Positions 1-64,000 of a stretch of DNA of 64,000 bases are shown here, piece by piece. A program made the translations under genes and the position numbers. The stretch is taken from positions 16,770 through 80,769 of IMG/VR virus record IMGVR_UViG_3300047478_000138; one strand, 5' to 3'. The stretch is from a virus. The notes beneath the pieces were generated by a model, which did not search any database, was not told the DNA's origin, and saw nothing but the letters and a program-made list of their open reading frames with translations. Every line of letters begins with the position of its first letter. The first letter of the stretch is position 1.

Positions 1-2
1 CA

Positions 3-1655
3 GTGCTTAATGGGGTTACTGTTATGGCTAACCTCAATCTATATGCTGGTGGTGCTGTACAAGAGAGTCATGCGTATAAGCGATTGTACAACATACTTGG
101 CATTAGTGTAGAAGATTTAAAGAAAGAAAAATGGGTAGGTATAGAAGAGTACTACTTATATTTTAATCCTGTGCAAGGCACGTATGATGATATAAGTAAC
201 GAACAATTAACTACGTATTTAGAGTTTCAAGCTCCATTTACTGTAGAAAATGTACCAGTAGTACCACCATTATTACCGGTGTATGATAGGTCTGCATGGT
301 TTACAGCGGAGATAAGCTATGAGCCATTGTTCGTTAATAGCGATGCAAATGTGCTAAGTGATGCTAGTATTATAGATGCAATTAAAGCCGATCCTTATAT
401 AGTTGAATACAGTATTGCAGATGAGCATGTACTTACTGCATTGGCATTGCTGGATCGTAACGAGGTTATATTTGAGAGAGAGTTTAAGGTAACACATAGA
501 AATCTTACAAATGTTACAGCTATAGCACAGACAGATAGAACAAATACTGCTAGCTTTTTGAAAGAGGTTAATATTGAATTTAAGTTTAGACGCAAACCTT
601 TTATATCACAGATTACGTATGATGTGTATTTGAATACTATACGTAGTGCTGTTTATAATTCAGTTAATAGTTTTCCTAACTCAGTTAAATTACAATTGCT
701 AGAAGTATATCATGGTATAGTGCCGTTTATTGACAATGAGATATTATATCAAGGCAGATACCGATTAGATGGGCTACTGGCTATGAAGAGTAAAGAGTTT
801 AATAAGACTATTACTGCCAGGATTAAGACTGGGTATAAGAAAAAGAAAGTTAGTACTTGGAAGAAGCTTGTCACTATAGTCTTAACTATAATAATAATAG
901 TGGTAGCTGTACTAGTCGCTATACCTACAGGTGGGGGTTCTATAGCCTGGGCTAGTGCAGCTATGGTACTAACTGTTGGCTCACTGGCTATGATGGGATT
1001 ATCAATAATACTTGCTAAGAAGGACCCTGCTTGGGCTGCATATATGGGAAAAGCCTCCCAAGTGTTGGGAATAGCTGCAGCTATAGTAGGAATAACTGCT
1101 ATAGTGCAAAGTATGGCACGCGCTGCTGCTGCTGGTGCTACAGCGACGAAAGAAGCGGCTACACAATCACTAATAGCTGCGGGTAAAGAAGTAACAGTAG
1201 AGTCATTAAAAGCAGAGGCATTAGTAGTGGCTGGTAGAATGAGCTTTGTGGAATCACTAAAAGAGATAACACTTGAAAGTATGGGTGATATGCTCATAGA
1301 CTATGTAAAAAACGCAGTCAGTACTACTACTTCCACTAATATGCAGAGTATGCTTAATGCAGCTACTAAAGGATTCCAACTATATGTTAAGCATATAGAC
1401 CCTCCTGCTGATGGACTAGATTATATGACTAGACAGATAGAAGAACAAGAGCAGCAATTAGAGGACTTATCTAGTGCAGGACTAAAAGATAAAATGGACT
1501 ATACATTCAGTAGTCCGTTTTACAATATCTATGATTTCAATGAGATAATGCAGGCAGTTCCACATAGGATGACCCAAGGTAAGATTGATGATACGTTCAA
1601 TAAATACTATGATGGTATAACAAGTAAAGTTACTTATCGAGGATACTTAGGTTAA
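3..1655 (+). CDS. Probable inner-virion / membrane-spanning structural protein (may begin upstream of window)
   Basis: The frame is open from the window edge. A GTG at base 3 and an ATG at base 24 are possible starts, and the gene may really start further left. The first 270 residues are a soluble, beta-rich-looking region. Residues about 285-385 hold three strongly hydrophobic stretches, the first rich in Ile and Val, followed by an Ala-rich helix and a Glu/Gln-rich helix near residue 480. I do not recognise a family. Its place just before the virion RNA polymerase and its membrane segments fit an N4-type ejected or tail-associated virion protein. That role is inferred from position only. 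Confidence 0.6.
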   Translation: MLNGVTVMANLNLYAGGAVQESHAYKRLYNILGISVEDLKKEKWVGIEEYYLYFNPVQGTYDDISNEQLTTYLEFQAPFTVENVPVVPPLLPVYDRSAWFTAEISYEPLFVNSDANVLSDASIIDAIKADPYIVEYSIADEHVLTALALLDRNEVIFEREFKVTHRNLTNVTAIAQTDRTNTASFLKEVNIEFKFRRKPFISQITYDVYLNTIRSAVYNSVNSFPNSVKLQLLEVYHGIVPFIDNEILYQGRYRLDGLLAMKSKEFNKTITARIKTGYKKKKVSTWKKLVTIVLTIIIIVVAVLVAIPTGGGSIAWASAAMVLTVGSLAMMGLSIILAKKDPAWAAYMGKASQVLGIAAAIVGITAIVQSMARAAAAGATATKEAATQSLIAAGKEVTVESLKAEALVVAGRMSFVESLKEITLESMGDMLIDYVKNAVSTTTSTNMQSMLNAATKGFQLYVKHIDPPADGLDYMTRQIEEQEQQLEDLSSAGLKDKMDYTFSSPFYNIYDFNEIMQAVPHRMTQGKIDDTFNKYYDGITSKVTYRGYLG

Positions 1656-1672
1656 GTTAAAGCTTTATTAGA

Positions 1673-1682
1673 TATAATGAGT
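1673..1682 (+). promoter_or_regulatory. Putative late promoter -10 region
   Basis: The sequence TATAATGAGT lies 39 bases before the next start codon, in the gap after the first gene. The same ten bases recur ahead of the virion RNA polymerase gene at 3986-3995. A good bacterial -10 hexamer fits the known use of host sigma-70 polymerase at N4 late promoters. No clear -35 box is visible. Confidence 0.4.
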
Positions 1683-1720
1683 GTATTTAAGTGCACACAA
1701 ATACAAAATAGGAGATTACA

Positions 1721-2224
1721 ATGGCAGTTCAAATGGGATATAAACAAGATGGCACATATGGAATACTAGATGCAGGAGATATAATGGCAACAAATCAATC
1801 CGCATTTGCAACTACTAATCAAATAGGTTCTGTGGCAGTTGAGCCAGTAGGGCCTGCACAAACAGTAGAGTACAATGGTAATATATACGGAATGGATCCA
1901 GGATCAGTGAAATTGATGCAAAATGATGCAGAATTTGAAGGTATGAAAGGAATTCCAGATAGTACTACAGATACCTCTAAAGATCTGCTGGGAATGAATC
2001 CAGATCAGTGGGGTAGTGCTATGAAAATGGGACAAATCGGAATTGGTGCTGGGCAATTAGGGCTAGGATTAGCCAGCTACTTCCAAAATAAAGGATTGGC
2101 TGATAAACAAAAAGAATTGCTTGGGCAACAAATTGAGAGTAATAGGTCCGAAATTGATGCAAGAAAGAACTATAGAAGTGCACTAGATGGCTTCGGTTCA
2201 CAATCACAACCGACAAGGATATAG
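1721..2224 (+). CDS. Small inner-virion protein with glycine-rich hydrophobic helix
   Basis: This 167-residue protein starts at an ATG preceded by AGGAG. The N-terminal half is polar and Gly/Asn-rich. Around residues 105-125 there is a Gly/Ala/Leu-rich hydrophobic helix, followed by a charged C-terminal helix. The size, the single amphipathic helix and the position before the virion RNA polymerase resemble the small ejected inner-core proteins of podoviruses (compare T7 gp14 or N4 gp52). No homology can be shown from the sequence alone. Confidence 0.55.
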   Translation: MAVQMGYKQDGTYGILDAGDIMATNQSAFATTNQIGSVAVEPVGPAQTVEYNGNIYGMDPGSVKLMQNDAEFEGMKGIPDSTTDTSKDLLGMNPDQWGSAMKMGQIGIGAGQLGLGLASYFQNKGLADKQKELLGQQIESNRSEIDARKNYRSALDGFGSQSQPTRI

Positions 2225-2225
2225 T

Positions 2226-3953
2226 ATGGCTAAGTATCAAGTAGACTTCTCTGGAGCTAGAAATATAATTGATCCACTAGAAGGTGTAAGAAACTCACTA
2301 CAGCAAACTAGTACTACACTAGGTCAAATGATTGGTCAAGATGAACAACGTGCAGAGAGATTGCGTGATGAAGCATATAGACGAGATGCACTAGCACTAC
2401 AACAAACTGCTGCTAAAAGAGATGCTGATAAATACAATCAAGAGTTAGCTGATAGAACATTTGCACAAAAGACATTTGCTGCATACAATCAAACTCCAAC
2501 AAGAGATTATTCAGCATTGCCTACACAATTAACTGACACAGAAAAAGGTAAATCAGTAATTAATGATATGTCACTAACATCTGAAGAATTGGCTAATCCA
2601 ACAATGCCATCTGCAATTGCAAAGATGAAAAATCAACAGATACTGTCGGACGTACACGACAAATCTGGGCAAACATTACTTGAATCAGAAAGGTTCAAAG
2701 CTGCAATGGCTTCTACTGCTAAAGGTGCTGATGGAATGATACCATTAAGTATGCAAGAGAAGTTGCTTGGAATGGAGTCTGCAGAACGATCTGCAATGAC
2801 TGCTAAAAGTGAACGTGCTCAAAAAGCTGCTGAATTGCTGTCTAAAGATAGAAGTGAACTGCAAAGAGCTGGATTAAAGGATGCTACAACATTGGCTGCA
2901 GCTGAGATTAGAGCTGCTGAAGGAAAAGGTAGTGGTAATAAAAAGGATAAAAAAGATGATACTCCTAAATGGAAGGACTATGAAACACTTAAAGAAGGGT
3001 TAAATAGCAAATATAGTTTCTGGAAATTTGGGGATGCAGAAAATGTAGCAGCTGTAACTTCCGCAGCAGCTGCTGCAAAAATGAGTCCTGATGAGTTATA
3101 TGGAATAGTTAGTGGGTTAGAAGAAAGAGGATTAGATAATACATTTAATAGAGATAAAGTGCTTACTACAATAGCTGCTAAAAAACCTGTATTGACAGGA
3201 TCTGAGGGCACAGGATCTACTACAAAAACTCCTGGAAAGTTTGCTTCACTAAACCCAATGGCTGGGTATGATGAATTGCTGAAACAGAAAGATGCTGCGT
3301 ATAGACAAGCAGTGGCAAATACAGCTAATACACCCCTAACACAAGCAGATGTACTTGCTGCAAGAAGTGCCAAAGGAGCAACACAGTTAGACGAGTTGAT
3401 TGCTAAACTGGGAAGAACTGCTGGCAAAGCTGAAGTTCAACCGGAAGTTAAGAATACTGCTGTGATGCCTTCACCAGAGGTTAAAAAAGAGGAATCTAAT
3501 ACTGCCAAAAATGAAACTGCAGGCACTAAAAAAGAGGTTAATATTAAGGAATTATTCGCAACTGTACCTGATAAAAAAGAAGCTGATAATAAAACAAAGA
3601 CATTAATAGATGTATTAGGAATACCTCAGACTAATGTGCCTACGGGTCAAACTAGTAATGAATCGGCACAAACTCCATTAGTTAATCCGAGTTGGTCAGA
3701 GAAATCAGCTATGGCTAAACAAATAATGGAAGATCAGAACCTGTCGTGGGAAAAATCATGGGCACAAGTTGAACAAAAAGTACGAGATGCACAAGTAGTT
3801 ACTGGAGTATCTGCTGCGGCTAAAGAATTAGCCCAAAAAGAAGGAATACCATATGAACTAGCTGTGCAGAAACTTGCTGATTTGACAAATATGAGAAATC
3901 CAAGCACTACACTACAAACTACTGCAAGCCCAATAATGAGACAAGGTAGATAA
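2226..3953 (+). CDS. Ala/Lys/Gln-rich inner-virion protein
   Basis: The start is placed at base 2226, where AAGGAT precedes the ATG and the upstream gene ends one base earlier. An in-frame ATG at 2187 lies inside that gene. The 575-residue product is dominated by Ala, Lys, Gln, Glu and Thr, with long predicted helices and coiled-coil character in the first 230 residues. A low-complexity linker occupies about residues 330-480. I see no enzymatic motif. Close coupling to its neighbours and lack of hydrophobic segments suggest a structural or ejected virion protein. Confidence 0.6.
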   Translation: MAKYQVDFSGARNIIDPLEGVRNSLQQTSTTLGQMIGQDEQRAERLRDEAYRRDALALQQTAAKRDADKYNQELADRTFAQKTFAAYNQTPTRDYSALPTQLTDTEKGKSVINDMSLTSEELANPTMPSAIAKMKNQQILSDVHDKSGQTLLESERFKAAMASTAKGADGMIPLSMQEKLLGMESAERSAMTAKSERAQKAAELLSKDRSELQRAGLKDATTLAAAEIRAAEGKGSGNKKDKKDDTPKWKDYETLKEGLNSKYSFWKFGDAENVAAVTSAAAAAKMSPDELYGIVSGLEERGLDNTFNRDKVLTTIAAKKPVLTGSEGTGSTTKTPGKFASLNPMAGYDELLKQKDAAYRQAVANTANTPLTQADVLAARSAKGATQLDELIAKLGRTAGKAEVQPEVKNTAVMPSPEVKKEESNTAKNETAGTKKEVNIKELFATVPDKKEADNKTKTLIDVLGIPQTNVPTGQTSNESAQTPLVNPSWSEKSAMAKQIMEDQNLSWEKSWAQVEQKVRDAQVVTGVSAAAKELAQKEGIPYELAVQKLADLTNMRNPSTTLQTTASPIMRQGR

Positions 3954-3980
3954 ATACAGCAAACAAATATTAAGCCAAAC

Positions 3981-4008
3981 ACTGCTATAATGAGTAAAAT
4001 ATAGCAGT
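3981..4008 (+). promoter_or_regulatory. Hairpin overlapping putative late promoter of virion RNA polymerase gene
   Basis: ACTGCTATA at 3981-3989 is perfectly repeated in inverted form at 4000-4008, leaving a ten-base loop. The element contains TATAATGAGT (3986-3995), the same string found before the gene at 1721. It ends 13 bases before the ATG of the virion polymerase gene, so the stem could affect promoter opening or the mRNA leader. Confidence 0.45.
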
Positions 4009-4021
4009 ATAAGGTAATATA

Positions 4022-7000
4022 ATGAGCATAGATAACTACTTAATAGACTTAGCTAAAAGTACAGCAACTGATGTGAGTACTGACTTAGCATCCGCACTAA
4101 CCCCTAAAATAGAGCCAGTTGAAGAATCTGCATTCAGTAAAGTTGGTTTGCTACAAGGAAGAACTCAACAAAAACTTGCAAACTTAAGTAGTAAAAGTAC
4201 ATTAGTAGATCCGCTAAAATACAATCCTGTACAAACAAGCGTACAATCAATGACTGTTACAGATGCAGATACGGTAAACCTTAGTGGCACAGGTGCAATG
4301 CGTGTACTAAATGCAAATGCATACGAGACAACTAAACAAGATAAATGGTTCGAAGAGCCACGTAATGTGCTACGTATGGAAAAACAACGAAATGAGTTGG
4401 CAGGTGAGTTGGGTGTTCCTGCGGCACAAGTAACAAATGATATGGTGTTCAAAGTTGGTGAACAACAAAAACAAAATGTACAAAATACTATGCAAGGCAC
4501 GGTAAGAGATAGTGAGGGAAAATTGCTACCATCACTAGTAAGTGCTGATGTAGCAACTAATAGAACTGGATTAGTAGAACCAACAAATAATTATGGTAGG
4601 GACTTGGGAGCTGTAACAAAACTTGGTGGAATGTATAGTACAATAGATGCTGCTGGAAATATAACAGGTGAAAATAATGGTGTAGTAAAATTAGGAGATA
4701 CTCCAAATAAAATGAATATTGACACAGCACTTATAAACTTAAGAAATGCTCTACGTACAAGAGAGTCAAGTGATGACTATAGTTCAGTAAATAAACTGGG
4801 TTATACAGGAGCATACCAATTCGGTGCTGCTAGATTAGCAGACTTAGGAATGGTGAAACCTGGCACTACAAATAAACAATTAAATGAACCTTCCGCATGG
4901 ACTGGTAAGTATGGTGTTGCAAATAAAGAACAATTCCTGCAAAACCCAGAAGTACAAGATGCTGTAATGAATGAACATCTAAAAGATTATGCTAAAAAAT
5001 TGTCCCCAGAAGCTACAAGTATGGAAGATCTAACAGGCAAGATAGCTGCTGCACACTTGCTTGGAGTAGAAGGTGCAAAAGACTTAAATGCAATGGATGC
5101 TAATAAGACAACTGGTAAAGAATACTATGAGTTAGGAAAATTAGCAGGTATGAGTATTGAAGATAGACTGCGTGCTGAGACTAATAAAAAGCATGCGGGT
5201 AGTGCAAGTGAATATGTAGACAGAGTACAAGGTTCATTAGCAAAAGTAGGTGCTGATGCTGCTAATATGATTGAGAAGTTGGTAGGAAAAGAAAATATAG
5301 ATAAATATAACACATTTGCAAGTGATGTTGAGAAGTACTTTGGCGGAGATGGAGATGTTGGGTATATAATAGGTGCAAAAGGTGAGATTAAAGGCACTGA
5401 TAAAAATATACAAGACTTCAGAAACAGAGAAGTTGCTGCTATAGAAATGGGGGTTACACAAGAGACCCTAGACAAGCATAATGCAGCTATGACAAGTGGG
5501 TTAAAAGATTGGGAAAAAGCTGAAAGTGTAACAGATTATATAAAAGTAATGGCTAGAATGGTTCCAGAGGTTCCAGGAATACTTGCAGATAGTGCTGGTG
5601 AGATGGCTGGATTAATGATTCCAGGAGGAATTGGGTTAGTTGCTGCAACAAGAACATCAAATTATGCTGAAGAGTTCAAAAAGAATAATGATAGAGACAT
5701 GACTCCAGGAGAACTGGCTAGAACATTCTTCGGTGAATTGGCTGTACTCGCACCAGAAAAAGTGCTTATAAAGACTGGGGTTGCTGGAGTATTCGGTAAC
5801 TTATCAAAAGGTGGTAGAGCGACTAAGATTGCAACTGCTGCAGGTGGAGAGGGATTACAAGAACTTGCTGAAGGCACTACTGAGAAGTATGCTACTCAAA
5901 AAGTTGGTGATAAAACACTACTTGAAATAGCAACAGATCCAGAACAAACCTTCGGAGCTGCATTGGGAGTAATAAGTGGTGGAGGACTAGCTAGTACTGG
6001 TATAGTGAAAGATGTGGTATCTGCAGTACCTGGCACAGTTAAAAAAGGCATAGGATTAGCAACTGAAATACCGCTGCAAAAAGATACATTAGCAAACACA
6101 AGTGAAGATATAGAAGAGCCAATTGACTTGAAAGCAAAAATGTCAAACATAATGAGTAGAGTAGCTGAAAATGGTGTGATAAGCACAGCAGACATGACAT
6201 CAATTAAAAAGATGGAAGAGCAATTAATATCTACACCAGAAGAGGCACAAGAGCAAAAATTAGCTACAATTAATAGCTTAAAAGATAAATACAAAGCTCA
6301 ATTGCTAGACCCAGAAAATGATACAGTAGTGCTAAAGTCAAAACGTGACTTGATGTATGCAATGCAAGACATTGGTGAAGTAGATGATGCTGTAGATGAA
6401 GTGCTATATGCTAAAGCAGTAAAAGCAGGAATAGTTAAAGATAAAGAAGAGTACATAAAAGTCAAAAAAGACTTTGCAGTAGTTGATGCAGAAGCTAAAA
6501 GTGGACGAATTGGGTACCTAACATTAACCCGAGACTTAGAAAATTTGCTTGATGCAAGTTCACCAAATACTGGTAAAGTAGACAAGTTAGTAAAACGATT
6601 AATAAACTACGAGAAAACTCAGCAAGATTACTTAAATAAAGGCACTGAGCTATACAACAGAGTGCAAAAAGAGATTGAAGCATACAATGCACCTAATGAA
6701 ACAAATCTGCCAAGAAAAACTCCTAAAAGTGCTTCATCAGTAGAGATGGATAATGGATACAAATTCACTGTATATACAGAACTAGATGCTAATGGTAAAG
6801 TGCAGATAAAATCAAATAAAGCACTGCAAGATATACTAGAAGCTAAAAGATTAAACATAGTTGGAATCAAAGAAGGATTACAGAGTGTAGCAGGTAAATT
6901 AGATAGTATAGGGCTTAGTGCAGCTGATACAGGAGTTACCAATAAACCAATAATAAATGCTAAAGGCAACAAATGGTTAGACGCATTTGCTAAAGACTTA

Positions 7001-10000
7001 AAAGGCTCAGAAAGTACTCCAGAAGCAACTCATATATACGCGATTGGCTCAGGTAAGCGTGCAACAGCAATTAAAGAAAGTAACCTAAGCGGAACAAACT
7101 TGACTGACTACACAAAAGATAGTGTAGTATACATGACAATGGATAAAGCAACAACACAAGATGATGTTGATAAACTAAGAAAAGAGTTGTCAAATAAAAA
7201 GAGCGATTTACATAAAGCAATAGAAGCCGCAAAAGAAGCTGGTGCGACAATACGATTAGATGCTACACTAAGACCTAAATCAAAAGATAAGGCAGGCAAT
7301 GCCGTTAAAGATCCACATGCACTAGAAGCACTAAGATTACTGCAAGAAGCATTAACAAACTACGGTAATGAATACAGATCAGTACCAAGTGAAACAAGTA
7401 ACTTCTCGTTCACATTCAAGCCTAAAGCTGAAGCAGAGACCCTAAAAGAATCTGCTAAAAAGGTGAAAGAAGCAAAAGAAGCTGTAACTAAGAAAGTTGA
7501 TGTGGAAGGATACAAAGAATACAGAAACCTTGATAGTGTAAAAGCACAAGAAGCTTATGCAAAAAACTTATGGAATTCAGATGAAGCCATACAAGCTCAA
7601 TACAAAAGTACTGATACTAAAGAAGGATGGGAGAAATTACTAAATAGATTCCATACAATTAGTGCAAATAGTGTGAAAGAAATATCTGCTGAATTAAGTA
7701 AAGCAAATGACTTAGAAAAACAGATTAAAGATACCACTGGATTGACTGGAGTTGATAAAACTCAAGCAGTTATGTTCAATGAAGATATAGAAAATCAAAT
7801 AGCTGAATTAAAAGCTACTATAGATAAAAAGTATGCTAAAAAGGACTATGTAATTGCTGAAACTAATGCAAAAGAAACATCAAAACACTTAGAGTCAATT
7901 GGTGACATAATCCAAGAGATAAAAGAGATTGCACAAAATACAAACTTAGATGAAGAAGCTAAAGCTGCTGCAATACAAGAATTGCTAAAAGATGTTGATG
8001 GAGATGTGGCTAAAACAATACTAGACACAAGTATATCAAAAGGTAAGAAAACAGATACATACAAAAATTACATAGTACCCTTGGATATAAACAACATAGT
8101 AAAAGTTGGTAAAAATACTGTGCTAAGTGTGGCTCCAGTGGAATACTTGTTCAAAAAATTAGCAAATCATCCAGAAATGAGTAGTGTAAGATACATAGAT
8201 GATATGAAAAAAGCATTCGAGAAACTGTTCGTAGTGAATGCTGATAAACCATACGTTAAAGGTGAAGGTGGCACATTAGAATTGCAACTAAGAACAGAAT
8301 CTGCTGTAGGGTTATTCTACAATAAAGCTGGTGAGTTAAATGATACTATGCTGATGGCTGGACAACTTGCGTTAGATGAGTATATGGCTAATAATGGTGA
8401 AATGCTAAATCCCGCATATAAAAGTAGAGAAAACATAGCACAAATGCTTGGTGTTATAGAGTCACAGTTAGGAAAAAATCAAGAAAAACTGCTCCGAGAC
8501 AAAGGTATGTTCTATAAAACAGCGGCTAATAAAGTCGGTAAAGCAGCACTACAAAAGATGGGATATGTGCTTAAAAAAGAGGCTACTGATGTAGAACGCG
8601 AGGCATATGATAGATTAGCTGCTGATGTAGGCAATAGAATACTATTGGCTGGTGTTGCTAATGGAATACTTGAAAGAGATTCAATTTCCTCAAATGAATA
8701 TGGTGAAGCAATTGCTAAAGATTCACAAAAATCGACAGCAAAAAGATCTGAGTTCGTTGATTCAGATGCTGACATAGCATTCATTAAATTCACTAAAAAG
8801 TTTATTGCAAAGAACAAAGATGAGGTTAGTAAAAGAAATGTGAGAGCTGATGTGTACAGAGAAATACACTCATTAATTGGGGATGAAAATTCATTCAGAA
8901 AAATGCCTAGCGAGAATCCAATTAAAACTCCAAGATATAAGAAAGAGCAAGTTGCTAAAGACATTGCCGGAATGCAAATACCTGGAATGGTAAATACAGA
9001 TAAAGATAAAAAGACTCCGGCACAATTCATGGAACACTTAGTAGGTATTAAATGGGAAGTAAATAATGCATTGATAGCTAAAATGCTAAAAGATGTGAAC
9101 ATAGATGTACTAAAAATGCACTTAGGTTATGCATCAGCTGAAGACTTAAATAACATGAGCTTCGATAGTAAAGAATCTGCAGAAGCTAAGAATATGGACA
9201 TAGAGAAAAGTATAGAAGAGTTAAAAATGTTCGTGGATGAAAAAGGTCAAATGAATGCAGAATTGTACTTCGACTGGTTCTACTCAAGTAATGGTAGATA
9301 TATGATGGATAGTAATACATTAAATCCACAAACTGATAAGTTACATAGATTCCTAATACAACCAGCAGAGCATAAATTGAAATACACTGTAAAGGATGGT
9401 AAGTTCACTAAAAAGTCAATGGAATCATTGGTCAACTATGCGATAGCACAAGCATTTGGATTTAAAGTAGATAAAAAGTCTACGGTTAAAATAATGAAAG
9501 CTGGTGAATTGCTAAGAAAAGCTGATCCTAAAGCATTAAGTGAAGTGTTATTCGGAAGTAAAGGTAAAAATGGTGTTAAAGATGTGCATACACACTTCAA
9601 ACTAACAGAGGATGGTACAATAATACTACCAACTACAGAAGGATACAAAGAGAATCCTGCAATGGAGTTCGAACCAGATCACATATCACATACGCTACAA
9701 GCAATTGACATGCTTGAAAAGATTAAAAAAGGCGGAACATTCACATCATCCCTAACAGCAGAGTTCGATGCGTTAACAAGTGGATTCGGATTAAAATTAC
9801 TACAAATACCAATCATAGGTAATGAATTGGTTGGGTTGTGGGATTGGCTAAATAAAGTGGGTGTACTAGAAAAAGGTAAAGCAACTGCAAATAGCATGAA
9901 TGACATACTGGACGGTTCAGGACAAAAGTTCTACGATAGTTACCAAACATTGGCTAAAGAAGTTGCGGTAACTGAAGAAAGTGTACAAGAAGCAATAGCG

Positions 10001-11515
10001 AATAAAGGCAAAAACTACAAAAAACTAAGTGCAAATGTAGTAAATAGCTTGTGGAATGATGCTGGATTAGGTGCGCTTATGCCAAAAGTTAGTGATGATG
10101 GCACGGTAACATCTGCACTACGTTCATTGTTCAAAGACCCGTTTATGACATTCAACTACAGTGCTGGAATAGCATCAATTAAACGTAGCTTGGCTGGTGT
10201 ACTAACAAGTGGGTTAATAGATAGAATAGTTGCCGGAGAAAAAGGTACAGAACAACCTGTTAAAGCATTGATGGGATTGATAACTGCTGATAAAAATAAT
10301 TCATACAAAGTACCTAAAACAATTGAAGAATTCCAACAATTGCTAAAAGAGGTTCCATTAGATAGAATCAAAGTGAAATCCAAGAATTTGCATACATTAG
10401 AAGAGTACTTGAATGAAGTAATGGACTTAACTTACGGACACTCAGTTGAGACAATAATGAAAGAACACTTCCAAGAATTTATGGATGTGCATGATACAGT
10501 TAATAGTGCATTCAAAATCATGTTCACTGCTTGGAAACAAGAGTATGATAAAGAAGTAAAACAAGTGCCAATAGGTAAGTTAAATGATGATAAAGTAAAA
10601 GAGATACTGGACAGATTAAAAGATAAGTTCCCATTAATAAAAAGTCCATTGTCAGACGAGTTGAATGAAGGTGTTGCAATATACAAAAGCTCAAGCTTAA
10701 CACCAAGTGACGAAGAAGTCAGATACATGCCTTCAAGAGCTACTACAGATGCTACAGCAATGAAAAGCATTGGAGTAAAAAATAAAGAGACTGGTGAAGG
10801 AGTAGCTTCAGTTAAAGTGCGTCACATGATTAGAACATTCGAAGCAGCGATAAGTTCAGGTTCAGTTGTGCCAATACACTATATAGACGGTGCGTTGATG
10901 GCTCAATTAAATGGTGAAGCAGTAACAGCAATACATGATGCGATTATGCCTCCACTGAACAAGTCACTAGAAACAATTAAAAAGTACAATCAAGCAATGT
11001 TTGATATATCGAAGTCGTATAGTTGGATAAAAGAAATCAATGAAATGCTCAAACGATTGGATGTAAACACATTGGATAATACTGTAAAAGTAGAGGTTAA
11101 AGAGAAAGCAGATGGTAAAACAACTTATCTAGAGAAAGGGTTAAAAGATGCTGTTGAAGAGATGCAGAGTAAATTAGAAGCATTGACTGAGAGAGTAACA
11201 ACTGCTAGAGAAGATGTGTTTGCTCAAATAGGCGCAATAGGACATATGGTGGGATTACCTGGCAGTATGTGGACAGCTGAGGGAGTTAAGTTAGTTAAAG
11301 TAGTAAATAAGCAAGAAACTAGTACAATTGATGAAGAGAAAGTTATACTTGCTGTGTCAATAATAGCTAAAGAATGGCTTAGTAAGAATGATTCAAGATT
11401 AAGTGCTCCTGTAAAAAATAAAATTAAAACAATAATTACAGAGGCATATGGTAAAGCAGATGGGAAACAAGCACATACTAAGCTTGCTACATTAATAGAA
11501 GAAACTTGTAAATAA
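4022..11515 (+). CDS. Virion RNA polymerase (N4 gp50-like) with N-terminal transglycosylase-like domain
   Basis: This 2,497-residue protein carries the signature motifs of single-subunit T7/N4-type RNA polymerases in the right order. An xxGR box lies at residues about 1757-1759 (SNGRYM). Motif A is at Asp1916 (FDALTSG). Motif B is R2034-x3-K2038-x3-M2042-x3-Y2046, with exactly the T7 spacing. Motif C is His-Asp at 2305-2306. Near residue 248, RESSDDY followed by GAYQFG resembles a lysozyme/soluble-transglycosylase catalytic region. In N4 such a polymerase is packaged, ejected with the DNA and transcribes early genes; the lytic domain would help cross the cell wall. N4's own enzyme is about 3,500 residues, so this one is shorter. 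The next two genes may encode the missing part. Confidence 0.88.
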   Translation: MSIDNYLIDLAKSTATDVSTDLASALTPKIEPVEESAFSKVGLLQGRTQQKLANLSSKSTLVDPLKYNPVQTSVQSMTVTDADTVNLSGTGAMRVLNANAYETTKQDKWFEEPRNVLRMEKQRNELAGELGVPAAQVTNDMVFKVGEQQKQNVQNTMQGTVRDSEGKLLPSLVSADVATNRTGLVEPTNNYGRDLGAVTKLGGMYSTIDAAGNITGENNGVVKLGDTPNKMNIDTALINLRNALRTRESSDDYSSVNKLGYTGAYQFGAARLADLGMVKPGTTNKQLNEPSAWTGKYGVANKEQFLQNPEVQDAVMNEHLKDYAKKLSPEATSMEDLTGKIAAAHLLGVEGAKDLNAMDANKTTGKEYYELGKLAGMSIEDRLRAETNKKHAGSASEYVDRVQGSLAKVGADAANMIEKLVGKENIDKYNTFASDVEKYFGGDGDVGYIIGAKGEIKGTDKNIQDFRNREVAAIEMGVTQETLDKHNAAMTSGLKDWEKAESVTDYIKVMARMVPEVPGILADSAGEMAGLMIPGGIGLVAATRTSNYAEEFKKNNDRDMTPGELARTFFGELAVLAPEKVLIKTGVAGVFGNLSKGGRATKIATAAGGEGLQELAEGTTEKYATQKVGDKTLLEIATDPEQTFGAALGVISGGGLASTGIVKDVVSAVPGTVKKGIGLATEIPLQKDTLANTSEDIEEPIDLKAKMSNIMSRVAENGVISTADMTSIKKMEEQLISTPEEAQEQKLATINSLKDKYKAQLLDPENDTVVLKSKRDLMYAMQDIGEVDDAVDEVLYAKAVKAGIVKDKEEYIKVKKDFAVVDAEAKSGRIGYLTLTRDLENLLDASSPNTGKVDKLVKRLINYEKTQQDYLNKGTELYNRVQKEIEAYNAPNETNLPRKTPKSASSVEMDNGYKFTVYTELDANGKVQIKSNKALQDILEAKRLNIVGIKEGLQSVAGKLDSIGLSAADTGVTNKPIINAKGNKWLDAFAKDLKGSESTPEATHIYAIGSGKRATAIKESNLSGTNLTDYTKDSVVYMTMDKATTQDDVDKLRKELSNKKSDLHKAIEAAKEAGATIRLDATLRPKSKDKAGNAVKDPHALEALRLLQEALTNYGNEYRSVPSETSNFSFTFKPKAEAETLKESAKKVKEAKEAVTKKVDVEGYKEYRNLDSVKAQEAYAKNLWNSDEAIQAQYKSTDTKEGWEKLLNRFHTISANSVKEISAELSKANDLEKQIKDTTGLTGVDKTQAVMFNEDIENQIAELKATIDKKYAKKDYVIAETNAKETSKHLESIGDIIQEIKEIAQNTNLDEEAKAAAIQELLKDVDGDVAKTILDTSISKGKKTDTYKNYIVPLDINNIVKVGKNTVLSVAPVEYLFKKLANHPEMSSVRYIDDMKKAFEKLFVVNADKPYVKGEGGTLELQLRTESAVGLFYNKAGELNDTMLMAGQLALDEYMANNGEMLNPAYKSRENIAQMLGVIESQLGKNQEKLLRDKGMFYKTAANKVGKAALQKMGYVLKKEATDVEREAYDRLAADVGNRILLAGVANGILERDSISSNEYGEAIAKDSQKSTAKRSEFVDSDADIAFIKFTKKFIAKNKDEVSKRNVRADVYREIHSLIGDENSFRKMPSENPIKTPRYKKEQVAKDIAGMQIPGMVNTDKDKKTPAQFMEHLVGIKWEVNNALIAKMLKDVNIDVLKMHLGYASAEDLNNMSFDSKESAEAKNMDIEKSIEELKMFVDEKGQMNAELYFDWFYSSNGRYMMDSNTLNPQTDKLHRFLIQPAEHKLKYTVKDGKFTKKSMESLVNYAIAQAFGFKVDKKSTVKIMKAGELLRKADPKALSEVLFGSKGKNGVKDVHTHFKLTEDGTIILPTTEGYKENPAMEFEPDHISHTLQAIDMLEKIKKGGTFTSSLTAEFDALTSGFGLKLLQIPIIGNELVGLWDWLNKVGVLEKGKATANSMNDILDGSGQKFYDSYQTLAKEVAVTEESVQEAIANKGKNYKKLSANVVNSLWNDAGLGALMPKVSDDGTVTSALRSLFKDPFMTFNYSAGIASIKRSLAGVLTSGLIDRIVAGEKGTEQPVKALMGLITADKNNSYKVPKTIEEFQQLLKEVPLDRIKVKSKNLHTLEEYLNEVMDLTYGHSVETIMKEHFQEFMDVHDTVNSAFKIMFTAWKQEYDKEVKQVPIGKLNDDKVKEILDRLKDKFPLIKSPLSDELNEGVAIYKSSSLTPSDEEVRYMPSRATTDATAMKSIGVKNKETGEGVASVKVRHMIRTFEAAISSGSVVPIHYIDGALMAQLNGEAVTAIHDAIMPPLNKSLETIKKYNQAMFDISKSYSWIKEINEMLKRLDVNTLDNTVKVEVKEKADGKTTYLEKGLKDAVEEMQSKLEALTERVTTAREDVFAQIGAIGHMVGLPGSMWTAEGVKLVKVVNKQETSTIDEEKVILAVSIIAKEWLSKNDSRLSAPVKNKIKTIITEAYGKADGKQAHTKLATLIEETCK

Positions 11516-11525
11516 GGATGTGTAA

Positions 11526-12752
11526 ATGGGATGCATAATTGACGAACTTAAAGAATTGATTGAAGAAGGTACAAAAGAAGTACTGAATAAAACTGCAAAG
11601 ACTCAAATAGAGAGCTTTATAAAAGCATTAGAGGCTGCTAAACCTAAGATTGATCCAGAAACTCTACAACTTAATATGGATTATGATGATAGTAAGATAG
11701 AAGAAGCTAGAGTAGTTAACTCTAATAGAACAGCTCAAATGAATGCTCGAAACGAAAGAATTGAAGAGTCAAAAGATAGTTTAGGTTGGAGTAAATATAA
11801 AGAAAAATTAGAATCTGTAAATGGAAAATATAACAATTACTACGGAGCAATGGAAAAAGTAATAATAGATTTAGTAAATCCAAAAGTAATACCTAATGTA
11901 GTTGGGTTAATGCTAGAAGAAGTATTTAATGGTAAATTTGATGTAATAGTAGCTGGAGATTATGATCCAGATACACATACTGTGCAAATAGCTGGAAAAC
12001 CTAGTCAGTTAGAAGTAGAATTTGCTGTAAAGGAAGGGTTAGAAACTGTTGGATTAGAGTTATTTGAAATGACAGAGGATAACTTAGACCACTTACATCC
12101 ATTACTAAAAGAATTTGTTGATATAAATACTGCTAAAGTACTCACTAAAATAGTGGCTGATATAGAGTCAATTAATGGAGGACATACAGTAACTCATGAA
12201 ATGATTCATGCTGGTGCATTAAGCTTCATGAGAAATAACCCAGAACATGAAGCAACTATACGAATAAATGAACTATATAAAGAAGCTATGGATAATGCAG
12301 ATAACATACGAAGTATGGTTCGTGAAAATGGGGTGTATAGTACATACTGGCAAAAGAATGTAGAAGAATTTCTAGCAGAAGCACTAAGCAATCCAGGATT
12401 AATGTATGCCCTAAGTAACATTAAAACAGTAGGTAAAGAAAAGCTTAGTAAAGGTTTGCTACATGAATTAGTAAAAACATTAATAGAAATGCTTGGCTTA
12501 AATAAAAAAACTGAGGATAACTTGTTAGAATTTACAATGGATGGATTTGCAGCAATAATGGAAGCTCAAGCTGTAAAAGCAAGTGTACCAGTAGATAAAG
12601 AATTGCGCCAATTGGTAAAATCTAGACATGAGGTACAAAACACTAAAGAATCACTTATAGTTACTAAAGCTGAGAAAGAGGTTAAAGCTGGTACAATGTC
12701 AGTAGAAGATATAAAAAAACTAGCTATGGAAGTGGCTAAGGAGTGTAAGTAA
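11526..12752 (+). CDS. Virion-associated protein with zinc-metallopeptidase-like (HExxH) domain
   Basis: This 408-residue protein starts ten bases after the virion polymerase gene and has AAGGATG before its ATG. HEMIH occurs at residues 224-228. About 60 residues later EEFLAEALSNP follows, a layout typical of HExxH proteases in which a downstream acidic residue is the third zinc ligand. The N-terminal part is helical and charged. The same arrangement occurs in the next gene, so the two contain related domains. It may be a protease module of a multi-subunit ejected complex. No signal peptide is present. Confidence 0.6.
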   Translation: MGCIIDELKELIEEGTKEVLNKTAKTQIESFIKALEAAKPKIDPETLQLNMDYDDSKIEEARVVNSNRTAQMNARNERIEESKDSLGWSKYKEKLESVNGKYNNYYGAMEKVIIDLVNPKVIPNVVGLMLEEVFNGKFDVIVAGDYDPDTHTVQIAGKPSQLEVEFAVKEGLETVGLELFEMTEDNLDHLHPLLKEFVDINTAKVLTKIVADIESINGGHTVTHEMIHAGALSFMRNNPEHEATIRINELYKEAMDNADNIRSMVRENGVYSTYWQKNVEEFLAEALSNPGLMYALSNIKTVGKEKLSKGLLHELVKTLIEMLGLNKKTEDNLLEFTMDGFAAIMEAQAVKASVPVDKELRQLVKSRHEVQNTKESLIVTKAEKEVKAGTMSVEDIKKLAMEVAKECK

Positions 12753-15700
12753 TGCCATGTGATATAGATAAAAAAGCTAGATTAATGAGATTGGCTCAAG
12801 AAAAGTTAGAGATGCTAAAAGAATTGCAAGAAGATGGCTATGAAGAGTATTATTCACAAGGCGAGGATATATACTCTGTAGAAACTGAAATAGCTAACAT
12901 GCAAGCTATACTAGAAGAAGATATTGATAACCTAGTAATGAATGTCAGATTAGCTGATACTAATAAATCTGTTAAACGCAGAGACTACTCTACTATAAGA
13001 AGAACTACTAATGGCCATAAATCAGCAATAAATGCGTATAAAGTAGAGGTAAAAGATAATGGAGATTATGTAGTAAGTTATCAAACTGCTAAAACTGCTA
13101 AGGATAAAACAATTACAATCCCTAAAAATGGTACTATGAAAAATGGTACTCAGTACAATGTATATGATATAAAAGACATGCTAGCAAAAAATGATGTGCT
13201 AGGAGCTAAAGCCAGTAAAGAAAAACCAAGCTTCGACAAGTTCACAGAATTAGAAGCTGATATACATGGAAATCCAGAGAAGATGGTAGACTTGCTCAAT
13301 AAAATTAATGAGTTAGATGCATCTCCAGAAACTGAAGAGCATATGGAGTACTTGAGAGGATTGATTAAACAGTTAAATCCAGACTTCATGCGTAAAGCTA
13401 AAACATACATACTAGAAAGTGCGATAGAAAATGGTGGTATGGTAATTGGTAAAGACATAGGTGTAATGGTTGGTAGAAATGCAAAAACAGCAGGCAATCA
13501 ACAGAGTGCAGCTGAAGCATATGCGCATGAAGTAATACATGCGTATACAAAGTTTGCGGTAAAGTTGGCTAAAGATGGTGATGTAGAGGCACGTAAAATA
13601 CTACGTGAATTGCAATATGTAAAGAAAGTTGCAATGGAAAATATGACATGGAAAGACTTTCTGCCAAAAGACAGCATAGACGCAACTAAAGAAGAGGCTG
13701 AAGCTAAAGAAAGATATGACTACATATTCGATGTAAACACAAGAGGATTAAAGGACTGGAAGCCTCACGGACACTCAGAAGATGAGTTCATGGCACATAT
13801 ATTGACTAACCCAATAGTAAGTAAAAAAGCTAAGTTCATAAAATTGAAAGAACAACATAAAGAGATGACATTATGGGAACAGGCAAAAGAACTGTTCGAC
13901 ACAATAACTGGATGGTTGTTGGGAGACTTCAGATTCAAAGATAGAACTAAAAATGTGCAAGAGTTAACACTTGAATTGGTTGGAATGTTTGCAGAGTTCA
14001 ATAATAAAGCAGTGACAGAAGCTCGTAAAAAAGAGAATGTAATTGAGAAGCTAAAAGATCAATTCGATAGTATAGAAGAAGATACATCAGCATGGATAGG
14101 TGAACAGTTAGATAAAATACTCCCGAAAGAGGCTAGAATTGGACCTAAGCCAAGTAATCCATTGGCACAAACAAAATGGTATGCAACCGCATTCGCTAAA
14201 TTGATGCTAACACCAATAGGTAGAAAAGAGTTGTCAAAACTGTTAAAAGCTATGGGAATGCCAATGTATGGGTCAGTGCAATCAATAATCAGAGACTTCG
14301 TAGAATCAGATCAATTAGAGAAAACAATAGATTGGTTAGCACTGCAATCTGATAAAGTAGATCAATCAAAAATGAACATAATAGGCACAGTAAAACAACA
14401 CTTAAAAGACGCATTCACAAAACCGTTAAGTGATTATGAAGAAGAAGCAATAACAAAAGTTCTGCTAGATACAGATTTGCAAAGCATCAGTAAAGAATAT
14501 ACAAACTTGCAGTTAAGAAATATGCTAACAGATGAAGAGACATTGCAAAAAGAAATAAGTAAAGCTAAACATGAGCTAAAAATGCTAGATGAAAAGAATT
14601 ACAACTGGCATACAGATCAAGCAACTGGATTAGGATACTACTTAGCCACTGGTAAAGGACACTTAGCACAAAATACAAGTGTGCTTGGAATTGCTAAAGG
14701 ACACTTAGGTGCAGAGTATAGACGTGGATGGAAGCATAAGAAAGGTGACTTAGAATTGCTGCTAAACAAAGTAAGTACGCTAGTAGCATTGGCATATACA
14801 GGAAAACAAGAGAAAGCTAAGATAGCAGAATTGCTAAAAACTGAGCGTAAGGGAGTAACAACAGTATTAGATACTGCTAGATTCCTAGAGAAAGAAGCTA
14901 AAGAAACAATATTCAAAGATCAAGAGTTATTCATGGTTAAGGGATATACAAAAGAATTGTTCGATGATAGTATGACAATGGAGATAGTACCAGTAAGTAA
15001 ACATGATGAAATGGTAAAAAGAGGATTCAAGAAGATAAAAGATATGGAGTCACATTCATTAGTTAGAACTAAAGAGAAGTATGCAATGTATGTGTCAAAC
15101 GCATTCGCAACAAATGAGTGGCATAGAACAGCAACTAGATTAACTAAGATGCAGACGAAAGGTACTAGCTTGAAAGAGCTATACTATAATGAGCAAGATA
15201 GTTACTCTGAGAAAAGACACTTGATAAACAAGTTAAAAATAGATCAAGCTAGATATGCAATAGTAAAATCCCAGTTAGATGGCACATTCGACATAAACTC
15301 AATTGAGTATGGGTTAATGCCATTGCTAGACGAGTATGGTGAAGTTGTAGACTACAGATACATGATGGAGAAAGATGCTAAGAAAGACTTGCTAAAACAA
15401 GACACAGGAATGAGTAATGTGCTTGGTGCAACTAGAGGTGCAATACTAGATAAGCAAGACACAATAGAGCATAATAAGAATGTGCTGAAGTTGATAAAAG
15501 AGGATGCAAAAGAGAATTACATAGAAGGTAGTGACATAGGTAAAAATAGTATGGCATACATACTACTAACACCGAATAGCATAAACACACACATAAAAGA
15601 TCTGTGGGAAGTGCTTCCAAAAGAGTTCAAGAAAGAGGCAATGAGAAATAGTTACAAAGGATTGGCTGTAAGAGAGGATATGCTGACTAACTACTTCGGA

Positions 15701-16822
15701 TATAGACACTTAAGCATCACAAATGTAAACTGGCTAAAAGCGATAACACCAGGATTCATACTAAACATGGTAAAAATAGCTGAAGCAATGTGGATTGAGT
15801 TCATAAAAATAACTAAAGTGGACATACTAATAAAAATGCCATTTGTAATAGTGGGGAATATAATAAGTAACATAATGTACGGAATTAGTACAGGCAGTGA
15901 TCCGATGGAAATACTAAGAATGTACAGAGAAAGTACGATAGATGTACGAAAGTACTTAAGTAAGCATAGAGAGTTGATTAAGTTAGAAGAAGCCGGCAAG
16001 ATTGGAAAAATTAGCCAACATGATAAGAATAGAATTGAAGTGCTAAAACAAGAGTTGAAAAAAAGTCCGATACATGAGTTATATGAATTGGGAATCTATC
16101 AAGCGATAGTAGAGGATGTGAGTCAAGAGGAATTAAGTAGTTCAAATAAGCTTAAAAAAGAGTACAAAAAAAGAACTTCAGCAATACCTAAAGTCATAAA
16201 AGATGGGATGAATTGGATTTACTTAACAGAAGAAACTCAGTACTACAAAGTAATGACTGAAGTGCTACAGATGTCAGACTTGGTTGCAAGAGATATAGAA
16301 AATCGTAAGTTAAAAAAGGTAATAGAACAACAAGCAAAAGGTGAGAAAAAGATACCAATGTGGTATGTGAATTATGTGGAAAATGCGAAGGATGAAGTAG
16401 CTACGAGACTGCAGGCTACAATGGTGTGGAAGGATAGAAATAGAAAGATGGATGCAGAGGAGAGAGCATACTTCAGGGAAGCTGCTAAGAACTACAGGCT
16501 AAACAATGTGCTAAATGCCTTCGTAAACTACAATAAGCCATCTGGCAGCATGGAAGAATACTTAAATAAGATGGGGTTCATAATGTTTACAAAATATGCG
16601 AAAAGAATACAGAGAGTAATAGCACAAACTGGAGCAAGATATCCAATACGTACATTAATGTTGCTGTTGACAGATGCATATGTGCTCGATATGGATACAA
16701 TACAGGATCAGAGCATATTCACTAAGAGTTGGTACAATTTGACTCCACAGTGGCCATTAGAGCGTATAATGGATGTGTTCGTACCACCAATTATACAACC
16801 TTCGACTTATCGTATAATTTAG
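12752..16822 (+). CDS. Large inner-virion protein with HExxH metallopeptidase-like domain
   Basis: This 1,356-residue protein is translationally coupled to the gene before it through a TAATG overlap. HEVIH lies at residues 259-263 and is followed about 75 residues later by DEFMAHILTNP. This mirrors the smaller neighbour. The rest is long, Lys-rich and helical, with a hydrophobic patch around residues 1015-1060. Its length is close to the roughly 1,400-residue C-terminal domain of N4 virion RNA polymerase, which is needed for packaging. It may be the detached equivalent, but that is only inference from size and position. The 3' end overlaps a convergent small membrane gene by 32 bases. Confidence 0.6.
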   Translation: MPCDIDKKARLMRLAQEKLEMLKELQEDGYEEYYSQGEDIYSVETEIANMQAILEEDIDNLVMNVRLADTNKSVKRRDYSTIRRTTNGHKSAINAYKVEVKDNGDYVVSYQTAKTAKDKTITIPKNGTMKNGTQYNVYDIKDMLAKNDVLGAKASKEKPSFDKFTELEADIHGNPEKMVDLLNKINELDASPETEEHMEYLRGLIKQLNPDFMRKAKTYILESAIENGGMVIGKDIGVMVGRNAKTAGNQQSAAEAYAHEVIHAYTKFAVKLAKDGDVEARKILRELQYVKKVAMENMTWKDFLPKDSIDATKEEAEAKERYDYIFDVNTRGLKDWKPHGHSEDEFMAHILTNPIVSKKAKFIKLKEQHKEMTLWEQAKELFDTITGWLLGDFRFKDRTKNVQELTLELVGMFAEFNNKAVTEARKKENVIEKLKDQFDSIEEDTSAWIGEQLDKILPKEARIGPKPSNPLAQTKWYATAFAKLMLTPIGRKELSKLLKAMGMPMYGSVQSIIRDFVESDQLEKTIDWLALQSDKVDQSKMNIIGTVKQHLKDAFTKPLSDYEEEAITKVLLDTDLQSISKEYTNLQLRNMLTDEETLQKEISKAKHELKMLDEKNYNWHTDQATGLGYYLATGKGHLAQNTSVLGIAKGHLGAEYRRGWKHKKGDLELLLNKVSTLVALAYTGKQEKAKIAELLKTERKGVTTVLDTARFLEKEAKETIFKDQELFMVKGYTKELFDDSMTMEIVPVSKHDEMVKRGFKKIKDMESHSLVRTKEKYAMYVSNAFATNEWHRTATRLTKMQTKGTSLKELYYNEQDSYSEKRHLINKLKIDQARYAIVKSQLDGTFDINSIEYGLMPLLDEYGEVVDYRYMMEKDAKKDLLKQDTGMSNVLGATRGAILDKQDTIEHNKNVLKLIKEDAKENYIEGSDIGKNSMAYILLTPNSINTHIKDLWEVLPKEFKKEAMRNSYKGLAVREDMLTNYFGYRHLSITNVNWLKAITPGFILNMVKIAEAMWIEFIKITKVDILIKMPFVIVGNIISNIMYGISTGSDPMEILRMYRESTIDVRKYLSKHRELIKLEEAGKIGKISQHDKNRIEVLKQELKKSPIHELYELGIYQAIVEDVSQEELSSSNKLKKEYKKRTSAIPKVIKDGMNWIYLTEETQYYKVMTEVLQMSDLVARDIENRKLKKVIEQQAKGEKKIPMWYVNYVENAKDEVATRLQATMVWKDRNRKMDAEERAYFREAAKNYRLNNVLNAFVNYNKPSGSMEEYLNKMGFIMFTKYAKRIQRVIAQTGARYPIRTLMLLLTDAYVLDMDTIQDQSIFTKSWYNLTPQWPLERIMDVFVPPIIQPSTYRII

Positions 16823-16961
16823 AGAGATTAGAAAATACGAAAATGGATAGGATTAGAAGCAATCCTATGCCAATTAAATATGATGCGTACATAGTTAGTA
16901 CAGCAAAGACCACTAGAACAAGTAGCATAAAAGTAATGCCAAAACCTTTGACAATATGCAT
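16791..16961 (-). CDS. Small two-helix membrane protein
   Basis: This 56-residue product has a very strong ribosome site (AAGGAGG). Its ATG overlaps the stop codon of the preceding leftward gene (TAATG). Two hydrophobic segments span residues about 10-27 and 30-44, followed by a short basic tail. The 3' end runs antisense into the last 32 bases of the large virion gene. With its three-helix neighbour it could be part of a holin-like pair, but nothing specific identifies it. Confidence 0.6.
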   Translation of the reverse strand: MHIVKGFGITFMLLVLVVFAVLTMYASYLIGIGLLLILSIFVFSNLSKLYDKSKVV

Positions 16962-17245
16962 TAATACCTCCTTGAAAAACGTTGCTTGAGATCCTCTAAA
17001 TCAATGTTAATAGTAGATTCAGGTAACTTAGGAAGATTTGGTGGATTGGCATAAAGATAAATACTGATAACTAAAGATGCAATAGTACCAACAACTAATG
17101 CCCCATAAGACCCGCTAAAGATGATGGTGACCACAATGAGCAATATGAAGTCAAGAGTGGCATCTGGATAACGCTTTCGTTCATACTTGAATAAGATAAA
17201 AATGATGTTAGCAGCTACTGCTAAACCGATTAAAATAAACTCCAT
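16961..17245 (-). CDS. Membrane protein, three predicted helices
   Basis: This 94-residue protein has hydrophobic segments at about residues 3-19, 30-47 and 48-66, and a polar acidic/basic C-terminus. It is coupled by start/stop overlap to the genes on both sides. Size and topology resemble class I holins, and it sits at the late/early boundary. No endolysin-like gene is next to it on this strand, so lysis function is only a guess. Confidence 0.6.
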   Translation of the reverse strand: MEFILIGLAVAANIIFILFKYERKRYPDATLDFILLIVVTIIFSGSYGALVVGTIASLVISIYLYANPPNLPKLPESTINIDLEDLKQRFSRRY

Positions 17246-17466
17246 TAGTTTGGTTCCTTAAGTTCAGATAAAAGAGATTGATTAAATTTAATAGCACGAT
17301 GAATGTTTGCTATACGTTCGTAGTCGCGTATTGAATAATGTGGTACTAGTAGTTTAGCTAAAAGCACATTAGCGGAGGAAAGTTTATATTCAAGAGCTTG
17401 CTTGTACTGCATATCTGCTAATACCGTTGGGTTTATATCATATAAATATGCGGTTGATTTTGCCAT
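17245..17466 (-). CDS. Hypothetical protein
   Basis: The start is placed at 17466, where AAGGACG lies nine bases before ATG. A longer open frame from 17523 would overlap the upstream gene. The 73-residue product is mostly helical, without Cys or membrane segments. No family is recognised. It lies between a membrane protein and an unknown, in a tightly packed leftward operon. Confidence 0.55.
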   Translation of the reverse strand: MAKSTAYLYDINPTVLADMQYKQALEYKLSSANVLLAKLLVPHYSIRDYERIANIHRAIKFNQSLLSELKEPN

Positions 17467-17467
17467 A

Positions 17468-17815
17468 TTAAATACGTCCTTTGGTTCGATAATAAAGTAA
17501 TTCCTCAAGTAACTGAGTTGCAAGAGTTGGTTCAGTAAATGCTAGATGATGTGCTAAATACTCTGGATGTACTGCGAATGCCGTAGTAACAAGTTCCATA
17601 GATAGATTACCGTTCTCCACATTGTCAGAGATAAAGTACTTATTAGATAGTGCAATTACCTCTGCATCTTCCGGTAATATATGTTGTTTAGCAAAATCCT
17701 GGCGATGCAATATAAAATCAGAGCATTCGAATATGATGTTTAATGCTTCCTGCTCATCTGCATCATTTACTGATGTTGTGTCATAGAAGGCTTGTACGAG
17801 TTGTGGTAAGTTCAT
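17468..17815 (-). CDS. Hypothetical acidic protein
   Basis: This 115-residue, acidic, helical protein has no recognised motif. The ATG follows AAGGAACC at a good distance. It ends one base before the start of the next gene. Confidence 0.55.
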   Translation of the reverse strand: MNLPQLVQAFYDTTSVNDADEQEALNIIFECSDFILHRQDFAKQHILPEDAEVIALSNKYFISDNVENGNLSMELVTTAFAVHPEYLAHHLAFTEPTLATQLLEELLYYRTKGRI

Positions 17816-17874
17816 GGTTGGTTCCTTGTGAATAAGTTAGTTATATACAACTAGCAATAGTTAGTAATTATGCA

Positions 17875-17896
17875 GAACACTTCCGAAGAAGTGCTC
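17875..17896 (-). terminator. Stable UUCG-tetraloop hairpin after mazG
   Basis: On the leftward transcript a nine-base-pair stem (one G-U pair) is closed by C-UUCG-G, beginning three bases after the MazG stop codon. There is no uridine run after it, so it may stop 3' exonucleases or cause pausing rather than act as a full terminator. Confidence 0.5.
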
Positions 17897-17898
17897 AA

Positions 17899-18288
17899 TT
17901 AATTACTTGGTAACTTGCAGGTTGAATAGTCTGCAGTGTACAAAGTTGATTGTGGTTGAGAAGGATTCTTCAGCCACTTCTCTCCAGGTTGTTTGTTGTC
18001 TGTGGCCCAACGAGCAGCTTGCTCAGGACATTGAAGACGTGAAGAGATTTCCTTCACAGTCTGCTTGAGGCATAACTCAGGATTGAATCCAAGCTTAACG
18101 ATTTCCCCTGCTGCAATTACGATGATGTCTGCTAATGCATCCACCATCTCGTGAGTGTCGGCTTTGGTGAAGCCTTCACTAAATTCGTCTAATTCCTCTT
18201 GGAGTTTACTCATTGCCTTGTTAAAGTCGAAAGTAGTTCCATAACGAGTCTGGTTGAGTGACATGATGTCAAGTAAAGGTTTACTCAT
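17899..18288 (-). CDS. mazG: MazG-like nucleoside triphosphate pyrophosphohydrolase
   Basis: This 129-residue protein carries the MazG fold signature: an acidic EELDEF helix near residue 31 and HEMVDALADI near residue 46. Together they give the ExxE...ExxD metal-binding pattern. Such enzymes hydrolyse (d)NTPs to monophosphates and pyrophosphate. In phages they may clear unwanted nucleotides or lower ppGpp-type alarms. It sits with a second nucleotide hydrolase (DUF5664) and both ribonucleotide reductases, so a role in nucleotide pool control is likely. The C-terminal 30 residues are an extra polar tail. Confidence 0.8.
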   Translation of the reverse strand: MSKPLLDIMSLNQTRYGTTFDFNKAMSKLQEELDEFSEGFTKADTHEMVDALADIIVIAAGEIVKLGFNPELCLKQTVKEISSRLQCPEQAARWATDNKQPGEKWLKNPSQPQSTLYTADYSTCKLPSN

Positions 18289-18291
18289 ATG

Positions 18292-18333
18292 TTACTTCTT
18301 TGGTTTAGGTGGTTTAGTTGTTTTGCAAGCCAT
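18292..18333 (-). CDS. Possible 13-residue basic peptide
   Basis: The ATG overlaps the stop codon of the upstream gene (TAATG) and AGGAG lies just before it. The peptide would be MACKTTKPPKPKK. It may be a real micro-gene or only a coupling device for mazG, which starts four bases after its stop codon. Confidence 0.25.
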   Translation of the reverse strand: MACKTTKPPKPKK

Positions 18334-18731
18334 TAGCAATCTCCTAACATTTGTTTAAGATGAGCTAACTTGAGCATGTTGTCACACGAGTATGTTGAAA
18401 GTTGTCCTTCCTGCAATAGTGTGTTGTTGATGATTTGGTCAATTAACATGATGTTGTGGCAAGTGATACAATAGTCCTCTTCTTCAAAAATTGAGGGCTC
18501 CTCTGTAAGTGATTGCATATTATCTGCCGCAGCTTGTAATTGCTCTTCAGTAACATCTACTTCAACTAGTTCAGTAGGACTTACAATCTGGAATGTCATA
18601 TTATCAGATGACTTGATAAATGAGTATTCCTCAGAGTATGCGAAGTTAATATCTGCCTCAAAGTGCATTTGCTGGCGTTTAGTAGCTTCTGGTGAAGCCG
18701 GGAATTTGGAGATGTAGATAAATTGTGACAT
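18333..18731 (-). CDS. Hypothetical protein with two Cys pairs
   Basis: This 132-residue acidic protein has a CITC motif near residue 88 and a later Cys at the C-terminus. That could bind a metal but does not form a clear zinc finger. The ATG is preceded by AAGGTT. No family is recognised. Confidence 0.55.
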   Translation of the reverse strand: MSQFIYISKFPASPEATKRQQMHFEADINFAYSEEYSFIKSSDNMTFQIVSPTELVEVDVTEEQLQAAADNMQSLTEEPSIFEEEDYCITCHNIMLIDQIINNTLLQEGQLSTYSCDNMLKLAHLKQMLGDC

Positions 18732-18795
18732 AAGGTTCCTTTAAAATTTGAGATTAAATCGTCATGCATTATGCAATTGGATAAACGCGGTTTGT

Positions 18796-19134
18796 TTACT
18801 TTGTATTGGAAGCATTAGTTAAATTAAGTTGTAATCTAACAAAATAATGAATTGCTTGTGCGTTAAACATAAGAGCTGCTCCATGTTGTAATCCACTGTC
18901 AGAATCAATCAATAAAGAAAAATCTTCATCTACTACAGATTTCTTTATTTCTGCCAGATGGCGTTCTAATGCAGATATATAACGCTCAATGTCTCCAAGT
19001 TTCCAATTTCCAGGGGCATACTTTTTTGCTCCAAAAGTCATAACCTTGGCAAGATCCTCATAGGCATATGGATCTACTAACGAATACATAGGTTTGTCAT
19101 TATCAAATTTCATAAAGTTGCTATTTTGGTTCAT
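18796..19134 (-). CDS. dATP/dGTP diphosphohydrolase-like protein (DUF5664 type)
   Basis: The start is placed at 19134, with AGGAAACTTC before ATG. A longer frame from 19179 overlaps the upstream gene. The 112-residue product has FGAKKYAPGNW near residue 33, followed by a helix with ERHLAEI and a late H-G/F-N-x-x-A-I-H pattern. This is the layout of DUF5664/MazG-related proteins from phages. These are thought to hydrolyse deoxynucleotides. The genes around it (mazG, nrdD, nrdG, nrdA, nrdB) support a nucleotide-pool role. Confidence 0.7.
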   Translation of the reverse strand: MNQNSNFMKFDNDKPMYSLVDPYAYEDLAKVMTFGAKKYAPGNWKLGDIERYISALERHLAEIKKSVVDEDFSLLIDSDSGLQHGAALMFNAQAIHYFVRLQLNLTNASNTK

Positions 19135-19249
19135 GAAGTTTCCTATAATGAATGTACCAACGTGTTTGTAAAACTGCATTCCAAGTAGTGGCTATTGCAC
19201 TGATTAGTATGAGTGGAGTTGCTATTAGATAGTAAAGTTCTGGTGTCAT
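19121..19249 (-). CDS. Small single-helix membrane protein
   Basis: This 42-residue product has a hydrophobic stretch at residues 6-25 and a basic tail. The frame is open upstream to 19384, but that part is antisense-free overlap with the glycyl-radical gene, so the internal ATG at 19249 is chosen. A CTAGGG...CCCTAG hairpin (19254-19269) sits just before the start and no good ribosome site is visible, so expression is uncertain. Confidence 0.4.
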   Translation of the reverse strand: MTPELYYLIATPLILISAIATTWNAVLQTRWYIHYRKLHEPK

Positions 19250-19253
19250 GGTG

Positions 19254-19269
19254 CTAGGGAGTTCCCTAG
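19254..19269 (-). terminator. Short palindrome at end of glycyl-radical gene
   Basis: CTAGGGA and TCCCTAG form a seven-base-pair inverted repeat with a two-base centre, covering the stop codon of the 54-codon glycyl-radical gene. It may pause transcription or protect the end of the nrdD mRNA. Confidence 0.3.
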
Positions 19270-19430
19270 CAAGATGGACAAGATTGAGATTCGGTAAAGA
19301 ACTGACGTTCCTTGTGCTCTCCCTGCTTGCCGATGTTGAAGCGTTCCACAGGTACTGTGTAACCCATAACTCTACTGTAAACAATTGGTTTAGTGCGCTC
19401 AGTTGAATGAGCTGATAAAATGCTTGACAT
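19266..19430 (-). CDS. Separate glycyl-radical domain of anaerobic ribonucleotide reductase (NrdD C-terminus)
   Basis: This 54-residue protein has its own AGGAG and ATG, 51 bases after the end of the main NrdD gene. It contains YSRVMGYTVPVERFNIGK followed by GEHKER, the glycyl-radical segment that normally ends NrdD (pattern R-V-x-G-Y...P-V...W/F-N-x-G-K-x-x-E-x-x-x-R). Gly23 would be the radical site. The main NrdD protein lacks this segment, so the two must combine to give an active enzyme. This is reminiscent of the stand-alone glycyl-radical cofactor GrcA/YfiD. An extra Cys pair (CPSC) ends the protein. I am sure of the motif; the two-chain mode of action is inference. Confidence 0.8.
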   Translation of the reverse strand: MSSILSAHSTERTKPIVYSRVMGYTVPVERFNIGKQGEHKERQFFTESQSCPSC

Positions 19431-19481
19431 AAGATCTCCTTAAAATGGTGCAGGACTTACACTTGCGATGCCTGTTAGTAA

Positions 19482-21314
19482 TTAACAGTCGTTGCTGCAG
19501 CTTGGTTGGTACTTCTGTATGATTTCCTCGTCACATTTAGGGCAGAAATCATGCTCTCCATTAAGGTATCCATGTTTAGGGCATACAGAAAATACTGGAG
19601 TAATTGTAATGTAAGGCAACTTATAATTTGATATAACTGACTTAACCAATGCCTTACAAGTATCTGCTGATTTTAGGCGCTCATTCATGTATAAGTGGAG
19701 AACTGTTCCGCCTGTGTATTTACACTGGAGGTTATCCTGTAGGTTAAGGGCTTCAAAGGCGTCCTTGGTGTGTCCTGCTGGGATCTGGGAAGAATTAGTG
19801 TAATAGATGTTCTCTCCGAATCCTGCTTGCAAAATGTCTGGGTAACGTTTCTTGTCCTCTTTGGCAAATCTGTAAGTTGTTCCCTCTGCAGGAGTTGCTT
19901 CAAGATTATAAAGGTTTCCAGTTGCTTCTTGAAACTCAACCATACGAGAACGGATATGTTCTAGGATTTCAATAGCAAAGGACTCACCTACTTCTGTAGT
20001 GATGTCTAGTGAATCATCGGAGAAGTTGCGTGCCATTTCGTTAAGTCCATTTACCCCAATAGTAGAAAAGTGATTACGGAAGTGTGGTAAGTAGCGTTTG
20101 GTGTATGGGTATAGTCCACGATCATACATTTCCTGTACAAATACACGTTTCTTCTCAAGAGTTGATTTAGCCATTTCCATTAGTTCATCAAGACGTTTAT
20201 ACAATGCTGGTAAATCTCCTTTGTAGAGATATCCTAGGCGAGCCATATTTATAGTGACAACGCCGATAGATCCTGTCATTTCAGCAGAGCCGAATAGTCC
20301 GCCGCCACGCTTGAGTAGTTCACGGAGATCGAGTTGCAAACGGCAGCACATTGAACGGACATGTCCAGGTTTATATGCTTCGTCGTTAGGCACTAGTTTA
20401 CCTTCTGCGTTACGCTTGTATTGCGAACCTATAAAATTTTGGAAATAAGATGAGCCAACTTTTGCTGTGTTCTCAAATAAAACATCAGTGTTCGGACCAT
20501 CCCAATCAAAGTCCTCTGTAATGTTTACAGTTGGAATAGGGAAAGTGAAGGGATTCCCTACTGCATCACCCTCGGTTAATACTTCGTAGAATGCACGGTC
20601 AATTATTTGCATCTCTGGATGAAAGTCTCCATAAGTTGCATCAGTAAGTGATTCAATAGATGATCTGCGATTCTTCAATTCGGATAGAAGTTCTCTAGAG
20701 TTCATGCCAAGGAATAGGTGCTTCTGCTCACAAGTAGGGATTTGCGGAGCTAGATCAGTTGGTACAGTCCAGTCAATTGTAACATTCGTAAATGGAGATT
20801 GTCCCCATCTAGCCGGTACATTGAGGTTATATACAAATTGACGTATTGCCTTCTTTACTTCAACAAATGGCAGTTGATCTTTGAAGATATAGGGTGCAAG
20901 ATACGTATCAAATGAGCTAAATGCTTGAGCCCCTGCCCATTCGCTTTGCAAGATACCTAAGAAATTTGCCATCTGTCCGAGTGCTTCGCGGAAGTGGCGG
21001 GGTGCGCGAGATTCAACTCTGCCACGGACACCATTAAAGCCCTCGTCAAGTAATGCGCGAAGCGACCATCCTGCGCAGTATCCTGTAAGACAGTCGAGAT
21101 CGTGGATGTGATAGTCACCCTCACGATGTGCCTCTCCCTCTGGTTTGTTATATACTACATCAAGCCAATAATTAGCTATTGGTTTGCCTGCAAGGTTATT
21201 TACAAGTCCTGCGTTTGTGTAGTCTGTGTTAGCATTGGCATTAATACGCCAGTCTGCTTTAAGTACGTACTCTTCAACTGCTGTTGTAGAGTTAATCATT
21301 GTAGTTCGTTTCAT
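19482..21314 (-). CDS. nrdD: Anaerobic (class III) ribonucleoside-triphosphate reductase, main chain without glycyl-radical site
   Basis: The 610-residue product shows class III hallmarks: REGDYHIHDLD near residue 70, EWAGAQAFSSFDTYLAP near residue 130, and GENIYYTNSSQIP and KYTGGTVLHLYM late. A zinc-ribbon-like CPKHGYL...CPKC occurs close to the end. It reduces ribonucleoside triphosphates to deoxynucleotides without oxygen after activation by NrdG. It lacks an N-terminal ATP-cone and stops at SCSNDC before the usual RVxGY glycyl-radical segment, which is supplied by the next small gene. The ATG at 21314 overlaps the nrdG stop and is preceded by GGAGG. Confidence 0.9.
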   Translation of the reverse strand: MKRTTMINSTTAVEEYVLKADWRINANANTDYTNAGLVNNLAGKPIANYWLDVVYNKPEGEAHREGDYHIHDLDCLTGYCAGWSLRALLDEGFNGVRGRVESRAPRHFREALGQMANFLGILQSEWAGAQAFSSFDTYLAPYIFKDQLPFVEVKKAIRQFVYNLNVPARWGQSPFTNVTIDWTVPTDLAPQIPTCEQKHLFLGMNSRELLSELKNRRSSIESLTDATYGDFHPEMQIIDRAFYEVLTEGDAVGNPFTFPIPTVNITEDFDWDGPNTDVLFENTAKVGSSYFQNFIGSQYKRNAEGKLVPNDEAYKPGHVRSMCCRLQLDLRELLKRGGGLFGSAEMTGSIGVVTINMARLGYLYKGDLPALYKRLDELMEMAKSTLEKKRVFVQEMYDRGLYPYTKRYLPHFRNHFSTIGVNGLNEMARNFSDDSLDITTEVGESFAIEILEHIRSRMVEFQEATGNLYNLEATPAEGTTYRFAKEDKKRYPDILQAGFGENIYYTNSSQIPAGHTKDAFEALNLQDNLQCKYTGGTVLHLYMNERLKSADTCKALVKSVISNYKLPYITITPVFSVCPKHGYLNGEHDFCPKCDEEIIQKYQPSCSNDC

Positions 21315-21784
21315 TAGTCCTCCCAAAATTTGTGTGTAATATCTGTATGTGTGAGTAAATCATACATACGCTGATTAGTTGTTCGATTTGTCAATCCACC
21401 CATACTTGATACATAAGGTCCAGTCTTGATATAACGACATACATTAAGTATCTCTGGATGCACATCAGATAACTCAGCTCCTGTGTATAGGCATACTTGC
21501 AAATTCAGTGAGTTAACAAAAGTTGCTAGTTCAATAAATTCCTTGTGATGCTGTTCACCACCAAAAAAGACTACACAAGTTACTGTGTATGCTCCTGTGT
21601 GAGGCGATTGGTACTTATTAAGAAGCTTCAACAATACATCAGAAGTAAGAGGATATCCAACATCAGTTTGTAAGTATGCTGAATGACATCCACTACAACG
21701 GAATGGGCAATTAGATATGCTGATTGCAAAAGATGTCTCTCCTGGGACTTCCTGAAAAGAAAGTGTGTAGCCTGTGTATTTCAT
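21314..21784 (-). CDS. nrdG: Anaerobic ribonucleotide reductase activating enzyme (radical SAM)
   Basis: This 156-residue protein has the radical-SAM triad CPFRCSGC (Cys26, Cys30, Cys33) that binds a 4Fe-4S cluster, and FFGGEQHH as the SAM-binding GGE region. NrdG makes the glycyl radical on NrdD. The start at 21784 has AAGGA six bases upstream; an in-frame ATG at 21802 is less well placed. The gene is coupled to nrdD by TAATG. Here its target glycine lies on a separate small protein. Confidence 0.88.
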   Translation of the reverse strand: MKYTGYTLSFQEVPGETSFAISISNCPFRCSGCHSAYLQTDVGYPLTSDVLLKLLNKYQSPHTGAYTVTCVVFFGGEQHHKEFIELATFVNSLNLQVCLYTGAELSDVHPEILNVCRYIKTGPYVSSMGGLTNRTTNQRMYDLLTHTDITHKFWED

Positions 21785-21818
21785 GTGGTCCTTAGGTAAC
21801 AAGTGTGGTTGGATAATA

Positions 21819-21878
21819 AAGCAAGTGAATGCTTCAAGTTGAACAAAGTCGAACCTGAATCATAGCACTCACTTGCTT
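21819..21878 (-). promoter_or_regulatory. Long hairpin in the nrdG-nrdD leader
   Basis: Arms of 14 bases (21819-21832 and 21865-21878) pair with one mismatch. The loop of about 32 bases includes, on the leftward strand, AGGTTCGACTT, which looks like a tRNA T-loop. It lies between the 51-residue gene and nrdG, where it could regulate or process the class III reductase message. Confidence 0.5.
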
Positions 21879-21895
21879 AAAGTTAGCTACTGTGC

Positions 21896-22051
21896 TTAGT
21901 TAAAGTCATCAATATCTCCCTCAGCTGCTATGGCTTGATGCTGTGCAATCCATTGAGCATCAAGTGCTTCAATTGCTGCTTGCTTGACCTCATAAGATGC
22001 TTCCGACAATTCGTAATTCCTGCGTTTAGTTAAGTAATCAGATTCGGTCAT
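21896..22051 (-). CDS. Small hypothetical protein
   Basis: This 51-residue polar helical protein has its ATG overlapping the nrdB stop codon (ATGA). AGCAACTT precedes the ATG, so translational coupling is likely. It is too short for a family call. Its place between nrdB and nrdG suggests co-expression with nucleotide metabolism genes. Confidence 0.5.
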   Translation of the reverse strand: MTESDYLTKRRNYELSEASYEVKQAAIEALDAQWIAQHQAIAAEGDIDDFN

Positions 22052-22439
22052 GGTAAGTTGCTCCAAAATTCAGGTGTTGTGTTAGTATCCACAATTCCAA
22101 GTAAATAGTTACCTGAAGTCTTCTCTTTCTGTGCTGTTTGCACATTAGATGGACGAGTATACTTATTAGCCCATACACAAGGATTTGGCACCTTGTCAAC
22201 AATTGGAGGTTGTCCAACTGATGTCATAACAGAATGCAGATTATGTGTAACATACTGCTTAAGAACTGCGTTGTTCACGCCTAACAGGCGTGTGTCAGCA
22301 TCGTAACAATAATCAATCCAATCAAAGTCTGCTTCTATAGCATCTCTATACAATTGATCAATAACTTCAGAATGCTCGTGAAAGATATAGGCCCAGTCAG
22401 GATCCTTACGTAAACGATTCAATAGAGTTATGGTCATAG
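22048..22439 (-). CDS. nrdB: Class I ribonucleotide reductase small subunit, downstream exon
   Basis: This is the C-terminal third of NrdB, separated from the first exon by an intron of about 1.1 kb. The residues DFDWIDYCYDADTRLLGVNN match the conserved D/E-W-x-x-Y...G-L-N region. NPCVWANKYT and SGNYLLGIVDT match the C-terminal part that docks on NrdA. The reading frame joins that of the upstream exon to give about 363 residues, the usual NrdB length. The splice position near 22439 is estimated from frame and from the rule that group I introns end in G. Confidence 0.85.
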
Positions 22440-23540
22440 CATAATGCCCGGCTTCCGTTATATTCGAATAAGTTCGTTAAACTTATTCCGAGAGTTCTAT
22501 AGTACTCTCTGCTATATGTTTCCATATAGACTAGACTATATCATAGCCTCCACCATAATGTGGTAAGGCTCCTTCCGTTTCCAACTCACTTGAGCTGTAC
22601 TCTACTTGCTTCCTATTAATATTCTTTCAATTAATGGTGCTTTCGATAGTCGTTAAACTCGGAAATTATAAGTATTTTTCAATAAATGGTTTAAAGTAAG
22701 AGGGGCACTTTTTACTAATATTTCTGATATGGCATATTAAACTAGCATCACATCCAAATTCCTCTGCTATATCAGCGTTAGATCTTGTCGTTGTGTATGC
22801 TACTTTAGTGATTGTAGCAGCAATATCAATATATTTACCTTTAAGTTTCTTACTTACTGGAGCAGAAACATTAGGAAATTTGGTATCCCATAAATGCTTC
22901 CATCTTTTTTGATGTCTAATAAGAGAAACATACCTAGAATGTAGTTCATACTTATGGGCTATATCTTCATTTGATGCACCATTTAGTATTAAATTAATAA
23001 TATCAATAGCATCTTGGTTAGATAATTTAGCTGAAACATGGTCTTCACCTTGGATACGGTCTTGTAAACCTGTCTCAAACGCATGTAATTGGTTTTCTGC
23101 TCTAGTACACCACTCTAAGTTAGAGAAGTGATTATTTTGCTTATTTCCATCAATGTGGTTTATTTGAGGTTTATTATCCTTATTAGGTATAAAAGCTTGT
23201 GCAACTAGTCTATGTACTAGGAAAGGTTTAGACTGTCCTTGTGTATAAACTAATGATACATGTACATAACCACAGTTAGTAGTCACTGTAGCCATTTTAT
23301 GACCGTTTGCTTTCTTACCTTTATATGAGAATATGTCTCCGTTTTCATTTATTGTGTACCCTGGTAATCCAGGCACTGGTTTTTCGTTCATAATGCTCCT
23401 TTGCATCTATAATTTAAGTATGGATGAATTATAACATTATGTAACTTATAATTGCCTTAGTAATTGATTGTCTTCACCATTATGTGTTAAGAGGTCCCAA
23501 TTTTAGAAAGGTTATTCGACAGATATTTCTACCTGAAGGG
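22440..23540 (-). mobile_element. Group I intron interrupting nrdB
   Basis: The two nrdB coding parts flank this 1.1-kb segment. On the leftward strand, AACGACTAT (about 22645-22653) and ATAGTC (534-540 of the 22.5 kb block) can pair as the P7 helix of a group I core. A P9-like hairpin, CTATATGGAAACATATAG, follows at 22512-22529. The intron carries an HNH endonuclease gene ending just before the P7 strand. The exact ends are uncertain by a few bases: the 5' exon may end at 23541 or 23536. Phage T4 also has a group I intron in its nrdB. Confidence 0.8.
22666..23391 (-). CDS. HNH homing endonuclease in nrdB intron
   Basis: This 241-residue protein has a NUMOD4-like start (GLPGYTINENGDIFSYKG) and an HNH_3-type core: VHRLVAQAFIPN, then INHIDGNKQNNHFSNLEW. 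The His of NHID and the Asn residues form the catalytic pattern. The C-terminal 120 residues hold two helix-turn-helix-like segments that would read the target DNA. The start at 23391 has AAAGGAG five bases upstream. Such enzymes cut intron-less alleles and spread the intron. The gene lies fully inside the nrdB intron. Confidence 0.88.
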   Translation of the reverse strand: MNEKPVPGLPGYTINENGDIFSYKGKKANGHKMATVTTNCGYVHVSLVYTQGQSKPFLVHRLVAQAFIPNKDNKPQINHIDGNKQNNHFSNLEWCTRAENQLHAFETGLQDRIQGEDHVSAKLSNQDAIDIINLILNGASNEDIAHKYELHSRYVSLIRHQKRWKHLWDTKFPNVSAPVSKKLKGKYIDIAATITKVAYTTTRSNADIAEEFGCDASLICHIRNISKKCPSYFKPFIEKYL

Positions 23541-24240
23541 ACAATTTGTGTTTATCCTGTGCGATTTTGCTAATGATGTCTGCAGTTACTGAGAATAAAC
23601 CATTTTCCTTAAAAGCAAAGCTTGTAAGGAATGATGACTTGAACAGAATAGCTTCAAGAATGTTTAATGCAAATAGTGACATAACAATAGAAACTTTGTG
23701 TGCTTCTATATCATATGTTGATGTTTGCAAAATCATGTGGGAATTGTGTTGTACAGTATCATCGAAGCAAGCTACAATTGAGCTTGCACGCTTGAGTATT
23801 GCTGGATTGACCATAATATCATCAAAGATTGCTTTAGCATCAACAGGCAAGCCCTTGAGAATGTCTGCATACGATTGGCTATGAATGTTACCTTCAAAGA
23901 ATGCATGTTGATACCACCAGACTTCCAATTGTGGGTTAGTAGTTACTGGAATAAATACTTCAGCAACTGATCTAGCAGCAAGTGAGTCAAGTAAGGTCTG
24001 GAATTTCAAATTCTTCATATATAGTTGTTGGAGTTTAGGCCCACAACTAATGTAGTCCTTGCCATCCTTAGATGGTGAGAAATCTCCTGGGAACCACATC
24101 TTCCCAATAGCAGCTGCAGTTGCAGCACTAATATGAGCTTCGATAGATAAATCAAGTCGGGATATATTACGACCATTCGGATCCAAAAATAGTGAGGACT
24201 TAGTAAAATCTACTGGATTAGGATTAAATAAATGACTCAT
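23541..24240 (-). CDS. nrdB: Class I ribonucleotide reductase small subunit, upstream exon
   Basis: The start at 24240 overlaps the nrdA stop codon (ATGA). The first 233 residues align well with T4 and bacterial NrdB: HLFNPNPVDF at the N-terminus, LKFQTLLDS with the first metal ligand Asp, and IHSQSY with the radical Tyr. ILEAI holds the next ligand Glu. Two ligand sites look odd. The helix before HSQSY reads FFEGNIH, one residue longer than the usual E-x-x-H. The exon end reads AQDKHKLS where R-D-E-x-x-H is expected. The frame stays open past the splice point for eleven codons to a stop at 23512. Confidence 0.87.
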
Positions 24241-26459
24241 ACTGAACAACCTCCGCCTTGGCATGTAGAAGTAAGTTCCTGTTCATCTGGAAGCTTAACA
24301 TTCATATAATATCTCCCTTTGCAACCGTAATACTTCGCTAGAAATAAGTCACTAATAACTGATGTTGATAGCACTTTCCCGCCATTCAATTCAGGATTGT
24401 AGAATGTATTTGCTGATATGCCCTTGTCGATCCACTTCTGCGTAACTGCAACGTGCTTGATGAAGTCAGCATTAATGTCCCTATCGTATGCAAAGTCATA
24501 TTTATCTGCTAATCGAATACAATCAGGTGCGAATTGTTTGTAATTCACTCCAGATTTGTCCTTGATTGTCATCAAATTACGAATTGGCTCAAGACCGGTT
24601 GTCTGATTAGATGGACCGGCAGAGGTTTCTGCAGGAGGTACCATCATTAGACCGACATTATACATACCATGTCGGAGAATTTGCGTGTCTAACCATTCCC
24701 AATCACAATAAGTTGCTGATGAAACAAGTTCGTCAACATTGCGATTGTAACGATTGATAGGCAATAACTTGTCATGATAGATAAAGCCTGGAGCTGCTCC
24801 AAGTTCTTGTGCAAGTTGCATAGATGCTACATGACAGTCAAATGAGAAATTCTCCATCCATTCGTTATGTGCTTCAAGTGCTGCTGAATTGCCGTATCTC
24901 CAACCGTGATGAGCCAACCAAAATGCATGATTAGATAATCCAAGACCAATATCACGATAAGTAGCTACATAGGCGTTTGCTTGAGATGTAGGGTGTACTT
25001 GTCGTTGCATGATATGCGATTGTGCGCGAACCAATAGATTAGTGACGTGTGGTAATTGGTCAATGGAAACAAGTCCCTGATTGACGTTACCAAGTACACA
25101 TACACCAATATCAGGATTGTCAGGTTGCTTCGGATCAAGGGGTTGCACACTAGTCATAAACTCAATACAAATGTTTGCCATATTAATAGGACGAGGAATA
25201 CAAGAGTTTGCATTCATTTCATCAATATTCAATATGTAGTATGATGAAGTTTCCGTGGATTCAACTGCAACTAAACGATTCCAGAAGTCCTGTGCATCAA
25301 TCTGTCCGCTATAAAGCTCTGCTGCTTCACATTCCTCATAATACTTTGTAAATGAATCAACATCTGCTGAGTAAAATAACTCAAGCATGCGTGGACACTT
25401 ACGAGTAGAGAATAGTGAAATAGGTCTACCATCCTTGGCACGATCATATACAAGTTGGTTGACTTTGATACCATAAGATAAATCGTTAACACGATCCTCT
25501 ACCGGCATACGAGGTGACTTAAGTGCAAAGATAGTTTCTATCTCTGGGTCAAAGAAATTCAGATATGGAGTAGCTGATCCGCGTCTGCCGTTCTGGGAGG
25601 CTTTGCTGATGTTTGCATCAATTGATTTGATAATAGGTAACTTACCAGAATGAGATATTCTGCCTTGCTTAACCTTATCCCCAATTGAGGCTAAATCTGC
25701 AATATCCTCACCAATGCCGGCTGATGCTACTGTATGCAATACTAAAGCCTTGTCACATTCAACCCATGAATCAATAGAGTCTCCTCTACGAAAAACTATA
25801 CATGAAGCATAATCAGTTGATATTGTGCGAAGAGACTTCATTTCCGGGGTTGGAAGAGTGATATGAAATAGTGATAAAGCATTGTAAAAGTCAATAATGT
25901 ACTGGGTTGGGTTAATATGATAGTCATGAAATGTGTCAATAGCAATTGCCATAAACATAAATTGTGGGGTTTCATACTTGCAAACACCATACCCATTAAC
26001 TAAAGCATCAAGTCCAGATGAGGTGAAAGTAAAATCACGTGAGTGATTAATTGCTTGCTCAAGTGCTTGTATGTCAATTCCATTATAAATTAATCTAGGT
26101 GGAGATAATTCTGGTGAATAATGTCCAGCTAGAACTCGTTCAGTTAAGAATTCAGTTAAACTAGGTGGATTGATTGACTTGAAAACATGCTTGTACAATT
26201 TCTGCAACTTGAGATTGCGTGCTACTGTATCGTAATTGGGATTACGCAAGTCTGCTAAATCATCACATGTCTTGATAAAAATATCAGTGATATAACTAGT
26301 ATGGATTCCGTCAAATAAATGTAATTTTGACTGAATCTCTATATCAGACACTGATACTCCTGATACTCCATTAACAGCCCACTCAAGACTTGCTGTTGCT
26401 TTAGATATGTCCAAAGGTTCCAGCTTCCCAGAGTGCTTAACTACATGAATAGTGGACAT
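24237..26459 (-). CDS. nrdA: Class I ribonucleoside-diphosphate reductase large subunit
   Basis: This 740-residue protein has an N-terminal ATP-cone (VVKHSGKLEPLD) for allosteric control. Catalytic-site regions include ASCIVFRRGDS, NICIE with the Asn-Cys-Glu triad, and VCVLGNVN with a partner Cys. The C-terminal CQGGGC pair accepts electrons from thioredoxin or glutaredoxin. It reduces ribonucleoside diphosphates together with NrdB. The ATG at 26459 lies one base past the HU-like gene stop; an open extension upstream to 26612 is antisense-free overlap and is rejected. nrdB follows with an ATGA overlap. Confidence 0.92.
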   Translation of the reverse strand: MSTIHVVKHSGKLEPLDISKATASLEWAVNGVSGVSVSDIEIQSKLHLFDGIHTSYITDIFIKTCDDLADLRNPNYDTVARNLKLQKLYKHVFKSINPPSLTEFLTERVLAGHYSPELSPPRLIYNGIDIQALEQAINHSRDFTFTSSGLDALVNGYGVCKYETPQFMFMAIAIDTFHDYHINPTQYIIDFYNALSLFHITLPTPEMKSLRTISTDYASCIVFRRGDSIDSWVECDKALVLHTVASAGIGEDIADLASIGDKVKQGRISHSGKLPIIKSIDANISKASQNGRRGSATPYLNFFDPEIETIFALKSPRMPVEDRVNDLSYGIKVNQLVYDRAKDGRPISLFSTRKCPRMLELFYSADVDSFTKYYEECEAAELYSGQIDAQDFWNRLVAVESTETSSYYILNIDEMNANSCIPRPINMANICIEFMTSVQPLDPKQPDNPDIGVCVLGNVNQGLVSIDQLPHVTNLLVRAQSHIMQRQVHPTSQANAYVATYRDIGLGLSNHAFWLAHHGWRYGNSAALEAHNEWMENFSFDCHVASMQLAQELGAAPGFIYHDKLLPINRYNRNVDELVSSATYCDWEWLDTQILRHGMYNVGLMMVPPAETSAGPSNQTTGLEPIRNLMTIKDKSGVNYKQFAPDCIRLADKYDFAYDRDINADFIKHVAVTQKWIDKGISANTFYNPELNGGKVLSTSVISDLFLAKYYGCKGRYYMNVKLPDEQELTSTCQGGGCSV

Positions 26460-26460
26460 G

Positions 26461-26721
26461 CTAGTTAAGTACTCGTTTAAGTGCTGCTGAAGGGCTGAAC
26501 TTAACTGTCTTAGTTGTATACGGATTGCCTGTACCAGGTGCTTTACCAGAACGTGTGACTGGTTTGAAGATACCAAATGTACTGCTAATAGTAACAGAAT
26601 TGCCTGCTGCAAGTTGCTTACCTATAGTAGATTCTAAATGATTCAAGATTGCTGAAGCAGCTTTCTGTGACTTAACTTCTGGGCAATTTGCCAACTCGAT
26701 TAATAGTTCTTTTCTAGTCAT
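26461..26721 (-). CDS. HU/IHF-like DNA-binding protein
   Basis: This 86-residue protein shows the HU fold: TRKELLIELA at the start, a dimerisation helix, GNSVTISSTFGIFKPVTR, then the beta-arm with PGTGNPYTTKTVKFSPS and a C-terminal helix. HU-type proteins bend and compact DNA and help replication or recombination complexes form. The arm Pro is present in TGNP, near the tip that intercalates into DNA. It is the first gene of the nrdA-nrdB cluster. Confidence 0.82.
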   Translation of the reverse strand: MTRKELLIELANCPEVKSQKAASAILNHLESTIGKQLAAGNSVTISSTFGIFKPVTRSGKAPGTGNPYTTKTVKFSPSAALKRVLN

Positions 26722-26773
26722 GTGTGACTCCTGTAAAATAAAGTTTGAAGTTTATCCACATTACGGTGGTGTG

Positions 26774-27223
26774 TCAACTGCAATTGTATAAATAGTAAGC
26801 TGTTCCGTTTACTGTTTCGGTATACTCATTCCCATCTCGGGATGCTATGACTGATCCTCTATCAGAATCGTATATGTAGTCTTCTAAGTATTGTTCAGTG
26901 TCAAAATACTGTTTAATAACTTCGTTAACTCCATATAATACGTCATCAAGTGAGTATTCCGCATAGTTTGCTACCTGTTCATCAGCTTCCTCATCAGTTA
27001 ATACTAGCCACTCATGATTGTCTATAGCTCGATCGCAATCCGAAAACATGTCTCCTGTGTGTTGCATAAGAGCAAGTACTCGTTCATCAATATCAGATTC
27101 AATTTCATCAAGATAGAATTGCTCAAGGTTGGTGTTATCTGGATCCATTTGCCATATGAAGTACTCCTTGGAATAGCGTTCGTCAGAATCAATTAAGTCC
27201 TGAATTTGCTCTTCTGAAATCAT
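26774..27223 (-). CDS. Hypothetical very acidic protein
   Basis: This 149-residue protein is dominated by Asp, Glu and Tyr, with few basic residues. Very acidic small phage proteins often mimic DNA or inhibit host factors, but no motif supports a specific role. The ATG overlaps the stop codon of the upstream small membrane gene (ATGA). Confidence 0.55.
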   Translation of the reverse strand: MISEEQIQDLIDSDERYSKEYFIWQMDPDNTNLEQFYLDEIESDIDERVLALMQHTGDMFSDCDRAIDNHEWLVLTDEEADEQVANYAEYSLDDVLYGVNEVIKQYFDTEQYLEDYIYDSDRGSVIASRDGNEYTETVNGTAYYLYNCS

Positions 27224-27351
27224 AAAACTTCTTTCAATAAGATAATAGCAACTGTTGCAAATATAACAAATAAGAGTGCTTTAAATTGCAAATCTGGTGG
27301 AATTGGAATGAACCCGTTGAGTTTAATAAGTTTGTAGGAATTTGGTATCAT
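27220..27351 (-). CDS. Small single-helix membrane protein
   Basis: This 43-residue product ends in a strongly hydrophobic segment (residues 26-41). A GGACATTAC region lies before its ATG, and the stop overlaps the next start. It is probably a small membrane protein of unknown function. Confidence 0.5.
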   Translation of the reverse strand: MIPNSYKLIKLNGFIPIPPDLQFKALLFVIFATVAIILLKEVL

Positions 27352-27359
27352 GTAATGTC

Positions 27360-28448
27360 CTATACTAACGGTTTGCCGTCTGGTGTACAGTCACGGAGTC
27401 CGATGAAAATTGGTTTAAGAGGCTTAAGGTCGTTAGACAGTACCTCGAATTCACACGTAGCCCATTTGCCAATATATGATTGCGGATCAAGAGATTCAAC
27501 AAATGCGTGTGTACCGACTGGTTTAGCCTTGAAAGTTAATGGTGGAGTTGTATGTGTATTCAAATGGAATACTGGGTGATTTCGTTTATCAAGCTCATAC
27601 CCAACAATTAAGAATTCTGCTGATTGTGCTTTCTTGTACTTGAACATATCGGATGAACGAACGTTGTGCTTATATAATGCTGATGTATTCTTTACAACTG
27701 TGCCTTCATACCCAAAAGTAGTACACTCCATGTAATGATGGTCAATAGCTTCTGTAGATAAACAAGTTACATTATAAATAACTGCTACAGTAGAATGAAT
27801 AGTTGTGTCAAAGTTGTTGTATGAGTGCATCAACATAGCGCGTTCATAGAACTGTTCAGTGGAGTCTGCTATATCAAATATGCAGAAACTAAGTAATGAG
27901 GAATTGTCATTAGTTTTGATTACTGCTGATGTGATATCTTGCAACGCAAAGCCGTGAATATACAATTCACCATTAAGTTCATTGGAGTTAAATAAATCCA
28001 TAGCCTGATGTACTAGTGGCTCAAGATGTGGGATTGGTGGATACAATTCACCTCCACGAGAATATAGGCGGAGAGTCCCATTAGTACGTTTGTATATGCC
28101 ATTAACTCCGTTAAGCTTTGAGGAACTAAAGCATGGAAACTTAACGTTGTGTAGTTGGTCCTGATAGGACTTGACTTTCATCGGAAGTTGCACAGTAACT
28201 GGTGCGGAGGGATCAGTTGAATATCCGGACTTGAGTTTCTTTGCAACAAGAGCTGCTGCTTCAAGTTCTGCTTGCTGATTAGCCGACGTCTCATTGGATT
28301 TGCCAAGATGTTTGCTTGTACAAGTAGTAACTGCAGTTTGCATAGCTCCATCAACTTGGCCAAATTGCACGGTATAAGTATCCTCAAAAGTTGATACTGA
28401 CCATTGCTGGATTGAGCCGTTCTTGTTAGATTTGAATAATGTTGTCAT
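27360..28448 (-). CDS. ATP-dependent DNA ligase with N-terminal WGR-like domain
   Basis: The first 80 residues look like a WGR domain (VSTFEDTYTVQFGQVDG). The rest has the nucleotidyltransferase motifs: SSSKLNG at Lys111 (motif I), ELNGELYIHG (motif III), YEGTVVKN (motif IV) and MFKYKK (motif V). A C-terminal OB-fold-like part ends in GLRDCTP. It would seal DNA nicks using ATP. Motif I is usually K-x-D-G; here the Asp is Asn, which is uncommon and could lower activity. At 362 residues it is a normal small phage ligase. Confidence 0.82.
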   Translation of the reverse strand: MTTLFKSNKNGSIQQWSVSTFEDTYTVQFGQVDGAMQTAVTTCTSKHLGKSNETSANQQAELEAAALVAKKLKSGYSTDPSAPVTVQLPMKVKSYQDQLHNVKFPCFSSSKLNGVNGIYKRTNGTLRLYSRGGELYPPIPHLEPLVHQAMDLFNSNELNGELYIHGFALQDITSAVIKTNDNSSLLSFCIFDIADSTEQFYERAMLMHSYNNFDTTIHSTVAVIYNVTCLSTEAIDHHYMECTTFGYEGTVVKNTSALYKHNVRSSDMFKYKKAQSAEFLIVGYELDKRNHPVFHLNTHTTPPLTFKAKPVGTHAFVESLDPQSYIGKWATCEFEVLSNDLKPLKPIFIGLRDCTPDGKPLV

Positions 28449-28449
28449 A

Positions 28450-28638
28450 TTAATCCTTTAAATGTTTTGCTGCAAGATAAAATTGCATAATTTCTGATTT
28501 GTCTTCTATATTCTGTAGTGAGCCATATTCAAAATTGTCGATCATAGACGGTTCTAAGTGCCGATAAACTGCTTCTGCTATTTCATATGGAAGCAGTTCA
28601 GATTCATTCAGTACAGTAACCAGTTGTTCGATATCCAT
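28450..28638 (-). CDS. Hypothetical protein
   Basis: This 62-residue acidic helical protein ends one base before the ligase start and has AAGGAAATATCT before its ATG. No family is recognised. Confidence 0.5.
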   Translation of the reverse strand: MDIEQLVTVLNESELLPYEIAEAVYRHLEPSMIDNFEYGSLQNIEDKSEIMQFYLAAKHLKD

Positions 28639-28648
28639 AGATATTTCC

Positions 28649-28735
28649 TTATAAAAATTTGCAGTTTAGTAGTTGGTGACGATGCCTACTACAACTCACA
28701 TTTGGACGACTTAAACTTGGTTTAATCAATTGCAT
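28649..28735 (-). CDS. Possible 28-residue basic peptide
   Basis: An ATG with AGGAG at a suitable distance opens a 28-codon frame rich in Ser, Arg and His. It lies between the inserted + strand HNH gene and the leftward operon. It could be a real micro-gene or the remnant of a gene disrupted by the HNH insertion. Confidence 0.3.
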   Translation of the reverse strand: MQLIKPSLSRPNVSCSRHRHQLLNCKFL

Positions 28736-28773
28736 GATATAATCTCCTATGAAAATAAGTAAAAAGGCCCTAT

Positions 28774-29730
28774 ATGAGAGTTTGTAGAACCTGTAAAGTA
28801 GAAAAAGATGAAAGTGAATTTTCTGTTAACAAACGTAATAAAGACAATTTAGAATATCATTGTAAAGAGTGTATTAAAGTATCTACTAAGGTGCAAAGAA
28901 ACAAAAGATTAGCCGATAGTAGATTTGCCAAAATAGAAAAAAAGAAACAGGATTTACTGGATAGGCAAAATGCCGCTGAAAAAGTTTGCTACACATGCAA
29001 AATTACTAAACCTTTAGGTGAATTTAATAAAAATAAACATGCAGTAGATGGATTATATCCTTCATGTACAGAATGTAAAAATTATAAAGCTAAAGAACGT
29101 CGTAAATTAGACATTGAATCAGCTAGAGCAAGAGATCGTGAATATAGGCATAAAAATAAAGACAAAAAAGCTTTATCAGATAAAAAATACCGAGAAACTA
29201 ATATAGAAACTCTAAAAATTAAGAAACAAGAGTATTATAAAGAAAATCGAGAAATATTAAGTTATAAAAATAAGCTTCGTAGAATAAACTTACCTCAATC
29301 AGATAAGTTAAACTTAAAGACTAAATCTCATAATCGTTATAAGAATCGTTCTGAAAAAGAAAAAGAAAATAGAAAAGAGTATGGTAAACACTATCATAAA
29401 ACTCCAACTGGAATGTTATCAAGCAGAAATAATAGAGGAAAAAGACGTGCTAATATACTGTCAGGTTCAGATGGAACAGTGACTTCACAAGCACTTGAAA
29501 CGCTTAAAGAAAAGCAAAATAATAAATGCTATCATTGTGAAGTAGAATTAGACTTTAGTATAAAAGGCACTGTAAATTTAGATCATTATATACCCTTATC
29601 TAAAGGAGGCTTACATTCCATAACAAATGTTGTATGGAGTTGTGCTTCCTGTAATAAGAGTAAAGGTAATAAAATGCCTGAAACTGTTTTAAACTTTAAT
29701 AAATTTAAGGTAGAAACCTTGCCCCAATGA
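28774..29730 (+). CDS. Free-standing HNH endonuclease with two zinc-finger-like repeats
   Basis: This 318-residue protein on the opposite strand to its neighbours begins with two repeats of C-x2-C...C-x2-C (CRTCKVEKDESEF and CYTCKITKPLGEF). A long Lys-rich coiled region follows. The C-terminal HNH fold has CYHCEVELD, NLDHYIPLSKGG, NVVWSCASCNKSKG. DHYIP holds the catalytic His, and the Cys pairs bind structural zinc. It lies beside, and overlaps by 26 bases, the 3' end of the split helicase gene. It is AT-richer than its surroundings and probably a homing endonuclease. Confidence 0.85.
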   Translation: MRVCRTCKVEKDESEFSVNKRNKDNLEYHCKECIKVSTKVQRNKRLADSRFAKIEKKKQDLLDRQNAAEKVCYTCKITKPLGEFNKNKHAVDGLYPSCTECKNYKAKERRKLDIESARARDREYRHKNKDKKALSDKKYRETNIETLKIKKQEYYKENREILSYKNKLRRINLPQSDKLNLKTKSHNRYKNRSEKEKENRKEYGKHYHKTPTGMLSSRNNRGKRRANILSGSDGTVTSQALETLKEKQNNKCYHCEVELDFSIKGTVNLDHYIPLSKGGLHSITNVVWSCASCNKSKGNKMPETVLNFNKFKVETLPQ

Positions 29731-29875
29731 GTTGATGTCTATGCCTAGTCATAGCAACAAAAGCTAAACATAGTTCAGCATGAGTTGATGGTGTAGGGAG
29801 AGTTTGGTGTGCTTCAATGGCTTCGATAATTGACTCGTTCAAATCGTTGTCAAGTTCAACAATATCCCATGTTCC
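29705..29875 (-). CDS. SF1 (UvrD-like) helicase, downstream exon
   Basis: Read leftward from 29875, the frame begins GTWDIVELDND and ends with ELCLAFVAMTRHRHQL then FLP and stop. This is motif VI of UvrD/PcrA-type helicases (E-x-x-L-x-Y-V-A-x-T-R). The first helicase exon ends TAHTSKG, and the normal continuation is S-K-G-x-x-W-D-x-V. The two parts therefore fit exactly across the intron and give a 486-residue protein. The last 26 bases overlap the convergent HNH gene. Confidence 0.85.
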   Translation of the reverse strand, partial: GTWDIVELDNDLNESIIEAIEAHQTLPTPSTHAELCLAFVAMTRHRHQLIGARFLP

Positions 29876-31174
29876 CTTATATGTTCAAGTGCACCTCGTT
29901 AATGTGCATTCTGGTAATTTAATACCAACTATATGTCTCCATATAGAACAGACCATATCTTCATCCAATAATGGATGCTCACTATTTCGGATCACTTGAT
30001 CCTACTCCCTCGCGGGATGGTCGTTGAGGGTTCAACAGTAAATTAATACTACGTTGCTTCCCTGCTGATTGTCCATAGCTTATAGATTTTCAGGGTTCGC
30101 TATCTACTTTCGTGATAGTATCCTACTATAAGATTGACTGGAGTTTCCAGCATAAAAATGAGTTTGCATATGCAGATTACTCTGCATAGGGGCAATTAAA
30201 TTTAATTATTATACATTATTGCTATAACACCACTTATAACCATAACTTGTTTTTTGTCTATTTCTGCAGGTACTTGTAATACTATCTCCAGAAAGAGCGC
30301 CTACAAATTCCGCTGCTTCTATAGCAGAATTAAAAGATCTTAAATACACTCCATCAAGAGTGAGTTGATCAATTTTACGTCCACAAGCTTCTCTAGTATT
30401 AATTGAAGAAGACACAAAAGAAATTGTGTGCGGAGCATATACTGCAGGAGATATTCCAAGTTCTCTACATTTGATATCCTTATCAATTTCAAGGCCTTTA
30501 GCCCATCCATTTGAAGTACACCATGTTATAAATGCTACTGGATCATCTATCCATTCAGGTGCCATAGTCACGCCTTTACCACCATAATTATGATAGTCCT
30601 TACGTAGAGGAGAGTAGCAACGTTGTTTAATTCCGTTCCATATAGGATATAAAGGATGAGTATGCATTCGTTTATTCTCAGAAGCACAAGTAATACACTT
30701 AGTTTGGGACTTTGCTGTAGTCCCTGTTGCTCGTGCTTTAAAATGTGCTTTACATTCAGTACATTCAAATATGGCATATCTTGCTATATTCGTAGAAGAG
30801 TCTGAGGCAGTAGTCATTCCTAAATCTTCAATAATAGTCATCTGAAATTCAGATTGTATTAATGGTTTAGTTATAGCTTTCTGTTGAGACTCTTTTGCAC
30901 ATTCTGTACAGTATAAACTTTTCTTTGCATTTTGCACATCTCGTTCAATGTGCTTTGCACAAACTGTACATGCAAATATTGCATAACGTTTAGGGGACTT
31001 CATTCCTGGTTTATGTATTGTTCCAAGATCCTGTATAATAAGCATTTTATACTCTGCTTGATTTAGTGGTTTTCGTGATGTATGTTTCATATAAGCTCCT
31101 TTATGATTTGTTAGTATAACTAAACAAAGTTAATAGTTTGCTTAAATGAGCGGTGTGTATAATAATTAAAATTT
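29876..31174 (-). mobile_element. Group I intron interrupting the SF1 helicase gene
   Basis: The 1.3-kb segment separates the two helicase exons. On the leftward strand it carries CAATCAGCAGGAAGC (30057-30071), a typical group I P4-P6 string. GACCAT (30018-30023) and ATGGTC (29951-29956) can form P7, followed by a P9-like hairpin at 29929-29946. The HNH gene lies in the 5' half, upstream of the core. Near 30196, GCCCCTA could pair with the 5' exon end AAGGGT as P1, which would place the endonuclease gene in the P1 loop. Ends are inferred from frame and from the U/G rule. Confidence 0.8.
30209..31090 (-). CDS. HNH-type homing endonuclease in helicase intron, with zinc-ribbon repeats and NUMOD-like end
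   Basis: This 293-residue protein starts with two Cys-pair repeats (CTVC...CTEC and CTEC...CITC). A nuclease core of the 'W-x-x-I/M-x-x-R-C' type follows: LYPIWNGIKQRCYSP, YGGKGVTM, EW, then GLEIDKDI. It ends with a NUMOD-like DNA-binding element (YLRSFNSAIEAAEFVG...YGYKWCY). Its N-terminal repeats resemble those of the GIY-YIG enzyme at 56.4 kb. AAAGGAG precedes the ATG. It should promote spread of the helicase intron. Confidence 0.82.
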   Translation of the reverse strand: MKHTSRKPLNQAEYKMLIIQDLGTIHKPGMKSPKRYAIFACTVCAKHIERDVQNAKKSLYCTECAKESQQKAITKPLIQSEFQMTIIEDLGMTTASDSSTNIARYAIFECTECKAHFKARATGTTAKSQTKCITCASENKRMHTHPLYPIWNGIKQRCYSPLRKDYHNYGGKGVTMAPEWIDDPVAFITWCTSNGWAKGLEIDKDIKCRELGISPAVYAPHTISFVSSSINTREACGRKIDQLTLDGVYLRSFNSAIEAAEFVGALSGDSITSTCRNRQKTSYGYKWCYSNNV

Positions 31175-32464
31175 ACCCTTAGAAGTGTGGGCAGTTAACA
31201 AATACAAGTTAGATGCTACCATAGTTTGCTCTTTGGCATGATTGTATGCGTTGAGAATGTCGTCAGATCCGTGATTAAGTACTAATTGAATAGCTGACTT
31301 AAGTCGTGCATCCTCCGGATTTGCTTGTAATAAGTACTTATACAAGCTGATAGATTCACGTTTCTTCGCTGATAGTGAACCCCAATCATCAATGTCGTGT
31401 TGTAAATGCTTCAGTTCAAAGTCCTTCTGATCAAACGCTGGTTTAGCAAAGATTAGAGCACGTGGAAGCTTGAAAATTTGGTCAAGTTTGGTTTTGTGTG
31501 ATAGATGATATGTCAGGTTTGCTTTGTTGTACTCAATCATCTTGCCAATAAGAGTGTTGTTATTACGTACAAGATATGCTTTGGTAACAGATTTGACTTT
31601 AGTTGGATATTCCATGCCTTCAAATACTGCGTCAGGATCAAGGTAAGTTTGCAAGAAAGTCTCAATTGCTGGTGCATAGGATTGATCAACTCGGAAGGAT
31701 TTACTGAGTTGCAATACCTTCGCATCAGGATAAAACTGAAAACCATCCTTCAGATTAAGGAATTCGAAAATTGATTGATTAGAATCACCAACGAATATCT
31801 TCTGCGTTGCTGGAATTGCATCAATGATGTCAAGTGCCATACCTGACATATCCTGAAATTCATCCACAAGTAAGCGGTCTACTGACGGTAATTGGATAGT
31901 TCCATTCATAACAAATATGTGAAATAACTTGAGGTAAAATGAATGGGTGATAGGCATTCCCCCAGAAGCCATTTGGTTCAGCAGTTGCTTCAGTAATGGT
32001 ACAAGGCGATAATTAAACTCAGGATTGTCGTGATTAGCGTTAGAGTAAGCATCGACTGATGTGAAGTCGGATAAACAGTACTGCTCAATCATTTGGATCA
32101 ATTCAAAATCAGAACCAAAAGGTCGCTTGATAGACTTAGGTAGATCACGCCAAGTAAGAAATGGACGGACCATACCAAGTGAGTACTGCTTCACAGTGTA
32201 CGAGTATGCAAATGCATGTAAGGTGGATACAATTGAATTGCTGCCAAACTCGCGTTTAGCCTCTGCTGCAGCCATAGATCCGAAGATTAAATAACGACAA
32301 GTAGCTTCAGGATAAATTGATTTGTAGCGTCGAATAGCTTCCACAAGAGATGATGATTTAGCGGCTCCAGCGACTGCCTTAATAAGAACGATTGGAGAAG
32401 TTGGATTGATAACCTCATCAAAGATTGCTACTTGCTGTGGGGAGTATGAAAATAAATTGCTCAT
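31175..32464 (-). CDS. SF1 (UvrD-like) helicase, upstream exon
   Basis: These are the first 430 residues of a UvrD/PcrA-type ATP-dependent helicase. Motif I is VAGAAKSSSL (residues 31-40), motif II VDEFQDMS, and motif III VGDSNQSIFEF. Motif IV-like SKSFR and motif V-like TAHTSKG lie at the exon end. Motif I lacks the usual Gly before Lys (GAAK instead of GxGK). It unwinds DNA during replication or recombination. The start at 32464 overlaps the upstream stop (ATGA). Read alone, the frame ends three codons into the intron (31166). Confidence 0.87.
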
Positions 32465-32823
32465 TGCATTCCTAATAAAATTGGTTGAAGTTTCTCTGGA
32501 GCTGTATATGCACTTGCAGTCCACATAATTGGATCACTAGTAAATATATGACGAAATTCAGATTGAATCCAGTCTATAAGAAATGGAGTTACGGTAATCG
32601 CACCAGGATTGTGCCAGATAAAACCAATTGGTCTACTCCCACCTCTACTAATTCCTCTTGCTAGAGTACGTGTAGATTGAGCTAATAACTTAATAGCCAG
32701 TCCACTTCCATCAGGAAATCGGAGTTCAATCCATGAGACAGATTTACGTCGAATTGGATGTCGTTCAAATTCCTGTTCAAGTACTGATAAGTGACTTATA
32801 GATCCTGTAGTAATAAATGACAT
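32461..32823 (-). CDS. Hypothetical basic protein
   Basis: This 120-residue protein has an Arg-rich middle (RTLARGISRGGSR) and mixed alpha/beta character. It is coupled to the helicase by ATGA overlap. No family is recognised; DNA or RNA binding is possible from charge only. Confidence 0.5.
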   Translation of the reverse strand: MSFITTGSISHLSVLEQEFERHPIRRKSVSWIELRFPDGSGLAIKLLAQSTRTLARGISRGGSRPIGFIWHNPGAITVTPFLIDWIQSEFRHIFTSDPIMWTASAYTAPEKLQPILLGMQ

Positions 32824-32926
32824 GAGAAAGCCTTAATAAAATTGGTTGGAGTAGTTGGTTCAACAGGTACAAAGGACTAACAAAGACCTGCTGAACCAAC
32901 TACTATATACTAGTAGTTGGCGTAGA

Positions 32927-33274
32927 TTACTCTACGTAAGCTGGAGATTCAGACTCTTCATCTTCATATGGAGGTTGTGTATCTATCGATTCATAATCAG
33001 TAGACTCCTCTTCGATGACGCCTGCTGAAGGTTTAACTGCAGTAGTTGATTGCTTAGGTTGTCTAAGTACAACAGTAGTGATTCCATCTGCATCTGTATC
33101 GCCTAAAGTGATGGTAGTGAATGTTGGGAACTGAGTGAATGAACTTGCTAAAAATGGGTTAAGGATACGCTTGATAGCGTTCGATGCTAATGGATCAGTC
33201 ATAGCTTCTGCGATGATTGAGTTTAGCTCAGATTTAGTTAATTCGATGTTAATTTGTGGTTTAATGATTTCCAA
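32927..33274 (-). CDS. Hypothetical protein with acidic tail
   Basis: An in-frame ATG lies at 33322, but a TTG at 33274 has AAAGGAATCC just upstream and avoids overlap with the previous gene, so it is preferred. The 115-residue product has a helical N-terminal half and a disordered C-terminus rich in Glu, Ser and Pro (EDEESESPAYVE). Acidic tails of this kind occur in phage SSB-like and recombination mediator proteins, and the SSB-like gene is two genes away. Confidence 0.5.
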   Translation of the reverse strand: MEIIKPQINIELTKSELNSIIAEAMTDPLASNAIKRILNPFLASSFTQFPTFTTITLGDTDADGITTVVLRQPKQSTTAVKPSAGVIEEESTDYESIDTQPPYEDEESESPAYVE

Positions 33275-33305
33275 TTGGATTCCTTTCTGGAGTTGATGTA
33301 AAAAT

Positions 33306-33512
33306 TTAGTTTGCTGGATCATTACTGATCACCAATAGTTTCTCATTAGTGAGTAACTCTTTACGAAGTTGAGTTGACATGTTGTCAAGATGCTTAGAGC
33401 ACTCACGAATGACTCTGCTAGATTCACGAGATTGTACTAATGAATGTGCTGCAATAGCACCTAGAGCGGACTCTAGTGCTGATTGATACTGGTTGAGAGT
33501 AGACTCATCCAT
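33306..33512 (-). CDS. Small helical hypothetical protein
   Basis: This 68-residue protein is all-helical and probably coiled coil, with heptad-like Leu/Ala positions. Its ATG overlaps the stop codon of the SSB-like gene (TAATG), so the two are translationally coupled. Confidence 0.5.
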   Translation of the reverse strand: MDESTLNQYQSALESALGAIAAHSLVQSRESSRVIRECSKHLDNMSTQLRKELLTNEKLLVISNDPAN

Positions 33513-34300
33513 TAGAATGGCTTAACTGCTGCTCCAGCTGCAGCTCCACCAGTAGTTGCTGATTCAGTTGCAGGAATAGTTCCACCTGATTGAATTATCT
33601 TTAATTCCTGTATACAAGCACGATTAGTTCTGTCATTGTACTTGATAGATGCAGCTGCTTTGGCTTTCTTCACTGCTTCAACGATTGCTATTGGTTCAGT
33701 TTTGCCTGCTTCAACTTCTGCGAGAGAAAGTCTATTAACATTGAATAGTGCATCCATGTTAAGTTCCTGGTTTCTCCAGCATTTATTTGCATCTTTGCCA
33801 TCTGCTGAGATTACGTAAGATGAAATACCTGTGAATTGCTTGCCAATAAGTGCTGTCCATGATTCAACTGCTACTTGACCTTTCTCTGGGAAAGTTACTG
33901 TTGCTGGTTTAATACCTGCACCGAATTGATTTGCATCAAGGCCTACTACTTTCCATAGGTTGTTAAGTTGACCGATTGCGCGTACGTTGTCGTATTCTGC
34001 ACCTTCCGTGTCAAGGTATGTTTTCACACCGTTAACTGAGTATTCTCCAGCTTTAACAACGCCTTTATCGTCTTTGCCGACTTTCTGCTTCAAGAAGCCT
34101 GTCCAGTCGATTGTCTTGCCTTCAGCATCTTCCATCTTCAATACGAAACGTGGATATGTTCCGTTCTCTGAAGCGATTTCGTATGCTTCTTTGATAGTTA
34201 ACTTGTGCTCTCCGTCAGAGTTCACTTTAACACCTGATTTGCCTAATTTTGCCTTGTCTTCTGCTGACATGTTAGTTAATATGTTTGCGATAATACTCAA
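33512..34300 (-). CDS. Probable single-stranded-DNA-binding protein
   Basis: This 262-residue protein starts with TTG, six bases after AAGGATAC; an ATG at 34270 has no ribosome site. It has a beta-rich central region (YPRFVLKMEDAEGKTIDW, FTGISSYVISADGK), a Gly/Ala-rich linker and a Phe-terminated tail (KPF). This resembles phage SSB-like proteins found beside Sak4-type ATPases, although the tail is not acidic. The neighbouring RecA-like ATPase supports a role in single-strand handling. This is inference from context and shape rather than from a clear motif. Confidence 0.5.
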   Translation of the reverse strand: MSIIANILTNMSAEDKAKLGKSGVKVNSDGEHKLTIKEAYEIASENGTYPRFVLKMEDAEGKTIDWTGFLKQKVGKDDKGVVKAGEYSVNGVKTYLDTEGAEYDNVRAIGQLNNLWKVVGLDANQFGAGIKPATVTFPEKGQVAVESWTALIGKQFTGISSYVISADGKDANKCWRNQELNMDALFNVNRLSLAEVEAGKTEPIAIVEAVKKAKAAASIKYNDRTNRACIQELKIIQSGGTIPATESATTGGAAAGAAVKPF

Positions 34301-34374
34301 ATTGTATCCTTTATGATTTAATTAAATTGTTACTACTTACGTAGTGCCTCTGGTTAAATGTTGTGCAGTTATAG

Positions 34375-34605
34375 TCAGGCTGACAAAGCTCTAAGAGCTG
34401 TAACTAATGCTTTAACTTGTTCGTCTGTGCAAGTTTCTAGTAAATGCTTGAGACGTTTGCCGTTCGATTCAGTTGATTGCATGTCTATGTCAAGATCATC
34501 CACTAAGTCCTCAAATTCTGCTCTAGTTAGGTTAAGCACATAACCCGCACTTGGAGAGAATTCAGCCATGTAAGACTTGATTTGCTTATGAGTTAGTGAG
34601 TTCAC
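34375..34605 (-). CDS. Hypothetical protein
   Basis: This 76-residue protein has an N-terminal helix and an acidic ELVDDLDIDMQ-type middle. The start overlaps the preceding gene by 20 bases. No family is recognised. Confidence 0.45.
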   Translation of the reverse strand: MNSLTHKQIKSYMAEFSPSAGYVLNLTRAEFEDLVDDLDIDMQSTESNGKRLKHLLETCTDEQVKALVTALRALSA

Positions 34606-34777
34606 TTAATAGCTCCGTTTCGTCTGTGAGTTCGTATTCCGCAGAATCTACTACATAATTCCAATCATGCTCAGAGTAATTCTCCTCTGCAAGACGTTCT
34701 GCTTCTAGTACAGAATTTGCTTCTATGTCTGCATATTCATATTCTTTACGAATATAAAATACTCTATAAGTTGCCAT
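34586..34777 (-). CDS. Small acidic hypothetical protein
   Basis: This 63-residue protein has a YRVFYIRKEYEYADIEA beta-rich start and an acidic helix with EAERLAEENYSEHDW. The pattern resembles short phage proteins of the DUF with 'ea-x-sleeA' shape, but no confident call can be made. Confidence 0.5.
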   Translation of the reverse strand: MATYRVFYIRKEYEYADIEANSVLEAERLAEENYSEHDWNYVVDSAEYELTDETELLSELTNS

Positions 34778-34778
34778 A

Positions 34779-35525
34779 CTAAATCTCTACTAACTTGCCA
34801 TCAACAACGTGCTTACGCTTGGATAAAACTTGTTCGAGATCATCTACCGATACACGAGGGATCTTAAAATGCCCTGCTGCAAGTTTAGTCTTCGTAGTGT
34901 TTGCTGGATCGAATACATCAGATTCAAAATAGAATTGACGATCTTCAAGGACTGTCTCTACAACTGTTGAGAATGACTCCTCAATGATGTTAGTATGCTC
35001 CTTGCCTTTCGTGGTTACGTATCGCTTCTCGTTAACATTGTGACCAAGTTTCGGCGGATAGTGTGCTGACACGTATGTGAACTTACCATAAGTAAGTGTG
35101 CAAGATTTGATAGTTTCCAAAATTTTCGTGATTGAGTTGTTATAACCGTTCCAAATATCAAAGCCCTTGAACTGCGCTGCTGCCCAACGGTTAAGTAACT
35201 TAGTCATAAGAGTAAATGTATCTAGAAAAATTCTATCACATCCGTCATATGCTGCTACTGAAATGATGTCCTTGCAGATGTTGTCTACCATATCGTAATC
35301 ATCTATATTGAAGTCACGGTATACCTTTGCAAATACTGCATCGTCATCCTCATCCTCACAAATTGCTTTGTTGTCGAAGTTAAAGATAACTGTACGCTTA
35401 CGCTCCTCATCAGATAACTGTGAGAATGCATAAGACTTTCCTGAACCGGTTTCACTTGCTAGTAAAACTGGGTAATGTGATGTTAATCGCTTACGGTCAG
35501 TAAGGGTTAAACCTGATAAATTCAT
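34779..35525 (-). CDS. RecA-like ATPase, Sak4-type recombination/annealing protein
   Basis: This 248-residue protein has a Walker A SETGSGKS (residues 24-31), a Walker B-like RIFLDTFTLM near residue 115, and a FTYVSAHYPP sensor-like strand. The layout is that of Sak4/AAA_24 phage ATPases (RecA core without flanking domains). These help single-strand annealing and recombination and usually lie next to an SSB gene, as here. AAGGAATTAC precedes the ATG. Confidence 0.75.
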   Translation of the reverse strand: MNLSGLTLTDRKRLTSHYPVLLASETGSGKSYAFSQLSDEERKRTVIFNFDNKAICEDEDDDAVFAKVYRDFNIDDYDMVDNICKDIISVAAYDGCDRIFLDTFTLMTKLLNRWAAAQFKGFDIWNGYNNSITKILETIKSCTLTYGKFTYVSAHYPPKLGHNVNEKRYVTTKGKEHTNIIEESFSTVVETVLEDRQFYFESDVFDPANTTKTKLAAGHFKIPRVSVDDLEQVLSKRKHVVDGKLVEI

Positions 35526-35650
35526 TGTAATTCCTTTCCTGTAAAATAGATTGCTAATCCTGCAACTGCCAAATCAGCACTTCCTGCTAATCCTGCAATA
35601 GTTGTTGTACCTAATAAAATAAAGTTAATCATTTTATAATATTTACTCAT
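35522..35650 (-). CDS. Small hydrophobic protein
   Basis: This 42-residue product has a Gly/Ala-rich hydrophobic stretch over residues 9-37. It overlaps the genes on both sides by a few bases and probably spans the membrane once. Function is unknown. Confidence 0.5.
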   Translation of the reverse strand: MSKYYKMINFILLGTTTIAGLAGSADLAVAGLAIYFTGKELQ

Positions 35651-36434
35651 GTGTGATCCTTTGTTGTTTGATAAAATTAAGTACACGACGGGATAGTTCC
35701 TGTTGGGACTTAGGGATTAAGAACAAGGAGTTAACATAATTAACTACCTGTTCCACTTGAGAATAGGATAAACCCATCTCCATTGCTTTATATGCAGCGC
35801 TAAGTAATGACTTAGTGCGCCTGCCTTTCGTTGCATGCTGATACGAGTTGAACTCATGCAATAGCTCAGATATATCCTCCGTAGGACTAGTGGTTCGGTA
35901 CTCCGGTAAAGATAAATCAACTAGATAATCCTCAACAATTAATGGTGATTCAGTAAAGTTAAATAGTACTAGTGAACCAGCATAGGAATAGTACTTTTGT
36001 GCGGGCTTAGACGATGCCGTATCCATATCGGAGATTAATCCATTCACACGAATCCCAGTGACTACTGAGCGATACTCCGTTGAATCAACAGATCGACTAA
36101 GTGGGATTAACACACGATACTTATATAAATTGTTGGTGTTTGATGTTGTTGCTATAATACACTCCAAATCCTCATCAATGAGTTGTTGCAAACGATCATA
36201 AATCGACAATGATGTCGAGTCAACATCAATAATTACGAATTGTGCATCCGAACAAATGTTGAATGTTCCTTGTTCATATCCGATGTAATTGAATGGTGAG
36301 AACATATAGTCCTTCACCAAAAGTTCAGTTAAGTCAGTAAAATTACACTCTACAAAGCGTTCGTAGTGCTTAATCCACTGACGTTCATCCTTGGAGTAAT
36401 TGGGTAGTTCACGTACTGAAAGAGTTACTTGCAT
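35643..36434 (-). CDS. Primase-polymerase-like (AEP) protein
   Basis: This 263-residue protein has FVIIDVDS with Asp70 and Asp72, then YKYRVLIPLSR, then MDTASSKPAQKYYS. This matches the metal-binding DxD and downstream basic/His-like elements of primase-polymerase (archaeo-eukaryotic primase type) domains found with plasmid and phage replication genes. A helical C-terminal domain from residue 185 (PriCT-like) follows. It would make primers for the adjacent replication set. No separate DnaG-type primase is seen in the window. Confidence 0.65.
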   Translation of the reverse strand: MQVTLSVRELPNYSKDERQWIKHYERFVECNFTDLTELLVKDYMFSPFNYIGYEQGTFNICSDAQFVIIDVDSTSLSIYDRLQQLIDEDLECIIATTSNTNNLYKYRVLIPLSRSVDSTEYRSVVTGIRVNGLISDMDTASSKPAQKYYSYAGSLVLFNFTESPLIVEDYLVDLSLPEYRTTSPTEDISELLHEFNSYQHATKGRRTKSLLSAAYKAMEMGLSYSQVEQVVNYVNSLFLIPKSQQELSRRVLNFIKQQRITHE

Positions 36435-36913
36435 GGCTTTGACTCAGCCCACACACGTTCAAAATATGCTGTTTGCTCTCCATGCATAATAAAAAAGTCA
36501 GGATTAAACATATATTGATGTCTGCGCACTCTGCGTACAAGATCCTCCTTACATAGAAGGTTAAATCCCTTCAAGAATGTTTCGTATTTAATAGAACCAT
36601 GTGCTGCTGGATCAAAGAATGCTGAATCAGGGGCTAAGGTTGCTATATAATTTAATGAATTTAGTTCCTTATCCCATATAATTGAGTCCTTGATGAATTT
36701 AATGACAGTACGTTCATTGTTGCTAATGCGAGTCACCACATCAATGAAATCTATTCCAGTAAATTGCCAATCTGCTTTCTGGCCTTCTTCTGCTACGTTA
36801 TTCCATGATTCTCTACCAACCATATAAAATCCTCTGTTTGATTTCTGTTTAGTGCGCTTAATAAGCTCTTCATTAGCTCTTAAGGTAACCTGTACTATAC
36901 TTTGCTTGTCCAT
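36425..36913 (-). CDS. Winged-helix replication-initiator-like protein
   Basis: This 162-residue protein ends with a winged-helix pattern resembling plasmid RepL/RepA-type initiators (YETFLKGFNLLCKEDLVRR, then RHQYMFNPDFFIM). It lies just upstream of the primase-polymerase gene with a 10-base overlap, and follows a 186-base AT-rich gap that could hold an origin. The role is inferred from fold pattern and context. Confidence 0.55.
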   Translation of the reverse strand: MDKQSIVQVTLRANEELIKRTKQKSNRGFYMVGRESWNNVAEEGQKADWQFTGIDFIDVVTRISNNERTVIKFIKDSIIWDKELNSLNYIATLAPDSAFFDPAAHGSIKYETFLKGFNLLCKEDLVRRVRRHQYMFNPDFFIMHGEQTAYFERVWAESKPCK

Positions 36914-37099
36914 ATAAAATCCCTTTGCATGATTTGTTTCGCAAGTAAATTATAGCAAAGGACTACTTAAACTCCGCATAAATCATGCACAAAATCAAGA
37001 AATTCTTCCTAAATTATGCTTAAATTAACATGGTAAAAGTCCTGAAATAGGGAGTTAATTGCATGTTGCTACATTATATAATATACTATACGGAAAGAG
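36914..37099 (-). promoter_or_regulatory. AT-rich intergenic region with probable promoter, possible origin
   Basis: On the leftward strand TTTGCTATAATTTAC gives a good -10 box (TATAAT) about 40 bases before the winged-helix gene start. Further upstream is a TATATAATATAC run. No clear iterons are visible. It is the only sizeable gap within the replication block and lies before an initiator-like gene, so an origin is possible. Confidence 0.4.
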
Positions 37100-37330
37100 T
37101 TACTTGCACGATTCGAAACTGTTGCATCCGAAAGTGGTAAATGTTGCTTCTGGATCTACTTGCAGAATTGAGTCCTGTACAGAACATCCATAACCATCAT
37201 GTTTACAATTCGTACAAGTCTGCTGTTCAAAGTTATCATAAATACGATCTACTGCATGTTTAAGGTTCTGATAATCATATGAATTAATTGTACAATTGGT
37301 TACTAATGCTATTGCATCATTTCGTGTCAT
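37100..37330 (-). CDS. Small Cys-rich protein
   Basis: This 76-residue protein has C-x2-C...C (CTNCKHDGYGC) and a distal C-x5-C. It could bind zinc or a small cluster. The ATG follows AGGAGTAGCAA. The shape (CxxC-x6-C...F-x-C-x-x-F) is seen in small phage proteins of unknown role. Confidence 0.55.
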   Translation of the reverse strand: MTRNDAIALVTNCTINSYDYQNLKHAVDRIYDNFEQQTCTNCKHDGYGCSVQDSILQVDPEATFTTFGCNSFESCK

Positions 37331-37339
37331 TTGCTACTC

Positions 37340-39619
37340 CTATAAATTTATAAATGGTTCGATTAGATATTCCTGCTTAACAGATTCTCCAAAAGAAACA
37401 TTAAGTGAAGCGTTAATTGAATCAATAGTTTCTGCAACTCGTGCTGAATCAACCCCATGAACCACCATATCATACACAATAGATGCTGCTAGAAGTAATG
37501 GTGTATTCGACACGTTCAACATATCCACAATAATTGCTTGATTATCAAGTATCTCAGACTGCAAATACTTGTCAATCTGCTGCTTAGTTGGCTTAACCTC
37601 AGGCTTAGTTGCCAATAATGGAATTGGAGTTTGCGATGCTATGTTACCAAGAATTGCGCTAATATCAAATGCAGTTGCTGGTTCGGTGTGAGTTAGCAGT
37701 GATGAATTAGCATATCCATGATGATTGTTCTCGTATTCACAATGCTCAGGAGCTATGCGTAACATAAGTTGATTAGCAATTGACATAGTGACATACTTAT
37801 ACTCAGAAGGCTTGATAGCTGAACTGATTGGTAAATTAAGCACAAAGGCATGATGATTAGTTGGATCGGATGAGGTTGCTATAAAGTGCTTGATGTTACT
37901 TAAGTACTTGCTAATCTGCTGCATTGACAAGAATGAATCTGTCACGGTTAAAACTACAAAAGTTGCTTCGTTTCCGCCAAATGGATTGAATGAGGAATTG
38001 ACTTTCAGCAATTCACCAAGCATCTCAATAGGCTTGTCCTTGGAGATGTTGGCGATTGGGCGAGTCGATACATGTCCACCACAAGCTCGGTAAGTATACG
38101 TGAGTTCAGTGTTCTTCACAACTGGCACAAATATGAAACAATTGGACTTGTCCGAATAGCTTACAGTTGCAACACCCTCCAAGCGAGAATTAACGGGTTT
38201 GAGAAAGTTGTTGATTGATTGGGAGTTAAGCGACTTAACATTGATGTAACCTCTGATAATAGCTTCATCAAGTGGTAAGACATTACTAAAAAAACCTTGT
38301 TGCCAGTCTGCAATAAATAGTTCGTAGTCCTTCATATTTAAAGTATCTGAAAAACGTAATAAATGCTGTGCTGTATAGTCTGCAAAATAAATTGCTGCAA
38401 TAATAGTTTCCTTCGTGATACGCGTTTCGCCAGATGCCATAGCCCAAATTGCTGCTATACGACCTATCTTAAATGCACGACCTGACATTTCTATGCCTTC
38501 TACAGAATCGCCATTACGTAGTAATAGTGCTTTGCTATAGTAGTAGTTGTACTTCTTGTAGTCTGCATAGATCTGTCCAGCTTCGTCAGTGAACATAAGT
38601 ATACGATTCTCGTCAATTTGCTTAACACAATTGAGAAAATGAGTGTTCAAATTTCGTGTAGATTCTTCTAGAACTTGGCGTTGCTTGGCTTCGAACATAC
38701 GATCCTCTGCTGGAGTTGATGGTATATACTCGTTTTCAAATTCCTCTTTAGCGTTGCTGAATACGATTGTAGTACGACGTGCTAGTGAAGTAAGTAGCAT
38801 AGGAATTAACAACTTCCGGACATTGCCTTCAGTGTAGAATGGTGCCGGGCTAGAGATGCCAAGTAAATTGGGAAACATACCTGTAACAGATTCTTCCTTG
38901 GCTTCCTCGGTTTTAAACTCAGGTGCAACTGATTGACCCATATCGTAGAGGATTGAGAATAACTCAAGGACATCAACTATGTTAGAATTAGATTGAATTG
39001 CCATACCAAGTTCAGATGAAAATAAAGATTTAGTTCCATATGAAGCTTTAGCCATGCGATTAAGAGATGTAGTTAATCCTCCACGAGTTGAGGCAAGTGA
39101 AGTAATTGGGATTTCAAGCTTTGCAACATACTCCAGATAATCTGATAATTGTACTGCTGATTCGTCAAATTCCGGATTGCCTTTCTTCATATCCTTGACA
39201 TACTTAGTACGTGCAAGTTCCTGTGCTTCAAGTGCAGTTTGCTCACTGATAAAATCTGCTGCAAGTTGAGTTGCCTTTGTAAGAGCTTGATAAGTTGAGT
39301 CCTTACCACCTCCAGAACGCGCGATAACAATTGAGTAAGTGTTTATGCCTATCTCGTCATCCGAGTACATAGGATCGTTTATACGAGGTCGTAGTTGACC
39401 GAATAGATGACCTAATACAAAGTTAGCCACAGCTAAAGCAGAGATGTTGGAAAATGATGGTGTTTTAGCGATGGCTAGTTGAATCATTTGCTGAATGACT
39501 GGTGGTAAAAGTGTGACATCAAATGAAGTCATACTGCGATTCTGTAAGAAAGTTAGTTCAGATTTGTACTGATTGCTAAGGCTTTCTAGTTGGCTAATTA
39601 TTTGATCTTCTTGTTTCAT
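37340..39619 (-). CDS. DUF3987-like ATPase, probable replicative helicase/primase component
   Basis: This 759-residue protein has a P-loop IARSGGGKDSTY (residues 99-110). The preceding helical part and following ASTRGGLTTSLNRMAK and LFSSELGM segments match the DUF3987 family found in phages and plasmids. These are thought to act as helicases beside primase-polymerases. The C-terminal third has no clear motif. Between DNA polymerase and the primase-like gene, it is the best candidate for the replicative helicase. The P-loop ends GKD instead of GKS/T, a variation worth noting. Confidence 0.65.
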   Translation of the reverse strand: MKQEDQIISQLESLSNQYKSELTFLQNRSMTSFDVTLLPPVIQQMIQLAIAKTPSFSNISALAVANFVLGHLFGQLRPRINDPMYSDDEIGINTYSIVIARSGGGKDSTYQALTKATQLAADFISEQTALEAQELARTKYVKDMKKGNPEFDESAVQLSDYLEYVAKLEIPITSLASTRGGLTTSLNRMAKASYGTKSLFSSELGMAIQSNSNIVDVLELFSILYDMGQSVAPEFKTEEAKEESVTGMFPNLLGISSPAPFYTEGNVRKLLIPMLLTSLARRTTIVFSNAKEEFENEYIPSTPAEDRMFEAKQRQVLEESTRNLNTHFLNCVKQIDENRILMFTDEAGQIYADYKKYNYYYSKALLLRNGDSVEGIEMSGRAFKIGRIAAIWAMASGETRITKETIIAAIYFADYTAQHLLRFSDTLNMKDYELFIADWQQGFFSNVLPLDEAIIRGYINVKSLNSQSINNFLKPVNSRLEGVATVSYSDKSNCFIFVPVVKNTELTYTYRACGGHVSTRPIANISKDKPIEMLGELLKVNSSFNPFGGNEATFVVLTVTDSFLSMQQISKYLSNIKHFIATSSDPTNHHAFVLNLPISSAIKPSEYKYVTMSIANQLMLRIAPEHCEYENNHHGYANSSLLTHTEPATAFDISAILGNIASQTPIPLLATKPEVKPTKQQIDKYLQSEILDNQAIIVDMLNVSNTPLLLAASIVYDMVVHGVDSARVAETIDSINASLNVSFGESVKQEYLIEPFINL

Positions 39620-39620
39620 G

Positions 39621-39830
39621 TTAATCCTTTGTAGACAGTATAGAAAGTATAGTCATATGTCTACTTATAAACTCTAAATACTCTGTGCGATTATTATACA
39701 CCTTCCAAGTTGCTTTTACTGCATACTGATTTGCTGTTCTACTAGCTTTATCAACTCCTAGATGCAGGTTCTCGAGCTTAATAACTGAGTAAATCAGTCT
39801 ATATACTTGTGTTTGTGTGTATGATTTCAT
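39621..39830 (-). CDS. Hypothetical basic protein
   Basis: This 69-residue protein is basic and helical. AAGGACAACAC precedes the ATG, and the start overlaps the stop of the 45-residue frame upstream. No family is recognised. Confidence 0.5.
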   Translation of the reverse strand: MKSYTQTQVYRLIYSVIKLENLHLGVDKASRTANQYAVKATWKVYNNRTEYLEFISRHMTILSILSTKD

Positions 39831-39964
39831 GTGTTGTCCTTTGTAAAATTAAAATTATGTAATCTATCTGAGAGCATTACTGGGCCGGTAGCACTGAGGA
39901 TGAATCCTGCTGCAGGCGGCTTCATTCCTGTCTTATAAGTAATGCTCTGAGATAGATTATACAT
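39827..39964 (-). CDS. Possible 45-residue protein spanning a large inverted repeat
   Basis: An ATG eight bases after the polymerase stop opens a 45-codon frame ending in an ATGA overlap with the next gene, the arrangement usual for real genes here. The same DNA forms a nearly perfect 21-base inverted repeat. It could therefore be a protein gene, a structured element, or both. The ribosome site is weak. Confidence 0.4.
   Translation of the reverse strand: MYNLSQSITYKTGMKPPAAGFILSATGPVMLSDRLHNFNFTKDNT
39861..39958. repeat. Near-perfect 21-base inverted repeat after DNA polymerase gene
   Basis: Arms 39861-39881 and 39938-39958 pair with a single mismatch. Inside, ATGAA and TTCAT (about 39900-39926) add an inner stem, giving a large cruciform or RNA hairpin of about 98 bases. 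It follows the DNA polymerase stop on the leftward strand. Confidence 0.75.
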
Positions 39965-39971
39965 TAACAGA

Positions 39972-42638
39972 TTACTCTGCTAATGTTGCTAATTTAGCTT
40001 CAATAGTAGCTAAATCTGCATGGTTTGGTAAAGTTACCATGTGGGATTGATCGTATCCAAAATCACACTCCGCTCGTAAGTGTACTGTTTGGTCATGTAG
40101 AAAGTCCTGTACCATAATTGGTATAAGATGATCGTTCAACCACTTGATTGCTTCTGGTGTGTCATCCAATTCATAGTAAAGAGCGTCATGAATAATGTTC
40201 AGTCCCTGGATATTGTGTGGATTGCCGTTAGCTAAGTATGCATTACGAAAGTTAATTGCCGCAATTAAAGTTAAGTCAGAATACCCCTGAAAGTTAGCGT
40301 TGTTCAATGCTAATAAGTCTCGCTTAGGATCGTCCGAGTAAACTCGTAGACCCCAATTAAGGTGCAGATACTTCTGTTTACGAGAAGTTGGTATCACATA
40401 CTCGTCACGAAATTGTGCTACTCCAGGATATAGTTCCCCATGATAACGGTCAAATATCTCTTGTGTGATAGAACCTCCCTTATGTGCATCAGGAAAACCC
40501 CCATAAGCGAGTTTGAAGGTGCAGGGTTTGCTGTCATTACGCAATTGCTTCGCTCGTTTATTGGTATCTGTTAAATCGTAGCAAAGTTTATTGTACTGTA
40601 TAGTATTCTCAAATGGTTGCTGTGTTGTGTCTTCCCACTGCTCTTTGAAAAAGATAGTTGAATGAAGAGTGTGCATATCCCACATAAGTCCAGTTTCTGG
40701 GTCAGAACTTAATAACTTGATAGTTGTTGGGTCCTTGGTTAGACAAGCATTGATGTGGTTCTCTAATCCATTATAATCAACTGCTGCAAGTATACGTCCA
40801 GGAGGTGCTATGAACATAGACTTAACTGTCTTGCCATATACTTTGTGTCCAACAGGTTGTGTAACTCCATTAGCTCCTAGTTGATGCTTAACTGATTCGT
40901 CTAGTTTGTCTCCACCGGCTTTGCCAGATAAGCGTCCGGTGAAAGTTCCAAAAAGCTTAAGTGCATAATGTAATCGTCCATCTACAGTTGATCCGAAATA
41001 CTTCGGAATATACTGAGTAATCATGTTCTTCGATTGTGCAATTTCCAGATAGTGCTTGATGATCTGCTGTACGTCGCCAGTAGTGGTGTGTTGCAAGCGC
41101 TCAAGTACCTTGCCTGAAAATGATGGTTGGCCGGTATCCTTAGAGATTTCATCAGATTCAAGTCCAAAATTCATCCACATCTTCGTAAGTTGTGAGTAAT
41201 TCCATGGATTGAATCCAAGAGTTAGATAATTCTGTGGATTGGCTACTTTGTCAATACGATTGTTATCTAGATTTTGCTGATGTGCCTTCTGTTCTGCGAA
41301 AAGATTGCATGCCACTACAATGTTTGGATGATCGTACTGCTTGTTAATGAGTGGTTGTACTAGCGGATCTGTAATAGACTTCAATTCCTTGTCAGATAAT
41401 GTTGTATAAGTAGATCCGGTTAAATGGTTTACTACAAATGCTCGCATCGCTGGATTAGATTGATAGCCTATATACTTAGGATGCGCCCAAACTTTATGAA
41501 TAGGGGCAAGGAATTTATCTATGCGTTCCTGATCAATTACTGATTGAAAGTCCTGTACAAGTTTGTATGAGTTAATTGATTCAAGAGTAAGCTTATTGAA
41601 TGCTTCAACCTCTCCTAATAGCTTAGTAACTTTAGCCAAATCAATTGCTTGACCTGTGTTCAACATCTCTATAATAACTGGTATTGCAGGCTTGAGAATG
41701 AAGTCGTAGTAATAACGTTGGTTAAATTGCTCAGTGTTGTGTCTAGGTTCGCTAGTCTGCGAGATCCATTCGGTCGGATATGCCGGTTCAAAGTCGTACT
41801 TAGACCAAACTAGGTGTGTAGCACATGCGTCAATTCCACAATAATAAATTAATGGTAGATTGTACATGTATGGAGTTGGATTAGAGCCAACATAATGCAA
41901 ATTAGTATTTACATAATCAGAGGAATCAACATACAAATCAAAAGAGGACTTATCTGTAGCCCAATCGAGATATGGGTACTTGGCAAGTTGCTTCAGACCG
42001 GTCTTGCGTTTGTCCGGATTAACATGATTATGGTAAACTGCAGCAAGTAGCTGGGAGTCCTCGATGTTGTGCGGTAATTTGCCAGTATGGTAAATCAAAA
42101 AACGTGTGTCAAAAACGGCGTTGTGATATACTTGTCGACACTGAGTGGTTACTAACCAATTCAGTACAAAATCACGAATGATGTCGTCTTTAAATACAAT
42201 AACAACAGACTTAGTAAGATTCCATCCAATAGTTACCATAGTCAAATGATTGAACTGAGGTAAGGTAAGATCGCGTGCTTCAAAGTCTACTGCAATAGTT
42301 GTGTATGCTTGCTCAATGCCAATTAGCCATTCTGCTGCTATTGAAATATCATCAGTCCATGTTATCTGTGGTTTGATGTGCTGTGAAGCGATGACATCTG
42401 CAATAACTGATGCATTCGATATATCATCAACATACATACAGGAGTCTTTTAGTGGATAGTAATCCGTGATACACATATCCTTCAAATGATATGTGGAGTA
42501 TCCTGATTCATTCCTTGGTAAGTCTCGTATGAAGCGTGTTGAAATCTCTATACCAGTTAGGTTGTAGCGATGCTGTAATTGAGCATGGACTTGCTGAATA
42601 ATTCCAGGGATATGTTCTGTGAGGAGTAAGATAGCCAT
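39972..42638 (-). CDS. Family A DNA polymerase with 3'-5' exonuclease
   Basis: This 888-residue protein has a DnaQ-like exonuclease start (IAVDFEARD, Asp118/Glu120) and a polymerase A C-terminus. The fingers/palm motifs are FTGRLSGK, AAVDYNGLE near residue 620 (motif A), RNDSKPCTFKLAYGG (motif B) and HDALYYELDD near residue 816 (motif C). Phages of this type use it as the replicative polymerase. Length and domain order are close to the N4 enzyme. Downstream and upstream genes are coupled by short overlaps, and both introns in this window lie in other genes, not here. Confidence 0.93.
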   Translation of the reverse strand: MAILLLTEHIPGIIQQVHAQLQHRYNLTGIEISTRFIRDLPRNESGYSTYHLKDMCITDYYPLKDSCMYVDDISNASVIADVIASQHIKPQITWTDDISIAAEWLIGIEQAYTTIAVDFEARDLTLPQFNHLTMVTIGWNLTKSVVIVFKDDIIRDFVLNWLVTTQCRQVYHNAVFDTRFLIYHTGKLPHNIEDSQLLAAVYHNHVNPDKRKTGLKQLAKYPYLDWATDKSSFDLYVDSSDYVNTNLHYVGSNPTPYMYNLPLIYYCGIDACATHLVWSKYDFEPAYPTEWISQTSEPRHNTEQFNQRYYYDFILKPAIPVIIEMLNTGQAIDLAKVTKLLGEVEAFNKLTLESINSYKLVQDFQSVIDQERIDKFLAPIHKVWAHPKYIGYQSNPAMRAFVVNHLTGSTYTTLSDKELKSITDPLVQPLINKQYDHPNIVVACNLFAEQKAHQQNLDNNRIDKVANPQNYLTLGFNPWNYSQLTKMWMNFGLESDEISKDTGQPSFSGKVLERLQHTTTGDVQQIIKHYLEIAQSKNMITQYIPKYFGSTVDGRLHYALKLFGTFTGRLSGKAGGDKLDESVKHQLGANGVTQPVGHKVYGKTVKSMFIAPPGRILAAVDYNGLENHINACLTKDPTTIKLLSSDPETGLMWDMHTLHSTIFFKEQWEDTTQQPFENTIQYNKLCYDLTDTNKRAKQLRNDSKPCTFKLAYGGFPDAHKGGSITQEIFDRYHGELYPGVAQFRDEYVIPTSRKQKYLHLNWGLRVYSDDPKRDLLALNNANFQGYSDLTLIAAINFRNAYLANGNPHNIQGLNIIHDALYYELDDTPEAIKWLNDHLIPIMVQDFLHDQTVHLRAECDFGYDQSHMVTLPNHADLATIEAKLATLAE

Positions 42639-42874
42639 TACATTCCTCTCTTACGAAGTTCTTCTTCAAAATAAGGAATTGCTTCTATTCTCCGGTTGTC
42701 GCGTTTACACTTTGCAAGAGAAAATTGTATATGAGATGTTTGCATATCTTCTATATACATTTCTCTGCCGTCTTTAGTTTCCCAAATTGGTTTAGCTTGT
42801 TTAAACGGTTGCTTTGGACAACTCATATAATATTCAAATTCGTTTGCTAAAGCTAATTCTGCATATTCTCCCAT
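42638..42874 (-). CDS. Hypothetical protein
   Basis: This 78-residue charged protein is coupled to DNA polymerase by overlapping stop and start. It has an N-terminal Glu/Tyr-rich helix and a basic C-terminus (RKRGM). No family is recognised. Confidence 0.5.
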   Translation of the reverse strand: MGEYAELALANEFEYYMSCPKQPFKQAKPIWETKDGREMYIEDMQTSHIQFSLAKCKRDNRRIEAIPYFEEELRKRGM

Positions 42875-42877
42875 TAC

Positions 42878-43096
42878 TTACTCCTCAAAATCAGGACTGT
42901 TGTAAAACTCAAGCAATTGTTCAAATTGCTGTGTGCCAATTGTGTTAATGAACTCTTGATAAGATACTGCATCAAATAATTGATTTAGTAAATTGTTGAG
43001 TAATTCATCATCACTTGAAATAGTGAGCATTAAGTTGCCTCCAGATTTCACTGATAAGTGTACATCTGAATATTTATAAGGTATTAATAATTGCAT
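42878..43096 (-). CDS. Hypothetical protein
   Basis: This 72-residue protein has a beta-rich start and an acidic helical end. It lies three bases before the next gene in the operon, and GATAAGTT precedes its ATG. No family is recognised. Confidence 0.5.
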   Translation of the reverse strand: MQLLIPYKYSDVHLSVKSGGNLMLTISSDDELLNNLLNQLFDAVSYQEFINTIGTQQFEQLLEFYNSPDFEE

Positions 43097-43099
43097 AAC

Positions 43100-43300
43100 T
43101 TATCTTTCATAATTAGAATTCTCTTGGATGAATCCAAAATGTATTGCGAATCTAAGTAGTCGCATTGCGTCTTCTACCTCCATAGATTCATCATCAATAA
43201 TTGAGTACATGATGTCTGTAAATAATAAATCGCTATTCTTGCATAATCGTACTGCATCTTGCCAATTTCCGTTGATGATGTTTGATTTAATGTCTTCCAT
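43100..43300 (-). CDS. Hypothetical acidic protein
   Basis: This 66-residue acidic helical protein is tightly packed between the nuclease gene and the small genes before DNA polymerase. No motif is seen. Confidence 0.5.
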   Translation of the reverse strand: MEDIKSNIINGNWQDAVRLCKNSDLLFTDIMYSIIDDESMEVEDAMRLLRFAIHFGFIQENSNYER

Positions 43301-43309
43301 AAAATACTT

Positions 43310-44305
43310 CTATAAAGGTTGTGTACAAATTGTGTTGAACTGACAAAAATTGCATAAAACATATCTAGCAGGTTGAATGACTTCCTGGTCTCCAGGCTTG
43401 CCAGATTTGCGAATGAATGCACGGAACTCAGATTCGTTGCTGAACTTAGAGCCACGTACAGTTGACATAGTGCCATTAGTTGGTGATACGCGCTGCAATT
43501 TGAATTCAGCAGGAATGTAGCCACGTTCGGAATCGCTGCAATCAGGTAATGTGCCGTTTGCTAAATGCTCATGCAATTCGTTAGTATGCTCAATTAAGAA
43601 TTCCTCTATCTCTTCATAAGGCAATAGTGGAAATCGGTGGAAGTTATCGATTGGATAGCGTTCCATGCCTCCACCGTCGTTGAGCATAAAGATAATGTCC
43701 CCCCAAGGATTGAGGTTAAGAGCGGAATTAAGCCAACGATAAACTGATAATTGAAATTGAAACTTAGTGTAAGTTGGAATAACTTGAAAACGTTCCTTCA
43801 GAGTTAATGAATTGTCTAGTGAATCAAGTAACTTAATGTCATCCATGAGTTTCTTGTATGCATAATTGCTTACGTTCTTTAAATCCTTGATGGTGTTTAC
43901 TTCATTATCAATTAAGTCAAATTTGCCATGAACTAGGACTTCATTGATAAGTTTCTCAGAACGGATTTCCTGTGTGTATCCTCCATACCATGCTAATGCT
44001 TGCTCCAAAACTGAGTGCATTGCAGTACCTTTAGAAGACTTCATGATAGTTGCTACATCAATAGGTTCAGATGATGCGGAAGTTGGGTACTGGATCTTGT
44101 AAATGAGTTTACGCATAGGCGTCATAAAATCAGACACAGAAATGAAATTTGCAGTAGTCTGCTTGCCGTCATATTGAGCCGCGCAAAATATTGCAAAAAT
44201 GGCTAATTCTCGTGGTATATTGGAGTTGTTTGTAAACCTTTGTCCATTAGGACCTATAAGTAAGTTAGATTGTTGTCCCTGTGACATTTGTGTTAGTGTG
44301 CTCAT
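43310..44305 (-). CDS. PD-(D/E)XK exonuclease, Cas4/RecB-like
   Basis: This 331-residue protein has the nuclease core HGKFDLID followed by TIKDLKN (Asp...Lys-Asp-Leu-Lys, i.e. D...(D/E)xK), preceded by HSVLEQALAWYGG. It ends with CNFCQFNTIC, a Cys cluster like the one that holds an iron-sulfur cluster in Cas4, AddB and related exonucleases. The usual fourth, N-terminal Cys is not obvious; CAAQYDG near residue 36 is a candidate. It probably acts as a replication/recombination exonuclease beside the polymerase and helicase genes. Confidence 0.75.
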   Translation of the reverse strand: MSTLTQMSQGQQSNLLIGPNGQRFTNNSNIPRELAIFAIFCAAQYDGKQTTANFISVSDFMTPMRKLIYKIQYPTSASSEPIDVATIMKSSKGTAMHSVLEQALAWYGGYTQEIRSEKLINEVLVHGKFDLIDNEVNTIKDLKNVSNYAYKKLMDDIKLLDSLDNSLTLKERFQVIPTYTKFQFQLSVYRWLNSALNLNPWGDIIFMLNDGGGMERYPIDNFHRFPLLPYEEIEEFLIEHTNELHEHLANGTLPDCSDSERGYIPAEFKLQRVSPTNGTMSTVRGSKFSNESEFRAFIRKSGKPGDQEVIQPARYVLCNFCQFNTICTQPL

Positions 44306-44318
44306 GTGAGTCCTTGGT

Positions 44319-44495
44319 TTATAATTTAATTTTAAACATCTTTTCTATACTACGTTTATGACGCTCTGACAAATCTTTTATTGGAATTGATTTACCATCT
44401 CGGGTTATCCATATTCCGTTATCTATATTTCGTTGAATAAAAGATTTATTGCTATAGTGTTCTGGTTGAGGCTCTCTATCAGATCCTAGACTCAT
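44319..44495 (-). CDS. Small hypothetical phage protein
   Basis: This 58-residue protein carries GIWITRDGKSIPIKDLSERH, a short pattern (W-x-T-R-D-G-x-x-I) frequent in small phage proteins of unknown role. AAGGACTTAC precedes the ATG, and the start overlaps the upstream gene. Confidence 0.6.
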   Translation of the reverse strand: MSLGSDREPQPEHYSNKSFIQRNIDNGIWITRDGKSIPIKDLSERHKRSIEKMFKIKL

Positions 44496-44982
44496 GTAAG
44501 TCCTTTAAATAGTTAAAAATTGTATACATAAATTCCGTTAAAGTTGAATTTAACTTAATTTTATGTTGATTTGCTTCGTAATAAGATTGTGCTGTTCCTC
44601 CAAATTTATATGACATCGCAGTCCAATCAATTATCATATGAAGTACATCAAGTTCGGTAGTTGCTGATTCCCAATGATGTGTGTTGACTATGTAATGATG
44701 TTTCCAAGCTTGTTCAAAATCGGTTACATGGGATTGGTCATCAATTAATGGAAAGAATTTATTACGATATTGTGTGAATTCTTCTACTGAGAATTTGCTA
44801 ATATCGTGATATCGAACTGCTTGATGTAGTCTTTGATAATTGTCTTCATTAGCAAAACATGGTGATTGTTTGCATGCTTCTGTAACTTCCTCGAATGCTT
44901 TAGCAATGTTTATGAAGTGCTCTTCCAAATAATCACAATATGCTCGTGTTTGCTTGATATATTCATGTCCAATTAGTTGCAT
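44479..44982 (-). CDS. HD-like (DUF5662-type) hydrolase
   Basis: The start is set at 44982 (AAGGAATAAC before ATG). The 167-residue protein has AVRYHDISKFSVEEF, then KHHYIVNTHHWE and LDVLHMIIDWTAM. This is the H...HD-x-S-K...H-H-W layout of DUF5662 proteins, which look like small HD-domain phosphohydrolases and are common in phages. The substrate is unknown; nucleotides are likely given the surroundings. Confidence 0.7.
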   Translation of the reverse strand: MQLIGHEYIKQTRAYCDYLEEHFINIAKAFEEVTEACKQSPCFANEDNYQRLHQAVRYHDISKFSVEEFTQYRNKFFPLIDDQSHVTDFEQAWKHHYIVNTHHWESATTELDVLHMIIDWTAMSYKFGGTAQSYYEANQHKIKLNSTLTEFMYTIFNYLKDLHESRI

Positions 44983-44983
44983 G

Positions 44984-45223
44984 TTATTCCTTATTAACAC
45001 ATTGTATTGGGGGATGTACACATGCTTCAGTCCAAGATGAGTAATTATAACATACTGGTTGTTCTACAAAATTAGTGTTATCTGGGCTTATAATTTTTTC
45101 TACAAGTACATTGTGTTTACATATTATTTCCACTTTATATCCTTTAGATAATATGTTGTTATAGTTCCACTTAGTTGCAAATAGTGCTGGGGTTAATAAT
45201 AATAATAATAATACATATTTCAT
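44984..45223 (-). CDS. Small secreted or periplasmic Cys-containing protein
   Basis: This 79-residue product starts with a classical signal peptide (MKYVLLLLLLTPALFA) and continues with a beta-rich mature part containing four Cys, probably forming disulfides. There is no lipobox. It would be exported by the host Sec system. It might act in superinfection exclusion or lysis timing, but nothing proves it. Confidence 0.6.
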   Translation of the reverse strand: MKYVLLLLLLTPALFATKWNYNNILSKGYKVEIICKHNVLVEKIISPDNTNFVEQPVCYNYSSWTEACVHPPIQCVNKE

Positions 45224-45224
45224 G

Positions 45225-45881
45225 TTAGTCCTTTAAAGTGTTTATAAATTCAAGTGGATATATTTCTTGAAACCAAGTTTCTATAGATTTAGCCCAATGC
45301 TTATCACCCTCAGTTTCTTCAAATTGGTCTACTATATAATGCGATTCATCAATATCTTTAAATACACACCATTCGTTAGGCTTAGGAGACCAAAGTTTAA
45401 CGATACTTCTGTCAAATTTTGGTATATGGAATTTGGTTCCAGATAACATTTCAACATTTTCATAGTCTAATGATTTATTCCATTCAGGTAAGTCTTTAGT
45501 AAATCTTTTGAATTGATGAGGTCTTCCATCATTTACTGTTACCCAATCCCCAACTTTAAATGTGGGTTCTTCTGGTTTGATACGCATAATGTCTGCTGTG
45601 TATAAATTAAACATTTTACCGGTTTGATCACAAACGTCTATCCAATGCTCATAAGATTTATTGTAATTTGAATTCCATTGAATAATTTTACCTTCAGCCA
45701 ATGCTTTACGAAATTCTACGTATTCATCGTTGATAATGTATATTGCTGTATCATCTTTCCATTTTACACCTATTGCAGGTACAAATTCTCCATGTGTTTC
45801 TGGGTATTTTGCTAATAGTTCTCCACCATTTAACCAGTAGTCAAATTCAGTTTTGTACTTTTTAATTAGTTCTTTGTTCAT
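45225..45881 (-). CDS. Hypothetical protein with KVGDW / PKPNEWC module
   Basis: This 218-residue protein has an N-terminal FDYWLNGGELL segment typical of a short phage module. The C-terminal half has EEPTFKVGDWVTV...LWSPKPNEWCVF, which is shared with the protein at 61.9 kb. The two look like paralogues. No function is known. Confidence 0.6.
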   Translation of the reverse strand: MNKELIKKYKTEFDYWLNGGELLAKYPETHGEFVPAIGVKWKDDTAIYIINDEYVEFRKALAEGKIIQWNSNYNKSYEHWIDVCDQTGKMFNLYTADIMRIKPEEPTFKVGDWVTVNDGRPHQFKRFTKDLPEWNKSLDYENVEMLSGTKFHIPKFDRSIVKLWSPKPNEWCVFKDIDESHYIVDQFEETEGDKHWAKSIETWFQEIYPLEFINTLKD

Positions 45882-45896
45882 TATTTATTCCTTAGG

Positions 45897-46112
45897 TTAT
45901 ACACGTTTTAGATAATCTATAATTATTGCAAGCATACTTTTTTGACCTTGCAGATATAGAGTTGATTCATTCATAGAGTGTGTGCTAAAGTTATTATATA
46001 CTTCTTGCAATTCTATAATAATTGAATCTATATCTTTTAAGTTACCGGCTAGTGAACATGCATGATTATCTGCTATTGAGTACCCGTAATTATCTAATAT
46101 GTGTTCATTCAT
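45897..46112 (-). CDS. Hypothetical protein
   Basis: This 71-residue helical protein lies one base from the SF2 helicase gene. No recognised motif. Confidence 0.5.
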   Translation of the reverse strand: MNEHILDNYGYSIADNHACSLAGNLKDIDSIIIELQEVYNNFSTHSMNESTLYLQGQKSMLAIIIDYLKRV

Positions 46113-46113
46113 G

Positions 46114-47937
46114 TTAATCCTTTGGTTGTAATTTGCTAAAATATTTAATCAATTGTGAACGATCAATTTGGTTAGAATTAAGAAAGTTGAGGGTTGCTTT
46201 CTGATTGTCGTCAGTTACATTCTTCATATTCATGTAAGTGTATCCCGGTTTCATACCGAAGAAGGATACTAGCTCAGATAACTTGGCTTTGATTAAGTGG
46301 CGAATGAAACCTTTGTTGTCCGATTCCCACTTGATTGCTGGTTCAGCAGCTAGAAGTGACTTATCTACTGATACATTAGGCAACTTAGGCATAGCATGAG
46401 ATGCTAGGATTTGGAACGGCTTAGATTTGAAAAAATCGCAAGCTTGTTTATACAGTTCCTCAGATGAATCAAACATAAGTATGCGATACTTAGAAGTTGT
46501 GATATCATCAAATACTGCTAATGCTTTGTGATGTTCAGGCGAATAAATGATTGATACAGTGTTCATTGGTTTACTGTCGTCATATACCTGAATAAGTTCA
46601 ACTGGATCAGTGAGTGTCTTCACATCGTAAAAAGTTACGCAACCACAGTTGCATTTGCTCCATTTGCGAATTAAACCAAGCGAGATGTCCTGTGATTTAT
46701 ACTCATATTCCCAAACCGGTCTACTTTCCATGCATGGAACACCCTCAAATACTGTGTAATTGCTGATGTAGGGATTGTCAGTTAGGCTTGGTGATAATTT
46801 GCCGATACAAGGTACAAGAATTGGGTTAGATGTACACGACTCCATACAGAAGTACTGTGCTAATAGATCATCTGGGTATTGCTTAATACACTGGTCTTTG
46901 CAAGATAGCTTATATTTAGCCCATTCATTACTATACGGATTAACTTTATTCAGCATGCCGGAATAATCATATACAGTTGCTTGCTTGTTCCCGTACTTAG
47001 TAGATGCACGAAAGATAGATTGTAAGAATAATGAATGAATCATAGTAGGAAGTAAATAAATAACAGTATCTGCTGATGGTATGTCCACACCAACAGTAAG
47101 CATACGACAATTTACAATAATTCCGTGGTCAGTTGATTCAAACCATTGTCTAACAGATTCAAGTTCGATTTTACTAAGCTTAGAATGAATTGCACGTACA
47201 TTGGATGAATTAAAAGCAGTTACAATGCGTTCAGTAGTTGCAATGGAATTAGTGTACATAATTGCTTTATGCTGAGTTGACCAATTATACTTTGAGTCGT
47301 CTGCAACTATCCAATTAATTAATGCAGTGCGGTCAATGATTTGATCAATATCTGCATTTGCATAATCTCCATTCTGTATTGATAATTGAGATTCATCGGA
47401 TAACATATTGCCAATTGCCATAAAACGTGTTGGTGCTAAATAACCATCATCAATCATCTGTCTAACATTAGTGAATTCAAGGATATTATCAAATTCATCT
47501 GATAGAAATCTATTGCGATTAGTTAATGGAGTACCGGACATATAAATGCGAGTACATGATAGTTTTCTAATTTCCTTTACAATATCAGTATTAAAGCGCA
47601 TATGAATTTCATCAATGCAAATCATATCATACTCAGACAAATCAATATCTCTGCGTTGGAGTGTTTGAAATGTGCCTAAATGAATATGTTTGCTATGATC
47701 AAAAGGTTTGCCTGCTAAGATAAATGAGTAATCATCGTAGTAAGTTGCCAATTGTTCAATAACATGTCTAATACCTACAAGAATTAATACTTTCTTGCCT
47801 TGGAAATATTTGTCAATAATTCCCTTGAGAATTAGAGATTTTCCTGCTCGCATTGTTGCAATTAATAAATTAGAGTTATCAAGTTTGATGTTGTTTATAT
47901 AGTCTAGTTGATACTGACGTAAAATTAATTTAATCAT
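46114..47937 (-). CDS. SF2 DNA helicase with Cys-rich insert
   Basis: This 607-residue protein has motif I ATMRAGKS (residues 27-34), motif II DEIH, motif III SGTP and a C-terminal RecA-like lobe (IVNCRMLTVGVDIPSADTV). It belongs to DEAD/DEAH-like superfamily 2, similar in layout to T4 UvsW and other phage repair helicases. A middle insert holds two Cys pairs (CKDQC, CMESC) and later CNCGC, a likely zinc site. The start at 47937 gives the usual RQYQ Q-motif near the N-terminus; an upstream ATG at 47958 overlaps the previous gene. Confidence 0.87.
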   Translation of the reverse strand: MIKLILRQYQLDYINNIKLDNSNLLIATMRAGKSLILKGIIDKYFQGKKVLILVGIRHVIEQLATYYDDYSFILAGKPFDHSKHIHLGTFQTLQRRDIDLSEYDMICIDEIHMRFNTDIVKEIRKLSCTRIYMSGTPLTNRNRFLSDEFDNILEFTNVRQMIDDGYLAPTRFMAIGNMLSDESQLSIQNGDYANADIDQIIDRTALINWIVADDSKYNWSTQHKAIMYTNSIATTERIVTAFNSSNVRAIHSKLSKIELESVRQWFESTDHGIIVNCRMLTVGVDIPSADTVIYLLPTMIHSLFLQSIFRASTKYGNKQATVYDYSGMLNKVNPYSNEWAKYKLSCKDQCIKQYPDDLLAQYFCMESCTSNPILVPCIGKLSPSLTDNPYISNYTVFEGVPCMESRPVWEYEYKSQDISLGLIRKWSKCNCGCVTFYDVKTLTDPVELIQVYDDSKPMNTVSIIYSPEHHKALAVFDDITTSKYRILMFDSSEELYKQACDFFKSKPFQILASHAMPKLPNVSVDKSLLAAEPAIKWESDNKGFIRHLIKAKLSELVSFFGMKPGYTYMNMKNVTDDNQKATLNFLNSNQIDRSQLIKYFSKLQPKD

Positions 47938-48286
47938 TAAGGCTTCCATTATCTGCAAATATAAGTTTTTTGTATGGAACTAATAAATTTAGTAGTATAT
48001 CTGTTTGATAAATTCCATTGAAAGGTGTGTGCATTAAATAAGCTATAAATTCATAAGTTTCTGTAATTGTAGTATTATTGCAAAATTGCAAATGTCCTGG
48101 GAGAGGTGTTAAACTTAATTTAGCATTCTGCTTTTTCCAAATTTTATACTCTATTAAATTTTTTAGGTTTGTTTTTGAAATTGAAATATTCTCTTTAGCA
48201 CAAAATACACTATAATTTTTGGTGATTTTTGAACGGACTAATATTGTATTTGTATTATCTTTAACCTTTAAATGTAGTGTTATCAT
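47930..48286 (-). CDS. Hypothetical protein
   Basis: This 118-residue basic protein overlaps the helicase start by eight bases and the upstream gene by four. It is beta/alpha mixed with no recognised motif. Local base composition is strongly A+T. Confidence 0.5.
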   Translation of the reverse strand: MITLHLKVKDNTNTILVRSKITKNYSVFCAKENISISKTNLKNLIEYKIWKKQNAKLSLTPLPGHLQFCNNTTITETYEFIAYLMHTPFNGIYQTDILLNLLVPYKKLIFADNGSLND

Positions 48287-48576
48287 ATATTATGTCTTGT
48301 TAAATCTTCTAGTGCTTCATGTAATGCATCAAGTTTAGTTTCAGGATAGATTGATCCAAAGTTTTCTGAATGCTGTATAGTTAAAACTCTAATATAGTAT
48401 CTCCATCCTCTACGATAGAGACCTATATTAAAAGTACATTGAAATTCAAATGATTGTGAAAGTTCTCGTTCAATAGCTCCGATTAAAATATCTGGATCAA
48501 CATCATTTTGTAAGAATTCAATACGTTGTTTAAGTTCAAGCAGTTTACTAAAGTGTATATCAGTTGTGATTGCCAT
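48283..48576 (-). CDS. Hypothetical protein
   Basis: This 97-residue protein has a helical first half and a YRRGWRYYIRV beta-like segment. It overlaps the next gene by four bases (ATGA). No family is recognised. Confidence 0.5.
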   Translation of the reverse strand: MAITTDIHFSKLLELKQRIEFLQNDVDPDILIGAIERELSQSFEFQCTFNIGLYRRGWRYYIRVLTIQHSENFGSIYPETKLDALHEALEDLTRHNI

Positions 48577-48584
48577 ATAAATTC

Positions 48585-49082
48585 CTATTTAAGTAGTTGA
48601 TTGATAAATAAGTGCCTCATAAGAATATCCGGAATTGTTGGGTCAAGCTCATGCCATTCTGCAAAGTGTTGTGCGTTGCTTACTGCTTCGTGAATGGATT
48701 GCTTGATAAAAGGCTTACGTGTACGAGCTCGTTTATAGCGTGTAATAAGCGGTTCTATTTCATTCCAAAATTGTTCTAGATTAGATTCTCGTGATCTATC
48801 TATATTTACTATAAATACTACCCAATTCTGTTCTGCCGCTACATACAATAATTTACAGGTTTGTCTTTGTGATGTCTTGGAATATTTAGCCGTTGTTTTA
48901 TCAATATATAAAGTTGATAGTTTAGAATTGCTGATTAGTGCAAGTTTAGAATTATAGGAGAATAATTTAATTCCCTTATAAGACATTCGATTGTCTGCGG
49001 TTGTTGCAGATTGTTTATCCTGCGCTAGATAAGATTCAATTAATCCCTCATAATCGTAATGTCCTATCTTAAGCATGGACAA
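48585..49082 (-). CDS. Hypothetical protein
   Basis: This 165-residue protein has a basic middle (YKRARTRKPF) and otherwise mixed structure. GGAGTTGTCC lies before the ATG. No recognised family. Confidence 0.5.
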   Translation of the reverse strand: MSMLKIGHYDYEGLIESYLAQDKQSATTADNRMSYKGIKLFSYNSKLALISNSKLSTLYIDKTTAKYSKTSQRQTCKLLYVAAEQNWVVFIVNIDRSRESNLEQFWNEIEPLITRYKRARTRKPFIKQSIHEAVSNAQHFAEWHELDPTIPDILMRHLFINQLLK

Positions 49083-49085
49083 CTC

Positions 49086-49322
49086 CTAAAACTTAAATAT
49101 TGGGTATCTAGTGATACCTTTACGAACTTGTTTATACTTAACAATAGTGTCTTTAGATAAGACATTATATACACGTAACATAGTTAACATTTGTAAAGCT
49201 GATATATTAATGCTGCAAGACTTATAATTAAAATAGTTTATAGTATGAGTATATTTTTGGACAGCTTCCTTAAAAGCAGCTGCTTCAAATATGTTTGCAA
49301 ATGTAAGTAAATATGTTGTCAT
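49086..49322 (-). CDS. Hypothetical basic protein
   Basis: This 78-residue protein has an N-terminal hydrophobic helix and a basic C-terminal half. AGGAATACAT precedes the ATG. No family is recognised. Confidence 0.5.
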   Translation of the reverse strand: MTTYLLTFANIFEAAAFKEAVQKYTHTINYFNYKSCSINISALQMLTMLRVYNVLSKDTIVKYKQVRKGITRYPIFKF

Positions 49323-49340
49323 ATGTATTCCTAAAATAAA

Positions 49341-49454
49341 TTATTTTTTAAATACTCTCATATATATTTGTAGCAATGTATTTATAAAATAAAAATACAT
49401 ACGAAATGGCCAGGTTATATTATATAGCAGTTTCTGTTTAGTTTTCTTTCTCAT
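49341..49454 (-). CDS. Small basic, partly hydrophobic protein
   Basis: A 37-codon frame starts at an ATG with AGGAG at seven bases and encodes a Lys/Arg-rich start, an aromatic-rich hydrophobic core and a basic tail. The strong ribosome site supports expression. Function unknown. Confidence 0.5.
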   Translation of the reverse strand: MRKKTKQKLLYNITWPFRMYFYFINTLLQIYMRVFKK

Positions 49455-49462
49455 ATAGGCTC

Positions 49463-49719
49463 CTAAAATAAATTGATAAAATTACTAGAGCCAACTATTC
49501 AGTTGACTCCGATAAGCTTATCTTCTTCGAGACTAATTACGCTAGTTTCCAACGATTTACTGATATACTCCAATAACTGAGTACTAATGTTCCAATTAGT
49601 CCACGGGATCAAACCGCTGTGCTGCAGTGCCGATTGCAGATTGATAAAGACGTTTGCGACCAACCCCATACTAAGCCAATTGGCTATGTACCTCTATCAT
49701 CCAGTCATAAATTATACTG
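49463..49719 (-). other. Gene-free stretch with hairpins and a T-loop-like motif
   Basis: I see no reading frame with a good start here. The stretch has a stem of about nine base pairs (GAGCCAACT with AGTTGACTC, one mismatch, near 49477-49503) and a 12-base palindrome GATAAGCTTATC at 49511-49522. On the leftward strand, CGGTTTGATCC resembles a tRNA T-arm. CCAATTGG and CTAATTGG can pair about 92 bases apart, but a full cloverleaf does not fold. Confidence 0.4.
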
Positions 49720-49863
49720 CTAAGTTGACATACGCTCTGCTAAAAGTGCTAATAGTAGAGGAAAAATATCATCTTTTCTATACACTGTTGTTGTACAAGA
49801 ATCTATAGCAATCTTATTTAAGTAATCTATTATCTGTTTATTTGTTATATTTTCTATATTCAT
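49720..49863 (-). CDS. Small hypothetical protein
   Basis: A 47-codon frame has AAAGGAG six bases before the ATG. It encodes a helical acidic start and a Leu-rich end. The ribosome site and operon position, eleven bases after the VRR-NUC gene, make it likely to be real. Confidence 0.55.
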   Translation of the reverse strand: MNIENITNKQIIDYLNKIAIDSCTTTVYRKDDIFPLLLALLAERMST

Positions 49864-49874
49864 TATAGACTCCT

Positions 49875-50321
49875 TTAAAGTTGATACAAATGTTCAATTT
49901 GTGGAAAAAGCTTGAAAGCTGGTGAATTAGTAAATGTGCCATACTGCCATCTACGAAATTCGATTGAGGTGCGTTCTGCAATAAGCTTGAATACATCATA
50001 AATATCTCTGATGAGGAAATAGTTATGTCCAAGTGCTTCAAGCTTGGCTTGGATAACTAATTGATCAGTAGATTGAGATCCGCCTTTAGGTCGCTTAAGT
50101 TCAAGGTTAAGAACTTGCGCATTCGGTAAGTAGATAACAAGGTCCATAATACCATTAGTGAATCCTTGTAATTTCTGCTCACGAATTAGCTGTGCTTTCT
50201 GCTGTGGAGAGAGCCCGGTTAATGAAATACCATTCAAAGATAAATTAATAACTAAATCAGGATACATCGCCCTAAGCATAGCCACAAGAGTTTGCTGAGA
50301 CACACTTTCAAGATTACTCAT
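49875..50321 (-). CDS. VRR-NUC nuclease
   Basis: This 148-residue protein has GFTNGIMDLVIYLP, then LNLELKRPKGGSQS and LEALGHNYFLI. That is the D...E-x-K core of VRR-NUC nucleases, a PD-(D/E)XK subgroup often acting on branched or flap DNA. Phages carry it near helicase and recombination genes, as here. The start at 50321 has GGAG seven bases upstream. Confidence 0.85.
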   Translation of the reverse strand: MSNLESVSQQTLVAMLRAMYPDLVINLSLNGISLTGLSPQQKAQLIREQKLQGFTNGIMDLVIYLPNAQVLNLELKRPKGGSQSTDQLVIQAKLEALGHNYFLIRDIYDVFKLIAERTSIEFRRWQYGTFTNSPAFKLFPQIEHLYQL

Positions 50322-50766
50322 GCTGTACTCCAAATTTATTAAGAAATTCTATGATTTCTGGGTGTTCCTCAGGTTCCTCTAAGGCATAATCATATGATTC
50401 TGTCCAATACGATGGGTCATTTAGCCAATTAGCATGTTCTTCTGACATATACTCAGTGTTACAAGAATAGGTTACTTCTCCATCAGTTAATTCAACTTGA
50501 ATGAAGAAATTACTCCCTGATTCTGCATCAATAATTTCACCAGATAGGTGATATTTCTCTGCTAATGCAGTTAGTAACTCTACCTCTATACCCCAACGAC
50601 CACTACCAGACATATGCCAAGTAGGTGGTTCGTGAGTGAAGTGGTTATCCGATATTTCTGATATGTTGTAGTTAAAATAATCCTGTGAGGTAAATTCATC
50701 ATAAGCTGCTCGAACATCAAATAATTGTCCAGTAAGAGTTATACTAAAATCAGAATGATTAGCCAT
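50314..50766 (-). CDS. YubB/DUF1281-like ferredoxin-fold protein
   Basis: This 150-residue acidic protein has a PPTWHMSGSGRWG segment, LLTALAEKYHL, FFIQVELTDGEV and a Trp/Asp-rich end. The order matches the YubB ferredoxin-like family seen on plasmids and phages, whose function is unknown. It overlaps its neighbours by eight bases on each side. Confidence 0.55.
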   Translation of the reverse strand: MANHSDFSITLTGQLFDVRAAYDEFTSQDYFNYNISEISDNHFTHEPPTWHMSGSGRWGIEVELLTALAEKYHLSGEIIDAESGSNFFIQVELTDGEVTYSCNTEYMSEEHANWLNDPSYWTESYDYALEEPEEHPEIIEFLNKFGVQHE

Positions 50767-51451
50767 TTGCTAATACTCCGTAAGTTGATTGATAAGTTTG
50801 CATTGCTGTTGTGTGTTGCTGCATTAAAAGTATACGCTCAGAAATGTCCGTATGCTTAATAATGTCTGCTAATGTATGTGCCAAATATGTATCTATTACA
50901 GTTGATGGAGTATCTGGTGATAAAGTTTGCTTAAGACGTAAAGCATATATAAATTTCTTGTTCTCTGTGTCTAAAGCATATGCTGTATAAATATCAAAAT
51001 TAGTTAACTGTTGTTTAAAGTCAAACTTGAAATGAATAGGCCTATCTAAAAGGATATTATGTAAGATTGTGATATAACATATACTGCTATTAGGTGTTTT
51101 GACCACTGTATCAAATTCAAAGAAGTCTATAAATTCCTCATACTGCAATAAAGGTATAGATAATGAGTTTGCTTTTGGAGTATACAATTTAGACAATATC
51201 TCTCGTTGATAACTAGTTTGCAAATTGTATATAAAATCAGGCAATATTTTCTTTGATTTATTTGCAAATAAATTAAGTGAAAGAATAAATAGTTTGTAAG
51301 TAAATTTAAGTTTCATATAGTCCATAGAACTGCTATATAAACATATATCTGTTAATTCCTTATGCCACTTACGTACTAATGCTTCAAGCTCATGTGCATA
51401 CTTAGTACCATTAAGTTGTTCAACTGCTACTTGATAAAGAAATATATCCAT
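50759..51451 (-). CDS. Hypothetical protein
   Basis: This 230-residue protein is helical in its first half and mixed afterwards, with aromatic-rich strands (YALRLKQTL). It is joined by overlaps to genes on both sides. No family is recognised. Confidence 0.5.
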   Translation of the reverse strand: MDIFLYQVAVEQLNGTKYAHELEALVRKWHKELTDICLYSSSMDYMKLKFTYKLFILSLNLFANKSKKILPDFIYNLQTSYQREILSKLYTPKANSLSIPLLQYEEFIDFFEFDTVVKTPNSSICYITILHNILLDRPIHFKFDFKQQLTNFDIYTAYALDTENKKFIYALRLKQTLSPDTPSTVIDTYLAHTLADIIKHTDISERILLMQQHTTAMQTYQSTYGVLANG

Positions 51452-52419
51452 TACAAATCCTTGATGAGTTTATTTAATGCTTGTTGTGCAATTAATAAAT
51501 TAGCTTTATAAATGTCTAGAATGTCAGAAGGTGCTTGTTGCGCATGCTTGATAAGTTCATCATATAAAACTTGTGAATAGTTTGATTGTTGTAATGTAGC
51601 AAATGCATATCCAATAGTTGCTTCTACTTCATACTCAGTATCTGGTGCTAAACGATTGATGTTTGTCACAAAAGGTTTGTATGCAGAGTCTGCTGAATCA
51701 AGTACTGCTCTAAAAGTTAGATGTTGATTAGAATTACTGCGTATTGTATTTCTATTAACAGAAGGGTAATTCTTTAGATCTTTGCAACGGTTCGTTAAAT
51801 ATTTCTGCAATGAGATTGATGGTTTTGTGCAATGCCCAAGAATGCTGTTTATAAAGTCATTCTTAAAGTCCTTTGGAAAGTTTGTGCATTGCTTGATGAA
51901 TTCCTCTGCTTGCACTGAGTTAAATGGCTTAACAGTAGTTATCCATTGCTGGAAGATTGTTAAGGACATATAATTAGGTTCAATAGACTTACCATATGCA
52001 GTACTTGTGGTTTCTGTAGTATTAAGTTTGCTACGCAAATAAGGATTTAAATACTGTTTAGCTTCTATAACATTGCCTATAATTAGGTGCTTAGGTAGTT
52101 CTGCATAAGGACTTAAAGTAAATCCTTGAAGCCTTGCATAGGTTACATTTATATGAAATAAATTGTTTGTAATAATGTAATGTTTATCAAGATATTCCTT
52201 GAATACTTTTGTACCCTCTGAAAATACCCCCGCTTTGCTATGTGTGTCCATATAAACTAATAATAATTCAATCTTAAATAAATTAAGATGTGAATAAGGT
52301 TCGTTGATTAATTCCTTGTACTTTGTATTTGCTGTGTTAGGATCAATAACTGACCAGAATTCCTTCAGATTAGGTTTAGCAGTATTGATAATTGATGCGA
52401 TTGAAGTGTATGGTGTCAT
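51451..52419 (-). CDS. Hypothetical helical protein
   Basis: This 322-residue protein is mainly helical, with a short basic stretch in the middle (NRCKDLKNYPSVNRN). The overlap of start and stop with the next gene suggests shared expression. No motif is recognised. Confidence 0.5.
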   Translation of the reverse strand: MTPYTSIASIINTAKPNLKEFWSVIDPNTANTKYKELINEPYSHLNLFKIELLLVYMDTHSKAGVFSEGTKVFKEYLDKHYIITNNLFHINVTYARLQGFTLSPYAELPKHLIIGNVIEAKQYLNPYLRSKLNTTETTSTAYGKSIEPNYMSLTIFQQWITTVKPFNSVQAEEFIKQCTNFPKDFKNDFINSILGHCTKPSISLQKYLTNRCKDLKNYPSVNRNTIRSNSNQHLTFRAVLDSADSAYKPFVTNINRLAPDTEYEVEATIGYAFATLQQSNYSQVLYDELIKHAQQAPSDILDIYKANLLIAQQALNKLIKDL

Positions 52420-52649
52420 GTTGATTCCTTGAGAGTTAAAAATATGTATTAATAAACTTCCGTGACTATCTACAGTAGCCTAGGACTGTGACTGTTTAAT
52501 CCGCCCTCTAAGGTAAAAAGAATGATCAATTCAAAATTCTAGTGGGGCTTAGTCTGTTGCGTTTATACCTCAACAGATACGGTTGGAAGTTTACTAATAA
52601 ATATGATGTTGAATTAATACAGGAGATATTCCTGTATTAAAAGCGGAAA
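52420..52649. other. Gene-free stretch with strong hairpin
   Basis: AATACAGGA (52616-52624) and TCCTGTATT (52630-52638) form a perfect nine-base-pair hairpin with five-base loop. On the + strand a short frame without a start encodes NRYGWKFTNKYD near 52571, which resembles the end of a NUMOD/HNH endonuclease. It may be a decayed insertion. No intact gene is visible. Confidence 0.45.
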
Positions 52650-52859
52650 CTATTTCAATCCAAGTATTGTATCTATCTTATTCTCTAAAGATTTTAATAA
52701 AACTATCTCATGTTCTGAATAATCATCTATCTTTAGTTGAATAGGCATGATTAATCCTTTTATATCCCACCATATCTGCGGCCTAGTTAAATAATTGTAC
52801 TTAGTTAAATCAATGTTATTGATAGCTTCTTCATACACTGCGTACAAGAAATCATCCAT
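52650..52859 (-). CDS. Hypothetical protein
   Basis: This 69-residue helical acidic protein follows the VWA-domain gene closely in the leftward direction. No motif is seen. Confidence 0.5.
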   Translation of the reverse strand: MDDFLYAVYEEAINNIDLTKYNYLTRPQIWWDIKGLIMPIQLKIDDYSEHEIVLLKSLENKIDTILGLK

Positions 52860-52864
52860 GAAAT

Positions 52865-54304
52865 TTACTGCATGCTGATGTCTGTACAGCCTACGATGTT
52901 CATAGGATTCGCTTCAGGCGTTAAAAAAGTTACAGACAATTGTTTAATTGCTGGATACTTAGTCATTGAAGCGGGTATATCTGAGAAATTGTCACTAAAA
53001 CTGATATATATAGACTTAGCTGGATCAATTTGCTTAGTTGTTAACATATCGTTAATTCTACTGAATACGTGATTATGGGAGGTTCCACCTACGGTGTAAC
53101 GATGAGATAATGCTGCTAAGAAATCTGGATTAGACTTGATGTTAAAATCAGACTTGATAGTGAATTCACGCACAATTTCCGTATCATGGATAAGTACAAT
53201 GAGATTCGTAATACGCTTAGATTGCTTCTCGAAGAGATACAATAATTGCTGAAGACCTTCCGTGGAAACTGATCCAGAATGATCTACTGATAGAATTACT
53301 GAAAGTTTATTGTCCTCATACGAGGTATTTGGTGCTTTGAACTTATGACGATACGTGATGTTCAAGCTAGACCACTGAGATTTGAAGGTGTTAGTCATAT
53401 AGTAAACATCCTTCGAGAACTTGGCTGCAAGTTTCTTGAACCATCCAGTGGATACTTTCTTTGCAGTAAAGAATTGTCCAAAGATTGCTGCTGAACCAGT
53501 TCCGCGAGACATGCTACCCAAATGATTCTCTAGAGTTTCCCCAAGATTTGTTTGAATATACTCATCTGCTGGAATAGATCCATTAATATCTGCTGAGAAA
53601 ATTGAGTTGAAAGTGTGGTCATACACAAAATCATCATCAAATTCCTCTGATTGCTCCTCGTCGTTAGACAGATTCGCAACTACAAGTTTAGCTACAATGT
53701 CCATCTCTGAAAGAGTTGCGTAAGAAATATCATATGCTTGACCTTCGATGATTGTGTTGAACTTATTTGCTAATGGAGATGCTGCAAACAGTTGCTTAAT
53801 AGTCTCGTTAACTGCATAATTACATGCTTGAATGCTGTACTTGTAATGCTGAGTGCTTGCAATAGCTGGGTTGTTGTGCTTGATGATGCTAGACATCATA
53901 CGATAGTGAGTTTGCGTATTCATGCGACGAGTTAGCTTGAGTGCTTCACGCATATACAAATAAGCAAAGAATTCAGGATGCTTGTTGATTGCTTTAGTGA
54001 TTCGCTTGATATGCTTTTCTGAATCATACCAAAATGCAATGATTACTTTTGTGGAGTCATCGTGCTTCAAGTATGCATGAGTGAATTCCTCAAGTGCATT
54101 AAGCTTTTTGCGAGGCTTAGGTTGATTTGTGATGTGACGAAGTTCAATCTGCAATGGTAAAGTTGTGAATAAATTAGCAATCATGCTAGATGTTTTGCTA
54201 AGTCCACAAAGTTGGTTAGTTGATTTCGCTACTTCACTGTAGATGAAGTGAGGGATTTCGTACATAAACTGCTTGTACGTTTCTGTTGATTTGATGTCCT
54301 TCAT
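52865..54304 (-). CDS. VWA-domain protein (N4 gp25-like)
   Basis: The start is set at 54304, where GGAG lies six bases before ATG; the in-frame ATG at 54316 is less well placed. The 479-residue protein is mostly helical in its first 330 residues. It then has a von Willebrand A domain with MIDAS DHSGS near residue 338 and GGTSHNHVF, plus SFSDNFSDIP near the end. Such proteins pair with a MoxR-type AAA+ ATPase and act as a chaperone-like complex. The AAA+ partner lies upstream at 54.9-56.1 kb, with three small genes between. N4-like phages carry the same pair. Confidence 0.8.
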   Translation of the reverse strand: MKDIKSTETYKQFMYEIPHFIYSEVAKSTNQLCGLSKTSSMIANLFTTLPLQIELRHITNQPKPRKKLNALEEFTHAYLKHDDSTKVIIAFWYDSEKHIKRITKAINKHPEFFAYLYMREALKLTRRMNTQTHYRMMSSIIKHNNPAIASTQHYKYSIQACNYAVNETIKQLFAASPLANKFNTIIEGQAYDISYATLSEMDIVAKLVVANLSNDEEQSEEFDDDFVYDHTFNSIFSADINGSIPADEYIQTNLGETLENHLGSMSRGTGSAAIFGQFFTAKKVSTGWFKKLAAKFSKDVYYMTNTFKSQWSSLNITYRHKFKAPNTSYEDNKLSVILSVDHSGSVSTEGLQQLLYLFEKQSKRITNLIVLIHDTEIVREFTIKSDFNIKSNPDFLAALSHRYTVGGTSHNHVFSRINDMLTTKQIDPAKSIYISFSDNFSDIPASMTKYPAIKQLSVTFLTPEANPMNIVGCTDISMQ

Positions 54305-54459
54305 TTTTGTCTCCATAAGGATGTTGTGATTACCAAACCTTCGTCTGGTATGTAAGCACTAGATTGTGCAACTATGTTGATAGTATATCCTGAACTAACC
54401 CAAGTTCTGATTAATTTCTGGGTAGTTGCTGCTGTTTCGGTGATACAGATAAATTCCAT
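54301..54459 (-). CDS. Small hypothetical protein
   Basis: A 52-codon frame has AAGGAATTAAC before the ATG, and its stop overlaps the VWA gene start (ATGA). The product is Thr/Ile-rich with beta character. No family is recognised. Confidence 0.5.
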   Translation of the reverse strand: MEFICITETAATTQKLIRTWVSSGYTINIVAQSSAYIPDEGLVITTSLWRQK

Positions 54460-54468
54460 GTTAATTCC

Positions 54469-54669
54469 TTAAAAATTGGTAATTCCTACGTGCTTAATGA
54501 CTTTTGTAAATGCTTCAATGCGTTTCTCTCTATCAGATATTTCATGCCCGTATAAGAAGTTCATGAGACTATTAAGTTCAACAAATTTAGGCAATATATC
54601 TGCATCGCCATCCTCATAAACAAATAAATTGATAATAGTATCTGGTGAATCTATTGGATAATATTTCAC
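54469..54669 (-). CDS. Hypothetical acidic protein
   Basis: This 66-residue protein lies between the nucleotidyltransferase-like gene and the VWA-domain gene and is acidic at its N-terminus. No motif is seen. Confidence 0.5.
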   Translation of the reverse strand: MKYYPIDSPDTIINLFVYEDGDADILPKFVELNSLMNFLYGHEISDREKRIEAFTKVIKHVGITNF

Positions 54670-54677
54670 AATACGAA

Positions 54678-54950
54678 TTAATGGTCCCCAATTGTATATT
54701 CATCGTATTCAAGACGAGGCACATCCTCAAATTCAGGATATCCATATAAATCCCAATAAGCCTTTCCATCGTCTGTTATAATATGATCCCACTTATCAAA
54801 TTGAGTATCATTTATAATGTCTCCATTCATTAAACGTGCACAATCAGATTCAAGTATTACGATATCCCAATCAGATTCTGCTGTTGAGCAATTAAATGCG
54901 CGAGAACCAGTTAATACACCTACTTGCAATAATTGTTCAAGTTGAGTCAT
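54678..54950 (-). CDS. Small nucleotidyltransferase-like protein
   Basis: This 90-residue protein has LTGSRAFNCSTAESDWDIV. That is the G-S-x-A...S-D-x-D signature of minimal nucleotidyltransferases (MNT type), in which the two Asp bind metal. It lacks the usual third Asp region and ends with an acidic tail. It may modify a small molecule, protein or RNA, and sits between the MoxR ATPase and VWA genes. Confidence 0.6.
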   Translation of the reverse strand: MTQLEQLLQVGVLTGSRAFNCSTAESDWDIVILESDCARLMNGDIINDTQFDKWDHIITDDGKAYWDLYGYPEFEDVPRLEYDEYTIGDH

Positions 54951-54959
54951 GAAGAAGCC

Positions 54960-56141
54960 TTATAATAAGTACTGAGATGCTATTTTCATATAACTGTGGA
55001 TATTCTCAATTGGTTCTACTGATAGTTTATCGAACTTAGCTTTCGAGGTGTTCGGATAATCTGATGCAATCATAGGTTGATGGCTGAGTTTCTTGATAGC
55101 GAACTTAAGTCCGTCAGAAGCTGTGTCCATAGTACGTTGCTTGATGTAGAGTTCGCCAATAACAAATCCAACAAATGCAGATGCTGCGTTAGAATGGTTC
55201 ATAGCAAGTAATTCGAATAAGTACATCGCGTCATCAAGAGTGTGAATAAAGTTGGTGATGTATGAGTAAATAATTGAATCAAGTGGATCTTGCTTGCTAA
55301 GGTCAACTAATGTACGGTTTGCAACTAATTTAGTAAAGTCAATTGCTTGAATATATGCAACATGTGCTTGAAAAGCTTGTGCAGCTGCGGTTGATACTTG
55401 CATATGAGCTACTGCATAAGCAAATCCAATAGGATCCTCATGTAAGCTAAGTTCAGCAGCAATTGCGGTCCAGGCGCGTGGAGTGGCATATCCCTCAATA
55501 CCAGTTGTCTCATCTTCCTGAGTATAATGTGGTTTAGCCTTGAGGAAGGAGGCTACTAAATACTGCAATTGATTACCTCCATTTACTGTAAACCAGTGCT
55601 CAAAATTAAATTGCATTACTAAGATATTTAATCTATTTCGTATAGCACTTGAGATTCCATTAAATCCTGCAAGATCTGAGTTATTCATAGTTCCTAATAT
55701 CGCAACATTGTTTGGTAATCTATAGTTGCCTAATTTTTTATCAAGTAATAATTGATAAAAATAAGATTGTAAATGTGGTGCCATGCCATGAAAATCATCC
55801 AATAACAAAATTGTTGGTTTTTCTTCTGCGGCTGTCCATACAGAAGTTAACATTTCTGGCATGGACCACGTAGTTCCTATAACTTTATCTGTAATACGAA
55901 TAATTAAAGATTTAATAAATCCTGCTAAAGCTGTTTCATTAGGTAATCCACTAAGAAATTCGATTGTTAAGGTGGGACAAGAGAATTCTACAATGTTCAT
56001 ATCTAATTCAGCAGCTAATGCTCTAAGTGAAGAAGATTTTCCAATTCCTGGAGTTCCAGCAATTATTAAAGGGGCAACTGCTTTACTAGAAAGTTGCCCT
56101 TTTATATTATTTGTGATTAAAGTAAGTTCATTATTAGTCAT
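54960..56141 (-). CDS. MoxR-type AAA+ ATPase (N4 gp24-like)
   Basis: This 393-residue protein has Walker A GTPGIGKS (residues 29-36), Walker B TILLLDDFHGM, sensor 1 LGTMNNSDL and an arginine-finger region (GISSAIRNRLN). The overall order is that of MoxR/AAA_5 ATPases, which work with VWA proteins as remodelling chaperones. The VWA partner is three genes downstream. Confidence 0.83.
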   Translation of the reverse strand: MTNNELTLITNNIKGQLSSKAVAPLIIAGTPGIGKSSSLRALAAELDMNIVEFSCPTLTIEFLSGLPNETALAGFIKSLIIRITDKVIGTTWSMPEMLTSVWTAAEEKPTILLLDDFHGMAPHLQSYFYQLLLDKKLGNYRLPNNVAILGTMNNSDLAGFNGISSAIRNRLNILVMQFNFEHWFTVNGGNQLQYLVASFLKAKPHYTQEDETTGIEGYATPRAWTAIAAELSLHEDPIGFAYAVAHMQVSTAAAQAFQAHVAYIQAIDFTKLVANRTLVDLSKQDPLDSIIYSYITNFIHTLDDAMYLFELLAMNHSNAASAFVGFVIGELYIKQRTMDTASDGLKFAIKKLSHQPMIASDYPNTSKAKFDKLSVEPIENIHSYMKIASQYLL

Positions 56142-56200
56142 TAAACAACTCCTAAGTAAGTTTATGGTAAAATTTCTGTAAATAAAGCAATAAAGGATTA

Positions 56201-56371
56201 ATGATGTATAAACAGAAATATGTTAAGGTCACAATAACAATGGACCCGACAATACTTGCAGAGATGAAAGAACACCTAAAACAAGTAAATGATAGTAAAA
56301 CAATGATGCACGTAAGTCAGTCAGACTTCGTTACTGAAGCTGTAAAACAATTACTCAATAAGGATAAGTAA
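56201..56371 (+). CDS. Ribbon-helix-helix protein, likely regulator of the downstream endonuclease
   Basis: A 56-codon frame on the + strand starts MMYKQKYVKVTITMDPTIL and continues with two helices (LAEMKEHLKQV, SDFVTEAVKQLL). This is the strand-helix-helix pattern of CopG/Arc repressors. AAAGGATTA precedes the ATG. Its stop overlaps the GIY-YIG gene start (TAATG), so the two form a unit inserted against the leftward operons. Self-regulation of the endonuclease is a reasonable inference. Confidence 0.7.
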   Translation: MMYKQKYVKVTITMDPTILAEMKEHLKQVNDSKTMMHVSQSDFVTEAVKQLLNKDK

Positions 56372-57240
56372 TGAAACTGTTACAAGACTTAGGCTTATTA
56401 GAATATGGCAGTAAAGGTAAGAGAATGACTTATGGTATTTATGAGTGTCCTATATGTTATAAGGGATTTAAATGTGCTACATCCCGTATTAAAAAAGGAG
56501 TTATTGCACAATGCAGAACTTGTGCAGATAATTCAAAAATACAAAAATCAAGAAAAGAGTTTAGTATAAAAGCTAGTAAAATACACAATAATAAATATGA
56601 TTATTCATTAGTTAATTATACAGATGCTAGTACTAAAGTACAAATAGTATGTGGTATTCATGGAGTGTTTGAACAAACTCCACACAATCATTTAAAAGGT
56701 ACCACTTGTCCGGAATGTGCTAAAGAGCAAACTTCATTAATTTTATCTTTACAAGCAAAAATTGAATTTAATGAAAGAGCTACAATTATTCATAATGGAT
56801 TGTATGATTATAGTTTAGTAGAGTATGTTAATAATTGGACAAAAGTTAAAATAACTTGTCCGATTCATGGAACATTTCATCAAAGACCTACTAATCATTT
56901 ACAAGGTTGTGGTTGTCCAAGTTGTGCCGTTACTGGATTTGATATTAATAAACCAGCATATCTGTATTACTTAAAAATAACAACTGATGCAAATCAAGTT
57001 TTGTATAAAATTGGTATAACAAATAGAACTGTTGAAGCAAGGTTTAACTTAAATGATTTAAGTAAGATTGAAATAGTTAAACAGAAATTATATGATATAG
57101 GTCAAGATGCTTATGATTGGGAACAGAAATTACTCAAGATGTATAAGCAATATCAATACAAAGGCCCAGATATATTAAGTTCTGGTAATACTGAGCTATT
57201 TACTAAAGATGTAATTGCTATATATTATGCGGATAATTAA
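56371..57240 (+). CDS. GIY-YIG endonuclease with zinc-ribbon repeats
   Basis: This 289-residue protein begins with a CPICYKG...CRTC zinc-ribbon, then two repeats of about 65 residues (NKYDYSLVNYTDASTKV, LYDYSLVEYVNNWTKV), each ending in C-x-x-H/C patterns. The GIY-YIG nuclease is C-terminal: YLYYLKI...YKIGITNRTVEARF, and DWEQKLL with the catalytic Glu. The first 45 residues resemble the start of the HNH protein at 31 kb. It is a mobile endonuclease of homing type. Confidence 0.82.
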   Translation: MKLLQDLGLLEYGSKGKRMTYGIYECPICYKGFKCATSRIKKGVIAQCRTCADNSKIQKSRKEFSIKASKIHNNKYDYSLVNYTDASTKVQIVCGIHGVFEQTPHNHLKGTTCPECAKEQTSLILSLQAKIEFNERATIIHNGLYDYSLVEYVNNWTKVKITCPIHGTFHQRPTNHLQGCGCPSCAVTGFDINKPAYLYYLKITTDANQVLYKIGITNRTVEARFNLNDLSKIEIVKQKLYDIGQDAYDWEQKLLKMYKQYQYKGPDILSSGNTELFTKDVIAIYYADN

Positions 57241-57298
57241 TTATAAAATGATTGTGATTTCTTTAGAGTTCATGTATTTCCTTTAATGTTGTTGAGAG

Positions 57299-57568
57299 TT
57301 ATTTAGTGCAAAATTTATTGCAGTAGACTATAGTTACTTCAGATTGTCTGTCAGATCGTGTGTAACATGTGTATTTGCCCCAGATATCATTTCCAGATGA
57401 AACATTTCGGAATTCCTTAAGATTCAATGTTTCTTTGAATATGATTCCGGTTGTTGCGGTTGCAGAACTAGTTTGTACATATTTACCAGCATAAATATAC
57501 TGAACGAATAAGTAAAGAAATCCTATTGCTACTGCTAATAAGCCAATGATAATTGAAAAGAATTTCAT
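57299..57568 (-). CDS. Membrane-anchored small protein with Cys pairs
   Basis: This 89-residue protein has one N-terminal hydrophobic helix (residues 3-22) and a polar exported-looking part with three Cys at the end (CYTRS...CNKFC). It is coupled by TAATG to the small membrane gene before it. Confidence 0.55.
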   Translation of the reverse strand: MKFFSIIIGLLAVAIGFLYLFVQYIYAGKYVQTSSATATTGIIFKETLNLKEFRNVSSGNDIWGKYTCYTRSDRQSEVTIVYCNKFCTK

Positions 57569-57654
57569 TATTTATCCTTTTTCATAAATTTAAGAGTTGC
57601 CCATACGATTGTAGTTGCGGCGAGTGCTAGAATTATTCCGATGATATATGCCAT
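57568..57654 (-). CDS. 28-residue membrane peptide
   Basis: An ATG with AAGGAAATC upstream opens 28 codons: a hydrophobic helix (residues 2-22) ending in KKDK. The stop overlaps the next start (TAATG). It is probably a small membrane protein expressed with its neighbour. Confidence 0.5.
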   Translation of the reverse strand: MAYIIGIILALAATTIVWATLKFMKKDK

Positions 57655-58465
57655 TTGATTTCCTTGTGAAGTTTAATAATTAAAATAAATGAGGTCATAA
57701 GACTCCAAAGAACATACAGCAGAACTAGGATGAAATATTTGTATAGTACTCTCTACTATACACAAAGTTCGTTTGTATGCTCATTGGAATGTTATATGGT
57801 GTCGAGGGTTGGCTTTCTGACCAACTAATTACAAGCAGACGCGTTCTGACAATGTATATTTTGAAGTGAACTTCCCAAGACATATTAATTTGATGATGGA
57901 CTCAGGATTTGAACCTGAACACTTACCATATTCGGAGTAATTAATTCCTAGTAGGAGTCGAACCTACAGAACCCGTATTTTTATACAGGAGCGTTTACCT
58001 TTTTCGCCAGACCATCGTATGTTATATAGTAGCCCTAGGACTTACACCTAGGGATTTGATACCAATTCATATGTTATTATAATTAAAAATGCATCTATTC
58101 AGAATAATTATAAAGGTTGGACACTGGAGTGTCTTTTACCAGGTAACCCATGGTTGATTCCACCACTACTATTTAACTTGGAAAGGTAAACTAAAACCTC
58201 TTACAAGTAACATCAAAAGTTAAACTACAGATTAAGCACTGTAGTACTGCTACGTATTCAAAGCGTACGAATACTAACGATAGTTTTAACGACCTTCTAC
58301 TATACGTGTATAAACGGAGTATCTTTTGCTACTCATACAATTGCGAGAGCTCATCCTCGGCTGTACTGGTCTTACATGAAGGAAAACATGACTAAACACT
58401 CAATGCCAGTTAACCTAAAGCTGGTCTAGTAAATCTGAAAAATTATATCTGTAGTGATTGCATGA
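57655..58465. ncRNA. Gene-free, hairpin-dense region, possible structured RNA
   Basis: No convincing reading frame crosses these 810 bases. Perfect or near-perfect stems include GTATAGTA/TACTATAC (near 57743), GTTGG/CCAAC (57808-57825), CCCTAGG/CCTAGGG (58033-58053), GACAC/GTGTC (58120-58133), ACTACAG/CTGTAGT (58224-58245), GTATTC/GAATAC (58254-58274), GAGTA/TACTC (58317-58334) and CGAG/CTCG (58344-58359). Many loops are eight bases long. Two classic tRNA T-arm strings lie on the leftward strand at 57.9 kb. It could be a large phage RNA (for example of the GOLLD/ROOL kind) or decayed tRNAs. Confidence 0.5.
57892..58016 (-). tRNA. tRNA-like or decayed tRNA element
   Basis: Leftward, GATGGTC at the 5' end can pair (one mismatch) with GTCCATC at the 3' end, 125 bases apart. 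Between them lie a D-arm-like GCG...CGC and an anticodon-arm-like stem CCTGT...ACGGG. Two T-arms follow (GTAGG-TTCGACT-CCTAC and TCAGG-TTCAAAT-CCTGA). Two T-arms in one element is abnormal, and no clear anticodon can be named. It may be a rearranged or decayed tRNA pair. Confidence 0.3.
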
Positions 58466-58927
58466 TTAAATATACTTGCCAAGCATGAGTCCGAGTTCAC
58501 GCGCAATGTTACTAAGTACTTGTTCTTCTGCATCAGATATAGGAGATTTATCCCCTTTCTTTTTGGATGCATTTGCTACTTCAATTGCAGATATAAGTAC
58601 TCTAGGTGAGTTTTCTGTATCTCCAGCGATTGCTGATACTTTCTTCATGAGGTCGATTTTAGCCATCATGTATGATGCTTCCATTTGATCACAATAGTTG
58701 TCAAATAGACGTACTGGTTCGTTATGGAATTCACGTAATTGTGGACTAGATTTGATGAGTTTGTTGACTTGGTCAACTTCCTCGTTCTGGCATGTACCAT
58801 CTGCATATGCAACTAATACTGCTGAAGCAATTATGGCTTCCATTACTGTTTCTTTATCAGCTGATAATGCTGAACCTGCGATACTTGATGCCGTGCCTTT
58901 AAGGCGTTTCATGATGTTTCCAAACAT
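58466..58927 (-). CDS. TerB-like protein
   Basis: This 153-residue protein is helical with ASAVLVAYADGTCQNEEVDQ near residue 33 and a second EEQVLSNIARELGL near the end. The A-x-A-D-G...E-x-x-x-(V/L) pattern is typical of TerB/DjlA-like domains, which bind metal through acidic residues and are linked to tellurite resistance and phage defence in bacteria. Here it precedes a lipoprotein gene. Its role in the phage is unknown. Confidence 0.6.
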   Translation of the reverse strand: MFGNIMKRLKGTASSIAGSALSADKETVMEAIIASAVLVAYADGTCQNEEVDQVNKLIKSSPQLREFHNEPVRLFDNYCDQMEASYMMAKIDLMKKVSAIAGDTENSPRVLISAIEVANASKKKGDKSPISDAEEQVLSNIARELGLMLGKYI

Positions 58928-58930
58928 TGG

Positions 58931-59437
58931 TTATTTCCTTCTATATGAAGCTTTAGAGCTTGATGATGAGCGACTTGATGACGCACTAGATGAACGGTAA
59001 CTAGCTTTAGCTGGTTCAGGTTTGTATGTAGACGATGTTGATTGAGTACGATAGCTTGCCTTTACAGGCTCAGGTGTATTGGTTGCTACACTTGACTTAG
59101 TCGGAGTTGGTTGACTTGAACTAGAATAGCTAGTTGAGTTTCTAGGATTGCTAGTTGTGGTGCTATAGTTATAATTGCTACCAGAGTTACTATTGGAGCC
59201 GTTGATGGCGTTGCCTACTACGTTACCAATAACTGAACCAATTGCAGCTCCTGCTACAGTTTCTCCGAAGTTAGAGTCAGATTCATTGCTATGGTTCTGT
59301 GAAGGCTGTTGTACTGATTGCTGTGTAGTTGATGGTTGTTGATACTGTTGTGCGGAATTAGCTTGTTGCTCATCTGAAGTGTCTCCACATCCAGTGAATA
59401 GCAGGACTGCTAGTAAGATTAATGTAATATATTTCAT
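58931..59437 (-). CDS. Lipoprotein with glycine zipper and Ser-rich tail
   Basis: This 168-residue protein has a signal peptide ending in a lipobox (LLFTGC), a Gln/Ser-rich linker, a glycine-zipper segment (GETVAGAAIGSVIGNVVGNA, residues about 59-78) and a Ser/Tyr/Lys-rich repetitive tail with repeated KASYR. Such glycine-zipper lipoproteins insert in membranes; phage examples can block superinfection. The ATG follows AAAGGATATAC. Confidence 0.65.
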   Translation of the reverse strand: MKYITLILLAVLLFTGCGDTSDEQQANSAQQYQQPSTTQQSVQQPSQNHSNESDSNFGETVAGAAIGSVIGNVVGNAINGSNSNSGSNYNYSTTTSNPRNSTSYSSSSQPTPTKSSVATNTPEPVKASYRTQSTSSTYKPEPAKASYRSSSASSSRSSSSSKASYRRK

Positions 59438-59446
59438 GTATATCCT

Positions 59447-59905
59447 TTAGTCTGAGCTACAGCTAGATGAACTAGAGCTTGAGTCACAAAAGGATGAATG
59501 TGAACTGCTATATGAGTCATAAGAACTAGAGGGTGATGAATATATATCATAATGAGAACTACTGCTAGCTGCAGACGCAATTTCATTAGAACTAGGGTCA
59601 ACTGTTGTTTCGATAGGTTGATCAGATTCTTCTGGCACATATAATGCTGTAGATAAAATTGCTAATGGTAATACATTATCTGAACCAGTATTAGAATAAT
59701 GATTAATATAGGGCTCTTTTTCAGTTGAATTAAACTTAGATGGCTTTGTAGATATAGTACTTTCAGTTAGTGGTTTAGACTTACCTAATAAAATATCTTT
59801 AAGACGTAATTGTTCTTTCAAATTGACAACTTGTTCTTTGTATTTGTTACATAGAACTTGTTGTTCCTTTAAGATTTTTTCGTGAGTTGTTATTAACATA
59901 AACAT
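59447..59905 (-). CDS. Hypothetical protein with coiled coil and Ser-rich tail
   Basis: The start at 59905 is preferred because longer frames overlap the upstream gene. The first 45 residues form a charged coiled coil (EKILKEQQVLCNKYKEQ). The last 45 residues are almost entirely Ser with Tyr, Asp and Cys. Similar Ser-rich tails occur in small phage proteins of the rIIB neighbourhood. Function unknown. Confidence 0.5.
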   Translation of the reverse strand: MFMLITTHEKILKEQQVLCNKYKEQVVNLKEQLRLKDILLGKSKPLTESTISTKPSKFNSTEKEPYINHYSNTGSDNVLPLAILSTALYVPEESDQPIETTVDPSSNEIASAASSSSHYDIYSSPSSSYDSYSSSHSSFCDSSSSSSSCSSD

Positions 59906-59918
59906 GTCAGTTATTCCT

Positions 59919-60383
59919 TTATAGTTCACTATCAAGTGAAAATTCACCTTCGTTTAGCATACGACATATTTCAGCAGCACACTCTTTTGTCATATACACT
60001 CGTTCAGGGTAGTATGTACTTGTACCCGAGCACCTCCATTCTAACTTCTCACAGTACACGTAGTAATTAGCTGAGTCTGCTACAAATTCAGTTAATCCAT
60101 TTAACTGCTCTGCTAACGCCTCTAACCTATTAGCACGTTTATTGCGTGCTAATGACTGTTCTGCTGCTTGTTGAGATTTACGGTATCTACCATGTTCAAT
60201 ATAGTAATCATATATACCACAAGTTCTTATACTCTCTGAATCAATCATAATACAACTACCATCTTCGTCTAGTTCATATTTCCATTCAAATTTAGATTTA
60301 GCTTGTTTAACTGCTAATGCTTCTTGTTCTGGAGTTAGTTGTATTTCTACATCTACTCCATTAATGTTGATTGTTACTGTCAT
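59919..60383 (-). CDS. Hypothetical protein
   Basis: This 154-residue protein has a short beta-rich start, a helical Arg/Glu-rich middle and a Cys-containing end. It lies next to thyX, separated by one base. No family is recognised. Confidence 0.5.
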   Translation of the reverse strand: MTVTININGVDVEIQLTPEQEALAVKQAKSKFEWKYELDEDGSCIMIDSESIRTCGIYDYYIEHGRYRKSQQAAEQSLARNKRANRLEALAEQLNGLTEFVADSANYYVYCEKLEWRCSGTSTYYPERVYMTKECAAEICRMLNEGEFSLDSEL

Positions 60384-60384
60384 A

Positions 60385-61257
60385 TTAGTCCTTTATATCT
60401 TTACAGATAAGCTTGAGGTATTTACTAGGAGTTGCTAATTTCATTTGTTTAGCAAGTTCTCTGATTAGAAAATATGCAGCTCCTGAGTCTCTAAGTTCAA
60501 AAAAGTTCTTTAGACTGCGTAAATTCATGGTCATAACTAAATCTGTGTACCAATTATCTGTGACGAGATGCTTAAATGGGTCACCCACATTACGCTTAGG
60601 TTTAGACGATTCCAGTACTTTAAACATTGTCTCTGATGTTAACTGTTTCATAGCTCCATTAGTTCGTGCATCTTTTGATAAGACTAATTCCATGAATTGT
60701 TCATAACCTAGTACTTGTAGTTGATTATTTAACTTGGAGAATATATACTCACATTCATGAATGAACCATACAGATTCTTTTGGAAATACAGAAAAGTTAG
60801 GCACTAATTCACGAAATATCAAACGTTCTTGTGGTTTATTATAACTAGCAATAAATGCATTAAGAATAGATTGCATAGTGTATCTAGTGGAACGAACTGT
60901 GTATGATGCAATACGATGGCGTACTAATTCCTGAAGTACTCCGCGAGAAATACCTTTTATAAGATATGTAAGGTTACAGTGTTCTAGTACTGAGTGATGA
61001 TGATGTACCCAAGCTAGTGATGTCAGTAATTCTGATGATTCTATGTTGTTGAGTGCTGATATGCACATAGGAACTTCTACTTCTTGACTACTGTTACAAT
61101 CAATATGAAAGTTTAAATCAGTTATGCATAAATTTTCACTTTTGTTAAAGCTATCGTAGGCAGTCCTACCAGCAAACTCCGATGTGCCAAGTCCACTCTC
61201 TTGAAGTAGATAAACTTGTGGTAATGTGTATTCAATTCCTGCGTTAGTTGTTGTCAT
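60385..61257 (-). CDS. thyX: Flavin-dependent thymidylate synthase
   Basis: This 290-residue protein has the ThyX signature RHRIASYTVRSTRY, together with HHHSVLEHCNLTYLI for flavin and substrate binding and LRSLKNFFELRDS near the end. ThyX makes dTMP from dUMP using FAD, NADPH and methylene-tetrahydrofolate. It complements the two ribonucleotide reductases in the phage dNTP supply. AAGGATTACCT precedes the ATG. Confidence 0.92.
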   Translation of the reverse strand: MTTTNAGIEYTLPQVYLLQESGLGTSEFAGRTAYDSFNKSENLCITDLNFHIDCNSSQEVEVPMCISALNNIESSELLTSLAWVHHHHSVLEHCNLTYLIKGISRGVLQELVRHRIASYTVRSTRYTMQSILNAFIASYNKPQERLIFRELVPNFSVFPKESVWFIHECEYIFSKLNNQLQVLGYEQFMELVLSKDARTNGAMKQLTSETMFKVLESSKPKRNVGDPFKHLVTDNWYTDLVMTMNLRSLKNFFELRDSGAAYFLIRELAKQMKLATPSKYLKLICKDIKD

Positions 61258-61348
61258 AGGTAATCCTTATTTGTTTTCATTATTTACCTTTTGTGCACAC
61301 ATATTTCATGTTTGGGTGCCTATTTTAAATCTATGCATTCTATTTCCT

Positions 61349-61723
61349 TTAATCTAGATTTGTTGTTCTAGCCTCTCTACCTAAAAAATCTTTAAATATG
61401 AGTTTTGCGATTCTTAATGCTTCTATCTTAAGTTCTGTTTTTTCTTTCATATATGCTTGTAAAACTTCAACCTCATCAGTTGATGGGCAACTAGAATATA
61501 TATTGATAGTTATATCAAATTTATATCCGTCAAGAAATTTTATTTCTGCGCCACCTTTCATTAGAAAGACAAAAGGATTATGATTATATACTGTTCCAAT
61601 GTTAGAGCTAAATCTTTTAGTTCTAGCAATTATTTCTTTATCTAAATCATATGTTTTATAGATAAGTTCACTTTTATACTCTCGCAGTTGTTTAATAGTC
61701 ATGTTTGTTGTATATGTTGTCAT
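61349..61723 (-). CDS. Hypothetical protein
   Basis: This 124-residue protein has a helical charged start, a beta-rich middle (KFDITINIYSS) and a helical end. It overlaps the upstream gene by four bases. No family is recognised. Confidence 0.5.
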   Translation of the reverse strand: MTTYTTNMTIKQLREYKSELIYKTYDLDKEIIARTKRFSSNIGTVYNHNPFVFLMKGGAEIKFLDGYKFDITINIYSSCPSTDEVEVLQAYMKEKTELKIEALRIAKLIFKDFLGREARTTNLD

Positions 61724-61944
61724 AAATAGTCCTTAAGCGAGCCATAATATCCGTAGTCCCACATTTGTTTGTGTAGTTTGTCGTAGTCTGATTTCAATTG
61801 ATCAAAGTTACTATGCTCAAAGAAATAGTCTATGTCTGTTCTCATATTATGTTCATGTAAAGCATCTTGTAACATTTCTTGATGGATAGCATTTTTTTCG
61901 TCTTGTAATAACATAGCGTCAATTATTTGTTTATCTGTTTTCAT
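61720..61944 (-). CDS. Hypothetical acidic protein
   Basis: This 74-residue helical acidic protein is rich in Gln, His, Asp and Tyr. Overlaps of four bases link it to both neighbours. No motif is seen. Confidence 0.5.
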   Translation of the reverse strand: MKTDKQIIDAMLLQDEKNAIHQEMLQDALHEHNMRTDIDYFFEHSNFDQLKSDYDKLHKQMWDYGYYGSLKDYL

Positions 61945-62294
61945 TGTTTATCTTTTAGAAATGTTGGAAGTATTCCAATAAATGGCTCACAATTAGATTG
62001 TAAATATTCATAAGAGGCTTCATTATTATCTCCTACAGAGGTAATATATTGGCAATATTCAATACTTGAAATATCAGTGATTTTAATAAGTTTACCGTAT
62101 AACCAACACCATTCGTTAGGTTTAGGAGCCCAAAGTTCTAATTCGAGTGTGCTTGGAGTGATTTTATCTTCTCCTGATACTATGTATGGTACATTAGCTG
62201 ATGAAAATCCTGCAACTCTACCTAATAGTTGTTTTGTAGTTGAAAATCTAATCCAGGCACCAACTTTAAATGTAGGTTCTTCTAATGTTTGCAC
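61941..62294 (-). CDS. Hypothetical protein, paralogue of the 45.2-kb protein
   Basis: This 117-residue protein has EEPTFKVGAWIRF and LWAPKPNEWCWLY in the same order as the C-terminal half of the protein at 45225-45881. The module is probably a small barrel-like domain. Function unknown. Confidence 0.55.
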   Translation of the reverse strand: MQTLEEPTFKVGAWIRFSTTKQLLGRVAGFSSANVPYIVSGEDKITPSTLELELWAPKPNEWCWLYGKLIKITDISSIEYCQYITSVGDNNEASYEYLQSNCEPFIGILPTFLKDKQ

Positions 62295-62662
62295 TCTGTT
62301 TCCTTATTATCTAAAATCCATTGAGCAGATTTAAATATTGCTTCTGGCTCTGTGCTAGCCTTTTCACATCTAGCACCAAGTTCTCCACCTTCAAATTTCC
62401 ATACTCTTGATTCCCACCAATCTGTTTGGTTTGCACATCTATGTAAACTATTAACATGATATCCATTTTCATAAGCCCACTCTTTACACTTATGGGCTAG
62501 TTCATGTATATTTATAGTCAAATATGCTGACGCATTGTATGTTACTGGGTACTGAAAATCCCGTTCATATATACTAACATTGTTTGAATACTCCTCTTTA
62601 ATTATTTTTGCAACATCAATCCCCAGTACTTCGCTTAATAACTCTCTACTTATGATACTCAT
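62282..62662 (-). CDS. Hypothetical phage protein
   Basis: This 126-residue protein has INIHELAHKCKEWAYENGYHV, a short pattern common in phage proteins of unknown role. It also contains several Trp and Cys residues. It overlaps the downstream gene by 13 bases. Confidence 0.55.
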   Translation of the reverse strand: MSIISRELLSEVLGIDVAKIIKEEYSNNVSIYERDFQYPVTYNASAYLTINIHELAHKCKEWAYENGYHVNSLHRCANQTDWWESRVWKFEGGELGARCEKASTEPEAIFKSAQWILDNKETECKH

Positions 62663-62665
62663 TTT

Positions 62666-62812
62666 TCAATCCTCTAATTTAGTTTGCACGGCTAGCATCC
62701 AAGGTTCTATGTGTTCTACTTTAGCGTAGTTAGTATACATACAACCATTACGTGTACCTTTTGTGCTAAATGTGCAGATGTGTTGCTTCCTTTGGCATTT
62801 ATTAATCCTCAC
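62666..62812 (-). CDS. Possible small Cys-containing protein with GTG start
   Basis: An open frame without ATG but with a GTG at 62812 encodes 48 residues (CQRKQHICTF, NGCMYTNYAKVEHIEPW). It lies between two real genes. No good ribosome site is visible, so the start is uncertain. Confidence 0.4.
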   Translation of the reverse strand: MRINKCQRKQHICTFSTKGTRNGCMYTNYAKVEHIEPWMLAVQTKLED

Positions 62813-63287
62813 AAGCATCTATCATATCTCTTGCCCATTGTGGTAAATTGCCAATAGGTGTTGTACAGAGTTGGTAGTTGTCAAATTGATACCCGTCTTT
62901 AGAGCCACTAAGACCATAGGTATGCTTAAGTGTACCATTAATCACTCTAATTCTTTTTTCAGCAGTAACCGTATTGTCCCAGCACAAAGCTAACTGTTTA
63001 TCCATCTCTGACGTAATATCTTCGCTATGTATAATCTCATCAGAGAAAGTTAACCCCATTTCTAATGGTTTGAAGTTATCAAATGTTGTAACTATGTGTG
63101 AATTGGTGTACATTCTAAAAGTTCCATCACCATTGGAATAATGCATAGTTTTACCTTTGGTATCATTATCATCCCACACCTCACAGATAGTACCATCTTG
63201 TGGGCATTTTTGTTTGTTTTCTATTTGTAGCTTAATACTATCTAGTAAAGATTGAGCCTCAGCTAATTGTTCTTCTAATGTTTTCAT
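62802..63287 (-). CDS. Hypothetical protein
   Basis: This 161-residue protein has an N-terminal coiled-coil helix, then a beta-rich part. AAGGATAG precedes the ATG. No family is recognised. Confidence 0.5.
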   Translation of the reverse strand: MKTLEEQLAEAQSLLDSIKLQIENKQKCPQDGTICEVWDDNDTKGKTMHYSNGDGTFRMYTNSHIVTTFDNFKPLEMGLTFSDEIIHSEDITSEMDKQLALCWDNTVTAEKRIRVINGTLKHTYGLSGSKDGYQFDNYQLCTTPIGNLPQWARDMIDACED

Positions 63288-63514
63288 TTTCTATCCTTTT
63301 CAATCAAACAGAATCTCTCCGCTTTGCTACAAGGCACTATCTTGTACCGCCTATCCATTCTTTTGTTGTTGTAGTAGTAAGTCTTTGTACCATCTTTAGC
63401 AGTGGCTTCTACTACATCTGTAAGCGACATACATTCGTCAACATATACACGCTTGTAGCGTATTGTTGACGACATAGCTATTGAAGCTATAAGTAAGAAT
63501 ATGAGTGATTTCAT
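63284..63514 (-). CDS. Small exported protein
   Basis: The start at 63514 gives a signal peptide (MKSLIFLLIASIAMSS) and a 60-residue basic exported part with three Cys. AGGAG-like bases are weak. It overlaps the genes on both sides by four bases. Unknown role. Confidence 0.55.
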   Translation of the reverse strand: MKSLIFLLIASIAMSSTIRYKRVYVDECMSLTDVVEATAKDGTKTYYYNNKRMDRRYKIVPCSKAERFCLIEKDRK

Positions 63515-63861
63515 TTTTGCTCCCATTTATTGCATCCAAAGTCTGCTGATATTTCGTATTCTAGCATTAATGAATTTATATTTTTACATACATCATTTTC
63601 AAATTCTCCATTGAATTCACGATGATTGCAATTTTCACAAGTTCTACTTTTACAAGTTCTACTCTCTAAGTCACTTTGAGTAGCTCTATCTTTCCATCCT
63701 CTTTTGTATTCCGCTTCAAGTTCTAGTTTGAAATCATCATAGATTTTGCGTATAAGTTTATCGTGTAATATCCTTATTGTTCTATGTTCTTCCCATTGAA
63801 TACCTTTGAAGCTTTTCACGTTCTCTTTCCACATAAACTCTATTGCTTCTTCTTGTTTCAT
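63511..63861 (-). CDS. Hypothetical Cys-rich protein
   Basis: This 116-residue protein has a helical charged first half and CKSRTCENCNHREF followed by two later Cys, a likely zinc-binding cluster. AAGGAAACGGAA precedes the ATG. Confidence 0.55.
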   Translation of the reverse strand: MKQEEAIEFMWKENVKSFKGIQWEEHRTIRILHDKLIRKIYDDFKLELEAEYKRGWKDRATQSDLESRTCKSRTCENCNHREFNGEFENDVCKNINSLMLEYEISADFGCNKWEQK

Positions 63862-64000
63862 TTCCGTTTCCTTCTTTAATCTTTTTTGGTAGATTTATAC
63901 AACCTTTTAGCTCATATATATCTATAGTTCCATCACAGCAATATTGCAAGAATTCTACACCATTGCAATCAATTCCTACTGATGCTTCTTTCCCACAACT
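63782..64000 (-). CDS. Partial Cys-rich gene running off the window
   Basis: One leftward frame is open from the window edge to a stop at 63782 and contains SCGKEASVGIDCNGVEF and LQYCCDGT. It overlaps the previous gene by 80 bases, more than usual here, so its 3' end is doubtful. The start is outside the window. Confidence 0.35.
   Translation of the reverse strand, partial: SCGKEASVGIDCNGVEFLQYCCDGTIDIYELKGCINLPKKIKEGNGNETRRSNRVYVEREREKLQRYSMGRT

Follow-up and report, generated by a model that had tools for sequence, protein, structure and literature searches.

The window analysed here is a stretch of 64,000 nucleotides from a virus record of 80,769 bp (~80.8 kb), in which the nrd genes lie on the minus strand. 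Along this strand they follow one another in the order nrdA, an interrupted nrdB, nrdG, an nrdD core and an open reading frame (ORF) of 54 codons. The region from nrdG onward contains the following features.

21314..21802, minus strand: nrdG activase (radical SAM), NrdG3-like, whose stop overlaps the nrdD start (TAATG); Fer4_12, E 1.8e-07, and TIGR02826
19482..21314, minus strand: nrdD catalytic core, 610 aa, from the ATG at 21314 to the stop at 19482-19484, with neither a glycyl-radical segment nor an ATP-cone
20343..20348, minus strand: codons of Cys323 and Cys324 (SMCCR, near the finger loop), candidate radical/redox cysteines, invariant in alignment A2
19533..19583, minus strand: zinc-ribbon CPKHGY...CPKC (C578, H581, C591 and C594) at the end of the core, invariant in alignment A2
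19431..19481, minus strand: gap of 51 nt between the two ORFs, holding a second in-frame TAA, from the sequence and the read-through translation
19436..19441, minus strand: Shine-Dalgarno site AAGGAG of the small gene, 5 nt before its ATG, from the sequence
19266..19430, minus strand: predicted separate glycyl-radical subunit, 54 aa, from the ATG at 19430 to the stop at 19266-19268, with YSRVMGY...FNIGK and a C-terminal SCPSC
19362..19364, minus strand: codon of Gly23 of the small subunit (RVMGY), the predicted radical glycine, from alignment A3 and class III homology

The large chain matches the NrdD catalytic barrel in both Pfam NRDD (positions 2-534 of 562, E 1.3e-157) and PRK08270 (95-657 of 684, 987 bits, cut-off 548), and it is up to 79% identical to bacterial cores found in a genome scan. 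It terminates in ...CPKCDEEIIQKYQPSCSNDC. In fused relatives, the zinc ribbon continues within a few residues to EVYSRITGYYRPV, and the window chain halts just before that arginine. No glycyl-radical motif was found at the C-terminus of this chain, which stops at NRDD position 534. The end of the profile (535-562 of 562) is matched by the 54-residue ORF with E 8.4e-06 and 25.1 bits, which just misses the curated cut-off of 26.2. The two ORFs tile the NRDD profile exactly, and the whole 80,769-bp record has no further NRDD match. An earlier note, made from the sequence of the window, had stated that the main chain lacks its own glycyl-radical site and that this site is encoded by a separate gene, which follows after 51 nt and has a Shine-Dalgarno site and an ATG of its own. 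Both statements are confirmed by the sequence and the NRDD coverage. The ORF adjoining nrdD is a cognate radical SAM activase, as class III enzymes have, with a match to TIGR02826 (139.9 bits, E 5e-41) slightly below the cut-off of 151.7.

Several other elements of the region were observed. The phage core is devoid of the N-terminal ATP-cone region that is present in the PRK08270 profile and in Cupriavidus necator. The phage activase is NrdG3-like and precedes nrdD; in the bacterial loci with a split nrdD, the activase is NrdG2 and follows the small gene. The nrdB gene of the window (22048-24264) is interrupted and consists of an N-terminal ORF (23512-24264), an HNH endonuclease ORF (22666-23406) and a C-terminal ORF (22048-22437), with a sub-threshold group I intron match at 22512-22703 (33.9 bits, E 1.5e-6). 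A group I intron (Rfam RF00028, 68.7 bits) lies on the minus strand at 29929-30213, adjoining an ORF at 30209-31090.

The core and the small ORF of the window share one frame, and two TAA codons stand between them. One computed open-frame length, 697 aa, conflicts with these two codons, which are read directly in the DNA, and we relied on the sequence. TAA is the most common stop, ending 34 of the 49 ORFs examined, and is therefore a stop codon here. Reassignment of TAA was ruled out because most genes of the window end in it. A hidden intron at the gap was ruled out by an Rfam search, which gave no match there and no group I intron signal between 19000 and 21900. A gap of 51 nt is too short for a group I intron. 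It also holds no ORF of note; thus, an endonuclease gene of the Aeh1 type is not present at the breakpoint.

The same arrangement, in which the core lacks the segment and another ORF carries it, was found at 63 loci of bacteria and phages (the window and 62 others). The pairs were gathered by scanning genomes, first with three aligned NrdD proteins and then with a profile of the radical segment. Such alignment-based scans recovered relatives where single-sequence scans had not; the latter confirmed no close viral-contig relatives of the two window proteins. No near-identical phages were found in INPHARED. The pairs come from Campylobacterota, Bacteroidota, Verrucomicrobiota, Lentisphaerota, Pseudomonadota, an armatimonadote and Spirochaetota. 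They include isolates (Flavobacterium antarcticum, Algoriphagus aestuariicola, Alloalcanivorax xenomutans, Janthinobacterium and Arcobacter caeni) and complete plasmids of Sulfuricurvum kujiense, C. necator H16 and Bradyrhizobium ottawaense. Three further phages carry a core and a separate radical ORF, as the earlier note had suggested looking for. Because the arrangement recurs at 62 other loci, the split in the window is more than chance.

The distance from the core to the small gene ranges from -47 to +1160 nt among the 63 pairs, and their relative frames are distributed as 20/27/16. A Shine-Dalgarno-like site was found upstream of the small gene in 40 of the 63 by a simple count. The relatives do not have a coding gap of fixed length that joins the frames, as in a bypass of the T4 gene 60 type. 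Since the gaps vary and all frames occur, sequencing error, splicing, read-through and bypass are excluded as general explanations of the split. The view that an intron is unlikely, expressed previously for this locus, is borne out by these data.

Sixteen of the records that contain the loci were searched over their full length. In most, a single core (ending near position 530) is accompanied by a single radical ORF (531-562), and a fused NrdD was found in none of them. One Sulfurimonas genome gave a single match that reads through one TAA, an in-frame layout like that of the window, and one Arcobacteraceae genome has two radical ORFs. In Campylobacter sp. (L056), the radical ORF is on a contig other than that of the core. 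In one phage (L006), it lies ~110 kb from the core, where it was missed by Pfam and found with the small-protein profile. This radical gene (L200, 650-1590) is broken right after RVMGY by an insert of ~790 nt with a LAGLIDADG-like ORF, where the intron models of Rfam gave no match. Inteins (Intein_splicing or weak Hint matches) were observed in three phage cores of the split type (L006, 4653-7562; L032, 3954-7772; L020, 3483-6410), and one intein of L032 seems to start inside the SMCC cysteine motif.

In samples of three phyla, named after their seed genomes and each counting its seed, the split was found in about 24 of 29 NrdD-bearing genomes of Campylobacterota, 4 of 6 of Bacteroidota and 4 of 9 of Pseudomonadota, and no genome had both fused and split forms. 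The small genes of Akkermansia have dN of 0-0.11 against dS of 0.43-0.68. Near relatives alone were used here, as saturation in most pairs makes the overall median dN/dS of 0.40 unreliable.

The residues expected for catalysis are conserved in both pieces. In the 36-row alignment A2, Cys80, Cys323-Cys324 and the zinc ligands of the core are invariant. The MCCR motif precedes the finger loop (S321-M-C-C-R325); this motif is described as the diagnostic mark of NrdDh4 in the accessible text of PMC4493059, according to which the related enzyme of N. bacilliformis uses thioredoxin. In an alignment of the small protein with 17 stand-alone relatives (A3), Arg20, Met22, Gly23, Tyr24, Asn32, Gly34 and Lys35 are among the invariant residues. 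The window protein has GYTVP where its relatives have GYHRP, and proline replaces the cysteine of ERTKC. With these two departures at otherwise conserved places, the window copy is divergent. At least two cysteines occur within the last 15 residues in 19 of the 63 small proteins, including SCPSC of the window, and this tail has a possible redox role. According to the passages available from a 2015 review (PMC4390871), modern class III enzymes lack a C-terminal cysteine pair. A tandem duplication that left cysteine tails on both chains (SCSNDC and SCPSC) is unsupported, as only 2 of the 63 cores have paired tail cysteines.

A structure model was calculated with the two ORFs as one read-through chain and TAA written as glycine, a modeling device that makes no claim about the protein. 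The mean pLDDT is 86, with ~83-87 across most of the radical part and <50 in the linker. The best solved neighbour of the model is Prevotella copri NrdD (8p2s, TM 0.70/0.73). Since the chain was linked and fused homologues were in the alignment, the model shows plausibility and not assembly. Docking, activation and catalysis by the core and the small subunit are predicted, and the following course is proposed. The radical would be generated by NrdG at Gly23 of the small protein, which would dock on the core, most likely at the zinc-ribbon end, where fused homologues continue. The docked subunit may push its RVMGY loop into the NrdD barrel. Its radical would then oxidise a core cysteine, and the reduction of NTP would start.

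We interpret the locus, with high confidence, as a two-chain class III (anaerobic) ribonucleotide reductase that consists of an NrdD core and an obligate, separately translated glycyl-radical subunit. A natural enzyme of two chains had been proposed in the earlier note, and it is supported by the same split at the 62 other loci. A frame error, a spliced gap and a radical site within the main chain, which that note had named as contrary findings, were each checked, and none was found. The common frame and the 51-nt gap of the window would also fit a single continuous chain made by stop read-through, splicing or ribosomal bypass (~50 nt, in the style of T4 gene 60). However, this is highly improbable, considering the two TAA stops, the lack of an intron signal, the different gaps, frames and own start sites of the relatives, and the unlinked genes of some pairs. 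A broken or decaying phage nrdD, or a split caused by a sequencing or assembly error, would be in line with the divergence of the small protein at two conserved positions and with the origin of the sequence from a single metagenomic contig. Nevertheless, both ORFs of the window are intact with good Shine-Dalgarno sites, and the same layout occurs in isolates, complete plasmids and the three further phages, which makes such a defect very hard to believe.

It is also improbable that the small ORF is a non-obligate spare part for oxygen-cleaved radical domains, like GrcA, and that the core takes its radical from elsewhere. Such a function is established for GrcA/YfiD with pyruvate formate-lyase (PMC8683613), and many phage contigs, as well as the ANMV-1 virus, bear the small protein without an NrdD core. 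However, the core of the window has no radical site, and the split genomes have no fused NrdD to repair; therefore, the radical must normally be carried here by the small protein. The search against NrdD profiles and GrcA that the earlier note had recommended gave matches to the NrdD profiles and not to the GrcA family. NRDD is the sole Pfam family that matches the small protein at E ≤ 1, and its membership in the GrcA/YfiD family (the pyruvate formate-lyase type of glycine-radical proteins) was rejected. Even as the normal radical subunit in the two-chain enzyme, the small protein may be exchangeable.

Stand-alone radical proteins are also found apart from cores. The small-protein alignment gave 161 confirmed places in viral contigs. 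Among the best 80 of the 161, an NrdD core is absent near the radical protein in 78 within the stretch examined, and no core was found in 24 such records searched whole; in both cases the records may be fragments. The neighbours of these orphan genes include holin, endolysin, major head protein, tape measure and terminase. The orphan NrdD-type proteins have 50-130 aa (L118-L197, e.g., L118, 3989-4138; L197, 3959-4180; L132, L153 and L185), and that of L118 sits between holin and endolysin. A similar protein is present in the ANMV-1 virus and in the Allochromatium plasmid pALVIN01. In ANMV-1, an archaeal virus, a 144-aa protein with a zinc-ribbon and a glycyl-radical segment (AJP62049; L005, 3674-4105) is annotated as a whole reductase, and it is the only annotated reductase within the 8.1-kb stretch examined. 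The earlier note had suggested that radical subunits cleaved by oxygen may be replaced during infection, and the orphan copies in phage contigs without NrdD make an exchange in trans plausible. We consider it possible, at slightly less than an even chance, that the radical subunit is exchangeable between phage and host, that bacterial cores without the radical segment accept such a subunit in trans and that phages without NrdD carry just the protein of 50-130 aa to recharge or take over the host enzyme, as a counterpart of GrcA.

The ancestry of the split was investigated with a quick maximum-likelihood tree of 94 cores, from which the radical columns were left out. The split and fused states require 4 changes, compared with a shuffled mean of 27.5; this number does not tell fission from re-fusion. 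The low number indicates that fusion or separation of the two pieces has occurred several times, which is expected of partners. In a simple scenario, fission may have taken place in the large clade and, separately, in spirochaetes, and the pieces may have fused again in Alphaproteobacteria/Rickettsiales and in Actinomycetota. The phage core clusters with a Campylobacterota clade (support 92, not starred). The idea that the split is a peculiarity of the phage is not supported: among bacteria it is both old and common, and the clade next to the phage was already split. Most likely, the phage acquired the system in its split form from a source resembling Campylobacterota. The small proteins of two spirochaetes (L107, 6753-7277; L112, 6738-7298) have a C-terminal redoxin-like domain (CxxCPP; weak Pfam matches) and combine the radical carrier with a probable reductant. 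The fused NrdD of several phages also bears a C-terminal redoxin. Therefore, the radical segment and the reductant behave as movable modules. In gut and other phages (L003, L007-L017 and L030), the glycyl-radical domain of NrdD is followed by a fused thioredoxin/NrdH-like domain.

The core, the small gene (H16_RS32675) and nrdG2 lie in a row on plasmid pHG1 of C. necator H16. The plasmid-borne nrdDG of this strain is reported to be essential for complete denitrification in the available part of PMC2864759, citing Siedow 1999. It is therefore very probable that a class III enzyme of two chains functions in vivo; the genetics of C. necator cover nrdDG as a whole without singling out the small gene. 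In strain CH34, NrdDG is given as Rmet_5137 and Rmet_5139 in the same passages, and the intervening gene is unnamed. The automatic annotation of NCBI names both pieces 'ribonucleoside-triphosphate reductase'. The small gene may have been overlooked for these reasons. The accessible passages of the openly licensed literature, including RNR-wide phylogenies, RNRdb, evolution papers and the NrdDh paper (PMC4493059, in the portion of its text searched), contain no mention of a split class III enzyme. We provisionally consider the two-chain class III reductase to be previously undescribed.

Glycyl-radical reductases are treated as single chains that oxygen cuts irreversibly at the radical site, and this assumption needs testing. 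If the radical segment is a separate product in a large group of organisms, exchanging the damaged part could cost little, a benefit to the facultative and micro-oxic bacteria among which the split is common. The split also makes the entry and exit of the radical loop from the barrel during activation directly testable. It offers a ready reading for the orphan radical proteins in phages; if these are real, phages bring just the radical subunit for the host enzyme.

Compared with known systems, GrcA/YfiD is likewise a small stand-alone protein with a glycyl-radical segment, but the likeness is in concept only: its partner is damaged by oxygen, whereas the partner of the window protein lacks the site by design. 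The reductase of phage Aeh1 reportedly works as separate chains. Its NrdA was broken into pieces by the insertion of a homing endonuclease, according to the part of PMC3322345 available, which cites Friedrich 2007. The Aeh1 enzyme belongs to class I and its split involves a homing endonuclease gene, whereas the window has a 51-nt gap without an endonuclease and a split common to many bacteria. NrdJa/NrdJb of Pseudomonas aeruginosa is also a reductase in two chains, but it belongs to class II and is B12-dependent (PMC4520616); the accessible text of this 2015 paper calls it 'a unique example' in free-living organisms. Another close known system is the NrdDh4 subclass of class III (RNRdb scheme, PMC4493059), which in its wider sense includes the solved relatives NbNrdD and TmNrdD and shares the core sequence, the MCCR motif, the zinc ribbon and a dedicated activase with the window. 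As described, NrdDh4 has the radical domain at the C-terminus of its own chain, whereas in the window it is a separate protein.
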